The notes under the pieces were generated by a model. It ran no database searches. It was given only the letters and a program-made list of their open reading frames with translations, and was not told the DNA's origin. Position numbers and translations under genes: made by a program. This document shows positions 1 through 59,742 of a DNA stretch of 59,742 bases, piece after piece (the first letter of the stretch is position 1; each line of letters opens with the position of its first letter). Source of the DNA: a virus. The stretch is taken from IMG/VR virus record IMGVR_UViG_3300005593_000003, positions 1-59,742 of that record; one strand, given 5' to 3'.

Positions 1-535
1 CCCCTCACAGCGCAGCGCACGCAACGCCTAACCCCAACAAAGCCCGCGCAACCCGCAATCAATCCCAACCCCAGAGGAAAACTACCCGCAAGCCCATCAG
101 ACCCCGCAGCGCCAAGAACCCTCGGAGCAACGATCAAACCAATCCTGAAACGTAAGACAAACAGACCTCGAACTTTCGACCCGACAAGAGCACGACCAAG
201 AGCACAGCCACCCTCGGGAACGCCAGTAGGGAAAGGAAAGGGAAAAGCCTATACACACAAGGCTATGATGCTCTCGGATAGGGAAAGGTCAGGGGTGAGA
301 CTATAGAGGGATAGAAGGGAGGACATACGGGAAAGGAGACTGATCTGCCTATAGGGGAAAGGAGGGGTTTTTGCCTATAGACACATGTACGGTAGGGAAA
401 GGAGAGCTTTGTGCCTAGAAACTCTCCCTATAAGACGCCGATAAGTGGGCCTGCGCCTAACCAAACCACCAATCCCAGCCTTGCCACCGCCTGAACTATC
501 CGCGCCACTTCCAAGCCATCGCCAGTCCATCTCGA
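1..535. other. Non-coding left end with GGGAAAGG repeats
   Basis: I see no convincing gene here. The stretch carries a repeated purine motif GGGAAAGG at about 229, 281, 329, 355 and 395, often followed 10-25 nt later by GCCTATA or GCCTAGA. The same pairing returns at 1567 and 3045-3180, so this is a dispersed repeat of the left arm. Some copies can fold as a weak stem (AAAGGC with GCCT). Whether the repeats act as DNA or RNA is unknown. Confidence 0.45.
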
Positions 536-599
536 CCATGGCCCCACCATGGACGTGCCATGGACGTGCCATGGCGTTGGCGTGTTGCCGTGACCATGG
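536..599. repeat. Phased CCATGG array, copy 1
   Basis: CCATGG occurs at 536, 547, 558 and 569, exactly 11 bp apart, and again at 594. Because CCATGG is its own reverse complement, neighbouring copies could pair as 6-bp stems with 5-nt loops in RNA, or present sites on one face of the DNA helix. The array lies directly upstream of a palindromic operator and the gene at 673. Confidence 0.75.
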
Positions 600-603
600 C
601 GAC

Positions 604-619
604 AAGTCATCGTTGACTG
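604..619. promoter_or_regulatory. Palindromic operator, site 1
   Basis: AAGTCA-TCGT-TGACTG, one mismatch from the window-wide consensus AAGTCA-N4-TGACTT. It lies 53 bp before the ATG at 673. No good -10 hexamer follows it directly. Confidence 0.6.
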
Positions 620-672
620 TCCAGCTCTGCGGGGTGATTGTGGGTTTGTTCAAGCATGAAAGGGAAAGCTCA

Positions 673-1053
673 ATGGCAAAGAACACCCCCAAGACGCCCA
701 TCACATTCAGTGTGGCAGACATCAGAGCGGTCGTAGACACAGGGATGGCGTATCGCACAGCGAAGGGCGACCCTGAATTGGCACTTGCCCGCATCAATGG
801 TCTTCAGCGTGAGATCAATGAGATCGTTGGTACATACGAGAACAACGATGGCAGCGTGAAGCGCAATCATGGACTGTCGCGGGATCAGTTGTTGGAGCGC
901 ATTGCGCGTAGCTGCTTTCTGTTGGCAGAGCGCGTCTACATCATGCAGCACTCCCAAGGTAAGGGCTGTGACATGATTGATCTGCGGCGGGTCGTGAATG
1001 ACAACTATGACAAGGCAATCAAGCGTGTGGGCTTGGCCCCACAACCCGCTTGA
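673..1053 (+). CDS. Hypothetical protein (126 aa), left-arm gene 1
   Basis: I do not recognise this protein. The start at 673 is chosen because GAAAGGGAAAGC precedes the ATG at good spacing; a longer frame open back to 445 would read through the CCATGG array and is judged unlikely as the main product. The protein is soluble and mostly helical by composition, with a stretch near residues 70-100 rich in charged and hydrophobic residues (Asp-Gln-Leu-Leu-Glu-Arg-Ile-Ala) and a C-terminal Arg/Lys-rich segment. It has no signal peptide or membrane segment. It is first in a row of small rightward genes and is preceded by an operator palindrome. Confidence 0.7.
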   Translation: MAKNTPKTPITFSVADIRAVVDTGMAYRTAKGDPELALARINGLQREINEIVGTYENNDGSVKRNHGLSRDQLLERIARSCFLLAERVYIMQHSQGKGCDMIDLRRVVNDNYDKAIKRVGLAPQPA

Positions 1054-1064
1054 TCTGCCATAAC

Positions 1065-1087
1065 TGCACCCCCACAAAGGGGGTGCA
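1065..1087. other. Intergenic hairpin TGCACCCCC / GGGGGTGCA
   Basis: A perfect 9-bp stem (1065-1073 with 1079-1087) closes a 5-nt ACAAA loop between two genes. There is no T run, so it is not a standard intrinsic terminator. A close relative lies at 2072-2090 in the same position relative to the next gene, suggesting a shared RNA-level role such as processing or stability. Confidence 0.6.
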
Positions 1088-1111
1088 ACAACATGAAAGG
1101 GATAACAGCTT

Positions 1112-1474
1112 ATGAACGAAGCAGACAAGATCATCCGCAACGCCCACGCAGCAAGCATTCAGTCCGCAATCGACGACAGCAATGCGCGGGTTATACTGCA
1201 CAAACAAGAGAGTGCGCCTTTGCATGACAAGCTCCGGGCGCTGTTCACCAACCCTGATCACGCCGTTGAATATGACGCTGTGTGCAGCGCCTTTGGGCAT
1301 GAGCCCACGCTGTCTGAGCTGGGTTTCCATCTGTCTTCTATGACGCTGACGCCTGAAGAAGCCATGCGCGTTGATACGCTGATCGCGGGAATGGCGAGCG
1401 ATGTCTTCCGTTTCAACTGCTCTGAGGGCGGGGATCAGCCTGAAGACGTGATCGACGCCCTATACGGGTTCTGA
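1112..1474 (+). CDS. Hypothetical protein (120 aa), left-arm gene 2
   Basis: Family unknown. The ATG at 1112 follows GAAAGGGATAACAGCTT, a variant of the left-arm leader. The N-terminal third is helical (residues 1-45, charged). The middle contains a Pro-Asp-His motif and a Cys near residue 58, and the C-terminal part is acidic, ending Asp-Ala-Leu-Tyr-Gly-Phe. No transmembrane segment is visible. It lies 58 bp after gene 1, past the 1065 hairpin, and is followed by two strong stem-loops. Gene order suggests an early accessory protein acting on the host, but that is only inference. Confidence 0.65.
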   Translation: MNEADKIIRNAHAASIQSAIDDSNARVILHKQESAPLHDKLRALFTNPDHAVEYDAVCSAFGHEPTLSELGFHLSSMTLTPEEAMRVDTLIAGMASDVFRFNCSEGGDQPEDVIDALYGF

Positions 1475-1483
1475 CCTAGAACA

Positions 1484-1553
1484 CTGAGAGGGGTTCCTGC
1501 TCCCCTCTCAGAACTCCCGACCCGAGGTACTTCCCCTTTCAGCCTCGGGTCGG
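1484..1553. terminator. Two tandem stem-loops after gene 2
   Basis: The first stem has 10 bp (1484-1493 with 1502-1511, 8-nt loop) and the second 11 bp (1517-1527 with 1543-1553, 15-nt loop). Both are GC-rich and nearly back to back. No T run follows either one, so termination is possible but not shown; they may block exonucleases instead. Confidence 0.45.
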
Positions 1554-1596
1554 TCGAGAAAGGCGAGGGAAAGGCGGGGTTTGGGCCTAGATATAG

Positions 1597-1613
1597 CCAT
1601 GGAGCTGCCATGG
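1597..1613. repeat. CCATGG pair, 11-bp spacing
   Basis: CCATGG at 1597 and 1608, the same 11-bp phase as the array at 536. It follows a GGGAAAGG...TTTGGGCCTAG element, the same order of elements as at 2480-2530. Confidence 0.6.
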
Positions 1614-1753
1614 TAATAATCTTGCGCAGTTTTGGCTTGGAGCTTAATCTCACCCCGGAGGCGATTGATCTCGCCTTCAATGAAATCAAAGGGTTGCTAG
1701 GCGAAAGATTATTGCGCGTTGGCAGCTGTTTTGGGGTGATCTGCCGCTATTGA
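1610..1753 (+). CDS. Possible 47-aa small protein
   Basis: This short frame starts at the ATG inside the second CCATGG of the pair and ends with TGA at 1751. The peptide begins MVIILRSFGLELNLTPEAID and continues with a plausible amphipathic helix (Glu-Ile-Lys-Gly-Leu-Leu-Gly-Glu) and two Cys near the C terminus. It fills most of the otherwise empty 1475-1793 gap. There is no clear Shine-Dalgarno sequence, so translation is uncertain. No family is recognised. Confidence 0.35.
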   Translation: MVIILRSFGLELNLTPEAIDLAFNEIKGLLGERLLRVGSCFGVICRY

Positions 1754-1793
1754 GGGGTGATAAGGGCTGTAGAGCAACAGAAAGGGATTACCC

Positions 1794-2039
1794 ATGGCAT
1801 ACAAGTTCAAAAGCGAGTGTCTCAAGCTTCAGGCAGAAAGCGTCATCATGGCAGCTTTTGAGGGCGACAACGAACACGCCATCATCGACACGGGCAGCAA
1901 CGGGTCGCCCTCCTATCACGTTGTCACCTTCAATCACGGGCGCGAGGGAATGTGCCTCAACGCAGAAGAGCACAGCAACATGCCTGATGCGATCAAAGCC
2001 CTCTCGGGGTTCATGGTGACTGAATACGCGGGAGTTTAA
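1794..2039 (+). CDS. Hypothetical protein (81 aa), left-arm gene 3
   Basis: Unknown family. The ATG is preceded by exactly AAAGGGATTACCC, the leader it shares with the genes at 2113 and 2711. The protein has a basic start (MAYKFKSE), an acidic patch (Glu-Gly-Asp-Asn-Glu-His), a Gly/Ser-rich turn near residue 35 and a hydrophobic C terminus that is not long enough to span a membrane. The frame is closed in by intergenic hairpins on the downstream side. It is likely one of a set of co-regulated small accessory proteins. Confidence 0.7.
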   Translation: MAYKFKSECLKLQAESVIMAAFEGDNEHAIIDTGSNGSPSYHVVTFNHGREGMCLNAEEHSNMPDAIKALSGFMVTEYAGV

Positions 2040-2071
2040 GGTGCCCTTCACCCTTTGACCCACCTAGTCTG

Positions 2072-2090
2072 CACCCCCACAACGGGGGTG
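2072..2090. other. Intergenic hairpin CACCCCC / GGGGGTG
   Basis: A 7-bp stem around a 5-nt ACAAC loop, closely matching the hairpin at 1065-1087 and likewise placed just before the purine-rich leader of the next gene. Confidence 0.55.
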
Positions 2091-2112
2091 TAGCAACTGA
2101 AAGGGATTACCC

Positions 2113-2460
2113 ATGCAATATGCAGTTATCACAGACGCACAGATCGACTTCCTTAAAGCGAACCCCGTGCCCAACGTCGATCAGTTTCACACACCCTACG
2201 CCTACGTCATCGAAAATCAGCGCGACGATTGCACCTTGAGCAAAGAGCAAGTCATCGAACTGACGCAGATGATGCACCTAATGCCCCATGTCGCCCTTGT
2301 TGACTACAGTGAGAAACAGGGGCGCGAAACCCGCTATGCTGCCTATTACGACGGGTCGCTGTCGTTCCTAGAGATCGGGGAAGAAGTCGATGGGCGCTGC
2401 ACTGTGACTGCCTTGAGCGACAGGGATCACGCCTATGTGCTCGGGTATTTCGGGCGATAA
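2113..2460 (+). CDS. Hypothetical protein (115 aa), left-arm gene 4
   Basis: Unknown family. The ATG follows the conserved leader AAAGGGATTACCC. The sequence looks like a small alpha/beta protein: a short helix (residues 8-15), a Tyr-rich strand near residue 30, a helix around the Met-Met-His-Leu-Met run near residue 58, then Tyr/Arg-rich strands ending YVLGYFGR. There is no membrane segment. It is followed at once by a strong intrinsic terminator, so it closes a transcription unit beginning upstream. Confidence 0.7.
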   Translation: MQYAVITDAQIDFLKANPVPNVDQFHTPYAYVIENQRDDCTLSKEQVIELTQMMHLMPHVALVDYSEKQGRETRYAAYYDGSLSFLEIGEEVDGRCTVTALSDRDHAYVLGYFGR

Positions 2461-2466
2461 ACCCCG

Positions 2467-2497
2467 AAAGCCCGCCCAAGAGAAAGGCGGGCTTTTT
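2467..2497 (+). terminator. Intrinsic terminator
   Basis: A 10-bp stem AAAGCCCGCC (2467-2476) pairs with GGCGGGCTTT (2486-2495) over a 9-nt loop and runs into TTTTT at 2493-2497. It starts 6 bp after the stop codon of the gene ending at 2460. Confidence 0.85.
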
Positions 2498-2513
2498 GCC
2501 TAGAAGGGGTCTT

Positions 2514-2640
2514 CCATGGCACGGCCATGGCAAAGCTACCATGGCGTTTGCCTAAACGCGGCCATGGCAGGTCCATGGAGATCAGGCCATGGTCTTCTCC
2601 TAAACGCGGCCATGGCGGGTCCATGGCGTTTCGGCCATGG
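2514..2640. repeat. Three 48-bp units each with three CCATGG sites
   Basis: CCATGG occurs nine times, at 2514, 2525, 2539, 2562, 2573, 2587, 2610, 2621 and 2635. The spacing repeats as 11, 14, 23, which defines three 48-bp units. The last two units begin with the same CCTAAACGCGGCCATGGC. The unit is 16 codons long, so in one frame it encodes three similar 16-residue peptides starting Met-Ala-(Arg/Gly)-Pro-Trp. It lies upstream of the gene at 2711. Confidence 0.85.
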
Positions 2641-2710
2641 CGCCCCGGGACTGTTGCGCTGCCTAACCCTGCGCGGGACATTGGGGCATCAACAGAGAAA
2701 GGGATTACCC

Positions 2711-3043
2711 ATGAAGATCGAACTGGAAGTATGTGACTGCTCGGGCGAAGCGATTGTTTGCAAGGTGACGCCCACAGACGCGCAGATCGAGAAGATCGAG
2801 AAGGCGATAAGCGAGAACCCCTCAAAGATGTTTGAATGGCAAGGCGAGCTGCCCAATGTCGCTGAGACGACTGTGGAGGGCGTTGACTGCATGTCATTCA
2901 TGGACGAGGGCATTCTGATCATGTCGATCGCTGGACCCTCGTATATGGACTGTCTGACGATCTGGGAGGACAAAGAGATGCAAGAGCGCGCAATCGCTGA
3001 GACATGGATGCTCTTTGTCCCGCATTTGAAGATCTTCCTCTAA
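2711..3043 (+). CDS. Hypothetical protein (110 aa), left-arm gene 5
   Basis: Unknown family. The ATG at 2711 has the exact leader AAAGGGATTACCC, which decides the start. The frame stays open upstream to 2516 through the CCATGG repeats, so an extended form of 175 residues cannot be excluded. The 110-residue protein is acidic with four Cys (two in the Cys-Asp-Cys motif at residues 8-10), a helical segment near residues 25-40 and a Met-rich centre. It is soluble by appearance. Confidence 0.7.
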   Translation: MKIELEVCDCSGEAIVCKVTPTDAQIEKIEKAISENPSKMFEWQGELPNVAETTVEGVDCMSFMDEGILIMSIAGPSYMDCLTIWEDKEMQERAIAETWMLFVPHLKIFL

Positions 3044-3283
3044 AGGGAAAGGCGAGCCCCGCGTCCATATTAGGGAAAGGCTAGCCCCGTGGCGGGCTCT
3101 AGGAAAGGCTGCGGGAAAGGCTAGCCCCGTGGCGAGGCTTAGGAAAGGCTCGGAGAAAGGCGAGCGCTTTGCCTAGGAACGGCGCGGAAAAGGAGAGGAA
3201 AGGCAGCAAAAAATGCCGCGGCAAGGCGCGGCAAAGCCCCTGCGGGGCTTGGAGGAGGCTAGGCGCCCCCTTGATCGACTGTC
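3044..3283. repeat. Cluster of GGGAAAGG / GCTAGCCCCG / GCCTAG repeats
   Basis: This gene-free stretch holds GGGAAAGG at 3045, 3073 and 3113 and a repeated AAAGGCTAGCCCCGTGGCG block (about 3077 and 3117), ending in GAAAGGCGAGCGCTTTGCCTAG. I see no coding frame with a plausible start. It is the densest patch of the left-arm dispersed repeat. Confidence 0.5.
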
Positions 3284-3310
3284 GCCCGAATGTCACAGTG
3301 ACATTCGGGC
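3284..3310. other. Perfect 27-bp palindrome
   Basis: Arms of 13 bp (GCCCGAATGTCAC and its complement) flank a single central A at 3297. It starts 10 bp beyond the stop of the small leftward gene at 3320-3445 and could be a hairpin ending that transcript or a dimer binding site. No T run is present on either strand. Confidence 0.7.
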
Positions 3311-3319
3311 AACAGGGCG

Positions 3320-3445
3320 TCAATATCGGGTAGTAACGCTAGTTTGCGATTCTAGCCCCAAAAGCGTTTTCTGCGCTGCATCTGCGAAGATTACTGCGAT
3401 TATGCTGCAAAGCAAAATAGCGATGAAACGGGTGATAGCTTGCAT
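3320..3445 (-). CDS. Possible 41-aa membrane or secreted peptide
   Basis: This short leftward frame starts 2 nt after the TAA of the gene at 3448-3657, with TTGGGGGC as a plausible ribosome site inside that gene's end. The peptide begins MQAITRFIAILLCSIIAVIF, which looks like a signal peptide or a single transmembrane helix with a short polar tail. Tight coupling to the upstream gene and the clear hydrophobic segment argue for a real gene. Its function is unknown. Confidence 0.5.
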   Translation of the reverse strand: MQAITRFIAILLCSIIAVIFADAAQKTLLGLESQTSVTTRY

Positions 3446-3447
3446 GA

Positions 3448-3657
3448 TTACGCCCCCAATTCGCGATACACCCATGCCCGTTGAACGGGCGGGATTGCGT
3501 CGAGATATGCAAGCGCGTCAGCGTCATCTTCATGCAAGCTCAGCATTGTCTCAATCCCTGACAGGGGCAGGGGCAAGACGTGATCAAACACGCGCACATC
3601 ATAGCTCTCGGGGCGTTTGCTGCGCGGGGCGCGGGGCAGGGTAACTACGTTCGACAT
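3448..3657 (-). CDS. Hypothetical protein (69 aa), leftward gene
   Basis: Unknown family. The start at 3657 (MSNVVTLPRAP) is chosen because its leader AAAGGGATTTACCCA is a one-base variant of the left-arm leader; a longer frame begins 6 codons earlier. The N terminus is basic, and the rest is acidic and helical (Leu-His-Glu-Asp-Asp-Ala-Asp-Ala-Leu). It is the first gene leftward from the divergent control region, a place where many phages put a regulator, but I see no helix-turn-helix. Confidence 0.65.
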   Translation of the reverse strand: MSNVVTLPRAPRSKRPESYDVRVFDHVLPLPLSGIETMLSLHEDDADALAYLDAIPPVQRAWVYRELGA

Positions 3658-3707
3658 TGGGTAAATCCCTTTCAAGTGTTGCGGGCTGTTTCGCCCGTAT
3701 CTCTTTC

Positions 3708-3733
3708 TAAGTCATCTTTGACTTGATTCGCAA
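3708..3733 (-). promoter_or_regulatory. Operator site 2 with leftward promoter
   Basis: AAGTCA-TCTT-TGACTT at 3709-3724. Read leftward, TTGCGA (3733-3728) is followed after 18 nt by TAGAAA, so the palindrome fills the -35/-10 spacer. It mirrors the site at 3824-3849: 22 of 26 bases match and only the 4-nt spacer differs. Confidence 0.75.
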
Positions 3734-3745
3734 TATCCCTTTCCC

Positions 3746-3803
3746 ATTAAATCGCCCCCTTTTCCCCTTTCCCCATATAAAGGGATTAAATCGCCCCCTT
3801 TTC
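3746..3803. repeat. 19-bp direct repeat in the divergent promoter region
   Basis: ATTAAATCGCCCCCTTTTC occurs at 3746-3764 and again, identically, at 3785-3803 (39-bp period). The pair lies between the two mirror-image promoters and may bind a second regulator. Confidence 0.75.
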
Positions 3804-3823
3804 ATAAAAGCGCATTTTAGGGG

Positions 3824-3849
3824 TTGCGAATCAAGTCACCCCTGACTTA
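3824..3849 (+). promoter_or_regulatory. Operator site 3 with rightward promoter
   Basis: TTGCGA (3824-3829), 18 nt, then TATACA (3848-3853). The palindrome AAGTCA-CCCC-TGACTT (3833-3848) occupies the spacer. It drives the gene at 3913 with a leader of about 50 nt. Confidence 0.8.
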
Positions 3850-3912
3850 TACATATTTCACGGGCAACGAAGCGCCCCGCAAGAAAGCGCTTCACATGAA
3901 AGGGAAAGACCC

Positions 3913-4596
3913 ATGACAAACGTTTCTATCAAAGCAATGCGCGAAAATCTGACAGCTAACTTTGCAGCGCGTGAAGAGTTTGAAGCGAAAAAGGGCAAAG
4001 CTGCTAGCATCATGCCCCAGCTTGATCGTCATTTCGCGTATGACAATAAAGCGCAAGATTCCAAATGGGGTAACGATGTATTCAAAGCCCTGCGCGATGC
4101 GGGTGTCTCTAACTTTGACTTCATCACGCACAAGCTGCGCGAGTCTGATATGTTCAATATCAAGGGGCTTGCGAAAGTAGGGGCGCACATTGAAAGCATC
4201 GCGCGGGGCAAGCTCACCCAATTTGACAAGACGAATCAGAAGTATTGCGGGGCGATTGTGCATGAGCTGATTCAGAATCGTGACAAGTTCGAGCGGGGCG
4301 AAATGCAAATCAAAACAGGGCAATTTGTACCCATGTTCGCCCGCGCAGCACGCAACGACTCGCTTGCGACATATGATTTCGCAACATCGCTAATCAGCGT
4401 TCAACCCAGCACTGCTAGCACGCAAGCAAGCTCTAGCATGCGCGCCCTAGATGCAATGGGGGTAGTGAACGCATACGAAACAGGGACAGGGAAAGACAAG
4501 ACATTGCATGTAAACTATGTGAAATGGGATCACCCCCTTGTCGCTTTGTTCGCTGAGCTTTACGGGCTAGACGTTCCCAAAACTGAGCAAGCTTAA
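3913..4596 (+). CDS. Hypothetical protein (227 aa)
   Basis: This is the largest left-arm gene and I do not recognise it. The ATG follows GAAAGGGAAAGACCC, a left-arm leader variant. The first 130 residues are rich in charged helices (Arg-Glu-Glu-Phe-Glu-Ala-Lys-Lys), with a compact segment Ala-Lys-Val-Gly-Ala-His-Ile near 88-95. A Ser/Thr/Ala-rich linker (about 165-180) precedes a small C-terminal domain. No membrane segment is visible. Codon use is visibly more AT-rich than in the structural genes. It has its own operator-bearing promoter opposite the 3448 gene, so it may be an early gene that affects the regulatory decision. Confidence 0.75.
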   Translation: MTNVSIKAMRENLTANFAAREEFEAKKGKAASIMPQLDRHFAYDNKAQDSKWGNDVFKALRDAGVSNFDFITHKLRESDMFNIKGLAKVGAHIESIARGKLTQFDKTNQKYCGAIVHELIQNRDKFERGEMQIKTGQFVPMFARAARNDSLATYDFATSLISVQPSTASTQASSSMRALDAMGVVNAYETGTGKDKTLHVNYVKWDHPLVALFAELYGLDVPKTEQA

Positions 4597-4604
4597 ACTG
4601 CCCC

Positions 4605-4683
4605 GCTAGCGCCCCTCTGAGGGGCGTTAGCATCCCCGCAAGGGGGTCGGGTAGGGAATGACATTAGCGCCCCTCAGAGGGGC
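4605..4683. repeat. Two related GCCCCTC-GAGGGGC hairpins
   Basis: The first hairpin (4605-4631) has an 11-bp stem with one G-T pair around TCTGA. The second (about 4669-4683) repeats GCCCCT-CAG-AGGGGC. Both are preceded by TAGC and follow the gene ending at 4596, so they probably end or protect its transcript. There is no T run. Confidence 0.55.
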
Positions 4684-4902
4684 TTATATTGGGCGAATCA
4701 CACGCGGGCGTTGCAAGAAGCCCTAGATTCGCTGTCAAGCCCTATGGACCGTCACCTTCCTCTTTGCGGCGGGTTTTTCGGCCGCTCCTTATACAGCCGC
4801 GGACGGGGTGCAGACCGCTCCTTATACAGCCGTCCAAGGGTCCGATTGTCCGCTGGTCAAGGGTCCGTGGGTCGATTGGTCGCTGGTCGCCAGCGTCTTC
4901 GA
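4684..4902. other. Gene-free stretch with an 18-bp direct repeat
   Basis: No gene is seen between the rightward gene ending at 4596 and the leftward gene ending at 4903. CCGCTCCTTATACAGCCG occurs at 4782-4799 and 4815-4832. On the leftward strand this reads TGTATAAGGAG. GGTCCG and GGTCGC words recur from 4835 to 4902. The role is unknown. Confidence 0.5.
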
Positions 4903-5127
4903 TCAGTGGTCGCCATCGAAGAATTGCTCAAGGTTGATGGGAAACCAGCCGTCAGCGACGGAGCCCGCGAGGCAGGCTGTCGCCTCCCACGGGTCGTCCG
5001 TGCGCTGACCGTCTTCGTCGAACCAGATGGAGCAGTCGATCTCTTTACCGTCGCTGCGCAGGGCGATCTGCTCCGACGTGTTGATGGCGACGATCTTCAA
5101 AGGCTCTTGTGCGACAGGCAGGGGCAT
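4903..5127 (-). CDS. Hypothetical protein (74 aa)
   Basis: Unknown family. It is the last gene of the leftward block. The protein reads as a small beta-rich domain: two predicted strands (Leu-Lys-Ile-Val-Ala-Ile and Gln-Ile-Ala-Leu), an acidic Trp-rich middle (Cys-Ser-Ile-Trp-Phe-Asp-Glu) and an acidic C terminus ending Phe-Phe-Asp-Gly-Asp-His. The ribosome site is weak. It is separated by 57 bp from the upstream gene at 5185. Confidence 0.65.
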   Translation of the reverse strand: MPLPVAQEPLKIVAINTSEQIALRSDGKEIDCSIWFDEDGQRTDDPWEATACLAGSVADGWFPINLEQFFDGDH

Positions 5128-5184
5128 GATGGTCTTTCGAGATGGATGGAAATTGATTCAGGAAGGTCGCAAAATTGTGGACGC

Positions 5185-5673
5185 TCACCCGCGTTCCTTT
5201 TCGAGCTGCGCCAATGTTCGGGCATTCAGGCGACATGCCTCTCTGACGAAGTCCATTTCGTCTGGCCCCGTCATCGTGTGGGTCGGAAACAGATGATGTT
5301 CGATGATCACCATTGGAAGACGGATGCCCCTTAGTCTGTCGAGTGAGCCGTTGAACGTGGTGCCGATGATGATACGCGGGCCGCTGTCGAGCAGAATGCT
5401 GCGACTTGTGGGGCTGTAGACCGGATCGCTGGTTTCAAGCCATTGAGACTTGATAATACCCTGTGCGGCTTCGTGCTGACGGGGCGGGTTGGTGGCGAAA
5501 AGCACATTACAGCCCAGCACGGCGAGATAGGCTGCCTTGTTGTACTGCCCGAAACTGCGGCCCGAGCGCCGCGGGGTGGCCATGTCGTAGTGCTGATGCG
5601 CCCCCATGAAGGCATGGGGGTCGCTGATCGTATAGGCGATGTAGGGCTCGGGTTTGGTCATGGCAGTGTGCAT
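5185..5673 (-). CDS. Hypothetical protein (162 aa), possible degenerate P-loop fold
   Basis: I do not recognise the family for certain. The start at 5673 has GAAGGAAGA 5 nt upstream. Two stretches recall a RecA-like or terminase-like ATPase: a helix after Arg-Ser-Gly-Arg-Ser-Phe-Gly-Gln (about residues 37-44) leading to the strand NVLFAT, and Leu-Arg-Gly-Ile-Arg followed by a hydrophobic strand ending Ile-Glu-His-His (about 115-127), which resembles a Walker B strand. A true GxxxxGK[ST] is absent, so ATP binding is doubtful. It is the fourth gene of a leftward run whose first gene, at 6970, follows an operator. Confidence 0.6.
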   Translation of the reverse strand: MHTAMTKPEPYIAYTISDPHAFMGAHQHYDMATPRRSGRSFGQYNKAAYLAVLGCNVLFATNPPRQHEAAQGIIKSQWLETSDPVYSPTSRSILLDSGPRIIIGTTFNGSLDRLRGIRLPMVIIEHHLFPTHTMTGPDEMDFVREACRLNARTLAQLEKERG

Positions 5674-5685
5674 GGGTCTTCCTTC

Positions 5686-5913
5686 TCAGGGCAGAACGAC
5701 GCTTGGGTCCAGCAGCAGGTCGATTTGCAGGTCGATGATGGTGATCTGACGCTCGATCTCCGGGACAGCGCGCGCCAGCCCCGGAAGGTTTGCGAAATCG
5801 TGGGTGTCTTTGAGGATCTCCACGGTGCGCTTGAGGCAGCAAACCTCGTCTTTGAGCTTGACCGCGCGCCAGATGCGGCTTGGGTTCGTGATGATGAACA
5901 ACAGGGCTTCCAT
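5686..5913 (-). CDS. Hypothetical protein (75 aa)
   Basis: Unknown small protein. Its ATG at 5913 overlaps the TGA of the upstream phosphatase gene by one base, so translation is probably coupled. It begins MEALLFIITNPSRIW and continues as charged helices with a Cys-Cys pair near residue 25 and a hydrophobic Ile/Leu-rich C-terminal helix. Composition fits a small helical bundle or a partner protein. A longer frame starting at 5964 lies inside the upstream gene and is rejected. Confidence 0.6.
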   Translation of the reverse strand: MEALLFIITNPSRIWRAVKLKDEVCCLKRTVEILKDTHDFANLPGLARAVPEIERQITIIDLQIDLLLDPSVVLP

Positions 5914-6452
5914 CAGTAGTTGCCCTCCGCGACCTGACAGCAGAGCAGCCCCTTCGCGCGCCACATGGCGGTGTCGTCTTTGCGATCTTCAAAGGCGAGC
6001 TTGGGATCGAAACCGTCCATGCGGGCTTGCTCCAGCAGTTCTCCTTTGACGATGTGACTTGGGCGACGATCACCATCCTTGCGCATGTAGATGATCGGGC
6101 CGACGACTTTGCCTTGGTAGCTCGTCTGCTTCATCCAGTAATGCCATGCGTAGACGCGCACCGGGCAGTATTGGGTCATCAGCCAATTGTAGGTGACTTC
6201 ACGCTGCGCCTCGGGTCGCCCGGTGATGAAGATCACGCGATGGCCCTCGTAGAGCATGGCTTCAAGCAGGCGCCAGGTTTGCTCGATCGGCGCATCCTTT
6301 GCCACAGCGTCATCGCTCAAGAAGGCATCCCAGTCCTTTCGGAAGGGTTGTTCATAGGCGATGTTCGGATCGGGGGTGATGTGATGAAGACGGTGGCTGG
6401 CGTTTGCCAGCGTCCCGTCGATGTCGAAGACGATGTCCATGATGCGGCTCAC
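5913..6452 (-). CDS. HAD-superfamily phosphatase, polynucleotide 3'-phosphatase-like
   Basis: It probably removes phosphate groups from nucleic-acid ends or nucleotides in the cytoplasm. The HAD motif I FDIDGTLAN gives the nucleophile Asp10 and the acid/base Asp12. Motif II is the Thr of FITGRPE. A Lys-Gly pair followed by Glu-Asp-Arg and Asp-Asp near the C terminus fits motifs III and IV. The length (179 aa) matches the phosphatase half of T4-type polynucleotide kinase, which is known to end in a HAD domain. The kinase half is absent here, although a separate P-loop kinase is encoded at 8975-9592. Another nucleotide-type HAD substrate is possible. Confidence 0.8.
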   Translation of the reverse strand: MSRIMDIVFDIDGTLANASHRLHHITPDPNIAYEQPFRKDWDAFLSDDAVAKDAPIEQTWRLLEAMLYEGHRVIFITGRPEAQREVTYNWLMTQYCPVRVYAWHYWMKQTSYQGKVVGPIIYMRKDGDRRPSHIVKGELLEQARMDGFDPKLAFEDRKDDTAMWRAKGLLCCQVAEGNY

Positions 6453-6970
6453 TTCATGTCGTCAGGCAGGGCGGCATCGGTGATGCGCGCGTAGACCTTG
6501 CCAAGGCGGTTGTAGATCCAGCGGCCGATGTCCATCAGGAAGTCATCGAAGAAGTAGACGATCATCGAGAAGGGCCACAGAATGATCCAAGTGGCGATAC
6601 GCTCGATGTGCTTGCTAGCCCGGGCCTCATTGGGGAAGTAGATGCTTTCCTTGAAGGGCGTGCTGGGGGTTTTGCCTTTGTGGGTGCAGTCGAAACTATG
6701 CTTGGCATCATGCAAGGCACGCTGCACGCGACTGCTATGCATCCACCGGCGCCATTTGTAGAGCGACCAGACAGTGCCGATAGCAAGCGACAGGACGGTC
6801 AGGGAAATCAGCGTGACGGGGTCTGCCAGAAAGGCCAGATGAGACAGTCCGAAGAAGACGTAGCCCACCGCGAGATAGACGACCACCATGGCGGCTGCGA
6901 GGGTAAGGGATTCAAACCAGGCGGCCGCGCCGAATACGCTCAGTGTGATCAGAAGAAGGATGAAGTGCAT
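6449..6970 (-). CDS. Membrane protein (173 aa)
   Basis: A predicted inner-membrane protein of unknown function. Residues 1-21 and about 24-44 are hydrophobic and separated by only a short break. A third hydrophobic segment lies at about 50-75, and a fourth possible one (Ile-Leu-Trp-Pro-Phe-Ser-Met-Ile-Val-Tyr-Phe) is near 130. The loop between them is basic and His/Lys-rich. The ATG lies 14 bp downstream of an operator palindrome with AGGAG between them, so the leader would be very short. It overlaps the phosphatase gene by 4 bp. Confidence 0.7.
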   Translation of the reverse strand: MHFILLLITLSVFGAAAWFESLTLAAAMVVVYLAVGYVFFGLSHLAFLADPVTLISLTVLSLAIGTVWSLYKWRRWMHSSRVQRALHDAKHSFDCTHKGKTPSTPFKESIYFPNEARASKHIERIATWIILWPFSMIVYFFDDFLMDIGRWIYNRLGKVYARITDAALPDDMK

Positions 6971-6983
6971 GTTGTGCTCCTGT

Positions 6984-6999
6984 TAGTCAGTTGTGACTT
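6984..6999. promoter_or_regulatory. Palindromic operator, site 4
   Basis: TAGTCA-GTTG-TGACTT between the leftward genes at 7022 and 6970. It lies only 14 bp before the ATG at 6970. A clear leftward -10 is not seen. Confidence 0.7.
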
Positions 7000-7021
7000 A
7001 CTTTAGCAGGCAAATGAAGTC

Positions 7022-7333
7022 TCACCAACTGCCAAATTCAGGGCCGGAACTCTCGATGTCGATCAGGCGCTGGATCTCCGTCCACTCTGCGATCTGAAAG
7101 CGCTCCCAGGCAGATCGGGTCAGATAGACAGGCTGCGGGTTGATGAAATCAGGGGCGGCGATCAGAAACCCGCGGCTGTGCAGGGTGGCGCCGGCGTCGA
7201 TGTCTGTGACATTGCGCACCATGAAGCCATCGGACTGCATGTAGACGGCATAGTCCTTCAGCTCGGGCATGGTCATGCTGTCAACAATGCGACGCAGGAG
7301 CCCGCCGGGGGTTCTGTCGACCTTTTCTACCAT
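7022..7333 (-). CDS. Hypothetical protein (103 aa)
   Basis: Unknown. Its start overlaps the end of the 7327-8094 gene by 7 bp, indicating translational coupling. The first half is basic (Arg-Thr-Pro-Gly-Gly-Leu-Leu-Arg-Arg). The second half is beta-like with a Pro-Asp-Phe-Ile-Asn-Pro-Gln-Pro turn, then an acidic helix ending Gly-Pro-Glu-Phe-Gly-Ser-Trp. No transmembrane segment is visible. The two overlapping genes may make a protein pair. Confidence 0.6.
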   Translation of the reverse strand: MVEKVDRTPGGLLRRIVDSMTMPELKDYAVYMQSDGFMVRNVTDIDAGATLHSRGFLIAAPDFINPQPVYLTRSAWERFQIAEWTEIQRLIDIESSGPEFGSW

Positions 7334-8094
7334 TCACCGAAGGCCTCTTGCTGTTCAGCGCTGTCGAGGGTGAAGTCCTCTAGCTGCGAGACAAGCCTCT
7401 CTTCAGGAGAGGGTGGCAGCTCAGCTTTCTTCACCGGGATTTCAGTGCCGTCGCTGAGAACATAGACCAGCTGTCCGTCGGCTTTCCATAACAACTCGCC
7501 ATCGGTCTCTTTGATGCTGATCTTTTGCTCAACCTGTTTGCTGGTATTGTGCCATGCTTGAAGCACGTCAGATTCGATCTTAGCCGCGGAAATGGAGCCG
7601 CTTGCGATGGTTGAGCCTTCCAGCGCTATCGCCTTGCCCCACTCTGCCTCCATTTCCTTCATCTTATCTCTCGTAAGGATGCCGCCGGAGGCCTTGGGTG
7701 CGAAAGTGCCCATCCCGAGATGCGCGTCGAGCGCCTCTCTGGTAATGTCCCTCTTTGCCTTCATAAGATCAGCCTTGAGGAGGGTGTGATCCTTCCGCTC
7801 TTGCTCGACCATGGCGGTCTTTTCGCCTATGCTCGCTTTGTGGAATGCATCCTCCAGCTTCTTCGCGGCGGCGGTGAAGTCCTCGAAGCTCTTTGCTGCA
7901 TCCCCAATCGACGATCCGGGCAGCTTTGTCCATTTCATTTCTGGAAACGTGGTCTTCACGGGCTCTTTTGGCTTGAGTGCTTCAGGCATATCCTTTGAGG
8001 CAGGCTTATCCGTCGAGAAGGGTTTGTCCAAACCACCCGGGCGACCTAGCAGTGCGCCGATGCCGTGTTTGATCTTTTGATTGACATAGCTCAT
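7327..8094 (-). CDS. Hypothetical coiled, Lys/Glu-rich protein (255 aa)
   Basis: Unknown family. GAGGGAAAAC lies just before the ATG at 8094. The N-terminal 60 residues are Lys/Pro-rich and look disordered. Residues about 65-130 form a likely long helix or coiled coil (Glu-Asp-Phe-Thr-Ala-Ala-Ala-Lys-Lys-Leu-Glu). The C-terminal part has a short beta segment (Gly-Gln-Leu-Val-Tyr-Val-Leu-Ser-Asp-Gly-Thr) and an acidic tail ending GEW. The next gene ends in GSW, a similar tail. The acidic tail and the linker-like start suggest a protein that binds other proteins. Confidence 0.65.
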   Translation of the reverse strand: MSYVNQKIKHGIGALLGRPGGLDKPFSTDKPASKDMPEALKPKEPVKTTFPEMKWTKLPGSSIGDAAKSFEDFTAAAKKLEDAFHKASIGEKTAMVEQERKDHTLLKADLMKAKRDITREALDAHLGMGTFAPKASGGILTRDKMKEMEAEWGKAIALEGSTIASGSISAAKIESDVLQAWHNTSKQVEQKISIKETDGELLWKADGQLVYVLSDGTEIPVKKAELPPSPEERLVSQLEDFTLDSAEQQEAFGEW

Positions 8095-8117
8095 GTTTTC
8101 CCTCGTATCCTTTCTTC

Positions 8118-8366
8118 ATGTCCGACCTCACCCTGCTAAAAATAGCCCAGATGAACCCGTCTATGGTTCCCTTACATCTTATCGCCCGAGCGTATCTCCT
8201 CGGGGACGCCAAGGTGCGTGCCGCGATGATTGACAGAGCTTTGCAGGCGCAGGGTCACACCGAGATGCAGCGCCAGGCCATTCGATCGGTGTTGATGATA
8301 AGCAAAAGGGCCTCCTTGGAGGCCCTCGATGCGGCCGGAGCCTTCGACGCTTTGACGTGCCACTAA
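8118..8366 (+). CDS. Possible hypothetical protein (82 aa), opposite strand
   Basis: A rightward frame in the gap between two leftward genes. The peptide looks protein-like (helical, with Leu-Ile-Ala-Arg-Ala-Tyr-Leu-Leu-Gly-Asp near residue 22), but there is no Shine-Dalgarno sequence before the ATG, and the frame contains the leftward terminator at 8304-8325. It may be chance. Transcription from the opposite side of the 8094 start would be needed. Confidence 0.35.
   Translation: MSDLTLLKIAQMNPSMVPLHLIARAYLLGDAKVRAAMIDRALQAQGHTEMQRQAIRSVLMISKRASLEALDAAGAFDALTCH
8304..8325 (-). terminator. Intrinsic terminator, leftward
   Basis: Read leftward, GGGCCTCC-AA-GGAGGCCC (8325-8308) is followed by TTTT. 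It lies about 40 bp beyond the stop of the leftward HD-domain gene ending at 8367. Confidence 0.75.
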
Positions 8367-8978
8367 TCAGGCGATGATATAGGGCCGCGTGATCCGCCGT
8401 TCGGGGAAGAGGGCGTTGTAGCGCATCACGAAGTTGGCGTAAGCGTAAGGGGGCAGCTGGGGGTTGATGATCACTTGGTCATCAGGGATGCACAGATGGG
8501 GCTCTGGCGGCGCGTAGTTCTCTTTGAGGTCGCGCACTTCGGTGTTGAGCATGATGGCGTCGAGTTCTTTGATTTCGGCGCAATCCCACATGTCAGGGTC
8601 GATTTCGTGATCTTCAAAGATCATCCGGGTGACGTTGGTCTCATGCCCCTTGATGGAGGGACACTTGCGTTTCAGGGGCGTGACAATCTCGCCGATCCAA
8701 GCTTCGCCTGCATCATGCAGTAGGGCTGCGCGGGCAAGGTCGATATTGCTACCCTCATGCAAATCCTCGGCCCAATACGACATGATGGTCGAATGCTGTG
8801 CGACGGAGTAATACCCGTTGGTATAGCCGTTAAAACGGCTCTGGTTCGCCAATGAGATGGCGACAGTTGACATGTCGATCATGTCTCGCTGAGGGTTTGT
8901 GAAGTCAATCTTGGCTCCACCCAGTGTCCAAAGTTCCGTGTCTTTGGTTTCCATCATTGTCGTGACTGGCAATGTCAT
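8367..8978 (-). CDS. HD-domain phosphohydrolase, YfbR-like nucleotidase
   Basis: A likely metal-dependent hydrolase of nucleoside monophosphates that would adjust the nucleotide pool. The motif order fits the HD superfamily: His in SVAQHS (about residue 60), the His-Asp pair in LLHDAGEAWIGEI (about residues 88-100) and a distal Asp in Glu-Leu-Asp-Ala-Ile-Met-Leu. The length of 203 aa is normal for YfbR-type 5'-nucleotidases, which are common in phages. It overlaps the upstream kinase gene by 4 bp, so the two are probably made together. A (p)ppGpp hydrolase role is less likely given the short length. Confidence 0.8.
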   Translation of the reverse strand: MTLPVTTMMETKDTELWTLGGAKIDFTNPQRDMIDMSTVAISLANQSRFNGYTNGYYSVAQHSTIMSYWAEDLHEGSNIDLARAALLHDAGEAWIGEIVTPLKRKCPSIKGHETNVTRMIFEDHEIDPDMWDCAEIKELDAIMLNTEVRDLKENYAPPEPHLCIPDDQVIINPQLPPYAYANFVMRYNALFPERRITRPYIIA

Positions 8979-9592
8979 GCTCCCGTTCTCAATCGCGTAT
9001 CTCTAGCGCCGTTAATCCAATCTGTGAGGGGTGATTGAAGAATCGCTCTCCGAAGGCCTTCCAAAGAAGTCCCTGGATTATGAATGGTGAAGTCCACCAG
9101 GCTACGATCGTAGCTGTCGAACTCCCACTCACTAGCTTCCTTTAGCCCGCTCAATACCTCTACGACGACACCACCAGCTCTTTTGTAAGCCGCGCCCTGC
9201 TGTCTTCGTACACTTCCAAAGCTGTAACCGTTGGGTGACTTATTGTCACCCCAAAACTGTCCCGAGGGTGTCACATTTTGTCGCAAGACGGAACGAATAG
9301 CGATTTCAGGAATTGCTTCATCCCCCAAAAGCGCTTCCACAAGATTGCCATATTCCCCAAGCAGCTGTCGAACTTGCCATTTCTTGCCGAAAACCGTGAC
9401 GAAACGTAGCTTTCCTTCTTGAGAATATACGTCTTCAGGGGTCAGGCCCGCAAGGTCCATGACGTGACGCCGGATGATGTCGCCATCGTCCACTGGCTCG
9501 ATTCCGAATAGTTCGGTAAGTAAGCGCTGAGTTGTTGTTTTCCCTGAGCCTGGAGCGCCGCAGAGTGCGATCAAAGTCGATGTTCTCGACAT
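8975..9592 (-). CDS. P-loop nucleotide or polynucleotide kinase
   Basis: A probable kinase transferring phosphate from ATP to a nucleotide or nucleic-acid end. The Walker A motif GAPGSGKTT lies at residues 12-20 straight after a hydrophobic strand, as in the AAA_18/adenylate-kinase-like group. Acidic residues in Val-Asp-Asp-Gly-Asp follow at about 34-38. The C-terminal Arg/Asp-rich segment could be the lid. The length is 205 aa. The neighbouring HD hydrolase and HAD phosphatase suggest a nucleotide-salvage or end-repair set. The substrate cannot be told from sequence alone. AAGGAAAG lies before the start. Confidence 0.75.
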   Translation of the reverse strand: MSRTSTLIALCGAPGSGKTTTQRLLTELFGIEPVDDGDIIRRHVMDLAGLTPEDVYSQEGKLRFVTVFGKKWQVRQLLGEYGNLVEALLGDEAIPEIAIRSVLRQNVTPSGQFWGDNKSPNGYSFGSVRRQQGAAYKRAGGVVVEVLSGLKEASEWEFDSYDRSLVDFTIHNPGTSLEGLRRAILQSPLTDWINGARDTRLRTGA

Positions 9593-9605
9593 GTTCTTTC
9601 CTTGG

Positions 9606-9632
9606 TTGGAATCAGTGTTAGCTGACTATAGC
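9606..9632 (-). promoter_or_regulatory. Degenerate operator-like sequence
   Basis: Read leftward, TATAGTCAGC...ACTGATTCC resembles the operator with 4 extra bases between the half sites. It lies 14-40 bp upstream of the kinase start at 9592. It is weak and may be a decayed site. Confidence 0.3.
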
Positions 9633-9649
9633 AGCAAGCCGCCGCGCTG

Positions 9650-11140
9650 TTAAGCGGCGAGCTTGAAGCCAAGACCAAGGGCGTCGAACTCCTGACCCTT
9701 CTTGAGGATGTTTTCAGCGAAGCCCGGGGTTGCCTCGACAATGGCCCTGCGAGCGCGGGCGTGCTTCTTGAGGTACTTGTTGCCGATGTCGCTGTAGTCC
9801 ACGACGAAGCAGATGTTCGGAAGCCCACCTTTCTTTTCTCGCAGACCGCGCCCGATGCGCTGGCGCAATGCGACCTCAGCTTTCCCGCCCCCGGCAAGAA
9901 TCACCATCCCTACGGCCGGCACGTCCACACCCACATCGAGAATGGTCGAGCCGATCAGCACTGCGGTCTCGCCAGACTTTAGGCGATTGAGGGCGCGCTG
10001 ACGCTGGTCATTATCATGGGCGCCGTGAATGAACTCTGTGGCAAATCCTAATTTGCGGCAGTTGTCTCGTAGCGTAACTCCATGTGCCTTACGCTGCACC
10101 AAGATCATCACCGGCAGTCCGAGCTTTCGGGCGAACTCGACGCGAGACACAATATCGGCATTGCGCATGTCGTTCTTCACCACACCGATGTCATACGCTT
10201 TCTGCCAGCTGTAGAACTGCTTGAGGTCTTTGGGCGGCGGGACATCGCGATACTGGAAGATCGGACGTGCAAGGATGTTGCGCTCGATCAGCATCTTCTC
10301 GGGGATGCTAATGCCGATCTGACCCGAGACACCCATGAGCCGCATATTGGCCTCTGCATCCGCGCGCATGAACGGGGTCGCGGTCAGGGCAAGCCTGTAT
10401 CGCGCGTTCACCATCTCATTCATCACCTTGAAGTACGTCTCCGACCCCGCCTCATGCGCCTCCTCAAGAATGCAAAACTCGAACATATGCAGCAGCTTGG
10501 TGGTGGCGCCCATGGTTTCGGGGTTCGACAGCCGCGCATCGAGGGTTTGGATCATACCGACGTTCACCCCGCGGGTTGGACGCCATTCGCCGTCACCCAT
10601 AACGCCCACCTTGAAGCCGGCTTGCTCAAAGCCGTCCTTCATCTGGTACATCAGCACCTGACGTGTCGTGATAAACAGGGTAGGGCGCATGATGCGTTTC
10701 ACCGCGGTGCGTGCGATCATCGACTTGCCGCCACCGGTAGCGACCTGGGCGATCATAGCGCCGTACTTCTCAAGCCTGCGTACCGTCTCGGGCTGATAGT
10801 CATACCGAGGGTCGATGTCGAAGGGGTTCACAGCCGCGTAAGCCTCATCCAGGGGCGGGCCTAACGGGGCGGGTAGGGGCTTTCTGCGTACCGTGACCTG
10901 ATAACCCTCCTGACGCAGCTTATCGACCGCAGAGGCCAGAAAGCCCGCAGGGAAGATGCCTGTCGAAAACTCCAGAAAGCTTGTGCGCCCATCCCAGCCT
11001 TGGTTCTTACCCCGGCCTGTATGCTCGGCTCCGTCCACATAGTAGCTGAGCTGATCCGAGACGATTAGCTTCGCCTCGATGTCGGCTTCCATCATGCGGG
11101 CCTTCACCGCATTCGCAACTATGAGAACATGCTCAGACAT
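9650..11140 (-). CDS. Superfamily 2 DNA/RNA helicase (UvsW/SSL2-like)
   Basis: An ATP-dependent helicase, probably for recombination, fork repair or the replication switch, as known for T4 UvsW. Walker A is ATGGGKS (about residue 137). The Walker B box reads EEAH instead of DEAH. LTATPF gives motif III. A C-terminal helicase domain ends in QRIGRGLREKKGG, the arginine-finger motif VI. The N-terminal 100 residues include a UvsW-like small domain (Tyr-Tyr-Val-Asp-Gly-Ala-Glu-His). The size of 496 aa matches the family. It is the first gene of the leftward block and is transcribed from the operator-bearing region at 11176-11206. Confidence 0.85.
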   Translation of the reverse strand: MSEHVLIVANAVKARMMEADIEAKLIVSDQLSYYVDGAEHTGRGKNQGWDGRTSFLEFSTGIFPAGFLASAVDKLRQEGYQVTVRRKPLPAPLGPPLDEAYAAVNPFDIDPRYDYQPETVRRLEKYGAMIAQVATGGGKSMIARTAVKRIMRPTLFITTRQVLMYQMKDGFEQAGFKVGVMGDGEWRPTRGVNVGMIQTLDARLSNPETMGATTKLLHMFEFCILEEAHEAGSETYFKVMNEMVNARYRLALTATPFMRADAEANMRLMGVSGQIGISIPEKMLIERNILARPIFQYRDVPPPKDLKQFYSWQKAYDIGVVKNDMRNADIVSRVEFARKLGLPVMILVQRKAHGVTLRDNCRKLGFATEFIHGAHDNDQRQRALNRLKSGETAVLIGSTILDVGVDVPAVGMVILAGGGKAEVALRQRIGRGLREKKGGLPNICFVVDYSDIGNKYLKKHARARRAIVEATPGFAENILKKGQEFDALGLGFKLAA

Positions 11141-11175
11141 GACATTACCTTGCTACAAAGGGGTTTATCTTATAC

Positions 11176-11206
11176 ATTATAACTCAGAAATGACTTACCT
11201 TATACC
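11176..11206. promoter_or_regulatory. Divergent promoter with operator site 5
   Basis: AACTCA-GAAA-TGACTT at 11181-11196 lies between the leftward helicase gene and the rightward ParB gene. Leftward, the palindrome runs into a perfect TATAAT (11181-11176). Rightward, it runs into ACCTTATACC. One operator could control both directions. Confidence 0.75.
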
Positions 11207-11227
11207 CCTCCTTCAGGCAAGGACAGC

Positions 11228-11884
11228 ATGAACCTCATCCATACAGATCCCCGCACATTAAGCCCAAATCCCTGGAACCCGAACCATGTCTCCCCGGAAG
11301 GTATGGAGCGTCTCACCGAAAGTCTTCGGCGCCACGGCTGGGTAAAGCCCGCGCTTGTGCGTGAGACAGACACGGGCCTTGAAATCCTCGGCGGTCAACA
11401 TCGCATCGAAGCCTCGATCGTCCTGGGCAATGAGACAGTCCCGGTTCTCAATCTCGGTCGCTTGAGTGACGAGCGCGCCAAGGAGATCGGTCTGATCGAC
11501 AACGCCCGTTACGGTAGCGATGACGCGGATGAACTGGCGGCCATCATCAAAGACCTTGGCGGCAGCGAGATCATCTCGGAGTTTCTACCCTTCTCTGATG
11601 CCGAACTGGCCTCCCTCGCGACCGACATTGATGTGGATGACATCGACGACATGATCGACGGCACCCACGACAGCACCGGTGAGCCGGAAGAGAAGCCCGA
11701 GCGGCCGCCCAAGACCCACACCATCATGCGCTTCAAGATCTCCATTCAAGACGAAGACCTGGTGCGGGAGCTGATCGAGGAGATCAAACGAGATCAGGAG
11801 TTCGTCGAGGAAGACGATCTCACCAATGCCGGGGATGCCCTGGTCTATCTTGCTCAACAAATGAAGGAAGCCGAACATGGCTAA
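11228..11884 (+). CDS. ParB-like N-terminal domain protein 1
   Basis: A ParB/Srx-fold protein. The first 90 residues match the ParB nuclease/CTPase-like domain: Leu-Ser-Pro-Asn-Pro-Trp-Asn-Pro-Asn, then GLEILGGQHRIEAS carrying the conserved Gly-Gly-x-His-Arg phosphate-binding motif. The middle is acidic (four Asp-Asp pairs near 130-145), and the C-terminal part is a charged helix. It lacks the usual ParB helix-turn-helix, so a partition role is unlikely. It overlaps the next ParB gene by 8 bp and leads a cassette with an ABC ATPase and a GNAT protein. In phages such ParB domains are often tied to DNA modification enzymes, which is the reading I favour. Confidence 0.8.
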   Translation: MNLIHTDPRTLSPNPWNPNHVSPEGMERLTESLRRHGWVKPALVRETDTGLEILGGQHRIEASIVLGNETVPVLNLGRLSDERAKEIGLIDNARYGSDDADELAAIIKDLGGSEIISEFLPFSDAELASLATDIDVDDIDDMIDGTHDSTGEPEEKPERPPKTHTIMRFKISIQDEDLVRELIEEIKRDQEFVEEDDLTNAGDALVYLAQQMKEAEHG

Positions 11885-12557
11885 AGAGATCGACATCAAC
11901 GACCTCTCCATTGAGGCAGTCGACATCGACTACCCCAAACCAGCGGAGAACAACAACAAGGTTCACACGCCCGCATCTGTCGCGCGTCAGGCTAAGTCCC
12001 TCGCGGCCCTCGGGCAGATCACCCCGATCATCCTGGCTGAAGACGGCGAGATCATCGCCGGACACGGTCGGGTCATGGCTGCCAAAGAGCTTGGCTGGAA
12101 GAAGATCAAGGCCATCACGCTGCCTGTTGACGCCGAGACGGCGCGCAAGATGCGCATTGCTGACAACCTCGCATCGAACCAAAACTACGACATCGACGCA
12201 CTGACCAACGAGCTGAAGGACTTGAACCTTCGCGACGAGCTGGAAAACTTCATCGGCGACGATCGGATGATCGACAATCTGGAAACCGCGCTCGACACGC
12301 TGGCGGAGATGGATCGCGACAGCTTCGTCAAAGACCTCGATGAAGCCGTGGATGTCTACGCCTCGGAATCCGACGGCTTGATGGATGAAATCGACCAGAA
12401 GGATGTGATGCTCAAGACTGTCTTTGAGTTCAATGGCCTCAAACCCAAGGAGGCGCGGCGGGTCAATCTGTTCATGGCGCTGATCAAGGGCAAGAGCGGC
12501 GCGGAGGCAAAAGAAGCCTTCCTTGAGCATGTGGAGAAGACCATTGCCGAAGGATGA
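11877..12557 (+). CDS. ParB-like N-terminal domain protein 2
   Basis: A second ParB/Srx-fold protein, distinct in sequence from the first. IIAGHGRVMAAKELG (about residues 58-72) is the Gly-His-Gly-Arg form of the motif seen in phage ParB proteins beside DNA methylases. The motif is followed by MRIADNLASNQNYD, also typical. The C-terminal 100 residues are acidic and helical with no recognised domain. The start overlaps the first ParB gene by 8 bp, so the pair is probably made in fixed ratio. Two adjacent unequal ParB domains suggest a heteromeric complex. The exact activity is unknown. Confidence 0.8.
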   Translation: MAKEIDINDLSIEAVDIDYPKPAENNNKVHTPASVARQAKSLAALGQITPIILAEDGEIIAGHGRVMAAKELGWKKIKAITLPVDAETARKMRIADNLASNQNYDIDALTNELKDLNLRDELENFIGDDRMIDNLETALDTLAEMDRDSFVKDLDEAVDVYASESDGLMDEIDQKDVMLKTVFEFNGLKPKEARRVNLFMALIKGKSGAEAKEAFLEHVEKTIAEG

Positions 12558-12909
12558 GAATAGCAATGTTCGGCCGCTGTTTGCCGACATTCGCACGCCC
12601 GAAGAGCTTTCAAGCGCCGCTGAGCTTTACGAAGAGCGCTGCAAGTCCAGTTCGATCCGCGACACGGTCGCTCAGTTTCAGAGCCAGATCGCAGAGGTCG
12701 GTGACGAAAACATCCATGGCGTGATCTGCATGGTCATCACCAAGGATCCGTCTCAGGGGACGTATTCTTTCACGCCATCATGCTACGAGACCGACATGGC
12801 CTATGCGATGACAGTCGCCACGCTCGCCATGCTGGAGCGCCTAATCCACGACGAAGCTGAGAACTTCCGCATCGAGGGTTTGGTCGAAGACTGCGAAGAC
12901 GATCTCTGA
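12529..12909 (+). CDS. Hypothetical protein (about 126 aa)
   Basis: Unknown family. The frame is open from a TTG at 12523. ATG 12529 is listed here, but TTG 12544 has the better ribosome site (GGAGAAGA), so the start is uncertain. The protein is acidic. It has a helical first half (Glu-Leu-Tyr-Glu-Glu-Arg-Cys-Lys), a hydrophobic strand-like segment (Val-Ile-Cys-Met-Val-Ile-Thr) near residue 68, and a helix near the C terminus ending Glu-Asp-Asp-Leu. It lies between the ParB pair and the ATPase and probably belongs to the same module. Confidence 0.6.
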   Translation: MWRRPLPKDENSNVRPLFADIRTPEELSSAAELYEERCKSSSIRDTVAQFQSQIAEVGDENIHGVICMVITKDPSQGTYSFTPSCYETDMAYAMTVATLAMLERLIHDEAENFRIEGLVEDCEDDL

Positions 12910-12946
12910 CGAGAGACGCCCGAAGACCCTTCTTATGGAGGGCTTC

Positions 12947-13612
12947 ATGTCCAACTCTACCCATCACGTCATCAACGTGAGCTTCCCCACACAGGTCAAA
13001 AAGACCGACCGCGTCATCGACGTGGCCGAAAGCTTCGGCATTGGTCTGGCTGACGGGCAATTCACCATCTTCAAGGACTTCGAGGTCGATCTTGAGCAAG
13101 GCGCTCGGGTCTACATCACCGGTCAGTCTGGCGCCGGCAAGTCGATCCTGCTGCGCGAGCTTGAGCGTCAACTGAGCGAGGCGGGCAAAAGTGTCGCCAA
13201 TATCGACAACGTGGAGCTCGATCCCGATCTGCCGCTGATCGACCAGCTCGGCAAATCCACCAACGAAGCCACGCGGCTGCTAACCACCGCGGGGATCACG
13301 GATGCCTATCTCTTCGTGCGCAAGCCCGGTGAGCTTTCTGACGGTCAGCGATACCGGGCTCGGCTGGCAAAGGTGCTTGAAGCCGATGCTGATGTTTGGG
13401 TCGCTGACGAGTTTGGCGCTGTTCTTGACCGTGTTGTCGCAAAAGCCGTGGCTTACGGGATCGCTAAGAACGCGGTGCGTTTGGGTAAGACCCTGATCGT
13501 CGCGACCACACACCTCGATCTGAAAGAAGAGATCGGGCCGACGCTTTTCGTCAACAAGCGCTACCACGACCGCATCGAGGTTGAGCAGAACGACGTGGAG
13601 CCGAGCGCATGA
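12947..13612 (+). CDS. ABC-type ATPase (soluble), COG2401-like half
   Basis: A stand-alone ABC ATPase without membrane partners. Walker A is GQSGAGKS at residues 59-66, the signature is LSDGQRYRARLA (about residue 130), Walker B is VWVADEF, and a switch His is in ATTHLD. The start at 12947 is chosen because GGAGGG sits just before it; an ATG at 12935 overlaps that site. The known arrangement of an ABC ATPase joined to an acetyltransferase-like domain (COG2401) is echoed here as two separate genes, this one and the GNAT protein at 13793. I infer that it powers or positions the GNAT enzyme on DNA. It is not a transporter. Confidence 0.8.
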   Translation: MSNSTHHVINVSFPTQVKKTDRVIDVAESFGIGLADGQFTIFKDFEVDLEQGARVYITGQSGAGKSILLRELERQLSEAGKSVANIDNVELDPDLPLIDQLGKSTNEATRLLTTAGITDAYLFVRKPGELSDGQRYRARLAKVLEADADVWVADEFGAVLDRVVAKAVAYGIAKNAVRLGKTLIVATTHLDLKEEIGPTLFVNKRYHDRIEVEQNDVEPSA

Positions 13613-13800
13613 TCCCGTCCATTTCGACGCTGCTGAACTTAGCGCTACCCCCTTATGCCCATCACAAGCTTTGGCTTGCCCTAGATCGCGCTGTGAACGG
13701 GGCTGCAAGCGCTGTGAAGCGCCCTTGCAAGGGCACCCCCATGAACGCCCGAAAACGCGCTCAGAAGCGCGCCCAGCAAGGGAGTGACAAGAATGCCTGA
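13609..13800 (+). CDS. Possible small basic protein (63 aa)
   Basis: The frame starts with ATGA overlapping the ATPase stop by 4 bp and ends 8 bp inside the GNAT gene, so coupled translation would be natural. The N-terminal half is hydrophobic and the C-terminal half is strongly basic (Asn-Ala-Arg-Lys-Arg-Ala-Gln-Lys-Arg), which would suit DNA binding. The DNA here is rich in short repeats (GCGCTGTGAAGCGC, GCCCTTGCAAGGGC), so a non-coding role is also possible. No family is recognised. Confidence 0.4.
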   Translation: MIPSISTLLNLALPPYAHHKLWLALDRAVNGAASAVKRPCKGTPMNARKRAQKRAQQGSDKNA

Positions 13801-14656
13801 AGACTTTGCCACCGAGATCGTCTGCGACCCGCAGGCCAAACCTGCATTCCCGCTGTTGTCGGAGATGTACGTCGAGCGCGGCACGCAGGAAGATTGGAAC
13901 CTGCTGCACCATCTGCACTACAAGTCCGACCACAACCCTATCGGCGCGCGCTACTATCGCCTTGTGTTGGACGGTGAGACAATCGGCGTCTGCGGGATCA
14001 CCCAGCCCCGGCCCTTGGGCAAGGAGCGTCATCAGATTTGGAAGAAGCTCACGCCGGGGAATGACACCAAGGCCTCGAACCGCTTTCGGTACAAGTGGGT
14101 CAACAAGAACATCGTGGTGATCGGCCGCATTGTGCTGGACACGATGTACCGCGGCGTGGGCGCCTCGTATCGCTTTCAGAACATTGTTGCCCGCAAGTCT
14201 GGCATGCCGATTGTCGAGATCATGTCCTCGATGTCGAAGTACAATCCCTTCGCGCAGAAGGCGGGGTTTGAGTTCGTGCGCCCCATGCGGTCGAACAAGT
14301 TCGATGTCGGCATGAAGTTCTTCCGGGCCAACTTCGATGCGCACCCCGCCGATCTCGATGGACTGCTCAAAGAGATCGACGCAATGCCTGAGGCCGCCCG
14401 GGGCTTGATGGTCGATCGTATCAAGACGTTCTACTACCGCCACTCCGCCAACGAGAAGACGGGTGACGCCCGCGACATCGGGCAGGAGCGGGTGCGTAAC
14501 ATGAGCACGAGCCTTGTCTTGCGTCAGTTGCAGCAGCTGGTGCTCTCAACGCCGCTTTACGGGGTCTACATGAACCCGGACTTCGGGCGCGATCTTCCCG
14601 ATCAAATCCCACTCACCGCTTTTGATGCTCAACCGACGACGGAGCCGCTGAAATGA
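13793..14656 (+). CDS. GNAT-fold transferase, possibly Mom-like
   Basis: A predicted GNAT-superfamily enzyme (287 aa). The acyl-CoA-binding motif A region is RIVLDTMYRGVGASYRFQN (about residues 112-130, with Arg-Gly-Val-Gly-Ala). SSMSKYNPFAQKAGFE follows, the beta-bulge and helix near the C-terminal edge of the fold. A His-His-Leu-His-Tyr cluster at 39-43 could sit at the active site. ATG 13793 is preferred over GTG 13784 because AAGGGAG precedes it well. Mu Mom, a DNA-adenine modifier, has the GNAT fold, and the ParB and ATPase neighbours support a DNA target. Substrate and donor remain unknown. An ordinary acetyltransferase is the main alternative. Confidence 0.7.
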   Translation: MPEDFATEIVCDPQAKPAFPLLSEMYVERGTQEDWNLLHHLHYKSDHNPIGARYYRLVLDGETIGVCGITQPRPLGKERHQIWKKLTPGNDTKASNRFRYKWVNKNIVVIGRIVLDTMYRGVGASYRFQNIVARKSGMPIVEIMSSMSKYNPFAQKAGFEFVRPMRSNKFDVGMKFFRANFDAHPADLDGLLKEIDAMPEAARGLMVDRIKTFYYRHSANEKTGDARDIGQERVRNMSTSLVLRQLQQLVLSTPLYGVYMNPDFGRDLPDQIPLTAFDAQPTTEPLK

Positions 14657-14973
14657 TGACCTATGAGAAAGACCCATATCGTCTGACCAAGAAGCAGATG
14701 CATGTGCTTTCTGTAATCGCCCGAGGCGGGGATGATGGTGACTTCCTCGACCTCGATCAGCTCTTGGAGAAGATCAACTATGAGACGACCAAAGCCTCGA
14801 TGCACTTCACGCTCCGAGGCCTGCTGCGTCGGGGTATGATCGAGAAGAAGGGCCAGGAGCTGCGCCGAGGGCGTCAGCGCTTGGTGTTGGCCCCGACAGT
14901 GAAAGGGCAGGGCATGGTGCGCACCGACAGCTCCGGTGGCGGGGTTGTGATGGAGGGATTCGACGAGGTCTAG
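14653..14973 (+). CDS. Winged-helix DNA-binding protein (106 aa)
   Basis: A predicted winged helix-turn-helix protein of the MarR-like type. Helices at about residues 11-20 and 32-42 precede a likely recognition helix, Thr-Lys-Ala-Ser-Met-His-Phe-Thr-Leu-Arg-Gly-Leu-Leu (about 46-58). The wing is Gly-Gln-Glu-Leu-Arg-Arg-Gly-Arg-Gln-Arg. The ATG overlaps the stop of the GNAT gene (ATGATGA), so it is in the same operon. It lies next to the inverted-repeat control region upstream of the terminase genes and is the only clear free-standing DNA-binding regulator in the window, which makes it the prime candidate for binding the dispersed palindrome or the repeat at 15011. That link is inference. Confidence 0.7.
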   Translation: MMTYEKDPYRLTKKQMHVLSVIARGGDDGDFLDLDQLLEKINYETTKASMHFTLRGLLRRGMIEKKGQELRRGRQRLVLAPTVKGQGMVRTDSSGGGVVMEGFDEV

Positions 14974-15010
14974 GCCCGAGGATGCCTGTCAACCGAAAAG
15001 CGAAGGACAG

Positions 15011-15145
15011 GGGTGCGACATATTGTCACCACATCGCTAAGAATCATTCCCCCTGTCCCTCTACTCGCTTCACTCGTAGAGTGTACTAGTAAGTAAATAT
15101 AAGTCAATTAGTATTTAGCGGATGTGGTGACACTATGTCGCACCC
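15011..15145. repeat. 30-bp inverted repeat with AT-rich centre
   Basis: Arm 1 is 15011-15040 and arm 2 is 15115-15145, beginning GGGTGCGACATA on each strand. They match at 29 of 30 positions with one extra base. The 74-nt centre holds an AT-rich tract (15090-15117) and a half operator (AAGTCA at 15101). Just downstream is a 9-bp inverted repeat (15172-15180 with 15223-15231). This could be a pac/cos site, an origin or a regulator site, being just upstream of the terminase genes. Confidence 0.85.
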
Positions 15146-15199
15146 AAAGGACTTGACATAAAATCAGCCACTTAGGCGATTCTGGCTCCTCGGGAAGAT

Positions 15200-15242
15200 A
15201 AGTAAGCGCTGACTTGTATGTTATCGCCTAATCGCTTATACT
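15200..15242 (+). promoter_or_regulatory. Terminase operon promoter with operator site 6
   Basis: TTGTAT (15214-15219), 17 nt, TATACT (15237-15242). The operator AAGTAA-GCGC-TGACTT (15200-15215) overlaps the upstream edge of the -35. The start of transcription would be near 15249, about 98 nt before the small terminase ATG. Confidence 0.75.
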
Positions 15243-15300
15243 TAGGACACCACCCGGTATCCGGTTTTCCCTGTTCACGGTCCTCGGGTGTCTCTCGTCA

Positions 15301-15324
15301 GGCCCGCTCTTTCGGGAGCGGGCC
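15301..15324 (+). other. Leader stem-loop before the small terminase gene
   Basis: A 9-bp GC stem (GGCCCGCTC with GAGCGGGCC) around TTTCGG, ending about 22 nt before the ATG. No T run follows, so it is more likely a leader structure than a terminator. Confidence 0.6.
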
Positions 15325-15346
15325 ACCCTAATTCAGCAGGAACCTC

Positions 15347-15961
15347 ATGGCAGGCGAGAAATCTGAACCCCACCATCGGAAGATGACGCCCTTGGATTAC
15401 GCCAAGGCGCGGCGCTTGTATGAAATGGGCACGGCGACCCTCGCGGAGCTTGCCGAGCAGTTCGGGGTTCACCCCTCGTCGCTGCACGAACGCTTCAAGC
15501 GCGACGGTGTGGTCAAGGGCTCTCGGGTGTCCGAGGCGCTTGAGAAGATGGACGAGGTCATCGCCAACGACGCTGAACAGCTGATGAAGCGCGTCACGGA
15601 CACCAAAGAACAACACTACCGCTACGCCGAGGCGCTCTCGAAGATGACCATGCAGGCCATTATTGACACGCGCCAGAAGGGCAAACCCATCGCCGCCGCG
15701 GATGGTGATCTCGCTGCGCTCAACAAGGCCGCCAAGACGCTCGAAGTGCTGCGCAAGGAGCGCTACAAGCTTTTGGGCCTCGATGACGATGGCGGCGATC
15801 CCAACGAGAATGAAGAAATCCTGATCTCCGAAATGACGGATGAGCAGATCGACGAACTGCGCCAAGCCGCCAACCCGAATGTCGATAACTCCGAGGGCAT
15901 CGAGACCCTCTTGGAGGACATCGACATCGTTGATGAGGGGCTGGAGGGCCTTGAGCAGTGA
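15347..15961 (+). CDS. Terminase small subunit
   Basis: The DNA-recognition subunit of the packaging motor. A helix-turn-helix is visible at about residues 20-52 (Ala-Thr-Leu-Ala-Glu-Leu-Ala-Glu-Gln-Phe-Gly-Val-His-Pro-Ser-Ser-Leu). A central helical oligomerisation region and a very acidic C terminus (Asp-Asp-Gly-Gly-Asp-Pro-Asn-Glu-Asn-Glu-Glu) that probably touches the large subunit follow. The length is 204 aa. Its stop overlaps the GTG start of the large subunit by 4 bp. The 15011-15145 repeats just upstream are a natural candidate for its binding site. Confidence 0.85.
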   Translation: MAGEKSEPHHRKMTPLDYAKARRLYEMGTATLAELAEQFGVHPSSLHERFKRDGVVKGSRVSEALEKMDEVIANDAEQLMKRVTDTKEQHYRYAEALSKMTMQAIIDTRQKGKPIAAADGDLAALNKAAKTLEVLRKERYKLLGLDDDGGDPNENEEILISEMTDEQIDELRQAANPNVDNSEGIETLLEDIDIVDEGLEGLEQ

Positions 15962-17238
15962 AGCCGCCCGTCAACATGATGCGCGGGCCGAAGGGCGGCA
16001 AGCCGCGATGGCTGTACCTGCACCCCGCGCAGATGAAGGTGTTCAAGCACCCGACGCGCTTTAAGGTCGTCGTCGCAGGCCGTCGATGGGGTAAGACCCA
16101 GCTGTCAAAAGTCTGGATGATCCACAAGGCAGCCTCGAAGCGCAAGGCGTTGATCTGGTACATCGCGCCGACCTATCAGATGGCGCGTCAGATTATGTGG
16201 GACGACCTCAAAGAGGCGATCCCGCGAAAGATGCTCAAGGTGCCGCCCAACGAGACCTTGATGATGCTCCGCTTCAAGAACGGGTCGATCATCCAGCTCA
16301 AGGGTGCCGACAAGCCCGACACGCTGCGCGGTGTGGGCCTTGATGGCGTGGTTCTCGACGAATTTCAGGACATGCGCGAGGAGACCTGGGATACGGTCAT
16401 TCAGCCCACACTTGCCTCGACAGGCGGTGAGGCGCTGTTTATCGGCACGCCGAAGTCTTACAACCACCTCTATGATCTGTTCATGGACGGTCAGAGCGCC
16501 AAGCATGAAGATTGGCAGTCCTGGCAGTTCCAGACCATCACGTCTCCGTTCATCCCGCCCGCAGAGATCGAGCGTGCGCGGCGCACGATGAACGAAAAGG
16601 AGTTCCGGCAGGAGTTTGAAGCTTCCTTCGAGACGATGTCGAACCGCGTCTACCACGCCTTCGACCGCAACGTGCATGTGGGCCGGGTCAAAATGGACCC
16701 GCGCTACGACATTATGGTTGGGATGGACTTCAACGTGGACCCGATGTCCGCGATCTTCTTTCAGATCCGAGACGGCTCGGTGCGCGTTTTCGGCGAGCGC
16801 ATTCTCAGCAACTCTTCGACGCAAGAGATGTCCGGGGAGCTTGATCGTCTGTTCTGGCGCCAGAAGCACCGCGTGATCATCTACCCTGACCCTGCCGGCA
16901 CGCAGCGATCCTCGGCCGCCTCCAGCGGTGAGAGTGACTTTGCCATGCTCAAGCAGATGGGTTTCAAGCGTCTCAAGTATCGCCGCAAGCACCCGCGCAT
17001 CCGTGACCGTATCAACGCGGTCAATCGCATGCTCATGGCAGGTGACGGCACGTCTCGGGTTCTGATCGACCACACCTGCAAGAGTTTGATCGAGAGCTTT
17101 GAGCAGACGCAGTTCAAGCCGGGATCATCCGAAGTCGACAAGCGCCCCGGTATCGAACACGCGACGGACGCTTTCGGCTATCCCATCGAGATCGAGTTCC
17201 CGGTACGCGACATTCATATCCTGGGGGTTTCCTTCTGA
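15958..17238 (+). CDS. Terminase large subunit (ATPase and nuclease)
   Basis: The motor that cuts and pumps phage DNA into the head. The start is GTG at 15958. Walker A is GRRWGKT (about residues 42-48), Walker B with the catalytic Glu is VVLDEFQDM (about 138-146), and FIGTPKS is the coupling motif. The C-terminal RNase H-like nuclease shows acidic residues in VGMDFNVDP, IIYPDPAGT and HATDAFGYP. The length of 426 aa is typical. The gene is followed by a new promoter, so packaging and portal are separately controllable. Confidence 0.95.
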   Translation: MKPPVNMMRGPKGGKPRWLYLHPAQMKVFKHPTRFKVVVAGRRWGKTQLSKVWMIHKAASKRKALIWYIAPTYQMARQIMWDDLKEAIPRKMLKVPPNETLMMLRFKNGSIIQLKGADKPDTLRGVGLDGVVLDEFQDMREETWDTVIQPTLASTGGEALFIGTPKSYNHLYDLFMDGQSAKHEDWQSWQFQTITSPFIPPAEIERARRTMNEKEFRQEFEASFETMSNRVYHAFDRNVHVGRVKMDPRYDIMVGMDFNVDPMSAIFFQIRDGSVRVFGERILSNSSTQEMSGELDRLFWRQKHRVIIYPDPAGTQRSSAASSGESDFAMLKQMGFKRLKYRRKHPRIRDRINAVNRMLMAGDGTSRVLIDHTCKSLIESFEQTQFKPGSSEVDKRPGIEHATDAFGYPIEIEFPVRDIHILGVSF

Positions 17239-17241
17239 GCT

Positions 17242-17269
17242 TTGAAATCAGTCAGCACTGAGTTACAAT
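17242..17269 (+). promoter_or_regulatory. Portal promoter with operator site 7
   Basis: TTGAAA (17242-17247), 16 nt, TACAAT (17264-17269). The palindrome CAGTCA-GCAC-TGAGTT (17249-17264) fills the spacer. Transcription would start near 17276, only about 16 nt before the ATG at 17292. Confidence 0.8.
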
Positions 17270-17291
17270 GCCCAGGCCAAAGAGGTTCATC

Positions 17292-18950
17292 ATGCCAAAA
17301 GACACGTCCACAGATACAGTCGACCCCTCCTTCTTCGAGCGGCGCCACCCCGATTACTCGGGGAAGTTGGCGCATTGGAACTTCCTGGAGGCAACCTACT
17401 ACGGTGGGCGGGATTGGTTCAAAAAGAACGTCCACAAGTATTTCCGCGAAGGGTCGGGGGAGTACAGCGATCGGATCGAGCGGGCTTATCGCTTCAACCA
17501 TACGCGCGAGATCGTCGATCTGGTGACGAAGTATGTCTACAAGGGCGACATCATTCGGAAGTCTGATGCGCCCAAGTTCATTGATGACTTCTGGAAGAAG
17601 ACGACCAAAGGCGGCCGGGACATCGACGCTTTCATGCGGCAGGTCTCGCAGATGACCTCTGTTTTCGGTCAGCCCTATATCGTCATGGACAGCACCATCA
17701 CGCTCAAAGAGGGCGAGAAGCTGAGCCAAGCAGAGGTCGAACGCCGGGGCGGTCGGGTCTATGCCTATCTGGTCAAACCCCAAGATGCGCTCGACATGTC
17801 CTTTGATGCACATGGCGAGCTGAACTGGATCATCTTTAGCGAAGTCAGCCGCCAGGACACGGACTTCTTTTCCGCGCAAAAGACCGTCACCCGCTATCGT
17901 CTCTGGACCCGCAAGAGCTGGTATCTGTTTGAGATTGAGCAGGGTGAAGCGAAGACAGATGGCAAGCCCGCGATCAAGGTCGTCACGCCCGATGTAACGC
18001 CCATGGTCACCCCCTCGGGCGCGGCCAATGTCAACAAGAACACGAGCAAGCTCAAGGTTGTGTTGAAGGGCAGGGGTGATCACAATCTCGGAGAAGTGCC
18101 TGTCATCGTTCCGCGTGAGCGTCATTCGGACACGAGCTATTCGGCCCCGGGCTTGATCGACGATACCGCCTATCTCGACCGCGCTGTCGCGAACTATCTG
18201 TCGAACCTCGATGCAATCATTCAGGATCAGACCTTCTCGACACTGGTGATCCCGTCGCAGGCGCTGAACTCTGCGGATTCCGGTGAGAGCGTCAAGAAGA
18301 AGGTGATCGAGCTGGGCACCAATCGCGTCGTCACCTACGACGCCGAGGCAGGCATTGCGCCGCAGTATATCTCACCTGACCCCGGTCAGGTCGCAATCAT
18401 TCTCGGGGTGATCACCAAGATCATCACCGAAATCTATCACTCTGTCGGCATGGCCGGCGAGCGCACGAAGAGCGACAATGCCGCGGGCATCGACAACAGC
18501 TCGGGCGTGGCGAAGGCATATGACTTCGACCGCATGAACACCATGCTCAAGTCCAAAGCTGACACGCTGCAAACTGTCGAGAACGACATGGTGCGGCTTG
18601 CGCATCTGTGGTTCGGACAGAAGCCCCCGGAAGACCGTGACTTCGTGCGCTACCCTGATGATTTTGACACGCGCAATCTCTACGACGAGTTTGACGTTGC
18701 CAATCGACTGGCTCTGCTCGATGCGCCCGACGGCGTGCGACAGCACCAGATGATGACCTTGATCGAGAAGCTCTTCCCGAACCTGACCGACGAGCTGAAA
18801 TCGGAAATCGAGAAGCAGATCGAGGACTGGCCGCCAGAAGAGGCGGTATCGATCCGAGCGCCCTCAAGGCTACAGGATCGAAACGTACCCCAAGAAGAGA
18901 ACAGGCAAGGCCAGGCTGGCGGCGCCGACAACCCCAAGGACGAAGGATGA
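17292..18950 (+). CDS. Portal protein, SPP1 gp6-like
   Basis: Forms the dodecameric ring at the head vertex through which DNA passes. The length (552 aa), the N-terminal helical segment, the basic clip region and the central Asp-Gln-Thr-Phe-Ser-Thr-Leu-Val-Ile-Pro stretch fit SPP1 gp6-type portals. The start is placed at 17292 (AAAGAGG upstream); a frame-open ATG at 17268 lies inside the -10 box and cannot be used from that promoter. The C terminus is Arg/Gln-rich and disordered. The ATG of the next gene overlaps its stop. Confidence 0.85.
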   Translation: MPKDTSTDTVDPSFFERRHPDYSGKLAHWNFLEATYYGGRDWFKKNVHKYFREGSGEYSDRIERAYRFNHTREIVDLVTKYVYKGDIIRKSDAPKFIDDFWKKTTKGGRDIDAFMRQVSQMTSVFGQPYIVMDSTITLKEGEKLSQAEVERRGGRVYAYLVKPQDALDMSFDAHGELNWIIFSEVSRQDTDFFSAQKTVTRYRLWTRKSWYLFEIEQGEAKTDGKPAIKVVTPDVTPMVTPSGAANVNKNTSKLKVVLKGRGDHNLGEVPVIVPRERHSDTSYSAPGLIDDTAYLDRAVANYLSNLDAIIQDQTFSTLVIPSQALNSADSGESVKKKVIELGTNRVVTYDAEAGIAPQYISPDPGQVAIILGVITKIITEIYHSVGMAGERTKSDNAAGIDNSSGVAKAYDFDRMNTMLKSKADTLQTVENDMVRLAHLWFGQKPPEDRDFVRYPDDFDTRNLYDEFDVANRLALLDAPDGVRQHQMMTLIEKLFPNLTDELKSEIEKQIEDWPPEEAVSIRAPSRLQDRNVPQEENRQGQAGGADNPKDEG

Positions 18951-19900
18951 ACATGAAAAACCGCCTTACCCAACCGACTGACCCTTACGATACACCTGCG
19001 TGGATGGCGTTCTACGCAGCGAACCCCGGCTTCCGCCGCTCTGTGGGCGCTGAGGGCGTCAATGACGACGATCCAGCCCCGGGCGCTGACGATGACCCCC
19101 AAGACCCGCCCAAGGGCGACGACAAGACGCCCCAAGACCCTCCCAAGGGCGACGACGACCCGAAAGACCCGCCCAAGGGCGACGACAAAGACAAGAAGCC
19201 CTCGGACGAAGAGGCGCGTTTGCTGCAAGACCTGATGAAGCACAAGAAGGCCGCGCGTGAAGCGCAGGCCAAGCTGAAGGACTATGACGGCGTCGATGTC
19301 GAAGAATACAAGCGGCTCAAGCAGGCGTCGGCTGACGCGGCTCAGGCTGAGCTTGAGGCTAAGGGCCAGTTTGACGAAGTGAAGCGTCAGATGCGCGAGG
19401 CGCATGATCAAGAGATCACGACCATTCGCGCGGAGTCGGAAGAGAAAGACAAGACCATCGCCGAGCTGAAGGCGCAGATCGAAGAGCTGACCGTCGGCTC
19501 CAGCTTCGGCTCGTCGAAGTTCCTCAAGGAAGAGACCCTGCTGCCGCCCTCGAAGGCGCGTCGTCTCTATGGTGAGCACTTCGAGATCGAAGACGGCAAG
19601 GTCGTGGCCTATGACAAGCCCAAGGGCGCTGCCAACCGCTCGCCGCTGGTTGACGGTCGTGGCGACCCGCTGCCTTTCGAGGATGCGATTTCGAAGATCT
19701 TCAAGGCTGATCCCGACAGCAAGGAGATGCTGCGCAGCGCCCTGCGCCCCGGCTCCGACAGCGATCCGTCGAATGCCAAGTCCGACCCGGCCAAGGATCA
19801 AAAGCCGATGTCGCGGCAGGAGAAGATCGCCAGTGGCCTCTCCAGCCTCTTCGAGGGCGGCAATCAAGAGCCGTTCAGCGAGATGTTCAATACGAAGTGA
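18947..19900 (+). CDS. Scaffold-like head assembly protein
   Basis: A likely scaffolding protein that guides capsid assembly. It has the usual position between portal and capsid and a typical shape: a disordered acidic N terminus, a long coiled coil at about residues 85-185 (Lys/Glu/Ala-rich) and a soluble C-terminal domain. Residues about 43-82 hold tandem copies of a Pro-Pro-Lys-Gly-Asp-Asp motif (three clear ones). The length is 317 aa. No protease motif is seen. It ends 24 bp before a strong terminator, so scaffold and capsid levels can differ. Confidence 0.7.
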   Translation: MNMKNRLTQPTDPYDTPAWMAFYAANPGFRRSVGAEGVNDDDPAPGADDDPQDPPKGDDKTPQDPPKGDDDPKDPPKGDDKDKKPSDEEARLLQDLMKHKKAAREAQAKLKDYDGVDVEEYKRLKQASADAAQAELEAKGQFDEVKRQMREAHDQEITTIRAESEEKDKTIAELKAQIEELTVGSSFGSSKFLKEETLLPPSKARRLYGEHFEIEDGKVVAYDKPKGAANRSPLVDGRGDPLPFEDAISKIFKADPDSKEMLRSALRPGSDSDPSNAKSDPAKDQKPMSRQEKIASGLSSLFEGGNQEPFSEMFNTK

Positions 19901-19924
19901 TGACTTGCCAGGTTGTTGCAACTA

Positions 19925-19946
19925 GGGCGCCTTCGGGCGCCCTTTT
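19925..19946 (+). terminator. Intrinsic terminator after the scaffold gene
   Basis: GGGCGCC-TTCG-GGCGCCC followed by TTTT: a perfect 7-bp stem with a stable tetraloop. Confidence 0.9.
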
Positions 19947-19955
19947 CTTTGGGTG

Positions 19956-20001
19956 TTGCATAGATGCCATGCGGTGTGGTATTATTAGTCATCGCTGACT
20001 G
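19956..20001 (+). promoter_or_regulatory. Capsid promoter with operator site 8
   Basis: TTGCAT (19956-19961), 18 nt, TATTAT (19980-19985). The operator TAGTCA-TCGC-TGACTG (19986-20001) follows the -10 directly and would cover the start point, unlike the spacer position at other promoters. The leader to the capsid ATG is about 100 nt. Confidence 0.8.
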
Positions 20002-20094
20002 ATCGAGAGAATGGGAGGTCGGCACCCCAATGCGCGCGAGTGACCGCTGCGCCTGGTCTGCAAATCTCAAAACCTATCTCTTGGAGGATTCCAA

Positions 20095-20997
20095 ATGCCT
20101 TTGCTTCGCACGGAAGCTGAAAAGCTTTCTAACAACACCCTGCTGTCCGGCGTGGTTGAAGAAATCATCGACCGCGACGCAATGTTCGCCCTGCTTCCGT
20201 TCACCAAGGTGAACTCGAAAGCGCTTGTCTATAACCGTGAAAACACTCTCGCCGAAGGTGACTTCCTTGATCCCAACGAAGCCATCAACGAAGGCGCCGC
20301 GACCTTCACCGAAGTGACCGCGAAGCTGCGCATCCTTGCTGGCGACGTTGACGTGGACAAGTTCCTGCAAACCACAATGTCGGACACCTCCGATCAGGTT
20401 GCGATCCAGCTGATGCAGAAGGCGAAGGCCCTCTCCCGTCAGTTCCAGCGCACCGTGGCTCAGGGTAACGCGACCACTTCCCCGAAAGAGTTCGACGGTC
20501 TGCCCCAGCTGGTTGCCAACGACATGACCATCGCTGCTGGCGCCAACGGCGGTGCTGTGACCATTGAAATGCTCGACGAGCTGAAGGATATGGTCAAGTA
20601 CGGCATCGACGCATACGTCATGCGTGCCGGTACATGGCGTGCGATCCGCACCGCGCTGCGTGCGATGGGCGGCACCACACCGACCATGATCGAGATGGAG
20701 AACTTCGGTTATCCGATGCCTGCGCTCGACGGTATCCCGGTTGTGGTCAACGACTGGCTTGCTGCTGACGAAGTTCAGGGCACCGAGAATGCTTCCTGCT
20801 CCATCTACGGCGTTCGCATGAACGAAGTTGACGGTCTGCACGGCATCTACGGCGGTGACTCTGCTGGTCTGGTCGCTGAAAGCGTCGGCACCGTGCAGAA
20901 CAAAGACGCATGGCGCTTCCGCCTGAAGTGGTATGCCGGCATGGCCCTGCGCTCCACGCAGTCGCTGGCCCGCCTCAAAGGTGTGACCAACATTTAA
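20095..20997 (+). CDS. Major capsid protein, HK97-fold
   Basis: The main shell protein (300 aa). The start has GGAGG 9 nt upstream. Features that fit small HK97-type capsid proteins are the N-terminal helix (Leu-Leu-Ser-Gly-Val-Val-Glu-Glu-Ile-Ile), an acidic E-loop-like segment (Asn-Arg-Glu-Asn-Thr-Leu-Ala-Glu-Gly-Asp-Phe), a helix-rich P domain and a C-terminal half with Gly-Ile-Pro-Val-Val-Val-Asn-Asp-Trp, a typical central strand. No prohead protease or long delta domain is fused. It has its own strong promoter and an ending terminator, consistent with very high expression. Confidence 0.85.
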   Translation: MPLLRTEAEKLSNNTLLSGVVEEIIDRDAMFALLPFTKVNSKALVYNRENTLAEGDFLDPNEAINEGAATFTEVTAKLRILAGDVDVDKFLQTTMSDTSDQVAIQLMQKAKALSRQFQRTVAQGNATTSPKEFDGLPQLVANDMTIAAGANGGAVTIEMLDELKDMVKYGIDAYVMRAGTWRAIRTALRAMGGTTPTMIEMENFGYPMPALDGIPVVVNDWLAADEVQGTENASCSIYGVRMNEVDGLHGIYGGDSAGLVAESVGTVQNKDAWRFRLKWYAGMALRSTQSLARLKGVTNI

Positions 20998-21007
20998 TCG
21001 TGCCAAT

Positions 21008-21028
21008 AAGTCACGAATGACTTACAAT
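21008..21028 (+). promoter_or_regulatory. Operator site 9 with TACAAT, abutting a terminator
   Basis: AAGTCA-CGAA-TGACTT (21008-21023) runs into TACAAT (21023-21028). No good -35 is seen. A transcript from here would start at about 21035, inside the left arm of the terminator at 21030-21058, so it could escape that terminator. Confidence 0.7.
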
Positions 21029-21029
21029 A

Positions 21030-21058
21030 GGGCAGGCTCTTCGGGGCCTGCCCTTTTT
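21030..21058 (+). terminator. Intrinsic terminator after the capsid gene
   Basis: GGGCAGGC (21030-21037) pairs with GCCTGCCC (21046-21053), followed by TTTTT. It lies 33 bp after the capsid stop. Confidence 0.9.
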
Positions 21059-21075
21059 CACATAGAGGAACAGAT

Positions 21076-21642
21076 ATGTCCAAGATCAAACTGATGTCCA
21101 AAGGCATGAACAAGTTCACTGGCAACCTCGGCACCGTCGCCTTCGAGAATGGCGTATCCGTCGAGATGCCGTCGCAGGCCGAAACCAATCGTCTCGCAGC
21201 CATCACCAAGATCGAAGTGATCGACGACGAAGGCGCCTCGCAAGGTCAGGCGGGCCTCGGTGTCGGCATGGCGGCCGGTCGCGGCGTGGGTATCGCCAAT
21301 GCCGCCCACTCCGAGCGCGGTGAGCGCGAGCCCTATCAAGTCGAGAAGAACGCGGCTGATGTCCAGGTTGGCGGCACAGAGCCTGCTAAAGATGACGTGG
21401 ATGACGCTGAGCGCGCGCTGAATGAGATGGTCAATGAAGCCGAGCAGGGCGCCGAAGGCGGCGCATCGACGGAGGGTGAAGAAGGCGAGGATCGTAAGGT
21501 CTACACCGCCGACGAGCTGGCCGAGATCGCTGATGCCGAAGGTATTCAGGGTCTGCGCAAGATCGCCAATCCGCTCAACGTGAAGGACAACTCCATCGCG
21601 GGGCTGATCAAGGAAATCCTGAACGCACAAGGTAGCAAGTGA
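21076..21642 (+). CDS. Head-associated protein with SAP-like C terminus
   Basis: A probable minor head protein (188 aa), exact role unknown. The N-terminal third is strand-like, the middle is Gly/Ala/Glu-rich and probably disordered (about residues 55-140), and the C-terminal 45 residues read YTADELAEIADAEGIQGLRK and onward, a small helix-turn-helix shape like SAP or connector-tail domains seen next to capsid genes. The start has AGAGGA upstream. One base separates its stop from the next ATG, so it opens the connector operon. Confidence 0.6.
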   Translation: MSKIKLMSKGMNKFTGNLGTVAFENGVSVEMPSQAETNRLAAITKIEVIDDEGASQGQAGLGVGMAAGRGVGIANAAHSERGEREPYQVEKNAADVQVGGTEPAKDDVDDAERALNEMVNEAEQGAEGGASTEGEEGEDRKVYTADELAEIADAEGIQGLRKIANPLNVKDNSIAGLIKEILNAQGSK

Positions 21643-21643
21643 G

Positions 21644-22450
21644 ATGACCAGTCAAACGTACACCGCAGGAAGCGATTGCCGTATCGAGGTCGATCTGGTT
21701 GACGAAAACGGCCTCGCCATCGACGGGACCAGCTATGCCTGGGAACTGCTGAATGAAGAGGGCGACCAGATCGCCACTGATGTTGGTTCGCTTGCTGCGG
21801 GTGCGGTGACTGCCACCATCACTGTCCCGGCCGCCCAGAACACTCTGCCGGCCGGGGTTCGCATGGGCGGGCGCATGCTCAGTGTGGTCGTTACTGACGA
21901 TCAAGGTGACACGCACAGCATGGGCGTCACCTACCTGCTGCGCGCCAATGTCTTTCTGCAAGTCCCCTCGGAAAGCGGTCAGACCCTCATTCAGGCGATG
22001 ATCATGTCTCAGGGCATGCCGCCTGTGTTGATGGAAAGCTTTCGCTTTTCCAGCGACGCCGAGCGCGAAGCGGCCCTTGCTGAAGCCTGGGCCCGGCTGT
22101 CAAAGATTTCCCTCGACCCTTTCCGCGACACCGACGTGCCGGATTCCGCTCTCTCTGAGGAGATCTTGAGCCGCAGCTTTGCGGTCAATGAGATCAGCAA
22201 GGCGGATTGGGACTTGCTGCCCGAACACTTTCGCACCGCCTGTCGGCGCGCGCAGATCATCGAAGCGACCGTCCTGCTTGGGGGTGATCCGACCTGGGAG
22301 AACAGAGAGAACGGCCTGCTATCTAAGTCAGTAGGTGAAAGCTCGGAGATGTTTCGTTCCCGACCTCCTGCACCTTCCGCCCTGTCGCCCAAGGCCCGCC
22401 GTGAGGTTGCTGCCTATATCAACTCCAACGTGATCGTTCGCCGCGCATGA
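21644..22450 (+). CDS. Head-tail connector (adaptor) with N-terminal Ig-like domain
   Basis: A probable adaptor between portal and tail (268 aa). Residues 1-110 look like an Ig-type beta sandwich (Cys-Arg-Ile-Glu-Val-Asp-Leu-Val-Asp-Glu-Asn-Gly and following strands). Residues 110-268 are helical with Asp-Leu-Leu-Pro-Glu-His-Phe-Arg-Thr-Ala-Cys-Arg-Arg-Ala, like gp6/gp15-type connectors. The fused Ig domain is an unusual addition and may project from the virion surface. It overlaps the next gene by 4 bp. Confidence 0.6.
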   Translation: MTSQTYTAGSDCRIEVDLVDENGLAIDGTSYAWELLNEEGDQIATDVGSLAAGAVTATITVPAAQNTLPAGVRMGGRMLSVVVTDDQGDTHSMGVTYLLRANVFLQVPSESGQTLIQAMIMSQGMPPVLMESFRFSSDAEREAALAEAWARLSKISLDPFRDTDVPDSALSEEILSRSFAVNEISKADWDLLPEHFRTACRRAQIIEATVLLGGDPTWENRENGLLSKSVGESSEMFRSRPPAPSALSPKARREVAAYINSNVIVRRA

Positions 22451-23211
22451 TGTCCCCCTTCGACCGCATTGAACTTATCGCCGATCAATCTGCGGCCCGC
22501 TATCGCAGTACGCTGGACATTCTGCGCAATCAGGAGACAGCGGCGCTGATGACGCAAGATGCCACAACCCCAGCTGCGGTGCGGGCACTCAAGACATCCC
22601 TTGAGCGCATTGGCGACATCTTCCTCACCGACGAAGAAGAGAAGTTGCGCGGGCTGATGGAGGAGATGTTCGATCTCGCTCACACTGAGGCGGCGCGGCA
22701 GATGGGTGACGGAATGCGTCTCAGCGCCCAGCACATCGACACCTTCCTTGAGTTCGGTGTTGATGAAATCGAGGCCCAGCTGGTGCGTGATGTGGCGCAG
22801 ATCATCAAGCACCATCGCAAACGCGGGATCGAGGCACAGATGCGCGCCAACGCCCGGGGCCTGTCAGTCAATGAGGCGCTGATGGAGATCCGGATCGAGG
22901 GTATCGGTGATCGGGCTTCGTTGTGGTTCACAGATAGGGCAGGGCGGCGCATCGCGAGCCAAAAGCATATGCGTCGCTTCTACAGGGCTTTGATGCGTGA
23001 CGGGTATCTGAGCGCCCTAGCGTCTCTGCTTGCGCTGAGAGGGGCTGACAGCGCCCGTATCGTGCATCCTGACCCTAGTCACAAGAGCTTCGGGGAGATC
23101 GTGCGTCTCGACGGGGCAAAACCTGACCTTTCGAGCTATGAGAGCGTCTTTCACCCCAATTCCCAGGCCACTCTTTTGGTCGAGAACCTGTTTCAGGAGA
23201 AGTACACATGA
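22447..23211 (+). CDS. Probable minor head protein (254 aa)
   Basis: Family not recognised with confidence. It is almost all helical, with long charged helices at residues 5-120 and an Arg/His-rich stretch (Lys-His-His-Arg-Lys-Arg) near 120. A more beta-like region with Trp-Phe-Thr-Asp-Arg-Ala-Gly-Arg-Arg follows near 160. Its place in the connector operon and its basic patches suit a head-completion or ejected protein. It overlaps both neighbours by 4 bp. It could be a distant version of an SPP1 gp7-type morphogenesis protein. Confidence 0.55.
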   Translation: MMSPFDRIELIADQSAARYRSTLDILRNQETAALMTQDATTPAAVRALKTSLERIGDIFLTDEEEKLRGLMEEMFDLAHTEAARQMGDGMRLSAQHIDTFLEFGVDEIEAQLVRDVAQIIKHHRKRGIEAQMRANARGLSVNEALMEIRIEGIGDRASLWFTDRAGRRIASQKHMRRFYRALMRDGYLSALASLLALRGADSARIVHPDPSHKSFGEIVRLDGAKPDLSSYESVFHPNSQATLLVENLFQEKYT

Positions 23212-23597
23212 GCTTTCGTCCGCGCTATCCCTGCGTCATCATTCGCCAATCCTCGGGCGGGTTCGACGGTTTTGGTCGCCCCAAGACTTCATCCAAGCGG
23301 ATCAAGACCCGCTGCGATGTCGTGCATATCCGCGAAGAAGCAGAACACACCACTGTTCGAGCAGACAGCTCCGCATCCCGAGGGCGCGCGGAAGAGTTCG
23401 TCAACGATGCGCGTTTGATGGTGAACCCACGCGAGGATGTGCGCCTGGGTGATCTGGTCGAGGTCAAGAGCTTCGGCGAGCCCGGCGCGCGCAACACTTT
23501 CGAGATCGTGCGCATCATGCGCCGGGTGGATGTCGGCGGTCGCGTTCATCACATCGAGATCGACTGTGACCGCTACGCCCCATCGGAGGCGGTCTGA
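23208..23597 (+). CDS. Probable head-closure protein (129 aa)
   Basis: By position and shape this is a head-closure (stopper) protein of the SPP1 gp16 type. It is a small beta-rich protein with Asp-Asp-Ala-Arg-Leu-like and Glu-Asp-Val-Arg-Leu-Gly-Asp-Leu-Val-Glu-Val (about residues 76-86), a barrel-strand pattern seen in this family. The first 20 residues are basic. It overlaps the upstream gene by 4 bp and the downstream gene by 1 bp. No motif proves the call. Confidence 0.5.
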   Translation: MSFRPRYPCVIIRQSSGGFDGFGRPKTSSKRIKTRCDVVHIREEAEHTTVRADSSASRGRAEEFVNDARLMVNPREDVRLGDLVEVKSFGEPGARNTFEIVRIMRRVDVGGRVHHIEIDCDRYAPSEAV

Positions 23598-24004
23598 TGG
23601 GTATGAAGATCAAAAATCGAGGCGCGGTGGGAGTGGGGCTGGAGAAGTACGCGCGAAAGAGCACTCGCGCCCTGCGGCGGGTTCAGGCTGATGCGGCCGA
23701 GGAGCTGGCCGACGCTGCATCTGAGATGGCGCCCTTCAAAACGGGCGATCTGGAATCGAGCATGGAAGTGCTGCGCGAGAAGGGCGCCGGTGGTCGTGTA
23801 ACCTATGTCATCAGACCAAGCCCGGACATTCCTTACGCCACGCGCATGCATGAGGAAATCTACGAACTCGGCCCGGGCTCCATCGAGAAGAGCGAGACCA
23901 GCCGCTTCCCCGTGGGGCGGAAGTACCTCTCGCGCGCCGTTGATTACATCGTGGGCGAGTGGGGGCTGATGCGTCGCGCCAAAGAAGCAATGAGGAAGAA
24001 GTAA
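23597..24004 (+). CDS. HK97 gp10-like neck/tail completion protein
   Basis: A tail-completion or neck protein (135 aa). The core Ala-Pro-Phe-Lys-Thr-Gly-Asp-Leu-Glu-Ser-Ser (about residues 50-60) is the hallmark (P-x-x-T-G-x-L-x-x-S) of the HK97 gp10 family. A strand with Tyr-Val-Ile-Arg and a Pro-Tyr-Ala-x-x-Met-His-Glu segment follow, also typical. The ATG overlaps the upstream stop by one base and its stop overlaps the next ATG by one base. Confidence 0.8.
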   Translation: MGMKIKNRGAVGVGLEKYARKSTRALRRVQADAAEELADAASEMAPFKTGDLESSMEVLREKGAGGRVTYVIRPSPDIPYATRMHEEIYELGPGSIEKSETSRFPVGRKYLSRAVDYIVGEWGLMRRAKEAMRKK

Positions 24005-24387
24005 TGGATCTGACACCCCTTCGAGACTTTGTCATCGACCAAGAGCCTGACTATGAAGAGGGGCGCAATCTCTTCATGTTCCATATGCCCGCACAAGTGC
24101 AGATTGGCGCTGTACTGGTTGTCGAAACCCCGGGCGCAGGTGTCGATCACGAAATCCCCGGCACCTTCAAGCAGCGCATTCAGGCGATCGTGCGGCACTC
24201 GGATTACACCGAAGGGCAGCGCATGGCGCGACAGCTCTATGACATGCTGAACCTGCGCCGGGAGCAGATCGGCGACTATTACTTTCACTACATCATGCCG
24301 CGTCATCTTCCGATCGCTTACAGGCGAGGGGAGAGCGGTCTGATCGAGTTCTCGGTGAATTACGACACCCACTTTGCGGAGACATGA
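24004..24387 (+). CDS. Probable tail terminator protein (127 aa)
   Basis: By order (after gp10-like, before tail tube) and size this should be the tail terminator that caps the tube. It has an N-terminal acidic helix, a strand (Gln-Ile-Gly-Ala-Val-Leu-Val-Val-Glu), a central His-Ser-Asp-Tyr and Arg-Gln-Leu-Tyr-Asp-Met-Leu helix, and a C-terminal strand (Leu-Ile-Glu-Phe-Ser-Val-Asn-Tyr-Asp), the alpha/beta pattern of lambda gpU-like proteins. The start at 24004 is chosen over an upstream in-frame ATG inside the previous gene. Confidence 0.6.
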   Translation: MDLTPLRDFVIDQEPDYEEGRNLFMFHMPAQVQIGAVLVVETPGAGVDHEIPGTFKQRIQAIVRHSDYTEGQRMARQLYDMLNLRREQIGDYYFHYIMPRHLPIAYRRGESGLIEFSVNYDTHFAET

Positions 24388-24388
24388 G

Positions 24389-24574
24389 ATGTGGAACCCG
24401 GTCAAATGGTTCAAGCGATGGCGAAAGCTGCGGGGCATTGATGAAGAGATCAGCGCAGCCAGCACGGCGCTTTATCTTGCCCTTGCGGCCAATGATGTGA
24501 AGCGCATGGCCCGCTTGAGACATATCCTGCATCAGCTGATGGATGAGCGACATCGAGTTAAGCTCGACCTGTGA
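24389..24574 (+). CDS. Small basic protein (61 aa)
   Basis: Unknown. It begins MWNPVKWFKRWRKLRG, a very Trp/Lys/Arg-rich amphipathic segment that could bind membrane or DNA. A helix (Glu-Glu-Ile-Ser-Ala-Ala-Ser-Thr-Ala-Leu-Tyr-Leu-Ala) and a basic C-terminal helix follow. It sits 1 bp after the tail-terminator gene and closes that operon. The ATG at 24389 is preferred; TTG at 24374 lies inside the previous gene. Confidence 0.55.
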   Translation: MWNPVKWFKRWRKLRGIDEEISAASTALYLALAANDVKRMARLRHILHQLMDERHRVKLDL

Positions 24575-24590
24575 TCCTGCCTTAGCCCTA

Positions 24591-24620
24591 TTGGTAAGTC
24601 AATACTGACTGTGGTATACT
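24591..24620 (+). promoter_or_regulatory. Tail-tube promoter with operator site 10
   Basis: TTGGTA (24591-24596), 18 nt, TATACT (24615-24620). The operator AAGTCA-ATAC-TGACTG (24596-24611) lies in the spacer. The leader is about 40 nt. Confidence 0.8.
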
Positions 24621-24665
24621 TGCGCCAGTTGTGCCCGTTCACCGACTTACTGAAAGGATCATTCG

Positions 24666-25184
24666 ATGCCCAGCTCCACACAGAACGTCAAGGTCGGTGT
24701 CTGCACCGTTGACTTTGGCGGCACCAATCTCGGCTTCACCAAAGGCGGCGTGTCCGTCTCTGTGACCACCGAGACTTACTCCGTCACCGTCGACCAATTT
24801 GGCGACACCGCAATCTCTGAAATCATCACGGGTCGTACCGTCACCGTGAGCACACCTCTTGCCGAGACCACGCTCGAAAACCTCGTGCAGGTTATGCCTG
24901 GCGCCACTCTGATCGGCACCGGTGCCAGCAAGAAGGTCGAAGTTGTCGATGCGGTCTCCACTGACTTGCTGTCGATCTCCGACAAGCTGACCCTGCACCC
25001 GCAGGCGCTTGCTGAGACTGACAAGTCGGAAGACTTTGTCATCCCCTACGCCTCGACGCCTGGTCAGATCGAGTTCGCCTACGAGCTGAACTCCGAGCGC
25101 GTGTTCAATTGCGAATGGAAGGGCTATCCCGACCCGACCACGCGCGTTCTCTTCATCTTCGGTGACGAGACAGCTACGGCCTAA
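24666..25184 (+). CDS. Major tail tube protein
   Basis: Polymerises to form the tail tube (172 aa). The sequence is beta-rich, with alternating Val/Thr strands (Val-Ser-Val-Ser-Val-Thr-Thr-Glu-Thr-Tyr-Ser-Val-Thr-Val) and a phrase Asp-Thr-Ala-Ile-Ser-Glu-Ile-Ile-Thr-Gly-Arg-Thr-Val-Thr-Val that recurs in siphovirus tube proteins. It lies between the connector genes and the chaperone genes, as in lambda. AAAGGA precedes the start. It has its own promoter, as expected for an abundant protein. Confidence 0.8.
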   Translation: MPSSTQNVKVGVCTVDFGGTNLGFTKGGVSVSVTTETYSVTVDQFGDTAISEIITGRTVTVSTPLAETTLENLVQVMPGATLIGTGASKKVEVVDAVSTDLLSISDKLTLHPQALAETDKSEDFVIPYASTPGQIEFAYELNSERVFNCEWKGYPDPTTRVLFIFGDETATA

Positions 25185-25189
25185 GATTG

Positions 25190-25232
25190 AAGTCAGTGGT
25201 GACTTACACTAAGATGAAGTCACCACTGACAC
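25190..25232. promoter_or_regulatory. Paired operators, sites 11 and 12
   Basis: AAGTCA-GTGG-TGACTT (25190-25205) runs into TACACT. AAGTCA-CCAC-TGACAC (25217-25232) is nearly its reverse complement, 27 bp further on. This is the only tandem pair in the window. It lies between the tail tube and chaperone genes, and the second copy ends 17 bp before the ATG at 25250. Confidence 0.75.
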
Positions 25233-25249
25233 TCACAAGGTTCCCCAAC

Positions 25250-25621
25250 ATGTCCGACGTTCACTACCTCGATCTCGATGATGCCGTTCCCACCGTCAAG
25301 AAGACGGTCAAGATCGACGGCAAAGAGTATTCTTTCAAAGAGCCTACCATCGAAGACTTCGCCAAAGACATGGCGCGCATGAAAGACGTGAAGCGCCGGT
25401 CCAATGAGATCGCCGAAGAAGAAGGTCTCAACGATCAGGAACGCGACCTGAAACACACCGAGCTTATGCTGACCGTCATGCTGGACGGCATTCGCCAAGC
25501 ATTCCCCGACATGCCCGAAGAGGTCATCAGGGGTCTTTCAACCCCGCGCATCACCGCCATCCGCGACTTCATTCAAGCCGAAGTTACCAAGGATGCCGAG
25601 GACGAGTCGGGAAACGCATAA
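25250..25621 (+). CDS. Tail assembly chaperone (gpG-like)
   Basis: A chaperone that coats the tape-measure protein during tail assembly (123 aa, not in the finished virion). The start is placed at 25250, beyond the paired operators; an in-frame ATG at 25187 would place the operators inside the gene. The protein has an N-terminal beta part (Lys-Ile-Asp-Gly-Lys-Glu-Tyr) and a helical C-terminal part. A GGGAAAC slippery site two codons before the stop leads to a -1 frameshift into the following frame, as for lambda G/GT. Confidence 0.8.
   Translation: MSDVHYLDLDDAVPTVKKTVKIDGKEYSFKEPTIEDFAKDMARMKDVKRRSNEIAEEEGLNDQERDLKHTELMLTVMLDGIRQAFPDMPEEVIRGLSTPRITAIRDFIQAEVTKDAEDESGNA
25609..25615 (+). other. 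Programmed -1 frameshift site GGGAAAC
   Basis: In the zero frame the heptamer reads G-GGA-AAC, two codons before TAA. After slipping one base back, reading continues Arg-Ile-Thr-Gly-Ser-Gly-Ile-Thr and on to 25932. Lambda uses the near-identical GGGAAAG at the same place. Confidence 0.85.
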
Positions 25622-25932
25622 CGGGCTCCGGGATCACCAAGATCGACTTCGGTCTGCTCTTCTCGCGAGTCCTTCACCACTACGGCCTGAGCTACCAGGA
25701 CGCCCGCCAGCTGCCTCTCAGAACCTTCTGGATGCTGTCGCGCAACATACCCCGGATCAGTGCCGACAACTCCCTTCGCATGATGAACGCCTTTGCCGCG
25801 GCACAGAGCGCTGAGGGGTACAAAAAGGCCGCCGAGGGCCTGCAACGAGAAGTGGGCGATTTCGTCCTTGAGGAAGCTCCAGAGCCGGAAGGGATGGAGC
25901 AGTTGCGCGGCCTCATGAAGAGGCTGCGGTAG
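25615..25932 (+). CDS. Tail assembly chaperone frameshift extension (gpT-like)
   Basis: This frame has no start of its own in the right place and is made as the C-terminal part of a fusion of about 227 residues (25250-25615 joined to 25615-25932). It reads KIDFGLLFSRVLHHYGLS and on, then a helical tail with Arg-Asn-Ile-Pro-Arg-Ile-Ser-Ala-Asp-Asn and acidic segments. The T domain is known to bind the tube protein while the G domain coats the tape measure. It ends 9 bp before the tape-measure ATG, with AGGAG in between. Confidence 0.8.
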   Translation, partial: RITGSGITKIDFGLLFSRVLHHYGLSYQDARQLPLRTFWMLSRNIPRISADNSLRMMNAFAAAQSAEGYKKAAEGLQREVGDFVLEEAPEPEGMEQLRGLMKRLR

Positions 25933-25941
25933 GAGCGTAAG

Positions 25942-28900
25942 ATGGCAGTCGTCGAAGACATTGAAGTGGTGATGGATCTTGATGACAAGAACTTCACCGT
26001 GAAAATCCGCAAGGCTGCCGCGGAAAGCCGCAGGTTCGCCAAGTCGGTCGATAACATCGACCGTCGAGTGAAGAAGATGTCTCACTCGATGCGCGGCGCC
26101 ACAGCAACGGTGCGTGACTGGTCGATCATCATTGGTCAGGCGCGCAACGTCCTGCATCAGCTCTGGTATGTCACCGGTGCGTGGTCACAGTCTCTCGTGA
26201 AGACCAGTGCCGAAGTCGAGCGCCTGACAAAGCTCATGGAAGGCATGTCCAAGGCTGACACAGCCGCAGGGCGCGTGAAGGAGGCCGCTGACAACGTGGA
26301 CGCTCTTTTCGAAGCGGCACGAAACGCGCCTTTCTCGATGAACACCCTTTCGGACAGCTTCGTGAAGTTCAAGTCCGTAGGGCTCGACCCGCTTGACGGG
26401 TCCATGCAGGCGCTGACCGATGCTGTCGCAGCCTTCGGTGGCACTGACGAAACCTTCCATCGCGCATCCATCGCCATTCAGCAGATGGCTGGTAAGGGTG
26501 TGATTTCCATGGAAGAATTGCGCCAGCAGCTCGGCGAGGCGGTTCCCCAGGCGATCACCATCATGGCTCAGTCTATGGGTGTCAGCTACGGCGAGTTGGT
26601 CGATCAAATCTCTAAGGGTACGGTTGCTGCAAAGCCCGCCCTTGAAGCGATGTTCAATGGGATGCAGGCCGTCTACGGCGGCAAGGCCAAAATGATGATG
26701 GAGACCTACAACGGTCGCGTCGCCAAGCTGAAATCGACATGGACAGAGCTGGTCGCCAAGAACGATGGCATTAGTAGCTTCTTTGCGGCGCAGAAGGACG
26801 GCGTGAGCGCTGTCACGGACATGCTGGGCACCGAAGCCATCGAGGAAATGGCGACAGCCATCGGTGACATGATGGCTAACGTGATGACGAAGATCACCGG
26901 GCTGATTCAGAGCTTCTCCACGATCTACTCTAATGCAAAAGCATTCTTTACGCTGGTTAACAGGGCTTCGCTGAACCCGAACAACTTCGTCTACTACCTT
27001 CGCACTAGCCTGATCGACGTGATCAGCCTGATCGGCTTCGCGGGCAAGGAGTTCGCCCGCATCGTCAAGCAGATCACCGCGGCGTCGATGGGCCTGACTT
27101 CCGAGGAGCTTGATCGGAAGCTCTTTGAGGAGCGCCTGCGCAATGGCGCTGAGTTCACGGCAGATGAATATGACATGCTGGTCGAGGCGCATGAGGAAGG
27201 GACGGCTAAGCTTGAAGGGCTGAAGAAAGAGCGGGATGAGCTTCTTAGAGGCATCATCGAACACAGCGACTTCGCGGAGAACGATCTGAAAGCCCGCGGA
27301 GAGGCGCTGTTTACCTTTGAACAGTTCGAAAAAACCCTGAACGAGGCATTGGCGGCGAAACGTCACCTCGACGAGCTTCAGGCGCAGTTAGAGCAGAAGA
27401 AAGCAGAGCAGCGCGCTGCCTTGAACGATGTGCAGATGCTGAGCGTAGATGGGAGCGCGGACGAGAAATACGACGCCAACCTCGCTGCGGCCAATGCGGG
27501 CATTGCTGTCTCCAATCTGGAAACACAAATCACATCCTTGCAGTCGGCATATGACATTCTGAAATCATCCATCAAAGCCACCACCGACGCCTACGGGACA
27601 TCGGAGGCTGAACTGCGTCAAAACATGAAGCCGGCGCTCGATGAGTTTGGCAATGCCGTCCTGGCAGGCTCAGACGCCATCAGCATCATGTCGACCAGCT
27701 CGAACAAGGCTCTTCGGGATACCGCTGAACGGGTCATTCAACTTGAAGAGGAGATGCAGAAGCTTGCGAATGTCGATGTCGACCTAAGCGCGGCGTTGGA
27801 TGAAACGATGCCCAAGAAGATCGACGCCATGCTGCAAGAGGGTCTTGAGGTCGTTGACGACTTCGAAGCCGGCCTTGGCACTTCGGTCATGTCTATGCGC
27901 GAGGAGGTCTCGGCAATTCTCGACGACACAGCTCTGTCGCAAGAGCAGCGGTTCGCTCAAGCCACAGAGATCGTCAACAAGTTCTATGCCGATCAGTCGC
28001 ACAATCTGGTTGTTCTCGTTGCAGCCGCGCAGGAAGCGATGGCTGCGCAGGGCATGATGGGCGCTATCGCCGCGCATCAGATGGGCGAGAAGGTCATGGA
28101 AATCCTCGCCAAGCTCGGCTCGGACAAAGACGCTTATCTCAGAGGCATCGAGACCGGCATTGTGCCTGTATCTGGATCTGGATCGTCGGGCAAAAAGAGC
28201 GGCGGCAAGTCCAAAGGGCAGCGCGCGACCGAAAAGCTCAAGGAGCTGATCGAGAAGACCAATCGCGAGGCTGAGAGGCTCGGCGAGACGCTTGCTGATC
28301 CTTTCTCCTATCAGCTGCCCTCTGCCATCGACAAGGCTCGGGAGAAGATCGACAAGCTCGCCAAAGACATGTCGGGCGGCAAGTGGACGACTGAGATGAA
28401 GGCGCTCTTCGATCAGATGGCAACCAATGCCGTCACCGAAGAGCTGATCGAGATGAAAGAAGCGACCCGCGACATCGAGCGCGCCTTAATGGGTGAGCGC
28501 GAGGCGCGCAACGACATCTACGACGAGGAAGTCCAGCGCATCGCCGACATGAAGGAGAAGCTCATCGAGATGGGCCTGTGGCGCGTCGAGTGGGAGCGTA
28601 TCATTCAGGCACAGCTCAAAGGTCTTCAGGAGGAGCTGAAATCCAAGTCGCCAATGGGCGAGTTCGCAAATGAGTGGAAAGACCTCTTTGACGATCTGGA
28701 GCAGAATGCAGCCGACACCTTCGGCAACATCTCCAAGGAAATCGCCAACATGGTCACTGAGGGCGAGGCGGATTTTGCCAGCCTAACCCGCTCTGCGATC
28801 AACAGCATGCTGGAGATTTCGATCAACGCTGCCATGAGCGGTCTCTACGACTGGGGTAGTGACCTTGTCAGCGGTTGGATCGGCGGTATGGGCGGCGGTG

Positions 28901-29280
28901 CAGGCAAGGCAGCCGCAGCCGTCAAGCACACAGGCGGCATGGTGGGCGGCATGGGTATGTCTCGCTCCGTCGATGCATCGCTCTTTGCTGGCGCCCCGCG
29001 CTTCCACACAGGCGGCATTGTCGGGGATGAAGTGCCGATCATCGCCAAGAAGGGCGAGGGCGTCTTCACCGAAGAGCAGATGAAGGCGATCGGCAAGGGC
29101 ATGTCGAACCAATCCACAGCCGCCCCGCGGGTCAATATCATCAACGAAACTGGAACGCCGGTTGAATCCTCCGAGGCCAACACCCGCATGGATGCTGAGG
29201 GCATGATCCTCGATGTCGTGCTCTCGGCCTCGGGCCGCCCGGGCAAGTTCCGTGAAAGCCTGAAAGAGGTTCTTAAATGA
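25942..29280 (+). CDS. Tape-measure protein (1112 aa)
   Basis: Sets tail length and is ejected during infection. Residues about 60-280 match the tape-measure N-terminal domain (Asp-Thr-Ala-Ala-Gly-Arg, Asn-Ala-Pro-Phe-Ser-Met, Gln-Gln-Leu-Gly-Glu-Ala-Val-Pro-Gln). A hydrophobic region follows near 290-380, then long coiled-coil stretches (440-700 and 760-950). The C terminus carries HTGGMVGG and FHTGGIVGDEVPIIAKKGE, a well-known ending of these proteins. At about 1.5 angstrom per residue (the usual rule) it predicts a tail near 160-170 nm. Its stop overlaps the next gene by 4 bp. Confidence 0.9.
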   Translation: MAVVEDIEVVMDLDDKNFTVKIRKAAAESRRFAKSVDNIDRRVKKMSHSMRGATATVRDWSIIIGQARNVLHQLWYVTGAWSQSLVKTSAEVERLTKLMEGMSKADTAAGRVKEAADNVDALFEAARNAPFSMNTLSDSFVKFKSVGLDPLDGSMQALTDAVAAFGGTDETFHRASIAIQQMAGKGVISMEELRQQLGEAVPQAITIMAQSMGVSYGELVDQISKGTVAAKPALEAMFNGMQAVYGGKAKMMMETYNGRVAKLKSTWTELVAKNDGISSFFAAQKDGVSAVTDMLGTEAIEEMATAIGDMMANVMTKITGLIQSFSTIYSNAKAFFTLVNRASLNPNNFVYYLRTSLIDVISLIGFAGKEFARIVKQITAASMGLTSEELDRKLFEERLRNGAEFTADEYDMLVEAHEEGTAKLEGLKKERDELLRGIIEHSDFAENDLKARGEALFTFEQFEKTLNEALAAKRHLDELQAQLEQKKAEQRAALNDVQMLSVDGSADEKYDANLAAANAGIAVSNLETQITSLQSAYDILKSSIKATTDAYGTSEAELRQNMKPALDEFGNAVLAGSDAISIMSTSSNKALRDTAERVIQLEEEMQKLANVDVDLSAALDETMPKKIDAMLQEGLEVVDDFEAGLGTSVMSMREEVSAILDDTALSQEQRFAQATEIVNKFYADQSHNLVVLVAAAQEAMAAQGMMGAIAAHQMGEKVMEILAKLGSDKDAYLRGIETGIVPVSGSGSSGKKSGGKSKGQRATEKLKELIEKTNREAERLGETLADPFSYQLPSAIDKAREKIDKLAKDMSGGKWTTEMKALFDQMATNAVTEELIEMKEATRDIERALMGEREARNDIYDEEVQRIADMKEKLIEMGLWRVEWERIIQAQLKGLQEELKSKSPMGEFANEWKDLFDDLEQNAADTFGNISKEIANMVTEGEADFASLTRSAINSMLEISINAAMSGLYDWGSDLVSGWIGGMGGGAGKAAAAVKHTGGMVGGMGMSRSVDASLFAGAPRFHTGGIVGDEVPIIAKKGEGVFTEEQMKAIGKGMSNQSTAAPRVNIINETGTPVESSEANTRMDAEGMILDVVLSASGRPGKFRESLKEVLK

Positions 29281-29651
29281 CCGTCGCAGCCCCTTCGGTG
29301 ATCAATGATCACGACAGCGCCAAATACAGCGTCTCATTCGCAGGCGATCCCGCAATTGCTTTCGGGTCCGAGGATGACTTTCAGATCACCCGCCCGCGCT
29401 ATACGCGGCCCGCATCGCGGGAGCATACGATCGGCTTCACCTTCGTCACTGACGCCGTGAAGAAGCAGATCGAGGATCTCTGGCTGAACGCGAAGGGCGG
29501 GTCGTCCTTCATCTCAGGCTTTGTCGACCCCGTCTCGAAAGCGTCTCTGACCGTTCGCTTCAAGAAGGGCTCCATCCCTCAATTCAAATACCGCGGCTAC
29601 CGGAATGCGCCCTATTGGGACATTTCCGGCATCGTCCTTCAGGAGGTCTAA
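29277..29651 (+). CDS. Distal tail protein, gpM-like
   Basis: A tail-tip component (124 aa). It is short and beta-rich, with an aromatic/Arg C-terminal region (Tyr-Arg-Gly-Tyr-Arg-Asn-Ala-Pro-Tyr-Trp-Asp) and a Gly-Ser-Ser-Phe-Ile-Ser-Gly-Phe-Val-Asp-Pro segment near residue 78. Its position straight after the tape measure and before gpL and gpK equals lambda gene M. It overlaps the tape-measure gene by 4 bp and its stop overlaps the next ATG by one base. Confidence 0.7.
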   Translation: MTVAAPSVINDHDSAKYSVSFAGDPAIAFGSEDDFQITRPRYTRPASREHTIGFTFVTDAVKKQIEDLWLNAKGGSSFISGFVDPVSKASLTVRFKKGSIPQFKYRGYRNAPYWDISGIVLQEV

Positions 29652-30271
29652 TGCCCCGTCCACTCTCCCTTGCTACCGTTGTTGAGAAGAACCGCGTCGC
29701 CTCTGACGTGGCATTCATTGTCATGGCTGAGGTCGATGTCATCGACGAGACCACCGGCAATCTGGACGAAACCCTGTATTTCGCCCGCAACAATGAGGAC
29801 ATCAGCTATCGCGGCAACACCTATGTGAAGTCTCACTTCGACTTCAACATCTCGGAATCCGCCGAGGGTGTGCCGGACATCTCGATCGGCTTTCGTGACC
29901 CGACGCGCGAGGTCATTCGTAAAATCGACCAGTACAGCGGCGGCACGGGATGGGTCGTTCGGCTGATGATGATCGCCACAGACGACATGACCCGCGCCCC
30001 CGAAGTCGAGGAACTGGTCTATGTGATGGGCACGTCCATCTCGGGCTATCAGATCGACTTTCGGCTTGGCGCACGCAACCCGCTGTCAATGCGCTTCCCG
30101 GCGCGCATGCAGTGGCGTGATCGCTGCCAGTGGGCCTATAAGAGCAAGGAATGCGGCTACGATGGCGCGCTTGCGACTTGTGATTACACCTTGCAGGGCG
30201 ACAACGGCTGCGCAGCGCACAACAACACCCTGCGGTTCGGCGGGTTCCCCGGCATCAGGAACCGCACATGA
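29651..30271 (+). CDS. Minor tail protein gpL-like, four-Cys C-terminal domain
   Basis: A tail-tip protein (206 aa). The C-terminal domain has four Cys with the spacing Cys-x8-Cys-x8-Cys-x9-Cys (Cys-Gln-Trp-Ala-Tyr-Lys, Glu-Cys-Gly-Tyr, Thr-Cys-Asp-Tyr, Gly-Cys-Ala-Ala), ending in RFGGFPG. This is the pattern of lambda gpL, whose C-terminal domain is known to bind an iron-sulfur cluster. The start is 29651; an upstream in-frame ATG at 29615 lies inside the gpM-like gene. It overlaps the next gene by 4 bp. Confidence 0.85.
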   Translation: MPRPLSLATVVEKNRVASDVAFIVMAEVDVIDETTGNLDETLYFARNNEDISYRGNTYVKSHFDFNISESAEGVPDISIGFRDPTREVIRKIDQYSGGTGWVVRLMMIATDDMTRAPEVEELVYVMGTSISGYQIDFRLGARNPLSMRFPARMQWRDRCQWAYKSKECGYDGALATCDYTLQGDNGCAAHNNTLRFGGFPGIRNRT

Positions 30272-30648
30272 TCGACACCACTGACCTCATTGGCAAACCC
30301 TTCGAGTACCATGGGCGCGGCCCGGACAGCTATGACTGCTGGGGTCTCGTCAAGGAGTGCTACCAGCGCTGGCATGGGGTCGAGCTTCCCGACTATCCCT
30401 CCACCCCAAGTCCGCTGAGCAATGACAAAGAAATGCGGCGGGCTGCTCAATCGCCCGTCTGGAAGCCCGTAGAACGCATGCAAGCGGGTTCGCTCGTCAT
30501 GCTGAGGGTCAGGGGCTTCGGATCGCATGTGGGCTTCGCTCTGACGCCCACACGCATGATCCACACTCTTTCGAATGTGAACGCAGTCATCGTGCGGGCG
30601 CAGACTTTCAAAAACCAAATCATAGGCTCGTATCTCTATGTCGGCTGA
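30268..30648 (+). CDS. NlpC/P60 cysteine peptidase, gpK-like
   Basis: A predicted peptidoglycan endopeptidase of the tail tip (126 aa) that may open the wall on entry. The catalytic Cys is in SYDCWGLVKE (about residue 25) and the catalytic His in GSHVGFAL (about 91). Lambda gpK has an extra N-terminal Mov34-type domain that is missing here, so only the NlpC domain remains, as in gene-transfer-agent and many alphaproteobacterial phage tails. It overlaps gpL by 4 bp and gpJ by 11 bp. Confidence 0.85.
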   Translation: MIDTTDLIGKPFEYHGRGPDSYDCWGLVKECYQRWHGVELPDYPSTPSPLSNDKEMRRAAQSPVWKPVERMQAGSLVMLRVRGFGSHVGFALTPTRMIHTLSNVNAVIVRAQTFKNQIIGSYLYVG

Positions 30649-33600
30649 TAGCAACTTCGTCCTCGCGACCATCATCTATGACCCGCTCGATCTGGAGAAC
30701 CGCCAGACCGTCGAGCTGGAGTATCAGCCTGGAAAGGCTCTGTCGCATTACATCGACGGGCTGCCCGAGGAGCATACTTGGGAGGTGGCGCTCGACAGCA
30801 CGTTCATTCCCGAGGAGGGGCATGCCCTGACATTCCCGCAGAAGGGGTCGCACATCACAGTGGCACCGGTGCCGCACGGCGGCGACAGTGACGGCAAGCA
30901 AATCCTGATGCTTGTCGCCACCATCGCGTTGAGCTTCGCAGCCCCTGCGATCGGCACGGCATTGGCAGGGAATTACTTCGGTGGCTCAGCGCTGGCTGCA
31001 AGCATGATCGGGGCGGGTGTCTCGATTGCCGGCGGTTTGTTGATCAACGCCTTTCTGCCGCGCCCCGACCAGGCGACCAATGAAGACGCGCAGACTTACG
31101 GCATCGACGGGCCGAAGAACACTTCGCAGGAAGGGCTGCCCGTCCCTGTGATCTTCGGCCGGCACGGGTTCGGCGGCAACATCATCGACATGTACACCGA
31201 GAACAGCACTGACAGTAATGGTCAGGCGATTCAGTTTCTCTATGCTCGAACCCTCGTGTCGGAAGGCCCGATCAACAGTCTTGGTGACTTCCATTTCAAC
31301 GGGCAGCCGATCAGCTCCTTCGAAGACGTTGAGACAGACTTCCGCCACGGCGGCAGCGATCAACAGCCCTCAGAGTGGTTCGATCGCACCATCACGCTTT
31401 ACAACCAATCGCGGGATTTCACCGAGAACTTCCAGACCTACGAGACCGTCGGTGAGGTTGATAAAATCCGCCTCGATGTCGCTTTCCCGCTGGGGCTGAT
31501 CTTCACGGACAATAAAGGCCGCGAGAACCCCTTGGCGGTCGATCTGATCATGGAATGCCGTAGGCTGGGGTCGTCTGACCCCTGGCATGGCATCAGCAGT
31601 CAGCACGCTTGGACGGACACGGGCGGCACATCGGGCACGGGCGATAAGTTCCGCGTTCATGTGAAGTACGTCCCAGCCATCCAGACCGACTATGTGGGTA
31701 GGGGCGATAAGGAGGTGCACAGGGTCGTCTCGCCCGATCCGGATTACAGTCTGGAGTACAGGGTCAATGGCGGCGCATGGACGGAGCACGAGCGCTACAC
31801 GCGCGGGCCGAGGAATGGTAATACGACCAGCGGTGATGCAGCTGAGATCGTCGCCACGATTGACGGCTTCAGCAATGACACTGTTGAGTTCCGCGTTGTC
31901 AATCACGCCACCGGCGACTTCCCTGCAACGATCACTGTCAGTCGGGTCGAGTTGAAAGGCGAGGGTGTAACAGGCGGCTCGCCTGTCGTTACTATCAATG
32001 AAGTCAGCACCACGCCCCTGCGCTACAGCTTCATCTCCGACCAGCTGCCCGAAGCGCGGTATGAAATCCGCTTCCGCCGCGGTGCGCCCGAGATTGTGGG
32101 TGAGAGCAACAAGCGTGACAAGGCCGTGCTTGTGGATGTCGGCGAGATCATTACCGACCCCGTATCGCTGATCCACTCCGCATGGGCGGGGTACAAGATC
32201 AAGCTGTCCGGACAGCTGAGCGCCATTCCTACATTCACGGGCGTTGCCGAGGGCATGATTATGCCCATCTACGACCATGAAGGAAACGTGGTCGATAACA
32301 CCTATTCGAACAACCCCGCCGATGTCGCGCTGCACGCCTATATGAACCGTCGATGGGGCGGGAAGATCGAGCCTCAGCGGATCGACTTCGTGGCATTCTC
32401 GGAGTGGCGCGAATACTGCGAAGAGAACAACTTCACCTGCAACATCCTGTTCAGCGATATTGGCAATATCGACGAGCAGCTCAAGCACTGCTTCATCGCG
32501 GGCCGCGCGCAGCGGGTCACGCAGGGCGCCAAACTTTCTGTCATCACCGACAGTCCCTCCGCGCCTGTGATGATGTTCAACTCGACGCTGATCGAGAAGA
32601 ACAGCCTTGAGATGCAGTATCTGCCGTTCACCGAGCGGGTGAACGATCTCTCCGTCACCTACTATGACGAGGAGAATGACTATCAGAGCGCCACAGTGCG
32701 CGCGGTCAATGACGTTGCACTGGCGCGCGGCGAGGAGTTGCGTTCAAGCTCGATCCAAGTGAAAGGCATCACGTCGCGGTCCCGGGCGCAGCGCGAAGCC
32801 AACTTCCGCATGAACTACAACCGCCTGATCACCCGCACGGCGAGCTGGGTGTCTCCGTTGCATGCCATCAGCTGCACCGTGGGCGATGTGGTGATCTTGC
32901 AGACCGACATGTTCGACTGGAAAGCGGGCGGTCTTGTGCGCCCGGGATCCACAGCAACAACGCTCAAGCTTGACCGTGAGGTCGAGATGCAGTCAGGAAT
33001 GAGTTACTCCGTCCTGCTGCACCGCGATAAACGCCGCATTGCATCGACCAGCATCACATCTCAGACAGGCTCGATGGTCACTGTCTCGGGTGTCTTGCCT
33101 GAAGACGGCAGTGTGCGGCGTCTGAAGAAGGGCACTAAGGATTACGCAATCCTTCGGGTCATTCCCGGCAGCAGCACGACTGACCTCATTCTGAAGGATG
33201 CACCGGCGCTTTCGGGCTCTGTTGAGATTTGGTCGACAGATGTCTTGGATGAAATCGCCGTCAACAACCCCGGCACGGGGTCGTATGACACGATCACACT
33301 GGCAACGGCCGCACAAGACGGACCACCGACAGACTTTTCGACCTTCATCTTCGGCGCCAGCTCGAAGCAGAATCGCGAGTTCCGCATCACTGAGATGTCG
33401 CGCGAAGGCGCGGAGAAGATCGCACTCACGGCAGTCGAGTATGTGCCGGAAGTCTATGACGATGACGACATCCACACCGGGATTGAAAACCCCGGCACTG
33501 AGTTTGGCGCGCATGTCATCAACCTGACGGCTGCGGAATCCTCGAAGATCGGAGAGGGCGGCGCGCGCTTCATCGAAGTTCAGGTCGCATGGCAGCCTGG

Positions 33601-35725
33601 GGACGACAAGTATCTCGCAGCTATGGTGCAGTACAAGATCGACGATGGCCCTTGGCGCGAGCACGGCGAGACATCGGACACCAGCGCACGCATTCCCGTT
33701 GTCCGTGGCGATTATGTCACAGTTCGGGTCGTCGCCCGTACCGCCTTGGGTATGCTGCCTGTTAGCACAGCGCCTGTCGTCGAGCTGGACATCGTCGGCT
33801 TTGACGGGGTGCCAGAGGCACCTCTCGATTGGACGGCAAAACCCGATCTGCGCTCGATCACCTTCTCCGAGCCGAAGGACGTGGATCGATCCAGCCCGCC
33901 CTATGACTCGCAGCTCATGTTCGGCGACCCGACGTTCCAAGCCTATCAGATTTGGAGTGCAGCTGTCGGCGCGGGTTATGAGACATCATCCAAAGAGGCA
34001 GAGTTCTCAGCCAACACCTTCACTCTGCCAAAGGAACTGGGCTTTGAGGAGAAGACCTATTGGATCACAGTGATGGACGGCTCGGGCAATGTCTCGACGC
34101 CTTCGCTGCCGATGACTGTGGGTAAGGACTCAATCGCGCCTAAAACGCCCCACAATCTAACTGCGGTTGGATATTTTCAGATGGTTAAACTCGATTGGGT
34201 TGCCGTCACCGAGAACGAAGACGGCACCCCGATCTTAGACTTAGCGGGCTATCGCATCTACCGCCACCATGCGGACGATTTCGCAATGGCGGAAATGATT
34301 GCCACAGTTCCTGCCCCCGCCACCACTTTTGATGACACGGGGTTGCCACACAACACGACCTATTACTACTGGATTACAGCTGTTGACTGGAGTGACAACG
34401 AAAGCGCGCCATCCACATGGCCGTCAGATGCCACAACCGACTTCATCAAGGCCGAGGATGTCGTGGCGAATATGCGCGAGGAGATCGGTGCTGCGCGCAT
34501 CGACGTGGTAAGCTCGCTGCCTGACGCTTCTGAATATGGCGATGATGACTTCGTTTACCTGACAACCGACGGAAAGCTTTACAAGAAGGACGGGGCAGGC
34601 TGGGCCGCGGTTGCAGCTGAGACGGTCATTGAGCCCGGCAGCATCACCGGAACGCATATTGGCAACTATCAGATCAGCACCAATAAGATCGCCAGCTATT
34701 CGATCAGCGCGAGTAAGATCAGCTCCGGTGCCATCACATCAAGCAAGCTTGCCACCAACTCTGTAATCGCGGGTAAAATCTCCGCAGGGGCTGTCTCGGC
34801 TTACAACATCGCTGTTGATAATCTAGCCGCAATCAAGGCTGATCTCGGGGCCGTCACCGCAGGTAGCATCTCGACCCTTTCTGGCGGCGTCGGCATTCAA
34901 GCCAATGTGTCGGGCAAGAGAAACGCTTTCTACGCCTATCAAAACAATACTAATGTCTATGCCCTTTACGGCAGGAACACCGCATGGGGCGGGGGTGCTG
35001 CGCAGATTTCAAGCTCCGGCGGCTTTACCGTCCAGGCCATCAACAACACGAACGGCTCCGGTCCTTACGGCTCCTACTGTGCCTTTGTGGGTCAGCAAAA
35101 CGGTGGCGGTGAAGGTAAGGTGGGCGTGTCTACGGGTCATGCTTTTGAATCCATCACCGGGGGTTTTCGCGATAGCGCAGGCGGCGGGTTTAGCCCCTTC
35201 ACTGGCAGACACGAAGCAATGATGTCCAAGTCGGCAGTCTATGAGCTGGGCGACATTGTTGTTGACGCTCAGCTTGTGGCAAAGAGCCTATCGGATGCCT
35301 TCACGGAAGTTGAGGTCTCCACACAGGCAAACATGCCAAATGCTGTAGGCGTGCTGTCGCAGGTTTATGACGAATGGTTCATTCCGGCCGCCTTCATCGT
35401 TCAATCTGAGCCCGACCCTGACTTTGAACCAACGCCGGAGCAGCCCGCTGAGCCGGTACAGACCCGCCAAGACGTTGCAGACTATGAGAGCGACTATGAC
35501 TTGGTAATGACCAACTCCGTCGGGGAGGGCTGCATCAACGTCTGCGGGCGGAATGGTGACATTCAAAAGGGCGATCTAATCGTCACTTCGACCATGCCCG
35601 GCAAGGGCATGCGACAGGACGATGACATCATTCGCAGCCGCACGGTGGCGAAAGCCCGCGAAGACGTGGTCTTCTCACATGCGAATGAGGTAAAACAGAT
35701 CGCCTGCATCTACATGTGTGGATAA
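30638..35725 (+). CDS. Tail tip / host specificity protein gpJ, with gpI-like start
   Basis: The central tip protein that contacts the host (1695 aa). Residues 1-85 look like a ubiquitin-type domain and 88-145 are hydrophobic with Gly/Ala runs, as in lambda gpI, so gpI and gpJ seem fused. RPDQATNEDAQTYGIDGPKN to about residue 700 is the conserved J core. Fibronectin type III-like modules lie near 1070-1290 (Pro-Lys-Thr-Pro-His-Asn-Leu-Thr-Ala-Val, Tyr-Arg-Ile-Tyr-Arg). The last 350 residues vary and include Ser-Lys-Ile-x-Ser repeats (about 1340-1400) and a Gly-rich segment. That region probably binds the receptor. Confidence 0.85.
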   Translation: MSADSNFVLATIIYDPLDLENRQTVELEYQPGKALSHYIDGLPEEHTWEVALDSTFIPEEGHALTFPQKGSHITVAPVPHGGDSDGKQILMLVATIALSFAAPAIGTALAGNYFGGSALAASMIGAGVSIAGGLLINAFLPRPDQATNEDAQTYGIDGPKNTSQEGLPVPVIFGRHGFGGNIIDMYTENSTDSNGQAIQFLYARTLVSEGPINSLGDFHFNGQPISSFEDVETDFRHGGSDQQPSEWFDRTITLYNQSRDFTENFQTYETVGEVDKIRLDVAFPLGLIFTDNKGRENPLAVDLIMECRRLGSSDPWHGISSQHAWTDTGGTSGTGDKFRVHVKYVPAIQTDYVGRGDKEVHRVVSPDPDYSLEYRVNGGAWTEHERYTRGPRNGNTTSGDAAEIVATIDGFSNDTVEFRVVNHATGDFPATITVSRVELKGEGVTGGSPVVTINEVSTTPLRYSFISDQLPEARYEIRFRRGAPEIVGESNKRDKAVLVDVGEIITDPVSLIHSAWAGYKIKLSGQLSAIPTFTGVAEGMIMPIYDHEGNVVDNTYSNNPADVALHAYMNRRWGGKIEPQRIDFVAFSEWREYCEENNFTCNILFSDIGNIDEQLKHCFIAGRAQRVTQGAKLSVITDSPSAPVMMFNSTLIEKNSLEMQYLPFTERVNDLSVTYYDEENDYQSATVRAVNDVALARGEELRSSSIQVKGITSRSRAQREANFRMNYNRLITRTASWVSPLHAISCTVGDVVILQTDMFDWKAGGLVRPGSTATTLKLDREVEMQSGMSYSVLLHRDKRRIASTSITSQTGSMVTVSGVLPEDGSVRRLKKGTKDYAILRVIPGSSTTDLILKDAPALSGSVEIWSTDVLDEIAVNNPGTGSYDTITLATAAQDGPPTDFSTFIFGASSKQNREFRITEMSREGAEKIALTAVEYVPEVYDDDDIHTGIENPGTEFGAHVINLTAAESSKIGEGGARFIEVQVAWQPGDDKYLAAMVQYKIDDGPWREHGETSDTSARIPVVRGDYVTVRVVARTALGMLPVSTAPVVELDIVGFDGVPEAPLDWTAKPDLRSITFSEPKDVDRSSPPYDSQLMFGDPTFQAYQIWSAAVGAGYETSSKEAEFSANTFTLPKELGFEEKTYWITVMDGSGNVSTPSLPMTVGKDSIAPKTPHNLTAVGYFQMVKLDWVAVTENEDGTPILDLAGYRIYRHHADDFAMAEMIATVPAPATTFDDTGLPHNTTYYYWITAVDWSDNESAPSTWPSDATTDFIKAEDVVANMREEIGAARIDVVSSLPDASEYGDDDFVYLTTDGKLYKKDGAGWAAVAAETVIEPGSITGTHIGNYQISTNKIASYSISASKISSGAITSSKLATNSVIAGKISAGAVSAYNIAVDNLAAIKADLGAVTAGSISTLSGGVGIQANVSGKRNAFYAYQNNTNVYALYGRNTAWGGGAAQISSSGGFTVQAINNTNGSGPYGSYCAFVGQQNGGGEGKVGVSTGHAFESITGGFRDSAGGGFSPFTGRHEAMMSKSAVYELGDIVVDAQLVAKSLSDAFTEVEVSTQANMPNAVGVLSQVYDEWFIPAAFIVQSEPDPDFEPTPEQPAEPVQTRQDVADYESDYDLVMTNSVGEGCINVCGRNGDIQKGDLIVTSTMPGKGMRQDDDIIRSRTVAKAREDVVFSHANEVKQIACIYMCG

Positions 35726-35735
35726 ATCTGTGTTA

Positions 35736-35763
35736 CAATATCAGTCAGCGGTGACTGATATTG
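35736..35763. promoter_or_regulatory. Operator site 13, extended 28-bp palindrome
   Basis: CAATATCAGTCA-GCGG-TGACTGATATTG: 12-bp perfect arms around the 4-nt spacer, the longest symmetric copy. TACAAT (35734-35739) overlaps its left end. It precedes the lysis cassette. Confidence 0.85.
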
Positions 35764-35791
35764 TGCCGTCATATGTGAGCTGGAGATACAC

Positions 35792-36373
35792 ATGACAAAG
35801 GACGGCAAGACAGAGGAGCACGCCGGCCCGCTTTACTGGGTCGTCAAGCGCTTCATGACAAAAGCCACGGATACGCTGATCTTGGCGATCCTGGCAGCAG
35901 CGGGGCTGGCGCTCTCAGGGCTGCTTGGCCCTGTGGTGGATCGCACGAAGGCAATCTGGAACTCACCCATCGTCTTAGAGCAGATCGTCAACCGCATGGA
36001 TGAGGTCACGGGCGCCAATCGTATAACGAACCAGCCCAAGGACATGAGCTATGTCGTGGAACCCGTCTATGTGGGTCAGGACATCAAGCTCGTCCTCTTC
36101 ATCGGTCGCACTGAGATCGGCGCAGGCTGTGTGTCGCATTCCATCGTGCCGCTGTTCACCGACGAGAACGGCGTCACTTACCCCGGCGACAAGCGCGCTC
36201 CACGCCAGCAGCTTGGCACGAAGGTCGTCAAGCGCGAGCTGATCTTCTCCCCGCCTCGAACCGTAGGGGCCGGGCGCAATTCGGTCGCTTTGCAGCTCGA
36301 ATACACCTGCGGCGACGAAGTGATCTTCGAAAACACCGTCCCCGTCTATTTCACCACATTGGAGAGACCATGA
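35792..36373 (+). CDS. Membrane-anchored protein, lysis cassette (possible holin-like)
   Basis: Role uncertain (193 aa). One transmembrane helix is clear at about residues 25-46 (Thr-Leu-Ile-Leu-Ala-Ile-Leu-Ala-Ala-Ala-Gly-Leu-Ala-Leu). The rest is a soluble beta-rich domain with four strands and three Cys, which should face the periplasm if the basic N terminus stays inside. Position before the endolysin suggests a holin or lysis regulator, but holins rarely carry such a large soluble domain. The gene overlaps the endolysin gene by 4 bp. Confidence 0.55.
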   Translation: MTKDGKTEEHAGPLYWVVKRFMTKATDTLILAILAAAGLALSGLLGPVVDRTKAIWNSPIVLEQIVNRMDEVTGANRITNQPKDMSYVVEPVYVGQDIKLVLFIGRTEIGAGCVSHSIVPLFTDENGVTYPGDKRAPRQQLGTKVVKRELIFSPPRTVGAGRNSVALQLEYTCGDEVIFENTVPVYFTTLERP

Positions 36374-37425
36374 GCATACATCGTATCATCGCTCACTGGA
36401 CAGCCGGGGGCAGTCGCGCCTCTGCGCTCGACATGGAGCACTATCACCGTCTTGTCGAATATGACGGGACCATCGTTGCCGGCACTGAGAAGATTGCTGA
36501 TAACATCGTCACATCCGATGGCGACTATGCTGCGCATACCCGCAATCTGAACACCGGCTCAATCGGCGTTGCCATGTGCGGCATGCGCGGGGCAAAAGAG
36601 CACCCCTTCGACTCCGGCCCGTCGCCACTGACTGAAAAGCAGTTCAATGCCTTTTGCATTCTGATTGCTGACCTGTGTCGCACCTACTCGATCCCTGTCA
36701 CCCGCGAGACTGTTCTGACCCACGCCGAAGTCGAGCCGACCTTGGGCGTCAAGCAGCGCGGAAAGTGGGACATTACCCGCCTGTCGTTCAAGCCCGAGAT
36801 CGTCGGCGCCATCGCTGTCGGTGACTACCTGCGCGACCGCGTGCGCCAGATCCTTGGGGATGACGCCGTGACGCGCCATGAACAACGCCCAATCCTCAAG
36901 ATCGGCCGCCACAATCCTGTCGCCGCTGTGCGGGAGCTGCAAGAAGACCTCGCCTATATGGGCTACCATCATGGCAAGATCGACGGCATCTTCGGAAAGC
37001 GCACCCGCGCCGCAGTTCTCGCGTTCCAGGCTAATGAAGGTCTGATCACCGACGGCATCGTCGGTCCTTCGACATGGGCTGCTTTCGAGAGCGCGGAGTT
37101 TATGCCTGAGCGTGAAGTGACACCCGAGGAGCTCAAGAAGACATCGCGCACTTACAAGGCCGCTGACAAGGGTGAGAAGGCCCTCACAGCGACCGAGGGC
37201 GCCTTGGGCACGGGTCTGTCTGTCACTGCCGCTGTCGAGATCGCCAAGGGCGCCCAGCAAGCCGAAGGCGCGCTGGAAATCGCGCAACGCCTGCTAACCG
37301 AATACTGGCTGGCGATCATCGTCGTGCTCGCTGTGATCGTCGCGGCGCGCTACGGCAAGCGCATCCTGCGGGCAATTAAGGACTACCGTTATGAGGACGC
37401 CGTCGAAGGGCGTCACGTCGGATGA
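36370..37425 (+). CDS. Endolysin: amidase, peptidoglycan-binding domain, C-terminal membrane anchor
   Basis: A predicted N-acetylmuramoyl-L-alanine amidase (351 aa). The amidase_2-type zinc ligands are His9 (AHWTAGG), His118 (LTHAEV) and Asp134 (GKWDITRL). A peptidoglycan-binding domain spans about residues 183-245 (Leu-Gln-Glu-Asp-Leu-Ala-Tyr-Met-Gly-Tyr, Gly-Ile-Phe-Gly-Lys-Arg-Thr, Gly-Pro-Ser-Thr-Trp). A hydrophobic helix near 316-335 is followed by a basic tail. A C-terminal anchor is the reverse of the usual signal-arrest design and would tether the enzyme to the inner membrane. It overlaps both neighbours by 4 bp. Confidence 0.85.
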   Translation: MSIHRIIAHWTAGGSRASALDMEHYHRLVEYDGTIVAGTEKIADNIVTSDGDYAAHTRNLNTGSIGVAMCGMRGAKEHPFDSGPSPLTEKQFNAFCILIADLCRTYSIPVTRETVLTHAEVEPTLGVKQRGKWDITRLSFKPEIVGAIAVGDYLRDRVRQILGDDAVTRHEQRPILKIGRHNPVAAVRELQEDLAYMGYHHGKIDGIFGKRTRAAVLAFQANEGLITDGIVGPSTWAAFESAEFMPEREVTPEELKKTSRTYKAADKGEKALTATEGALGTGLSVTAAVEIAKGAQQAEGALEIAQRLLTEYWLAIIVVLAVIVAARYGKRILRAIKDYRYEDAVEGRHVG

Positions 37426-37679
37426 TCCTTAAACCCTTTCTTCCCTACATTCTTGGCGCCGCGGTCGCAGTGATCGCGGGCCTCGGCGTCCAGAATACCC
37501 TCCTGAGACATGAGAATGACGACCTGAAATCGTCACTTCAGTTCGAGAAGACCAAAAGCCTCTCGTGCGATGCGCGTGTCTCCAGCATTATAAAGGACAA
37601 GCAAAGTGACGCGACTGTTACTGATCCCAGCGTTTTCAATCCTCCTGATGGCTGGTTCCTGCCCGAATCCCAACATTGA
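37422..37679 (+). CDS. Inner-membrane spanin-like protein (Rz-like)
   Basis: A probable i-spanin (85 aa) for disrupting the outer membrane at lysis. It has a transmembrane helix at residues 6-24 (Ile-Leu-Gly-Ala-Ala-Val-Ala-Val-Ile-Ala-Gly) and a short charged helix (His-Glu-Asn-Asp-Asp-Leu-Lys-Ser-Ser-Leu-Gln-Phe-Glu-Lys) that could form a coiled coil. It is short for Rz. The lipoprotein gene starts inside its 3' part in another frame, which is the classical Rz/Rz1 layout. It overlaps the endolysin gene by 4 bp. Confidence 0.65.
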   Translation: MILKPFLPYILGAAVAVIAGLGVQNTLLRHENDDLKSSLQFEKTKSLSCDARVSSIIKDKQSDATVTDPSVFNPPDGWFLPESQH

Positions 37680-37839
37680 ACCTGCCTATCAAGGGCCGCT
37701 CTTCTGCGATGTCGAAGAAGCCCGGCGTTTCACCCGAGAAGAATGGGATATTCGCGCAACGCGCTGGCCCGAGAACCTCTCCAAAGACATCAAGACGAAC
37801 CTGACCTGGGATCGCGAATGCTTGGAGCAGATCAAATGA
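37606..37839 (+). CDS. Outer-membrane lipoprotein spanin-like (Rz1-like)
   Basis: A probable o-spanin (77 aa). A signal peptide (LLLIPAFSILLMAGSC) ends in a lipobox-like Ala-Gly-Ser-Cys with the Cys at residue 19. The mature part is short and has two more Cys (Phe-Cys-Asp-Val; Arg-Glu-Cys-Leu), an arrangement common in small alphaproteobacterial phage lysis lipoproteins. The gene begins 74 bp inside the Rz-like gene in the +1 frame. The -1 position Ser is less usual than Gly, so lipidation is likely but not certain. Its stop overlaps the next ATG. Confidence 0.65.
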   Translation: MTRLLLIPAFSILLMAGSCPNPNIEPAYQGPLFCDVEEARRFTREEWDIRATRWPENLSKDIKTNLTWDRECLEQIK

Positions 37840-38963
37840 CCGACAAGAATGAGCAGATCGTCCGTCTGAAAGACACCGAAGGGCTGAGCTGGGGCGAGAT
37901 CGGCGAGCGCACGGGTCTTTCAGCTGAGGCTGCCCGCAGTCGATACCGCAACCAGCGCAAACGCATCGAGCTCCAGGAGAGCCCCGGCATTCTCGAAGCC
38001 GCCGAGAACCTCGGCATTCTCGACATGATCAAGCTCAAGGGCGGTTGGCTTAAAAGCAAGGACGCATCGCTGCGTTTCGACACGCCCAACGAGCCCGATG
38101 AAGATAATGCGCTGGATGAATACGTTGAGCGTCTAAAACGGGCGCTAGGGGCGCTTCCAGCTGCCCGCCCTAGTACCCACACCCCAGATGCCCCTGACAG
38201 CGTTCAAGCGCGCTATTTAGTCGCTGACCTGCACGGCGGGATGGCGGCGAACATGGCGGTCTCCGGGGGTGAATATGATCTCGATCTAGCGGAGCATCGT
38301 CTGGTCGATGCAACGCAGCGCTTGGTGCAGCAGACAGCCCCGACCCAAACGGCGGTCATCGCCAATCTGGGCGACATGTTCCATGCCAACGACAGCAAGA
38401 AGAAGACCTTTCACTCAGGACATATCCTCGACATGGTGAAGCAGTCGTTCCCGCAGATCGCTCTGCGCGTGACGATTGCCATGATCCAGATGATCGAGAC
38501 TGTTCTGAGCAAGCACGAGCATGTCATCTACCGCGGCGTGCCCGGCAACCACGATGTCGATCAGTTCTTCTGGCTGACGATCGCCATTATGATGCACTAC
38601 CGCGACAACCCGCGTGTCACCGTCGAGATGACAGAGGGTAAGCTCATCGTCGACACCTTCGGGCGCTGCATGAACGCCTATCATCATGGCGACAGCACCA
38701 CCTTTCAGCGCCTCGTCAATCAGATTTCCGATCAATACGCCCCTGATTGGGGCAAGACCTATTGGCGCTATCTCGATACGGGCCATGTGCATCACGACAC
38801 CGCTAAAGAGGTCGGCGGCATGCTCTGCGAGAGCCATCGCAACCTCGCACCGGTGGACGCGGCAGCCCACGGTTTTGGCTACTGGGGGCGGCAGGTTGCA
38901 AAGTCAGTCGTCATCCACAATGAGCGCGGTGAGATCGACCGCCACATCGCCTCTTTCGGCTAG
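37836..38963 (+). CDS. Metallophosphoesterase with N-terminal helix-turn-helix
   Basis: A calcineurin-type phosphoesterase (375 aa), substrate unknown. The five metal motifs are visible: Asp/His in VADLHGG (about residue 130), GDMFH (about 175), GNHD (about 235), the His-His of YHHGD and GHVHH (about 310). Residues 1-50 form a helix-turn-helix (Leu-Ser-Trp-Gly-Glu-Ile-Gly-Glu-Arg-Thr-Gly-Leu-Ser-Ala-Glu-Ala-Ala), so it may bind DNA. The start is 37836, overlapping the lipoprotein stop; a frame open from 37743 lies in that gene. It may act as a nuclease or a host-directed enzyme. Confidence 0.75.
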   Translation: MTDKNEQIVRLKDTEGLSWGEIGERTGLSAEAARSRYRNQRKRIELQESPGILEAAENLGILDMIKLKGGWLKSKDASLRFDTPNEPDEDNALDEYVERLKRALGALPAARPSTHTPDAPDSVQARYLVADLHGGMAANMAVSGGEYDLDLAEHRLVDATQRLVQQTAPTQTAVIANLGDMFHANDSKKKTFHSGHILDMVKQSFPQIALRVTIAMIQMIETVLSKHEHVIYRGVPGNHDVDQFFWLTIAIMMHYRDNPRVTVEMTEGKLIVDTFGRCMNAYHHGDSTTFQRLVNQISDQYAPDWGKTYWRYLDTGHVHHDTAKEVGGMLCESHRNLAPVDAAAHGFGYWGRQVAKSVVIHNERGEIDRHIASFG

Positions 38964-38972
38964 GCGTTCATT

Positions 38973-39002
38973 ATTCACTACTGACTGACTATGTGGTAGA
39001 AT
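38973..39002 (+). promoter_or_regulatory. Tail-fibre operon promoter with operator site 14
   Basis: TATTCA-CTAC-TGACTG (38972-38987) keeps the right half and spacer of the operator. TAGAAT (38997-39002) is a likely -10. The left half is degenerate. The leader is about 35 nt to the ATG at 39042. Confidence 0.55.
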
Positions 39003-39041
39003 GACCGCGTAGCTACTCCCAACACAGCAGAGGAATGTTCC

Positions 39042-39404
39042 ATGCCCGTAAACTACAACGTCGCCGTGAAGACGGCACGCATCACTGCCACCCGCGACTA
39101 CTTCGCTAACGGCACCCTCGAAATCCAAGACAGCGGCGGCACTGCACTGGCGACCTTTGATCTCACAGCCTCGGGCGGCACAGTCGCTTCGGACACCTGG
39201 ACCCTGACCTTCGACGCCAACACCGTGTCGGCCGCCAACTCCGGCATCGCAGCCAAGGCTGTGATCAAAAGCTCCGGCGGTTCCGCGCATATCACGGGCC
39301 TCTCGGTCGGTGAATCCGGCGCCGACGTCATCGTGGACAACACCGACATCAACAGCGGTCAGGACGTCACGATGAACTCCGCTTCGATCCAGCACGCAGC
39401 CTAA
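39042..39404 (+). CDS. Beta-rich structural protein (120 aa)
   Basis: Not recognised with certainty. The sequence is rich in Thr, Ser, Ala and Gly with regular strand spacing (Ala-Arg-Ile-Thr-Ala-Thr, Thr-Leu-Glu-Ile, Ala-Thr-Phe-Asp-Leu-Thr) and a C-terminal Gly-Ala-Asp-Val-Ile-Val-Asp-Asn-Thr. It has no Cys or Trp-rich core and no signal peptide. Composition and position before the tail fibre suggest a virion decoration or fibre-base protein. It starts a transcription unit with operator site 14. AGAGGA precedes the start. Confidence 0.6.
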   Translation: MPVNYNVAVKTARITATRDYFANGTLEIQDSGGTALATFDLTASGGTVASDTWTLTFDANTVSAANSGIAAKAVIKSSGGSAHITGLSVGESGADVIVDNTDINSGQDVTMNSASIQHAA

Positions 39405-39431
39405 TCGCGCCCCTGAGCGCAGGAGAAGTTC

Positions 39432-42400
39432 ATGGTAAAGTTCGTCAACCGAGCGATGATGACAACCCACACGACAGGGACCGGCAATGTCACGTTGCTG
39501 GCCGCTGTTGATGGCTATCATGACTTCGATTCAGCTGGCGTAGGGAACGGCGATGTCGTTCCCTACACAATCGAGGATGGCGATCAGTTCGAGATCGGCC
39601 AGGGCGTCTACAACAACGCCACCAAAGTCCTCACTCGGATCGTTGAGCAAAGCTCAAACAACGACGCCAAGATCAATCTCAGCGGCGACGCGCGGGTCTA
39701 TGTCACTCTGCGGGCTTCTGACGTTGACGATCTGCAAACTCAGATCGACGGCAAATCAGCCTCCGGCCACGGTCATTCGATCAGCGATGTCTCGGGCTTG
39801 CAGGCTGCTTTGGATGGCAAAGCGACCTCCGCACAGGGCGCCAAAGCCGACAGTGCCGTGCAGCCCCAGGCAGGCCACGGTCTGTATCCCAATGCCGATA
39901 AGACGAAGCTTGCCGGCATTGCGACAAACGCCACCAAGAACGCCACAGACGCGCAGCTGCGGGATCGTAGCACCCATACCGGTTCGCAACCGATTTCCAC
40001 TGTCTCAGGTCTGCAAAGCGCCCTGAACGACAAGCTTGATGCGAATGCGGCCGCCGTATCCGCCGACAAGCTCACAACACCGCGTTCAATCGCACTGAGC
40101 GGTGACGTGTCTGGCTCGACGTCTTTTGATGGCTCGGGCAATGTGACCATTACCGCGACCGTTGCAAACAACAGCCATACGCACACCATCGCCAACATCG
40201 GCGGGCTGCAAAACGCCCTCGATGGCAAAGCGACCGCGGCTCAGGGTGCCAAAGCTGACGCTGCCATTCCCGTATCGGAAAAGGGCGCTCTCAACGGCGT
40301 CGCAGAGCTGGATGGCACAGGCAAGGTGCCCGCATCCCAGCTGCCCTCCTATGTCGATGACGTGCTGGAATATGCCAACCGCGCAAGCTTCCCCGCCTCG
40401 GGCCGGGATGGCACGCTCTACATCGACGAAGCTGAAGGCGATGTCTATCGCTGGACAGGCTCTGCCTATATCCAGATCAATGACGCCGTGTCTTCTGCCG
40501 ATCAAGCGACCAAGCTTGCGACGGCGCGCACAATCTCCCTGTCCGGTGATGCAACAGGTTCGGTGAGCTTTGACGGCTCCGCGAACAAGACCCTGAACGT
40601 CACCGTCAAGGACAACAGCCATAACCATACGATCGCCAATGTGGATGGTCTTCAGACGGCGCTGGATAGTAAGCTTGCAGCGAGCGCGAATGCGGTATCT
40701 GCGTCGAAGCTTTCCAGTGCTCGCACGATCTCCCTTGGGGGCGATCTCACTGGCTCCACATCTTTCGATGGTTCGGGCAATGTGACGATCAACGCATCGG
40801 TGAAAGATGACAGTCACAGTCACATCATTGGCAACATTGATGGTCTCCAAACAGCGCTGGACGGAAAAGAGGCGGAAAGAACGCCGGGCGAGCCTCATAG
40901 CAACTTGGGCACTCCAAGCGTGCGTGAGATGGCCCTGTTCGATGCACAGTTTAACAACAAGATCGACTTCTACGACCCGAACCTGTTCTGGATCGAGACA
41001 TCCAACGATGGCGTCAGCTGGACTGAGACAGCGGACAGTGAAACGCACAAGCGCCGCTTGGTTGGCGGTGACGGTAGCGCGAGCATTGTAATTCCGCACG
41101 GCACTCCGTTCTATCGTATTCGCATGAAGGCTAAGGACTACGTTTACCTGAATGCAGTCTATTTCTACTGGTCCGGCAGTGGGAATACCACAAAGGTCAA
41201 GATCCAAAAGAAACACAAGAACTCGGCCGCATGGCAGGCGCACACCAATTCAGAGAAGGCGGTAGGCTCCTGGCCTGGACATCTTTACCTGTCGCACCCG
41301 ACAATCCCGTGGCACCCGAACTCTGATACGACCCATCTTCAAGAGGTGGCAGTCGTGTTTGAGCCTAACTGGGGCTCGCAGGGAAATGCTATTTCACTGT
41401 ACCGCATGCAGTGGTGGGGCGGGTATCCTGCCGGGCGTCGTAATGTCTATTCGACGGATGAACATGCCAACGTCAGCTTTCCGGCTGACATTTCCGCTGC
41501 GAACTTGAATGTGAGCAATTGGGACACGGCCTATAGCTGGGGCGACCATGCTACTGAGGGATACCTCAAGTCTGTTTCCTGGGGGCAAATTGCAGGCAAA
41601 CCCGGCACGTTTAGTCCGTCTGCTCATAGTCACCCGCTGAGCGAGATCGACAATCTCTCCATTCAGGCAGAATCTGTTCAGATCGACACCAGCCATGGGT
41701 ATATTCAGCTGGGTCCAAAGAACGGCTCTTACTGCCATGTATATACCGACCGCCCGAGCTTCTATTTCAATAAGGAATTGCAGGTTCTTGGTAAGCAGGT
41801 TTTCCATACCGGCTATCATCCCAATGCTGACAAGCTGACCACAGCCCGCACCATTTCCCTGTCAGGCGATGCCAGCGGCTCTGTCAGCTTTGACGGCTCG
41901 GGCAACGTCACTTTGCCAGTGACTATCGCGAACAACAGTCACTCCCACACCATTGCAAACATCAGCGGGCTGCAAACTGCCCTTGATGACAAGCTGGCGG
42001 CGAGTGCCAACGCGGTATCCGCATCGAAGCTTTCCAGCGCCCGCACCATCAGTCTTTCTGGCGATGCCTCTGGGTCCGTATCCTTCGACGGATCTTCGAA
42101 CGTCTCGATCAATGTCAATGTCGCTGATGACAGTCACAACCACACGATTGCAAACATCGACGGCTTACAGGACGAGCTGAACTCAATCGACTACCCGTGG
42201 CTGTCGCAAAATCCCTACAGCTATGATGGGTCCACGCATTACTGGTACTTGAAGATCGCCAAAGCCGACGCGGGCAGACATGGCCTTATTGAGTATTATG
42301 TCAGCGATGATGTGAACTACCCAAACAGCTCTCACGGCTATATTCGCTTTTCCCACTGGAACAATAGTACCGTATCCGTGCGTCACACGCAGGTTTGGGG

Positions 42401-43088
42401 TGACACACAACAGGGCATTGAGGTTTTTGTAGACAACAGCGACAATCTCTGGGTTCGCTGTCCGGGGATCGACTGGGGCGGGGCGGTGTTTAACTACCGC
42501 CTCCTTCGCGGCAATATCACAATGGAGAATACCCGGCAGCAGGCCGCGCCCGCTGCTGTTTGGGAAATCCCAGAAGTGGGTCGGGGGTATCGTTTCAACC
42601 GCGGTGATGTGACGGCCGGACCGGTCAACACCTATGACTTCAACACCCATCTTGGGAGAACCATTAAGGCAGGTCCAAACACCGTCTTTCACGATGGCTA
42701 CCACCCCAATGCGGACAGGCTGACAACAGCCCGTACCATCTCCCTGTCTGGTGATCTGACTGGCTCTGCAACCTTCGACGGCTCTAGCAACGTCACCATC
42801 TCTGCATCGGTCAAGGATGACAGCCACAATCACACGATCGCCAACGTCGATGGTTTGCAGACCGCCCTGAATGGCAAGGCAAGCTCAAGCCAGGGCTCCA
42901 AAGCAGACACGGCCTACGGCTGGGGCAATCACGCCTCTGCTGGCTACCTCACAACTGTCCCCTTTGCCTCGCAGGCAGAGGTCGATGCAGGAACAATCAA
43001 CAACAAGGCCGTCGCCCCAGACACGCTCAAGCAGCGTCTGTCAAAGGTTGGCAGCTCATACGCCCGTCAAATGGCATTTGGAGGCTAA
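39432..43088 (+). CDS. Tail fibre protein with repeated modules and HxH motifs (1218 aa)
   Basis: A probable receptor-binding fibre. It is built from about six copies of a 50-residue module: Thr-Ala-Arg-Thr-Ile-Ser-Leu-Ser-Gly-Asp, Ser-Phe-Asp-Gly-Ser, then Asp-Ser-His-Asn-His-Thr-Ile-Ala-Asn and Gly-Leu-Gln-Thr-Ala-Leu-Asp. His-x-His occurs eight times. In T4 gp37 such motifs are known to bind iron inside a trimeric needle, so a metal-stabilised trimer is likely. Two unique domains interrupt the repeats (about residues 480-700 and 915-1080) and may bind receptor sugars. The last 60 residues could be the tip. Confidence 0.8.
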   Translation: MVKFVNRAMMTTHTTGTGNVTLLAAVDGYHDFDSAGVGNGDVVPYTIEDGDQFEIGQGVYNNATKVLTRIVEQSSNNDAKINLSGDARVYVTLRASDVDDLQTQIDGKSASGHGHSISDVSGLQAALDGKATSAQGAKADSAVQPQAGHGLYPNADKTKLAGIATNATKNATDAQLRDRSTHTGSQPISTVSGLQSALNDKLDANAAAVSADKLTTPRSIALSGDVSGSTSFDGSGNVTITATVANNSHTHTIANIGGLQNALDGKATAAQGAKADAAIPVSEKGALNGVAELDGTGKVPASQLPSYVDDVLEYANRASFPASGRDGTLYIDEAEGDVYRWTGSAYIQINDAVSSADQATKLATARTISLSGDATGSVSFDGSANKTLNVTVKDNSHNHTIANVDGLQTALDSKLAASANAVSASKLSSARTISLGGDLTGSTSFDGSGNVTINASVKDDSHSHIIGNIDGLQTALDGKEAERTPGEPHSNLGTPSVREMALFDAQFNNKIDFYDPNLFWIETSNDGVSWTETADSETHKRRLVGGDGSASIVIPHGTPFYRIRMKAKDYVYLNAVYFYWSGSGNTTKVKIQKKHKNSAAWQAHTNSEKAVGSWPGHLYLSHPTIPWHPNSDTTHLQEVAVVFEPNWGSQGNAISLYRMQWWGGYPAGRRNVYSTDEHANVSFPADISAANLNVSNWDTAYSWGDHATEGYLKSVSWGQIAGKPGTFSPSAHSHPLSEIDNLSIQAESVQIDTSHGYIQLGPKNGSYCHVYTDRPSFYFNKELQVLGKQVFHTGYHPNADKLTTARTISLSGDASGSVSFDGSGNVTLPVTIANNSHSHTIANISGLQTALDDKLAASANAVSASKLSSARTISLSGDASGSVSFDGSSNVSINVNVADDSHNHTIANIDGLQDELNSIDYPWLSQNPYSYDGSTHYWYLKIAKADAGRHGLIEYYVSDDVNYPNSSHGYIRFSHWNNSTVSVRHTQVWGDTQQGIEVFVDNSDNLWVRCPGIDWGGAVFNYRLLRGNITMENTRQQAAPAAVWEIPEVGRGYRFNRGDVTAGPVNTYDFNTHLGRTIKAGPNTVFHDGYHPNADRLTTARTISLSGDLTGSATFDGSSNVTISASVKDDSHNHTIANVDGLQTALNGKASSSQGSKADTAYGWGNHASAGYLTTVPFASQAEVDAGTINNKAVAPDTLKQRLSKVGSSYARQMAFGG

Positions 43089-43091
43089 AAC

Positions 43092-44441
43092 ATGGCAGAT
43101 ACATTCTTGGAAATCTTCAATGGCACGTTGGATTTTACCAACATGTCCGATGACAATGAGCATACCGTTTTAACAACGGATGCCAATACGGCCTATGTCA
43201 TCAAGGATGTCTACGCGGCTCCAGAAGGAAAAACGGCAGTCCCTCTCGCATTGGAGGTCAATGGCTTCAACATTGGTGCTGTGCAGAACGCAACGGGGGC
43301 TGAAATTATTCCGCCAAACAGTGTCTTGAAAGTAACAGACCCCTCGCGGGGTTATCCTCAGACCTGCGAGGAGATAATCCTTACATCATACACAGGCACA
43401 TTCGACAGTGTTAAAAGAAGTTTCATTTCCGTGGACGGCGAAGCAAAGGAAATAAGCTCTGTATCGCAGAACATCGGGGGTAACTTCTCCGACGCCGCCC
43501 AAACATCGGCGCGCGTAAACGACAAGATCGTGACATCACCTGATGGTAGCATGGTCTGGCATATTTTGGATGATGGAAACAACGATACAGACTTGTATCA
43601 ATACACGGCATCAGGTCGTCAACAGTATGCTGGAACAGAGAATCCCACAGCGGTGAATGATCGCTACGTCGCTAGAGTGGATAGTGATGATCTTTATCTG
43701 TCCGACTATGTAGCTGGTGAAATCGGTCTAATCCGCTATGCAGAGAAACACGGGAAGAACTCTTCGGCGAGCGCAGAGTTTGATAGTACACCTTGGGATG
43801 CGGGAAACTATAACCCGCAGCTCGCCCTGTCCCCAGGCGTAGAGCCATATGTCGCATATCGTTCGCGCGAAAACTCTTATGGCTGGGAGCTAATCATTCC
43901 CGGAAGGCAGGGGGATTTCAGTCATACATCCTTCGTATTTCCAGAGACCGTCAACGATAACATCGAAGCCGGAGCGTTTTGCTGTAAACCCGAAGGATCT
44001 GTGATTTACTTTGGGGGTAAGAATAACGCTGTCCTCACTATTTACAAAGCCATAAATGTCGCGCAAACGGACAGTTTGACACCTGCAATCGAACGGGTGA
44101 TCGTCATAGATCAGACAGCAACGCCCGAAGAGTACCAGGGGCTTGCTGAGAATGATTTCAAATTCGGCACTCCCGTGCCGCTTTCTCCAAATCGCCTCCT
44201 CGTCCCCCTCTCCGATGAGAGCAGCGGGCGTGTTCGGTATTACTCTTACGATATTACTTTGAACGTGTGGCGACTAATAGCTGATCTTGGAGAGGTAACG
44301 ATTGCCAATACACGCAGTCGCCTCATGTCGGCATGCCAGGTAAACGTCGCCTCCAAAACAGAAAGCCAAATCAACGCTAATGAACCAGATCTTCTGGCGT
44401 CCACGCGCGTGCGCATGGTTGGTATAAAAGTTGAACAATAA
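43092..44441 (+). CDS. Tail-associated beta-rich protein (449 aa)
   Basis: Family unknown. It has no helix-rich region and alternates short strands with Gly/Asn/Asp turns. Blocks such as Trp-His-Ile-Leu-Asp-Asp-Gly, Asp-Leu-Tyr-Gln-Tyr and Arg-Val-Arg-Tyr-Tyr-Ser-Tyr-Asp recur and suggest a beta-propeller. That would suit sugar binding or host attachment. The DNA is visibly more AT-rich than the tail genes before it, so it may have been acquired separately. Four bases separate it from the fibre gene, so it is in the same operon. Confidence 0.6.
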   Translation: MADTFLEIFNGTLDFTNMSDDNEHTVLTTDANTAYVIKDVYAAPEGKTAVPLALEVNGFNIGAVQNATGAEIIPPNSVLKVTDPSRGYPQTCEEIILTSYTGTFDSVKRSFISVDGEAKEISSVSQNIGGNFSDAAQTSARVNDKIVTSPDGSMVWHILDDGNNDTDLYQYTASGRQQYAGTENPTAVNDRYVARVDSDDLYLSDYVAGEIGLIRYAEKHGKNSSASAEFDSTPWDAGNYNPQLALSPGVEPYVAYRSRENSYGWELIIPGRQGDFSHTSFVFPETVNDNIEAGAFCCKPEGSVIYFGGKNNAVLTIYKAINVAQTDSLTPAIERVIVIDQTATPEEYQGLAENDFKFGTPVPLSPNRLLVPLSDESSGRVRYYSYDITLNVWRLIADLGEVTIANTRSRLMSACQVNVASKTESQINANEPDLLASTRVRMVGIKVEQ

Positions 44442-44453
44442 GGAAACAAGAAA

Positions 44454-44735
44454 ATGCTAAACAGCACAGCAGCGACCGCGGGAGGGGCTAATCCCAAAAC
44501 CATCTCCGCGTATGAGCCTGAAAGCAATTATGTTGTCATTTACAAAGTACCAAATGGCCGAAAGTTCTCCGGGCATCTCCTTGCCGGTTCCACCAGTGCC
44601 GTCTCGTGGTTCGAGGTGAATAGGAAAACAATCAAGCTAGGTGTAGGGGCTACTGTGCCGGTATCACTATTCCCGGGAGATACGATAAGTGCCGCTAATA
44701 GCGGCGGTCTGGTTGGAGTTGAAACAGATGCCTAA
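44454..44735 (+). CDS. Hypothetical protein (93 aa)
   Basis: Unknown. It is beta-like with Thr/Ser/Gly repeats, a Tyr-Val-Val-Ile-Tyr-Lys strand near residue 25 and a Gly-Ala-Thr-Val-Pro-Val-Ser-Leu-Phe-Pro-Gly-Asp segment near the end. AAGGAAACAAG precedes the start. Its stop overlaps the next ATG by 8 bp. Position and composition suggest a fibre-associated cap or chaperone, but nothing proves it. Confidence 0.55.
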   Translation: MLNSTAATAGGANPKTISAYEPESNYVVIYKVPNGRKFSGHLLAGSTSAVSWFEVNRKTIKLGVGATVPVSLFPGDTISAANSGGLVGVETDA

Positions 44736-45195
44736 TATCACTGTGAAAAGCGATCTTTCAGTTCATGTCCTGTCCGATGATGAAAGTCGAGAGTTCAGTC
44801 TTGCCGCATATGATCCTGAGACCCAAGAGCCTTTCCGATCAAAGCCAGAGGCCCTGGCATGCGCTAGACGACTGATGAAAGACTCTAGGGTCTGGCGACA
44901 AGTCGCGGCTTCGAAGCCAAAGATGCTTCGCCGCCTGTCGCCTGTGGAGTTCAAAATGGCATTCACCATCTCTGAGCGCGTAGAGATCGCTAATATTCGT
45001 GCGAGTGAAGCCCCGGAGGATGTCCAGGCTAAGCAGGTGCTTGATCTGTGGTACGAGGTTCTTGACGACCCGCGCCTTACATTCGTTGATCTGAATCTCC
45101 CTTCAATCCAAGAAGGGTTGGATTTCCTTGAGACTATCGGCGTGCTAACCCCGGGGCGCAAGGAGACTATTATGGCAACCGAAAGCGCCGCTTGA
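44728..45195 (+). CDS. Hypothetical protein (155 aa), possible fibre chaperone
   Basis: Unknown. The start at 44728 (MPNITVKSDLSVHVL) is preferred over an earlier in-frame ATG at 44689 inside the previous gene. The first 40 residues are strand-like and the rest is helical and charged (Lys-Met-Leu-Arg-Arg-Leu-Ser-Pro-Val-Glu-Phe-Lys). A helical protein next to fibre genes often works as an assembly factor. It overlaps the previous gene by 8 bp and lies 6 bp before the next one. Confidence 0.55.
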   Translation: MPNITVKSDLSVHVLSDDESREFSLAAYDPETQEPFRSKPEALACARRLMKDSRVWRQVAASKPKMLRRLSPVEFKMAFTISERVEIANIRASEAPEDVQAKQVLDLWYEVLDDPRLTFVDLNLPSIQEGLDFLETIGVLTPGRKETIMATESAA

Positions 45196-45201
45196 TTTCA
45201 C

Positions 45202-45537
45202 ATGTTCACAAAAAGCGGCGAAGAATGGTTAGTCCTCAAGCCTATTGATTGGGGCTTGGGGCGCAAACATACCGAGCATCGGGTGACAGTCCCAAATGGC
45301 TTTCCGTTCGAAAGTAGTGTACCATGGTGGGCAACATGGTTTCTCGATCCTGACGACCCTAATTTCCTGCTGGCGGCTGCTGTGCATGATTGGTTGCTGG
45401 AGAACGGATACCGCAGAGCCTTTGCGGACAGTCAGTGGTATGAAGCCGCCCTCTCTGTGAAAGCGCCGAAGTTCAAACGCGAGGTTGCATACACTCTCAT
45501 GGTTATCCGTAGCAGATTTGTTGGCCTAAAGAAGTAA
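45202..45537 (+). CDS. DUF1353-like protein (111 aa)
   Basis: It resembles the DUF1353 family of phage proteins. The pattern Val-Pro-Asn-Gly-Phe-Pro, then Ala-Ala-Ala-Val-His-Asp-Trp-Leu-Leu-Glu-Asn-Gly-Tyr with the conserved His-Asp-Trp-Leu (about residues 71-74), and a later Arg-Ala-Phe-Ala-Asp segment are typical. The function of the family is not established; it is often found near tail or lysis genes. The ribosome site before the ATG is weak. Confidence 0.7.
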   Translation: MFTKSGEEWLVLKPIDWGLGRKHTEHRVTVPNGFPFESSVPWWATWFLDPDDPNFLLAAAVHDWLLENGYRRAFADSQWYEAALSVKAPKFKREVAYTLMVIRSRFVGLKK

Positions 45538-45551
45538 GTCAGTGCTGGGTT
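45536..45551. promoter_or_regulatory. Operator-like sequence, site 15 (degenerate right half)
   Basis: AAGTCA-GTGC-TGGGTT overlaps the stop of the DUF1353-like gene and the GTG at 45542 of the repeat protein. TATTC follows. Only the left half is intact. Confidence 0.4.
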
Positions 45552-48037
45552 TATTCGTCATAAGCGGCGCCCCACTTGCGGACGATGGCGATCTTCCTGA
45601 GATCGAAACCTCCTTCTCTGTTCGGGAAGGGGGTTTTGACTTTGCGTCCATGAGTGCCGCCGTCGAAGTGACGGGTAGCCTCAGCCGTCGCGAGATCGGC
45701 AAGGACAGTGCAGTAGCCTCGGGCGAGATCGAAGCTGCGGTGCAGATGGCCCCGGCTGAGACGGGATGGGATGCCGCGCTCTTGAATGGCGAAGTCGAGA
45801 TCGAAACCTCCCTCGATACCCGCGAGCTTGCCAAAGACAGCGCCAACATCTCGACCAGCATGTCGGGCGAGGCGACTCTGCAAGTGCGCGAGGTAGGCAA
45901 GGATGATCTGACTTTTGCCGTTGGGGTTAATGTGGGCGCTTCTCTGAGCGCTTCGGGCGTTGGGGGCGACACTGGGTCAGCAAACGCAGCGGCGGGCATC
46001 AGCGGGGCGCTCAGCGCGTCTGAGAGTGCGTCCAAAGACGATTGGGCTGCAAGTGCGACTGTCGAGATCGAAACGACACTCAGCACCACGGAATTGACCA
46101 AAGACAGCGCGAATGCCGACACAGACATTCGGGTCGCGACTGTCTTCACCGCGGAGGGTAGCGGTAAGGACGATGTAGATGGCGTCGTCGAAATCGACAT
46201 CATCTCGACCCTCCTCACGCAAGAGGGCGCGAAAGACATCGCGAGCCTGGTCGGTGCAATCGAAGTGCAGGGCGACTTGCAGGCGCAGAGCGCAGGTGGT
46301 GACGCTGTTCAGATCGACATCGGAGCGGGGGCGACCGCCGACTTCGCAATAATCGAGACAGGCGATGACGTCGGGCAGGGCGAGATGTCTGCCGAAATCA
46401 GCATCATTGCCGAGCTGCGCGATCAGGGCGCGGATAGCTACACGGGGCAGCTTCAAACCAGCGGTCTGATGGAGATGTTTGCCGCAGAGACAGGCACCGA
46501 CACTGCTGCGGGGATTGCGGAGGTCGAAGTGACCTTTGATTTGCTCTCTGCGGAAGCAGTAGGGCTTGATGGCGCAGACGTAATGGTCGGCGCTGTAGCA
46601 GGGGCGGTGCTTGCCTCAACTGAGCAGGGCGTTGATGCTGCCGCCGGTACTGCGCGTGTTGAAGTCGAAGCAACACAGACTGCGGTTGAGCGTGAGGGCG
46701 ACGATAGCGCCGCGGCAGATGCTGTGCTGCCGATCAAGGGCGCGATGAACCTGAGCGAGGTCTCCGTTGACGACTTTGAGGCTGATCTGAGCGTCAGTCT
46801 TGAGACGCTTGTATCGGCGCGCGAAGACGGGTTCGATGTGGCGCAAAGCCTTGTCGAGATCGAAGTTCAGTCCGATCTGGCAACACAAGAGGACTATAGC
46901 AGTGACAAAGCCTCGGGCCACGCGGGGGCTGTTGCCGGCGTTCGTCTGACCCTGAGTGAGACCTATGACCCTGACGTCCTAACGGCTGATGTTGAGGATT
47001 CGGTCTGCGAGGTCGAGTTTGACGTTCTTGAAAGCGGAGCTGATGTCGGCACGGGTGCGGTAAGCGTCGAGGTTAGTGCAGATCATGATCTGCGGGAAGA
47101 GGCGGGTAAAGACACAGCCCTGGCTCTCGTGCGCAGCGAAGTCACCGGGATGCTGGTCGCAGAGGGTCTGAACCCTGACATTGCAGATGGTGCCGCTGCT
47201 GTTGAGATCGCAGGTGACGTGCTTGCAGTCGAGATGGGTAAGGATACACTTGCGGCTGACATTGATCAGCTCGTCAAAGCCGCTGTTGAAGCGCGCGAAA
47301 GCGGCAAAGACCTGACCGATATTACAGTCAAGCCTGTGGTGCAGGCTGAGATTGAAGGGATCGAGTACGGCTACGAGACCGCCTCGGGAAGTGTCGGCGT
47401 TGCGATCGAAACTAGCCCATTTGCTCTGACCGAGAAGCCTGATCCCGACACCGCGCGCGCCGCAATAAGGGTTGAGGTCACAGGCAATGCAGGCACGCTC
47501 GAAGAGCCATACGGCCTCGACGGCATCGGCGTCATTGCAAGCACAGGTGTAGAGACAAACCTCAAGGGCCGGGAGCATTCGAAAGACATCGCCGACATCG
47601 AGGCAATGATTGCAATCGACATCAATGTCGCAGCTCCAGAAGAAGTGGGGCTCGATGGCGCGCAGGGTTCGGCTTCGATCGAGATCGAAACCGCCGTCGC
47701 AGCGGCCGAAGAGGGTGGTGACAGCGCGCAGGGCTTCGTGCAGGCGGGTATCACCGCCTCGTTGATGGTCGAGGGCGCTACGCAGGACGATCTAAGCGCA
47801 GACGCCAATGTTATCGTGCTGTCGCGCTTCATCGCCCAAGAGCAGCCTGAGAAGGATAGATTCAGGGCTCTGATGCTCGACCTCGTGTCCCTGCACAAAC
47901 GGGCCTATGTGATGCTGGGCGTGCCGGCCAAAGTGAACATCTTCGACGGCGAGCCTGTCAGTGTCGCGAACATCATCGGGCAGCCGCATGAGGCTGTGAA
48001 CATCAATCGAAAGCCCGCTGCCGCGGGGAGTGGATAA
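45542..48037 (+). CDS. Acidic 22-residue-repeat protein (831 aa)
   Basis: Not recognised. From about residue 19 to 755 the protein is about 33 tandem copies of a 22-residue unit with the pattern Glu-(Val/Ile)-x3-(Leu/Val/Phe)-x3-Glu-x-Gly-x-Asp-x-Ala, recurring as GKDSA, GGDSA, GLDGA. It is very acidic with a single visible Cys and almost no Trp, and has no signal peptide. Regular spacing suggests a beta-solenoid or a chain of hairpins with an acidic turn that might bind calcium. The last 75 residues differ (Arg-Phe-Arg-Ala-Leu-Met-Leu-Asp-Leu) and end in a basic segment. Position after the fibre genes suggests a long appendage. The GTG start lacks a good ribosome site. Confidence 0.7.
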   Translation: MLGLFVISGAPLADDGDLPEIETSFSVREGGFDFASMSAAVEVTGSLSRREIGKDSAVASGEIEAAVQMAPAETGWDAALLNGEVEIETSLDTRELAKDSANISTSMSGEATLQVREVGKDDLTFAVGVNVGASLSASGVGGDTGSANAAAGISGALSASESASKDDWAASATVEIETTLSTTELTKDSANADTDIRVATVFTAEGSGKDDVDGVVEIDIISTLLTQEGAKDIASLVGAIEVQGDLQAQSAGGDAVQIDIGAGATADFAIIETGDDVGQGEMSAEISIIAELRDQGADSYTGQLQTSGLMEMFAAETGTDTAAGIAEVEVTFDLLSAEAVGLDGADVMVGAVAGAVLASTEQGVDAAAGTARVEVEATQTAVEREGDDSAAADAVLPIKGAMNLSEVSVDDFEADLSVSLETLVSAREDGFDVAQSLVEIEVQSDLATQEDYSSDKASGHAGAVAGVRLTLSETYDPDVLTADVEDSVCEVEFDVLESGADVGTGAVSVEVSADHDLREEAGKDTALALVRSEVTGMLVAEGLNPDIADGAAAVEIAGDVLAVEMGKDTLAADIDQLVKAAVEARESGKDLTDITVKPVVQAEIEGIEYGYETASGSVGVAIETSPFALTEKPDPDTARAAIRVEVTGNAGTLEEPYGLDGIGVIASTGVETNLKGREHSKDIADIEAMIAIDINVAAPEEVGLDGAQGSASIEIETAVAAAEEGGDSAQGFVQAGITASLMVEGATQDDLSADANVIVLSRFIAQEQPEKDRFRALMLDLVSLHKRAYVMLGVPAKVNIFDGEPVSVANIIGQPHEAVNINRKPAAAGSG

Positions 48038-48046
48038 GAGGGCGAT

Positions 48047-48409
48047 ATGGCCAAGCAGTATAACATCGAAGATAGCCACAAGGGCGAGATGCTGGAGATT
48101 GTAATCGCCGTCAAAAACCCCGATGGCACTGTGATCGACGACCCCACGGGGCAGACGATAACGATCACAGTCGGCCGCACGCCGAATGACAACAAGATCC
48201 TGGCCTTCAACAGCGCGGATGAGCAGGTCAACATTCTCAATGTCGATAAGGGCGAATGGTACATTAAGCTTACCGAAGAAGAGTTGGCTGGCTTGCAAGA
48301 AGACCGGGCGTATTACTACAACATCTGGTCACAAAGCGCAGCGGGCGCGCCTCGACTACAAGCCTACGGCAGACTGAAACGAAAGCCTGCAATTCAGTAC
48401 ATGATCTAA
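48047..48409 (+). CDS. Beta-sandwich protein, BppU N-terminal-like (120 aa)
   Basis: A small domain of Ig type: Val-Ile-Ala-Val-Lys-Asn-Pro-Asp-Gly-Thr-Val-Ile-Asp-Asp-Pro-Thr-Gly and Thr-Ile-Thr-Ile-Thr-Val-Gly-Arg-Thr strands, then a Leu-Thr-Glu-Glu-Glu-Leu-Ala-Gly-Leu helix and Tyr-Tyr-Tyr-Asn-Ile-Trp. This resembles the N-terminal domain of lactococcal baseplate protein BppU and similar tail-attached proteins. It might connect the repeat protein to the virion. A strong terminator follows at once. Confidence 0.6.
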   Translation: MAKQYNIEDSHKGEMLEIVIAVKNPDGTVIDDPTGQTITITVGRTPNDNKILAFNSADEQVNILNVDKGEWYIKLTEEELAGLQEDRAYYYNIWSQSAAGAPRLQAYGRLKRKPAIQYMI

Positions 48410-48412
48410 GCC

Positions 48413-48437
48413 AAAGGCCGCGTAAGCGGCCTTTTTG
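48413..48437 (+). terminator. Intrinsic terminator closing the tail-fibre operon
   Basis: AAAGGCCGC-GTAA-GCGGCCTTT, a 9-bp stem running into TTTTT, 3 bp after the stop at 48409. Confidence 0.9.
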
Positions 48438-48465
48438 CTGTCAAGCACATTGTTCGGCTGCGAGT

Positions 48466-48486
48466 AAGTCAGCAATGAGTTACAAT
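48466..48486 (+). promoter_or_regulatory. Operator site 16 with TACAAT, replication promoter
   Basis: AAGTCA-GCAA-TGAGTT (48466-48481) runs into TACAAT (48481-48486). No clear -35 is seen. A start near 48493 gives a leader of about 22 nt to the ATG at 48515. Confidence 0.75.
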
Positions 48487-48514
48487 TGTGCCATCAGTTC
48501 TGAAGGAGAATGGC

Positions 48515-49309
48515 ATGTCCTCACGCCGTCGTCGGGAAGCAGAAACCGCCCGCAAGATCGAAGCAGAGCAACTGGCGCGAAAGGATCAGCCTGTACGCCG
48601 AAAGAAGGCGAAACCACCCCTCAAACCGCAGACAGACGCGCAGGCCCATTACCTGAACTGCATCGAGAACTGCCGGATCACATTCGGCCTTGGCCCCGCA
48701 GGGGTTGGCAAGACATACTGCGCCGGACGGACTGCCGCCCGGATGCTCAAAGAGAAGACCGTCGAGAAGGTTGTTCTCTCCCGCCCCGCGGTAGAAGCAG
48801 GGCAACCGATGGGCTTCCTCCCGGGAGATGTCGATGAAAAGATGGCTCCCTACATCGCTGCTTACGGCCCTGCCTTCACGGATGAGTTAGGCTCGGGCAG
48901 CTTTGAGTATTATACAAGTAATAGCATAATCGAAGTTGTACCTCTTAGTTTTATGCAGGGCAGGAGCTGGGATGAACCAACGATCGTCCTTTTGGATGAG
49001 GCTCAGAACAGCACCATCTTCGAGATGAAGATGTTCCTCACAAGGCTCGGGAAGGGTGCCAAGCTGATCATCGACGGCGACCCTCGGCAAATCGCTCCAG
49101 CCCTCAATGGTCAGTCAGGACTGATTGACGGTCTAAAGCGCACCCGATACATTAAGGGGGTAGGGGTAGCACAGTTCACACATGAAGACATCGTTCGCGA
49201 TCCGCTCGTGAAGGACATTCTGCTTGCCTATGGCGACTTTGAAGAGGGAACAGAAGTTGAAGCACATGATCTGCCGCAGTTCATCACTGGAGATCGACAC
49301 GCGGGTTGA
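48515..49309 (+). CDS. PhoH-like ATPase
   Basis: A cytoplasmic P-loop ATPase of the PhoH family (264 aa), common in phages; its role in infection is not settled (an RNA helicase or stress role is proposed). Walker A is GPAGVGKT at residues 60-67 and Walker B LLDEAQN (about 156-162). VEAGQPMGFLPGDVDEKM and GDPRQI are family motifs. The N terminus is basic and disordered. The start at 48515 (GGAGAATGGC upstream) is preferred to GTG 48488, which lies near the promoter. The 3' end overlaps the next frame. Confidence 0.85.
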   Translation: MSSRRRREAETARKIEAEQLARKDQPVRRKKAKPPLKPQTDAQAHYLNCIENCRITFGLGPAGVGKTYCAGRTAARMLKEKTVEKVVLSRPAVEAGQPMGFLPGDVDEKMAPYIAAYGPAFTDELGSGSFEYYTSNSIIEVVPLSFMQGRSWDEPTIVLLDEAQNSTIFEMKMFLTRLGKGAKLIIDGDPRQIAPALNGQSGLIDGLKRTRYIKGVGVAQFTHEDIVRDPLVKDILLAYGDFEEGTEVEAHDLPQFITGDRHAG

Positions 49310-50048
49310 GCACCTGGTCAAGCACTACGGGGAGTTCCAAGGGTCCGCTTTGGACTTCCTGTCGCTTGAAGTTTACGTTTCAAGATACTGGACGAGAGAG
49401 CAAATTAAGATCGGCATCGAGCGCACGCAGCAGACGTGGTTCGACTATCGCATGATCCATCCCGCGATGCGGGTTCTGCATTTTGCACATGAATATGCCC
49501 GCGCACGGGAGCGGGCTTTCCATCATCACTACGGGCGCTCAAAGGCCCAAAGCCCCGTGAATCCTTATAGCAAGCGCAGTTTGAGAAGCGGCTCCACTGC
49601 GTTGCTGATCAACACCATGCACATCGTTGATCAGATGAAGATGCCTTACCCGCTGTTCTTCGATGCGGTGATCGAGGCGCTTTTGCAAAAGCACGGCTAT
49701 ACGAAAGATTGGGACAGCACGGGCTGGGCCGCTGCCGCTGACGGGGTTCCGCTCTTGGGGCATATGCGCCACGGGCAGTCTGTCATTGCCGCTCAGCGGG
49801 CCTTTGAAGAGCGCTGCCGCACCCGTATGCCGCTGCCCAAGCATCCCAGCTACCGTATGAAGAACTGGGCCGGCACTCCTGCGCAAAAGGACTGCGTTGC
49901 GTGGTTCTGCTCAGAAGCAAAGCACCGGCGCGAGACAGAGCGCCCCTATGTTCTCAAGCGCATGATCGAGGATGACTTCCTCAATGAACGCGAAGTGCTC
50001 AGACGCTTCGGGGCCGATATGGTCAAGACAATTCGGGCTATCGTTTAG
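49266..50048 (+). CDS. Hypothetical protein (260 aa), replication region
   Basis: Unknown. The start is uncertain; ATG 49266 gives MICRSSSLEIDTRVE, while 49224 or 49230 would add 12-14 residues. The first 60 residues are acidic and helical. The middle is rich in His, Arg and Tyr (His-Phe-Ala-His-Glu-Tyr-Ala-Arg-Ala-Arg-Glu-Arg). Cys/Trp residues lie near the C terminus (Cys-Val-Ala-Trp-Phe-Cys). The basic character and the place between PhoH and DnaB suggest a nucleic-acid-binding or helicase-loading function. No motif proves this. Confidence 0.6.
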   Translation: MICRSSSLEIDTRVEHLVKHYGEFQGSALDFLSLEVYVSRYWTREQIKIGIERTQQTWFDYRMIHPAMRVLHFAHEYARARERAFHHHYGRSKAQSPVNPYSKRSLRSGSTALLINTMHIVDQMKMPYPLFFDAVIEALLQKHGYTKDWDSTGWAAAADGVPLLGHMRHGQSVIAAQRAFEERCRTRMPLPKHPSYRMKNWAGTPAQKDCVAWFCSEAKHRRETERPYVLKRMIEDDFLNEREVLRRFGADMVKTIRAIV

Positions 50049-50058
50049 CCCAGACTAC

Positions 50059-50074
50059 AAGTCAGCAGTGAATA
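50059..50074. promoter_or_regulatory. Operator-like sequence, site 17 (degenerate right half)
   Basis: AAGTCA-GCAG-TGAATA, 11 bp before the DnaB ATG. Only the left half is intact. Confidence 0.45.
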
Positions 50075-50084
50075 AAGGCGAGAC

Positions 50085-52817
50085 ATGACAGAAGAAACAG
50101 TGGAAGAGTTCGAAGCAGAGGCGACATTCGACTTCGACGAAGCATTCCAGCTCAAGGTGGCGGCTCTCTGCACGCGGGACGTAATGTTCAATGTGCGCAC
50201 GAGTGGCCTGATCGAGCCAGGCTATTTCGAGAACGCAGCACATGGCACGATCGTGGGTCTGGTGAGCAATCACTATGACACCTACAAGACCGTGCCCTCG
50301 ACAGTGGTGCTTGCGAAGCTGATCAAAGATGCGGTCGCATCGAAGATCATTCGCGAAGATATGCTGCCGGATGTCAAAACGGAGCTGGGCAAGATCCTCC
50401 GGGCTGATCTTAGCGATCGGGACTATGTGGTTGATCAAGTCGCAACCTTCGCCCGACATCAGGCGATCTACAACGCGATGATCAAGTCCAGCAGCTATCT
50501 GGAGAAGAATGACTTCGACCAGATTGAAGCTCAGATGGGCAAGGCGATCATGGTGGGCGCCAATGACGCAAGCGAAGCCCACGACCTTTTTCTCGACATT
50601 GAAGCCCGGGCGGAGATGCGTAAAGAGATTGCGGCGGGCACACGCAAGCGGGCCGTGACATCAGGCTATCGAGAGTTTGACGATGCCACAGCTGACGGCG
50701 GCTTCACCCGCGGCGAACTGTCAGTCCTCATGGGCCCGGCGAAAATGGGCAAATGCGTAACAGGCGACACGCTGATCATCACCGAAGACGGGATGGTGCG
50801 TATCGACGACTATCTGCCCCCTGACATGCCAACAGGCGCAATGGATGCGATCGACATCGGCATTCTGGGAAAAGACGGCGCTGAACGTGCAAGCCACATC
50901 TACAACAGCGGTGTGCGAAAGACCCGCCGGATCAGAACCCGTCGCGGCTATGAGATTGAAGGCAGTCTCAATCACCCCATGATGGTTATGACCAAAAACG
51001 GTCTCGATTGGGTCAATCTCGAAGATGTTCGCAAAGGCGATGCGATGGCTGTCCAGCGCGGGGAATTGCGTTTTGGACATCACGTTGATCTGATCCCGGC
51101 GCGCAATGCCACGTTCGATTGGATCGAATTCAGCCCAAGGCGGGGAACGCACAATCTGATCAAACTTCCCGTTGCGATGACGCCCGATTTAGCGGAGCTT
51201 CTGGGCATGATTGTTGCCGAGGGGCATGTTGCCATAAAGGACGCACTTGTCACCTTTACGCAGAAGGACGAAAGCATTCTGCGGCGATACTGCGAACTCA
51301 TGCACCGACACTTTGGGCTTGAGCCGACGGTCAGCAAGGGGGATCGGGCCTTTGAGGCGCGTGTCTATAACCGCATGCTGCAAGTCTTCCTCGACAAGCT
51401 CGGACTGCCCGCGACACTCTCTGCCCAGAAGGAAATCCCAAAGAGCATCAGGCGCGCTCCCTATGGCGTTGTGAAGCGCTTTCTGGAGACTGTCATGGGT
51501 CTGGAAGGGTCTGTCGTCACAGCCCCGTCAGGCAAGCTCTCATATCATCTGACGATGGCATCGAAGGAGCTGATGCGACAGGTGCATCTGCAACTGCTCA
51601 ACTTCGGCATTGTCTGCAAGATGCGGCTCAAGCCCGGGTGTGCAACAAACGGCACAGGTATCATGCGGGAATACTGGCACATCGAAGTGGCAGGGCAACA
51701 CAATCTGCAACTGCTTGCGGAGATTGGGCTCTATGAGCCGCGCAAGACGAAAGCTCTGAAGGAAGGGCTGACGGGTATTGACGCAACAGCACAAGACCGC
51801 ATCCCCAATGCCGCTGCAAAAGTCACCAAGATCATGCAGGAGATGATGGCGGCCGGCATTAAGCTGAAACGTGATGTGCCACCGACGCTCTGCAAACAGC
51901 TCTATGCCGTGAAATCTGGAAGACGGCACCTGAGCTATGTCATCGCCGATCAGCTGTCTGAGTTCATCGGGGATAGGGTGATGGGCGAGGGAGTCACATG
52001 GCTGCGCGATACATTGCGACAGGGCTATGCCTATGACGAGATCGTGGAGATTGTCGAGGGCGAGGCGCAGACGATGGATATCTCTGTACCTGAGACCAAC
52101 AGCTTTTGGGCAAATGGCCTGATCAGTCACAACTCCTTCGGGCTATTGAATTTCGCGGTGAATGCGATCAAGGCGCGTTTCAACGTGCTGTTTATCTCGC
52201 TCGAAAACAGCGTCGAGGTGACGACCAATCGGGCAGAGGCGTATCTGTCAGGCATCCCAACCCGCGATCTGAATGATCACATCGACGAAGTGGCACAGAA
52301 GGTGCGCGCGGCTCTTGAGGGGCGCGGGACAATGAAGGTGCATCGCTTTGCGACCAACTCATTCTCCCCGCGTGACCTCAAGCGATTGATCGAGCGCTAC
52401 CGCGCGCAGGGCATGCTCTTCGATATGGTCGTGATCGACTATTGGGACATTATGAAGCCGCCCATCCGCTACAAGGATGACAAGATCTCCGAAAGCCGCG
52501 AGATCGGCGTCGAGCTGCGTCAGATCGCGATGGAAGAGGACATCGCAATGCTCACAGCGGTGCAGACGAACCGCGAGGGGTACAAGGCCAAGACTGCGAA
52601 AGCTGATCACGTCGCCGAAGACTTCAACAAGGTGCGTCTCGCTGACTTCCTGTTCTCAATCAACGCGACAGATCAAGAAAAGGCCGACAAGGTTGCACGG
52701 CTCTATTTCGCTGCCGTGCGTAACGCAGAGGGCGGCTACGAGCGCACGGTGCATCAAGACTTGGCGCGCGCCACCTTCATCAAGAAGTTTGAGCCAAAGG
52801 GGTCTTACGGTGAGTGA
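50085..52817 (+). CDS. Replicative DNA helicase (DnaB-like) with intein
   Basis: The precursor has 910 residues; removal of the intein (residues 224-683) leaves a helicase of about 450 aa. Walker A GPAKMGK-S is split by the intein between Lys and Ser, and the C-extein starts SFGLLNFAV. Walker B is VVIDYWD (about residue 785 of the precursor). An Arg-rich segment and a Glu-Ile-Gly-Val-Glu-Leu-Arg-Gln-Ile-Ala motif follow, typical of DnaB. It would unwind DNA at the phage fork with the primase encoded next. AAAGGCGAG precedes the start. It overlaps the primase gene by 8 bp. Confidence 0.9.
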   Translation: MTEETVEEFEAEATFDFDEAFQLKVAALCTRDVMFNVRTSGLIEPGYFENAAHGTIVGLVSNHYDTYKTVPSTVVLAKLIKDAVASKIIREDMLPDVKTELGKILRADLSDRDYVVDQVATFARHQAIYNAMIKSSSYLEKNDFDQIEAQMGKAIMVGANDASEAHDLFLDIEARAEMRKEIAAGTRKRAVTSGYREFDDATADGGFTRGELSVLMGPAKMGKCVTGDTLIITEDGMVRIDDYLPPDMPTGAMDAIDIGILGKDGAERASHIYNSGVRKTRRIRTRRGYEIEGSLNHPMMVMTKNGLDWVNLEDVRKGDAMAVQRGELRFGHHVDLIPARNATFDWIEFSPRRGTHNLIKLPVAMTPDLAELLGMIVAEGHVAIKDALVTFTQKDESILRRYCELMHRHFGLEPTVSKGDRAFEARVYNRMLQVFLDKLGLPATLSAQKEIPKSIRRAPYGVVKRFLETVMGLEGSVVTAPSGKLSYHLTMASKELMRQVHLQLLNFGIVCKMRLKPGCATNGTGIMREYWHIEVAGQHNLQLLAEIGLYEPRKTKALKEGLTGIDATAQDRIPNAAAKVTKIMQEMMAAGIKLKRDVPPTLCKQLYAVKSGRRHLSYVIADQLSEFIGDRVMGEGVTWLRDTLRQGYAYDEIVEIVEGEAQTMDISVPETNSFWANGLISHNSFGLLNFAVNAIKARFNVLFISLENSVEVTTNRAEAYLSGIPTRDLNDHIDEVAQKVRAALEGRGTMKVHRFATNSFSPRDLKRLIERYRAQGMLFDMVVIDYWDIMKPPIRYKDDKISESREIGVELRQIAMEEDIAMLTAVQTNREGYKAKTAKADHVAEDFNKVRLADFLFSINATDQEKADKVARLYFAAVRNAEGGYERTVHQDLARATFIKKFEPKGSYGE
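50754..52133 (+). mobile_element. Intein with LAGLIDADG homing endonuclease inside DnaB
   Basis: A 460-residue class 1 intein. It begins Cys-Val-Thr-Gly-Asp-Thr-Leu (block A) and ends with Ile-Ser-His-Asn before Ser, the standard catalytic ends. Block B is about Gly-Ser-Leu-Asn-His-Pro-Met. Two dodecapeptides resemble LAGLIDADG (LAELLGMIVAEG at about residue 368 and FLETVMGLEG near 466) and keep the acidic residue, so the nuclease may be active. It sits inside the P-loop, a favoured intein site in DnaB and other ATPases. Confidence 0.9.
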
Positions 52818-53892
52818 GATTGACGATCTTCTGGAGAGCATTCTGCTTGAGGATGTGCTTGAGCGTGAGGGCATGGACTACGGCACAGGCTCGGGCAGTC
52901 GTGGCGAGCAGCTGAACATCAAGGAGTGCCCTTTCTGTGGCGGGGACGACTGGAAAGTCTATGCCAACCGCGACAGCGGCTTGGGCAACTGCTTTCACGG
53001 CTCATGCCAAGAGACGTTCAATCTCTACAAGTTCACGCGACAGGTGGTCGAGAATAGCGGCGGCGGCAGTGCCGTCGCTTATCTCAACAAGCTCGCGATG
53101 GAGATGGGTTGGCGGCCGGCAGCGCGTGAGCGGGTCGATGTCGAGACCTATGATGCAACAGATTGGGAGCTTCCGGGCGGCACGATCAAGCTGCCCGACC
53201 GCAAGGGCAACATGCTACCCTATCTCACAGAGCGCGGCGTCGATGCAGAGACAGCGGAATGGTTCGATCTGCGCTACTGCCATGATGGGTGGTACAAATA
53301 CACCAAAGTCGGCGGCGAGGAGGGCTTCATGCCTTTCAAGAAGCGCGTGATCTTCCCCATTCACGACCTTGACGGCACGATGGTGAACTTTCAGGGCCGC
53401 GACATCACGGGCAAGGCAGACAGCAAATACATCTTCCCACCCAGGCTGCCCGGGACAGGGCGTTTCCTCTACAACGGACATCGCTTTGGGCGAAAGAAGC
53501 GGGCGCTGCTCTGCGAGGGCGTCATGGACGTGATCGGGGCGCATAAGGCGCTGGAGTCGCACAAAGAGATCGGCATCTTAGGCAGCTTCGGCATGCATCT
53601 GTCGTCGGGTGATGATGGCAATGATCAGATGTCGCGCTTTCTGGAGCTGAAGGCGAGGGGTCTCGAAGAAGTGACGATCATGTGGGATGGCGAGAGGAAA
53701 GCCTACAAGGCAGCTGTGAAAGCCGCACGCACCCTCTGCGGCATAGGGATCAAGGGAAAGGTCGCGATGCTGCCTGCGGGCAAAGACCCCGGCGAAGCGC
53801 GGGCTGCCGAGATTATCAGCGCCTATGAGAAGGCGGTCTCAGCGAGCGGTAGCGGGGGCTTGGCGCTGACTTTGAAATGCCCGTATAAGTAA
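52810..53892 (+). CDS. DNA primase (zinc ribbon and Toprim)
   Basis: Makes RNA primers at the fork (360 aa). The N-terminal zinc ribbon has Cys40, Cys43, Cys61 and Cys66 with His63 nearby (CPFCGG, CFHGSC). The Toprim domain has Glu in LLCEGVMDV (about residue 240) and Asp in MWDGERK (about 298). The start is GTG at 52810, overlapping the helicase stop by 8 bp; a frame open upstream to 52477 lies inside the helicase gene. No helicase domain is fused. Confidence 0.9.
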   Translation: MSEIDDLLESILLEDVLEREGMDYGTGSGSRGEQLNIKECPFCGGDDWKVYANRDSGLGNCFHGSCQETFNLYKFTRQVVENSGGGSAVAYLNKLAMEMGWRPAARERVDVETYDATDWELPGGTIKLPDRKGNMLPYLTERGVDAETAEWFDLRYCHDGWYKYTKVGGEEGFMPFKKRVIFPIHDLDGTMVNFQGRDITGKADSKYIFPPRLPGTGRFLYNGHRFGRKKRALLCEGVMDVIGAHKALESHKEIGILGSFGMHLSSGDDGNDQMSRFLELKARGLEEVTIMWDGERKAYKAAVKAARTLCGIGIKGKVAMLPAGKDPGEARAAEIISAYEKAVSASGSGGLALTLKCPYK

Positions 53893-53906
53893 GTCACTAT
53901 TGATCT
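53891..53906. promoter_or_regulatory. Operator-like sequence, site 18 (degenerate right half)
   Basis: AAGTCA-CTAT-TGATCT overlaps the primase stop. GCTATC follows at about -10 spacing. It precedes the gene at 53954 by 48 bp. Confidence 0.45.
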
Positions 53907-53953
53907 ACCTGCTATCGTGTTCTACGAATGATTCGAGAGACGAGGGGAAGACG

Positions 53954-54547
53954 ATGATGGAAATGCTGCCGCCGAGAGCTGAGGGGCTGGTCAAGAGCAT
54001 GCTTGAGAGTGCCAAGAGGCAGATCGAGCGTAATCTCACCGATATGTACGGTACAGTCCCGCCCATCACGGACAGTCACACGGTAAGAGCGACGCTCACG
54101 AACGACACGGCGGGAATGAGAAAGAGACTGAACCTCTCGGCTGAGGTTCACTTCCGGATCGAACAGCATCGCACTGAAATGGAGCCTCTCGCGCTCGCTG
54201 ATTCCGACCGTCTTCGTCCTGTATCCCCTGTAATAAAGACAGAAACGCTCTCGTCCTACACCTGTGACTTCGCATTGGAAGTCTGGCTCGATGACATGGA
54301 GATCGCGTCAAGCGAAGGCATGGCATGGAATAAGGTGATGGAGAGCATGGAGGTTAAACTTCATCAGATCGAAGGCGAAATCGTACCCACTGCCAGTGAT
54401 GATTTGAGAAGCGAGAAAACAGCCCACCACAAACTCGGTAGGACACAAGAGACTGTTGCCCCACCAAGACCCAAAGCGCATTCTAAACCCACAGCAAAGA
54501 AGAGCGCCCCTAAAGTGACCCACGACGAGGGTTTCGGCGCGTGGTGA
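53954..54547 (+). CDS. Hypothetical protein (197 aa), replication region
   Basis: Unknown. The start at 53954 (MMEMLPPRAEG) has AGGGGAAG upstream; an earlier in-frame start at 53900 lies close to the operator-like site and looks less likely. The N-terminal half is helical and amphipathic, the centre has a Cys-Asp-Phe-Ala-Leu-Glu-Val strand, and the last 45 residues are Lys/Pro/Ala-rich. They end in the acidic-aromatic tip Asp-Glu-Gly-Phe-Gly-Ala-Trp, a type of tail found on proteins that dock to replication partners. Function is otherwise open. Confidence 0.6.
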   Translation: MMEMLPPRAEGLVKSMLESAKRQIERNLTDMYGTVPPITDSHTVRATLTNDTAGMRKRLNLSAEVHFRIEQHRTEMEPLALADSDRLRPVSPVIKTETLSSYTCDFALEVWLDDMEIASSEGMAWNKVMESMEVKLHQIEGEIVPTASDDLRSEKTAHHKLGRTQETVAPPRPKAHSKPTAKKSAPKVTHDEGFGAW

Positions 54548-54552
54548 GGGAG

Positions 54553-54568
54553 AAGTCAGCAGTGACGA
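54553..54568. promoter_or_regulatory. Operator site 19
   Basis: AAGTCA-GCAG-TGACGA. TATACA at 54574 would be a -10, but the GTG start at 54562 lies inside the palindrome, so this copy sits at the very start of the gene. Confidence 0.5.
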
Positions 54569-55191
54569 ACCACTATACATTCGATTGCCCTGTGACACAG
54601 AGCGCAGCGAAGCTGGAGGATTGTGAACGCCGGCATAATGCCGCGATGCAGGGCAAGCACAGCGAAATCGAGCCGAAGATATGCGCGGTCGCGCATCAAT
54701 GCTGGATGTGCCCGGTACGCAATGCCTTTCGCGTGGGCGGCCCGTGGAGCAAGCCTGGCAGCAAGCCGCATTGGGACAGCCCTCGGGAGGGGGTCGCCAA
54801 GCTGCCGTCGCAGATCACGGGTTACGCCCTGCGGCATACGCTGCCCAATGAGAACGACTATCGCCGCGCGGGTATCTTCGAGGGGCCGATCTACAACGAT
54901 CACCTGATGAAGCTGCAAGGGGTCGCGGCGTCAGCGGCGCCCAAGCCCCAGCCCAAGGCGAGCAAGCCCGCGCCCAAGCGTAAAGCGAAGCCCAAGAGCA
55001 ACCTTGATGCGCTCGATCAGGTCGAGACGAACAGCATGAGCAAAGCGGTCACAGAAGCCGTTGCAGCTGAGAAGGCAAAGCCCAAAGCCGCCCCGCAGCC
55101 AAAGCTCAAGGCAGAGAAGCCCGCGGCCCCGGGCAAGAAACTGTCGCTCGCGGAGCGCGCCAAACTGATGAAGCAAAGGAAGTCGGCATGA
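54562..55191 (+). CDS. Hypothetical protein with Cys motifs and Lys/Pro/Ala-rich tail (209 aa)
   Basis: Unknown. GTG 54562 is preferred (GAGGGAG upstream); a start at 54541 would lie inside the previous gene. Cys residues at about 9, 20, 41, 48 and 51 (Asp-Cys-Pro, Asp-Cys-Glu-Arg, Cys-Ala-Val, Gln-Cys-Trp-Met-Cys-Pro) look like one or two metal sites. Residues 115-200 are alternating Lys, Pro and Ala with short helices, probably a flexible nucleic-acid-binding tail. It overlaps the next gene by 4 bp. Confidence 0.6.
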   Translation: MTNHYTFDCPVTQSAAKLEDCERRHNAAMQGKHSEIEPKICAVAHQCWMCPVRNAFRVGGPWSKPGSKPHWDSPREGVAKLPSQITGYALRHTLPNENDYRRAGIFEGPIYNDHLMKLQGVAASAAPKPQPKASKPAPKRKAKPKSNLDALDQVETNSMSKAVTEAVAAEKAKPKAAPQPKLKAEKPAAPGKKLSLAERAKLMKQRKSA

Positions 55192-55727
55192 GCATCGGGG
55201 AATTTCTGAACAACTGGCGCGATCGCGTGCGGCGTCTCGATCAGAAGCATTACGGCAAGCGCGAAGTCGAGGAGATGCTCAACAACGCTATTTCCAAGCT
55301 CGAAGACGCTGGCGTGCCCGACATGTCTGAGACATGCCGCGGACCCATTCAGATCGAGACGCTCAGACGCGGAGATGTGTTCATTCACAAGCTGATCGGC
55401 GGCAAAGTGCGCCCGTGGATCGTGCTGAAGGACAAAGGTGAGTTCGTCATCGCGGTGTCGATGTCGTCCAGCGAATGCATTCCCGGCGCCATTAAGTCGA
55501 AGTGCCGGCTCTGGCCGAACTCCTGGATCACCCCGACGATCACCACAGTGAGCAAGGAGTTCGCCCTGAAAGAGGTGACGCGACCTTACACAGATCACGC
55601 GCATTTGGAGAAGATCGAGCAGGACATCATGCGGACATTTGAGCCGCAGCGTATCACGTCCATCGCTCAAATTCTCCAGCGCATGAGACCAGCAGGGGGC
55701 GAAGGCCCTGTTGTAACCCAACCATGA
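55188..55727 (+). CDS. Small protein with PemK/MazF-like barrel pattern (179 aa)
   Basis: Family call tentative. Residues about 58-90 (Arg-Arg-Gly-Asp-Val-Phe-Ile-His-Lys, Gly-Lys-Val-Arg-Pro-Trp-Ile-Val-Leu, Ile-Ala-Val-Ser-Met-Ser) follow the strand and Arg-Pro pattern of PemK/MazF-type toxins. The first 45 residues are helical and charged, and the C-terminal 60 residues add helices. No antitoxin gene is seen beside it, so it may be a nuclease or nucleic-acid-binding protein in replication rather than a toxin. GGAAG precedes the ATG, and the gene overlaps the one before by 4 bp. Confidence 0.5.
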   Translation: MSIGEFLNNWRDRVRRLDQKHYGKREVEEMLNNAISKLEDAGVPDMSETCRGPIQIETLRRGDVFIHKLIGGKVRPWIVLKDKGEFVIAVSMSSSECIPGAIKSKCRLWPNSWITPTITTVSKEFALKEVTRPYTDHAHLEKIEQDIMRTFEPQRITSIAQILQRMRPAGGEGPVVTQP

Positions 55728-55746
55728 ACAGAGGAATGATTCACCA

Positions 55747-57129
55747 ATGACTGACCGAATTTCGGACATCATCGACGAGCTGAATGCCAATAACGGCACC
55801 AACTACAAGATGGACGTGCTCAAGAAGCACAAGGACAACACGTTGCTCCAGCGCGTGTTGAAGATGACCTACGACAAGGCGACATTCACATACGGCGTCT
55901 CCCTGCGCTCGATCGGCAATGTCGAAGAGGCCAAGGGCGTGATGACGCTCGAAGAGGCGCTCGACATCCTCGAATGGGAGCTTTCGACCCGTGAAGTGAC
56001 GGGCAACTCTGCCATTGAGCGCCTGCAAGGCGTCGCCGAAGCCCTCGACCTTTGGGATCAGGGCGTCTTCTTGAAGGTCATCAACCGCGATCTGCGCATC
56101 AACATGGGCCGCAGCAACATCAACAAGGTGTTCAAGGGCCTGATCGTGAAGCCGATCTACATGCGCTGCGGCGTCTACAACGAGAAGACGGCGAAGAAGT
56201 TCAACCCCGAAGGCGCCTTCGTGCAGCTGAAGGCAGATGGCACCTATCGTGAGTTCCTGGTCGAGAACGGCAAGGTTAACTGCGTCTCCCGGCAGGGTGA
56301 AGAATACATCTATCCTGAGATCGAAGAGGCGCTGCGCGAAACAGGCGTCGATGCCGCCTTCTTTGGCGAGCTGACCGTCTATCGCGACGGCAAGCTGCTC
56401 GATCGTGCCACGGGCAACGGCATTCTGCGCAAGAATGAAATCCCCGATGACTGCAAGGTCGTCTTCGATTGCTGGGACGTGGTCTCGCTCAAGGAATACA
56501 ACAACGCCATCAACAAGGTGAAGGGTACAACGCCCTATGTAAACCGTTGGACGGTGGTACAGAAGCTGTTCCCCGACCACACGCATGACCCCTGCGCATC
56601 TGGCGCGACCCCTGTGCGTGCCATCGAGTGCATTGAGGTCAACGACATGAGCGAGGCCCTCAAGTTCACCGCAGAGGTGATGAACCGCGGGCTTGAAGGC
56701 ACGATCATCAAAGAGCGCAATGCGATCTTCCGCGATGGCACGAACCCGAGCCAGCTCAAGCTCAAGCTGGAGATTGACGTGGATGTGCGCATCACGGGCT
56801 TTCACGAAGGCACGCCAGGCACAGTGCGTGAGAAGACCTTCGGCGCCATGACTTTCGAGACAGATGACGGGCAGATCAAGGGCCGCACATCGGGCTTCAA
56901 CAACGCGCAGCTGGAAGACTTCAACAGCCGCCGCGAGGAGCTGATCGGACAGATCATGACAGTGACCTGCAACGACATCACCAAGGGCCGTGACAACGAC
57001 TATTACGCGCTCAGTCACCCGCGCTTTGTGGAGATCCGCACAGACAAGTCGGAGACAGACACACTGGAGCGCGCACTCGACACCAAAGCGATGGCGATGA
57101 TGGTCGATAAGCAAGCAGAGGCTGCGTAA
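55747..57129 (+). CDS. ATP-dependent DNA ligase
   Basis: Seals nicks in replicated or repaired DNA (460 aa). The adenylation motif is LKADGTYRE with the nucleophile Lys162, and FGELTVYRDG (about residue 208) is motif III. Glu-Gly-Thr-Ile-Ile-Lys-Glu-Arg (about 318) is motif IV, and Lys-Leu-Lys-Leu-Glu (about 337) motif V. A C-terminal OB-fold follows. The N-terminal 130 residues form the helical domain of T4-type ligases. The length fits T4 ligase (487 aa). CAGAGGAATG precedes the start. Confidence 0.9.
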   Translation: MTDRISDIIDELNANNGTNYKMDVLKKHKDNTLLQRVLKMTYDKATFTYGVSLRSIGNVEEAKGVMTLEEALDILEWELSTREVTGNSAIERLQGVAEALDLWDQGVFLKVINRDLRINMGRSNINKVFKGLIVKPIYMRCGVYNEKTAKKFNPEGAFVQLKADGTYREFLVENGKVNCVSRQGEEYIYPEIEEALRETGVDAAFFGELTVYRDGKLLDRATGNGILRKNEIPDDCKVVFDCWDVVSLKEYNNAINKVKGTTPYVNRWTVVQKLFPDHTHDPCASGATPVRAIECIEVNDMSEALKFTAEVMNRGLEGTIIKERNAIFRDGTNPSQLKLKLEIDVDVRITGFHEGTPGTVREKTFGAMTFETDDGQIKGRTSGFNNAQLEDFNSRREELIGQIMTVTCNDITKGRDNDYYALSHPRFVEIRTDKSETDTLERALDTKAMAMMVDKQAEAA

Positions 57130-57134
57130 GCGCC

Positions 57135-57143
57135 TGCTATAAT
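57135..57143 (+). promoter_or_regulatory. Extended -10 promoter
   Basis: TGC-TATAAT (57135-57143) follows the ligase stop by 6 bp. No good -35 is present, which is usual for extended -10 promoters. Transcription would start at about 57150, at the foot of the first hairpin of the leader. No operator palindrome is near. Confidence 0.6.
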
Positions 57144-57150
57144 AAGCATA

Positions 57151-57227
57151 CTCGGGCAGCCCTTTCTCTCGTTCTCCTGCCCGAGACCAGCGCGCCCGAT
57201 CCTTCCCCTCACCCCAATCGGGCGCGC
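57151..57227 (+). ncRNA. Structured leader with two strong stem-loops
   Basis: Stem 1 is 9 bp (CTCGGGCAG 57151-57159 with 57177-57185) around a 17-nt pyrimidine-rich loop. Stem 2 is 11 bp (GCGCGCCCGAT 57190-57200 with 57217-57227) around a 16-nt C/T-rich loop. Neither has a T run. The element ends 24 bp before the ATG at 57252. It may be a regulatory leader or a small RNA. Confidence 0.5.
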
Positions 57228-57251
57228 GCCTTAACTCCCAAAGAGAAAGCC

Positions 57252-57461
57252 ATGTCAGATCAAGACACCTTCAAATCCGTCTCTGTAGCAGCCCTTCGCT
57301 ACATGCACGCCATGATCGCCAAAAACGCGCTTGAGGACGATGATCTGCTCCCCGTCTTCGCTGAGATGGACGCGCAACTTGCGGAATACGAGGCCACCCG
57401 GCCCAAGGACAGCGCCATCGAGCGCGCCCGGGCCAAGCTGCGCATGAAGAGGTCAGCATGA
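57252..57461 (+). CDS. Hypothetical protein (69 aa)
   Basis: Unknown. A small all-helical protein with a long central helix (Ala-Leu-Arg-Tyr-Met-His-Ala-Met-Ile-Ala-Lys-Asn-Ala-Leu-Glu-Asp-Asp-Asp) and an Arg/Lys-rich C terminus. AAAGAGAAAG precedes the ATG. The gene overlaps the next by 4 bp and is the first after the structured leader. Confidence 0.6.
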   Translation: MSDQDTFKSVSVAALRYMHAMIAKNALEDDDLLPVFAEMDAQLAEYEATRPKDSAIERARAKLRMKRSA

Positions 57462-57640
57462 GCGCGCGGGACCATGAGTGCCCGCGCTGCCATGACGACG
57501 CATACAGCCCCGGTGAGGGGTGCTGCTACAACTGCGGCTATGAGCTCCACGGATGGCTCAAAGACCTAATCCCCGCCTTGTTGCTGGTTCTGCTGGGCGG
57601 GTTTGCATTCAGCATTGCAATCAACTGGACATTCAAATGA
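57458..57640 (+). CDS. Zinc-ribbon membrane peptide (60 aa)
   Basis: Residues 8-25 hold a zinc-ribbon-like set Cys-Pro-Arg-Cys-His and Cys-Cys-Tyr-Asn-Cys-Gly. A single transmembrane helix spans about 37-56 (Leu-Ile-Pro-Ala-Leu-Leu-Leu-Val-Leu-Leu-Gly-Gly-Phe-Ala-Phe-Ser). The ribbon would be on the cytoplasmic side if the basic rule holds. Function unknown; such small proteins in phages sometimes block superinfection or affect host membrane processes. It overlaps both neighbours by 4 bp. Confidence 0.65.
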   Translation: MSARDHECPRCHDDAYSPGEGCCYNCGYELHGWLKDLIPALLLVLLGGFAFSIAINWTFK

Positions 57641-58008
57641 CCCCGAAACAATCACTGATCATCGAGGCCCTGCGCTTCGCAAACTGGGCGGCAGGGCAGG
57701 GGATCGTCCCTGACGACGACCAAGATGTCACCGCGCCCGAAGACTTCCTGATGCAGTACAGCAAGGAGACAGGCGACGAAGATTGGGAGACCTTTGCCGA
57801 GCGCATTGGCGGAAACCTACATATCGCCGGCATTGAGAGCATGACGCTTGAGGAGCTGGAGCAAGAGCGAGAGGCTTGGCTGAAGGTCTGCCGAATGCCT
57901 GTTGGGCCAGATGGCCCCGGCAACGACGCGCGTCGCGCCGCAGGCAACTCCTTCGATCTGCTCGATGCGTTTGTCTACCGCCGCAAGATGGAAGCGGGGT
58001 TGATATGA
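57637..58008 (+). CDS. Hypothetical protein (123 aa)
   Basis: Unknown. Mostly helical, with an acidic middle (Asp-Asp-Asp-Gln-Asp-Val-Thr-Ala-Pro-Glu-Asp) and a Glu-rich helix (Leu-Glu-Glu-Leu-Glu-Gln-Glu-Arg-Glu-Ala-Trp) near residue 75. The start is 57637, overlapping the previous stop by 4 bp; a frame open to 57553 reads through the membrane-peptide gene. It overlaps the next gene by 4 bp. Confidence 0.6.
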   Translation: MTPKQSLIIEALRFANWAAGQGIVPDDDQDVTAPEDFLMQYSKETGDEDWETFAERIGGNLHIAGIESMTLEELEQEREAWLKVCRMPVGPDGPGNDARRAAGNSFDLLDAFVYRRKMEAGLI

Positions 58009-58256
58009 GCGATGGCAAGTTCAGCTGCCCCGACTGCGGCAGCGAAAACGCAGTCTCGAAGGCGACGGCATGGGATGCCCGCGCGGAAATCCCGCCCCAG
58101 GTCAAAGACAACCTTGAGCGTCTGGTGCACATCGAGGTGGTGGCCCGCATACTGATTGACGACAGTCCGAAGACGCCCGATGAAGAGACGGTAACCGTCA
58201 CAGTGCGCAAAGACCTTCTCGAAAAGCTGGCAGCAGCCATGGGAATGACGCTATAA
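58005..58256 (+). CDS. Hypothetical protein with half zinc-ribbon (83 aa)
   Basis: Unknown. A single Cys-Pro-Asp-Cys-Gly motif near residue 8 could bind zinc only as a dimer or with other ligands. The rest is charged, with a C-terminal strand-helix (Val-Thr-Val-Thr-Val-Arg-Lys-Asp-Leu-Leu-Glu-Lys-Leu). The gene overlaps the previous by 4 bp and converges on the integrase gene, with which it overlaps by 6 bp at the 3' ends. Confidence 0.6.
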   Translation: MSDGKFSCPDCGSENAVSKATAWDARAEIPPQVKDNLERLVHIEVVARILIDDSPKTPDEETVTVTVRKDLLEKLAAAMGMTL

Positions 58257-59537
58257 AGCCACCCGCTCCAGCTGAGCCCTTCGGAAAGCCAAATCCCCAC
58301 CCGAGCCATAACGCTCCCTGCCCAAGGCGTGACCTAGAAAGTCACGCCTTAGTCGTTCGTCGATACTGGCTTCGAGCATGCGGTCTTCGAAGCTATGGCG
58401 CAGACAGTAGAGCGAATGCTTCTCCGTCTCCATCAGATCATTCTCCCGCAGATACTTGTTGATCGTCGCGCTTACGGTAGACGAGCGATCAAAGTACCGC
58501 GGGAAGCCCTGTGGGAACGCCCTCAGAGCGTCTAAGGACACGCCCGTGAGGGGTATGACCCTTTCAGCGCTGGATGTCTTCACAGCCCGCTTAAATTCAC
58601 CCTCTGAGCGCGCCTTAATCTCGATGAAGGGGACTTTCCCGCCCAAGTGAATGTCTTCCGCAATCAACGCACCCGCTTCGCTGGGTCGAACCCCTGTGTT
58701 GATCATCAGATGCACGACAGCCCGCGCTTCGGAGTTCAGGCCCGACAGGTGATTGCCCTTGATCAAGGTGCGCTTGATCCACTCCGTAGAGAAGGGCTTG
58801 CGCACGCCATCTTTCGCGCCTTTGAAGGCCCAGCCTGAAAGCGGCAGATCAAGATCGAGGCGTTTCATCTGATTGACCCTGCGCAGCACGGTCCCGAGGT
58901 TCTTCATCTCCTTGTTCGCGGTGCCCGGAAGAATGTGCCCCTCCTGAATGCGCTGACCGTAGAACTCCCGCAGCTCCAGCATGTGATCTGCCGACATGTG
59001 TTGAAGCTCGATGTCGCCAGCGACCTCAATGAAGCCTTTGAAAGCGCGCTTGAAGTTGTTGTGGCGCACCCTGAGCTGATTGCGGGATCGGTTGTTATCC
59101 TCTTCTCGGGTGAGTTCAAAGAAGATCTCCAGGGCCTCGCTCATGCGAATGCCGGGCTTCTTGATGGCGCCGAGAAACGCCCGCGTGCGCCTTGGGTCCA
59201 TCTCGCCTTCAGTGTTCAAGGTTTTGGTGAACCGCTCGTAGATGTCCTTCAGCGGAAGCTGAGCAACCTCATCAGCGTGAAGAAACTGCATCCCAGCCGC
59301 GGCCGCCAGCTCCTGCGCTGCCTCATAGCGCACCTTGGCAACATCCGTCTCTCCACGCACCATCGCCTCCCACATGCCGATCTGCTGTTGCCAGACCTGG
59401 GCGGCTTTGATGTTGGCGACTTCGAGACTGTCCGTCTTGAGACTGATCTTGATTTCCCGACGCTCCTCGACCTCGGCATACCGCTTGGGCACCCGGCGAC
59501 GGAGCATATAGGTTTTGTTGCGCATGAAGATTGGCAT
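58251..59537 (-). CDS. int: Tyrosine-type site-specific integrase
   Basis: Catalyses integration and, with a partner, excision (428 aa). The N terminus MRNKTYMLRRRVPKRYAEVE is a family mark of alphaproteobacterial phage integrases. The core-binding region is helical. The catalytic domain shows Arg in NTGVRPSEA, Lys in VKTSSAERVIP, Arg in LRHSF, His in FLGHALG and the nucleophile Tyr in RERYGSG. The first His of the usual His-x-x-Arg box is replaced by Tyr (Tyr-Cys-Leu-Arg), which occurs in some relatives. GAGAGGGAA precedes the ATG at 59537. Confidence 0.9.
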   Translation of the reverse strand: MPIFMRNKTYMLRRRVPKRYAEVEERREIKISLKTDSLEVANIKAAQVWQQQIGMWEAMVRGETDVAKVRYEAAQELAAAAGMQFLHADEVAQLPLKDIYERFTKTLNTEGEMDPRRTRAFLGAIKKPGIRMSEALEIFFELTREEDNNRSRNQLRVRHNNFKRAFKGFIEVAGDIELQHMSADHMLELREFYGQRIQEGHILPGTANKEMKNLGTVLRRVNQMKRLDLDLPLSGWAFKGAKDGVRKPFSTEWIKRTLIKGNHLSGLNSEARAVVHLMINTGVRPSEAGALIAEDIHLGGKVPFIEIKARSEGEFKRAVKTSSAERVIPLTGVSLDALRAFPQGFPRYFDRSSTVSATINKYLRENDLMETEKHSLYCLRHSFEDRMLEASIDERLRRDFLGHALGRERYGSGGDLAFRRAQLERVAL

Positions 59538-59599
59538 TGATTCCCTCTCGATGGCAATTTGCCAGAGAAAGAACTGCCGGGGAACCCACGAGAAGATCG

Positions 59600-59635
59600 T
59601 GTGTACCTAATTGTGTACCAAAATGTGTACCAAAT
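59600..59635. repeat. Three 12-bp direct repeats, TGTGTACC
   Basis: TGTGTACC starts at 59600, 59612 and 59624, exactly one 12-bp step apart, each followed by an AT-rich tetranucleotide. They lie between the integrase start and the tRNA-like sequence, the usual place for integrase arm-type binding sites. They could also be excisionase or repressor sites. Confidence 0.8.
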
Positions 59636-59722
59636 GGACACAGGGTCCGAAGTGCAAAAGGCTGCTATGACCTGTTTATTAAGTCTTTTCAGTATCTTGC
59701 AGGAGAAGCAGACAAAGACATG

Positions 59723-59742
59723 TGGCAGCCCGTAGGGGAATC
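59723..59742 (-). tRNA. Partial tRNA 3' end, probable attachment core
   Basis: Read leftward, the last 20 bases are GATTCCCCTACGGGCTGCCA. This fits the end of a T loop, a 5-nt T-stem strand (CCCCT), a 7-nt acceptor strand (ACGGGCT), discriminator G and CCA. The window ends before the rest, so the anticodon is unknown. Phages commonly integrate at tRNA 3' ends beside their integrase gene. Confidence 0.6.

Follow-up and report, generated by a model that had tools for sequence, protein, structure and literature searches.

A split ABC-ATPase/GNAT cassette with two ParB-like proteins, a probable phage DNA-modification system

Proteins of the COG2401 type, in which an ABC ATPase and a GNAT domain form one polypeptide, were predicted to modify DNA by Iyer et al. 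(2013, NAR 41:7635, as reported in PMC7824862, ref. 136), and phage pT24 has been named as a carrier of such a predicted system (PMC7824862). Other described systems share part of this logic. Mu Mom has the GNAT fold and acts without an ABC ATPase; TmcA/NAT10, an RNA cytidine acetyltransferase, couples an ATPase to a nucleobase-acting GNAT, but its ATPase is helicase-like, its substrate is RNA and it has no ParB. In the Dnd (DndB, DndD) and Dpd (DpdA, DpdB) systems, the enzyme that modifies DNA is accompanied by a protein of the ParB superfamily, Dnd having an ABC ATPase as well. Many DNA-modifying enzymes of phages are likewise found with ParB domains, whose function has been called unknown (PMC12783734). 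Phage eta carries a ParB and yet its DNA is unmodified (PMC3918226), so that a ParB beside phage genes is by itself no proof of modification.

Here we describe a phage cassette that is probably a DNA-modification system, of the ABC-ATPase/GNAT (COG2401-type) kind but in split form; direct evidence of a modified base is lacking. The window, that is, the whole stretch of DNA analysed, comprises positions 1-59,742 of IMGVR_UViG_3300005593_000003, and all coordinates refer to it. The five main genes lie at 11228-14656, all on the + strand, and the unit extends to 14973 through a winged-HTH gene:

9650-11140, - strand: UvsW/DEAD-box-type helicase, divergent flank, context outside the cassette (44/44 loci)
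11228-11884, + strand: ParB1, ParB/Srx N-domain (PF02195 and phrog_723)
11877-12557, + strand: ParB2, ParB/Srx N-domain (PF02195 near the cutoff, and phrog_930)
12529-12909, + strand: small acidic protein of unknown function (iterated-profile homologues; alternative starts at 12523 or 12544)
12947-13612, + strand: soluble ABC ATPase (PF00005, motifs, hhalign to fused proteins)
13609-13800, + strand: 63-aa ORF between the ATPase and GNAT genes (found in one other locus only)
13793-14656, + strand: GNAT-fold acyltransferase-like protein (phrog_886, hhalign, structure model)
14653-14973, + strand: winged-HTH protein, last gene of the unit (phrog_900, weak MarR_2)
15347-17238, + strand: TerS-like and TerL genes, flanking context (phrog_867, TerL search)

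Neighbouring genes of the cassette overlap by 4-29 nt, the exception being a 37-nt gap 5' of the ATPase gene; TerS starts at 15347 and TerL at 15958, both 3' of the winged-HTH gene. Scans for promoters and terminators returned background level only. An earlier note on this DNA had described one unit of five or six genes, encoding two ParB-like proteins, an acidic protein, an ABC ATPase and a GNAT protein. All five main proteins were confirmed; the sixth ORF (13609-13800) was not, since it is not conserved beyond one other locus, and it may not be a gene. In relatives, the gap between the ATPase and GNAT genes is filled by unrelated small genes.

ParB1 scores 39 bits with ParB_N (PF02195), over the cutoff, matches phrog_723 (E 1e-51) and bears the motifs GG.HR and DNaRyG.DD, which are conserved among its relatives. 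ParB2, with the motif iIaGHGR..Aa, falls marginally short of the PF02195 cutoff (26.2 bits vs 26.3) and matches phrog_930 (E 4e-37). The two proteins are paralogues (hhalign 99%, E 3.6e-18), ParB2 being the nearer to the lone ParB encoded ahead of fused ABC-GNAT genes: ParBs of the fused systems average 70 bits with the ParB2 profile and 41.5 with that of ParB1. The C-terminal tail typical of the fused-system ParBs is absent from both. A ParB gene stands 5' of the fused ABC-GNAT in 59/60 loci and 5' of Mom in 29/29 testable loci.

The start of the ATPase gene at 12947 is supported by a GGAGG ribosome site. Its product matches PF00005 (50.4 bits) and has intact motifs (Walker A GQSGAGKS, signature LSDGQ, Walker B with catalytic glutamate ADEF, H-loop TTH), which are kept across 58 sequences. 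The cassette does not qualify as an ABC transporter: no membrane domain was found in the ATPase and no permease partner among the cassette proteins, and the NCBIfam transporter profiles shown all scored far under their respective cutoffs, leaving no equivalog-level match. The protein is instead homologous to the ABC half of the fused proteins (hhalign E 8e-31) and finds phage pT24 directly (tblastn, 29.7%, 2e-13), while the GNAT protein is related to their GNAT half (hhalign probability 93.7, E 1.9e-7; controls at a probability of 2 or less). Both halves being homologous to the fused proteins, and the fused form filling the same slot in related phages, the earlier proposal of a COG2401 arrangement split in two is well supported. 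Besides these two halves, the cassette shares with the COG2401 type a preceding ParB gene. It differs in that its ATPase and GNAT are encoded by separate genes, in having two ParBs (both without the fused-system tail) and usually the acidic protein, and in the insertion and the conserved C-terminal extension of about 110 aa carried by its GNAT. From Dnd and Dpd it differs in its modifying enzyme, a GNAT, and in lacking a cysteine desulfurase; no DndC-type PP-loop enzyme or transglycosylase domain was found in the cassette proteins.

The GNAT protein has no Pfam match and is recognised by phrog_886 (E 7e-106). H42 and Y43 (HY) are invariant in an alignment of 55 sequences, and the CoA-loop motif is YRGVGASYR, relatives showing the canonical RxxGxG/A. 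A high-confidence model (pLDDT 90.7) matches the crystal structure of Mu Mom (8bv8; Foldseek E 4.9e-5, prob 1.00), viral Mom and the fused LE4 protein, with NAT10/TmcA among the best structural matches. The hits to solved structures such as 8bv8 and NAT10 are fold-level matches only (TM 0.25-0.36 by query length). The GNAT assignment rests on this model and on the profile comparison with fused relatives; an HY motif near the N-terminus is common to Mom and the window protein, but homology to Mom by sequence does not hold: the Mom profile PF25680 gave no match at E up to 1 and hhalign with 34 Mom sequences gave a probability of 2.5, no detectable relation, which rules out Mom membership by sequence (hhalign probability <3%). 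Moreover, the CoA loop that is canonical in the split GNAT reads RNSESR in Mu Mom. No cassette protein matches the Com family, and a search of solved structures by sequence found no GNAT relative of the window protein. Nor does the structural match prove a Mom-like enzyme, as unrelated acetyltransferases acting on dopamine, polyamines or proteins score equally well; the match to Mom being no better than that to dopamine N-acetyltransferase or NAT10, an adenine target is not shown.

Homologues of the acidic protein occupy the ParB2-ATPase gap of 32 loci according to an iterated profile, which also finds those of RHEph10, RHph_X66 and SSU5_128. On this sequence evidence it is a real but variable component, the recurrent fifth member of the cassette. 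Its model is poor (pLDDT 72.8, mostly helical) and too weak for a structure search. The idea that it is a detached ParB tail was rejected, no similarity having been found. The winged-HTH protein (phrog_900, 2e-20; weak MarR_2) is encoded by a gene joined to the GNAT gene by an ATGA overlap.

Gene order was compared across 60 non-redundant relatives whose flanks were long enough. The ATPase gene lies 5' of the GNAT gene in 57/57, ParB2 and ParB1 upstream of it in 50/50 and 49/49, and the winged-HTH gene is kept in 59/60; the divergent helicase, annotated in relatives as UvsW or DEAD/DEAH helicase, is upstream in 44/44, and TerS and TerL are downstream of the GNAT gene in 58/58 and 52/52. With counts so near-invariant, the arrangement is far from chance. 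Every TerL-selected relative with enough upstream DNA has the cassette, as does PhiR41_1, an E. coli K-12 phage. Those of SSU5, nickie and RHEph10 have the same order and flanks, with GNAT proteins 40-49% and ATPases 50-58% identical to those of the window, and differ only in small gap-filling genes and in annotation (ABC transporter, ParB partition protein); in the records examined, they are never annotated as a modification system.

In five lineages of the window's phage type (L124, L140, L160, L207, L216), a fused ABC-GNAT gene stands in place of the ATPase and GNAT genes, between ParB2 and the winged-HTH gene. The ABC tree nests all five inside the fused family (100/98), so these genes are replacements, and fission intermediates are ruled out. 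In related phages, the slot between ParB and TerS/TerL holds ABC-GNAT (L247), Mom (L262, PF25680 at 160.6 bits), TAGT, the TET-associated glycosyltransferase (L253, L258), Tet_JBP with a further gene (L254), a ParB-methylase fusion with AdoMet decarboxylase (L228) or an FkbM methyltransferase (L244). The flanking DNA aligns on both sides at 70-77% and the alignment stops at the enzyme. For instance, an ABC-GNAT locus (L427) aligns with a Mom locus (L354) on the terminase side, for 2,985 nt beginning at the start of TerS (77%), and on the ParB side, across the N-terminal half of ParB (73%), and with the TAGT locus L253 at 76% and 74% on the respective sides; in neither pair was there any DNA alignment across the enzyme. 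In phage Mu, mom sits behind com. A Com homologue (PF10122, 40-64 bits; Mu Com scores 36.8) precedes the fused gene in 7/80 bacterial loci, with Mu-type baseplate genes upstream in all three Com-linked loci examined; in such Mu-like prophages the fused gene comes after com, at the distal end of the late region, and has no terminase as neighbour. Direct exchange with Mom and linkage to Com are both seen with the fused form, to which the split form is tied by homology and by replacement in the same slot. It is this context, without nucleoside data, that supports the earlier suggestion of a DNA-modifying system with ParB companions, which passed each of the context-based tests that could be applied.

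The same observations weigh on a packaging or segregation complex, in which the ParBs and an SMC-like ABC ATPase would organise the concatemer for the terminase and the GNAT would acetylate a packaging protein. ParB-like and ABC proteins do function in chromosome organisation generally, and TerS and TerL always adjoin the cassette in this phage type (58/58, 52/52). However, what related phages swap for Mom, TAGT or Tet_JBP is only the fused ABC-GNAT, ParB and terminase staying in place, and Mu-like prophages carry the fused protein without a neighbouring terminase, so we regard this reading as unlikely. Very unlikely, too, is modification combined with attack on competing phages or host DNA, with ParB acting as a nuclease on unmodified DNA. 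DNA nicking or ATP binding is known for some ParB/Srx proteins (PMC10853773, PMC12839542) and Mom domains of jumbo phages are frequently fused to nucleases (PMC7824862), but no recognised nuclease domain was found among the cassette proteins, and the cassette belongs to the core of this phage type, not to its patchily distributed extras. There is only a slender chance that the GNAT acetylates RNA polymerase or the ribosome for host takeover, under regulation by the ATPase and ParBs: phiKMV Rac is a phage GNAT that acetylates host proteins (PMC7824862) and the fold search matched protein and small-molecule GNATs, but the late, packaging-region position, the obligate ParB and ABC partners and the finding of DNA-base enzymes in place of the fused form speak against it. 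A plasmid partition (ParABS) system is scarcely credible: SSU5-type members are phage-plasmids (PMC12977533) and the cassette ParBs are often annotated as partition proteins, but the same cassette occurs in nickie and Rhizobium phages, the unit contains no ParA gene, both ParBs remain below the partition-ParB cutoff of TIGR00180 (40.1 and 32.2 bits vs 58.45), and two ParBs with a GNAT are a poor fit. RNA (tRNA or rRNA) acetylation resembling TmcA/NAT10, likewise an ATPase-GNAT couple and a top structural match, can hardly be maintained when the ParB partners, and the DNA-base enzymes with which the fused form trades places, indicate DNA.

For the DNA-modification system that we favour, the following scheme can be inferred. 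ParB1 and ParB2 would most likely sit on phage DNA and recruit the enzyme; the ABC ATPase, driven by ATP, may open the DNA or set it in position and license the reaction, in the manner of the ATPase half of TmcA/NAT10; and the GNAT would transfer an acyl group from acyl-CoA to a base, probably to an exocyclic amine. Modification would occur late, beside packaging, and would shield the packaged DNA from host nucleases. The gene content, the intact ATPase and CoA-loop motifs, the GNAT fold, the near-universal conservation in the phage type and the interchange with a fused form that itself interchanges with Mom and TET-linked enzymes are observed. Inference begins with DNA as the substrate and extends to the reaction chemistry, to the base that is modified, to what each ParB does and to how the phage benefits; in the absence of nucleoside data, protection of phage DNA is inferred as well.

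The split form, the paired ParBs and the enzyme-specific ParB tails are new; part of the context evidence (the ParB and com linkage) may already be in Iyer 2013 or in the 2020 Mom paper. A broader reading can be offered only tentatively, namely that ParB-like proteins are a general platform for DNA modification, whose N-domain docks on DNA and whose exchangeable C-tail picks the enzyme (ABC-GNAT, Mom or others); the cassette of SSU5/nickie-type phages would then represent a diverged offshoot: two ParBs would have the role in common, and in widespread phage-plasmids the DNA would contain an acylated base, not described before, made by the split ABC-GNAT. The same enzyme is carried, unrecognised, by 905 of 72,556 plasmid records, mainly from Klebsiella, Escherichia, Acinetobacter, Enterobacter and Salmonella. 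If the cassette is indeed a DNA-modification system, a whole class of phages and phage-plasmids carries a DNA modification overlooked until now, its genes having passed as ABC transporter and partition protein. This would bear on the restriction resistance of these phages and phage-plasmids, and would give the ParB domains found with many phage DNA-modifying enzymes a testable role, that of an adaptor with a tail matched to the enzyme.

The unit proposed in the earlier note, comprising two ParB-like proteins, an acidic protein, an ABC ATPase and a GNAT protein, is present in full on the plus strand, and its last gene is followed by TerS- and TerL-like genes:

11228-11884, plus strand, ParB1
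11877-12557, plus strand, ParB2
12529-12909, plus strand, acidic protein
12947-13612, plus strand, soluble ABC ATPase
13609-13800, plus strand, 63-aa ORF
13793-14656, plus strand, GNAT-fold protein
14653-14973, plus strand, winged-HTH protein

ParB1 and ParB2 are paralogues over their full length, and the ATPase keeps all of its catalytic motifs across 58 sequences; no membrane partner was found for it. The portal, capsid, tape-measure and tail-fibre genes of the window match phage families and, because the genomes of relatives reach about 100-120 kb, the window, a virus record of 59,742 bases, is probably an incomplete genome piece. Its DnaB-type replicative helicase gene (50085-52817) is split by an intein that carries a LAGLIDADG endonuclease domain (PF14890, PF14528).

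The window GNAT has no Pfam match. Aligned with the GNAT half of the fused proteins, however, it reaches a probability of 93.7 (E 1.9e-7), against 2 or less for shuffled and reversed controls, in line with the suggestion that the two genes are a split version of the fused arrangement; fused examples do match Pfam GNAT models (PF00583, 21.9 bits vs a cutoff of 20.7). A His-Tyr after the first helix is invariant or nearly so in split and fused GNATs, and Mom proteins also have one. The structure model (pLDDT 90.7) matches phage Mu Mom (PDB 8bv8, E 4.9e-5), the comparison recommended earlier, as well as NAT10/TmcA; however, dopamine and polyamine acetyltransferases are equally among its PDB matches. 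The GNAT fold is thus settled, but the substrate cannot be read from the model.

Homologues of the GNAT occur in 30 phage and 905 plasmid records (39-55% identity among the matches listed). The common order in annotated records is an opposite-strand helicase, ParB1, ParB2, ATPase, GNAT and winged-HTH, then TerS, TerL, portal and capsid where the record extends far enough. Among 60 non-redundant metagenomic relatives, loci with sufficient flank always contain the ATPase (57/57), ParB2 (50/50), ParB1 (49/49), helicase (44/44), TerS (58/58) and TerL (52/52), and 59 of the 60 have the winged-HTH gene; the conserved neighbourhood sought by the earlier note therefore exists. These loci come from best-80 lists thinned at 90% identity, so that the full diversity was not sampled. 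When relatives were instead chosen independently of the cassette, by TerL (at least 56% identity, adequate upstream DNA), every one carried it. In this phage type the cassette is a core module.

The ATPase-GNAT gap is highly variable among relatives (DUF2829 and others), with a thioredoxin-family gene in an Acinetobacter phage-plasmid (L020 5492-5914). The sole stray case met was Sagittula stellata plasmid unnamed4 (L019 7974-9157), annotated with only GNAT and winged-HTH, likely a remnant of a cassette-type element; this plasmid also has sugar-biosynthesis genes.

Some members of the window's phage type have a fused ABC-GNAT precisely in the usual ATPase-GNAT slot, while retaining ParB1, ParB2, winged-HTH and terminase. 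Since these proteins fall in the fused family in the ABC-domain tree, they are replacements, and the split and fused forms are thus interchangeable. In smaller TerL-related phages, different enzymes occupy the stretch from ParB to TerS/TerL: ABC-GNAT in one phage, Mom in another, a TET-associated glycosyltransferase (TAGT) in two, a Tet/JBP oxygenase in a single phage, and further methylase-type enzymes in more of them. The ParBs next to ABC-GNAT and next to Mom are 76% identical and the TerS proteins 66%. The DNA of L427 (an ABC-GNAT phage) and L354 (a Mom phage) aligns at 73% across the initial portion of ParB and at 77% over 2,985 nt from TerS onward, with no alignment between; L427 and a TAGT phage likewise align on both sides but not across the enzyme. 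Judged from these alignments, the enzyme is exchanged cartridge-fashion. Mom swaps were observed for the fused form, not the split form. All 29 loci in which the order could be tested have ParB upstream of Mom. At another locus (L228 1831-3429), a ParB-fused N4/N6 DNA methylase precedes an AdoMet decarboxylase beside the terminase, a candidate arrangement for modifying DNA with a decarboxylated SAM as the source.

In phage Mu, Com activates the translation of mom. The fused gene, though not the split form, lies directly behind a Com homologue in 7 bacterial loci, with Mu-type baseplate genes upstream in all 3 examined for them. A formyltransferase gene follows in several such loci (Pfam in 2, motif in 11). 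In Mu-like prophages such as L290 (5500-7600), L332 (5560-7583) and L330 (5450-7480), com is followed in turn by an ORF for the ParB tail alone, the fused ABC-GNAT gene and a Formyl_trans_N gene, an arrangement that suggests a two-enzyme modification pathway.

The enzyme swaps, same-slot replacement, Com linkage and ParB before Mom underlie the DNA-modification reading, which is inferred from context, no chemistry having been observed. ParB alone is weak evidence, since phage eta has a ParB and unmodified DNA (PMC3918226). PMC7824862 reports a prediction by Iyer et al. 2013 that a GNAT and an ABC ATPase together put an acyl modification on a DNA base, and it names phage pT24 for this predicted system; the window ATPase retrieves pT24 directly, so the kind is already known, as a prediction. 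In pT24 (Tenacibaculum phage, L021 4842-6014) the annotation divides the ABC-GNAT coding region into two ORFs, with an apparent break or truncation within the GNAT part. The literature searched yielded no experiment on ABC-GNAT modification. Nor did we find described the split architecture, paired ParBs, acidic protein, core status in SSU5/nickie-type phages or tail specificity, Iyer et al. 2013 being represented here only through PMC7824862.

ParBs paired with fused ABC-GNAT have a common C-terminal tail of ~40 residues, whose profile matches 68/68 of them and 0/33 Mom-linked ParBs, and no ParB1 or ParB2 protein, the window's included. The listed Mom-linked ParBs end in another, zinc-knuckle-like tail with a CPHC motif (loci L348, L355, L358, L371: LDPKWIDCPHCGKEFDMR). 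The ABC-GNAT tail also occurs as a free ORF of ~50 aa immediately upstream of the enzyme gene in 11/11 Mu-like loci examined, and the tail switches along with the enzyme in the ABC-GNAT, Mom and TAGT swaps. The simplest reading, an inference for ParBs that have such tails, assigns docking on DNA to the body of the protein and choice of the enzyme to its tail.
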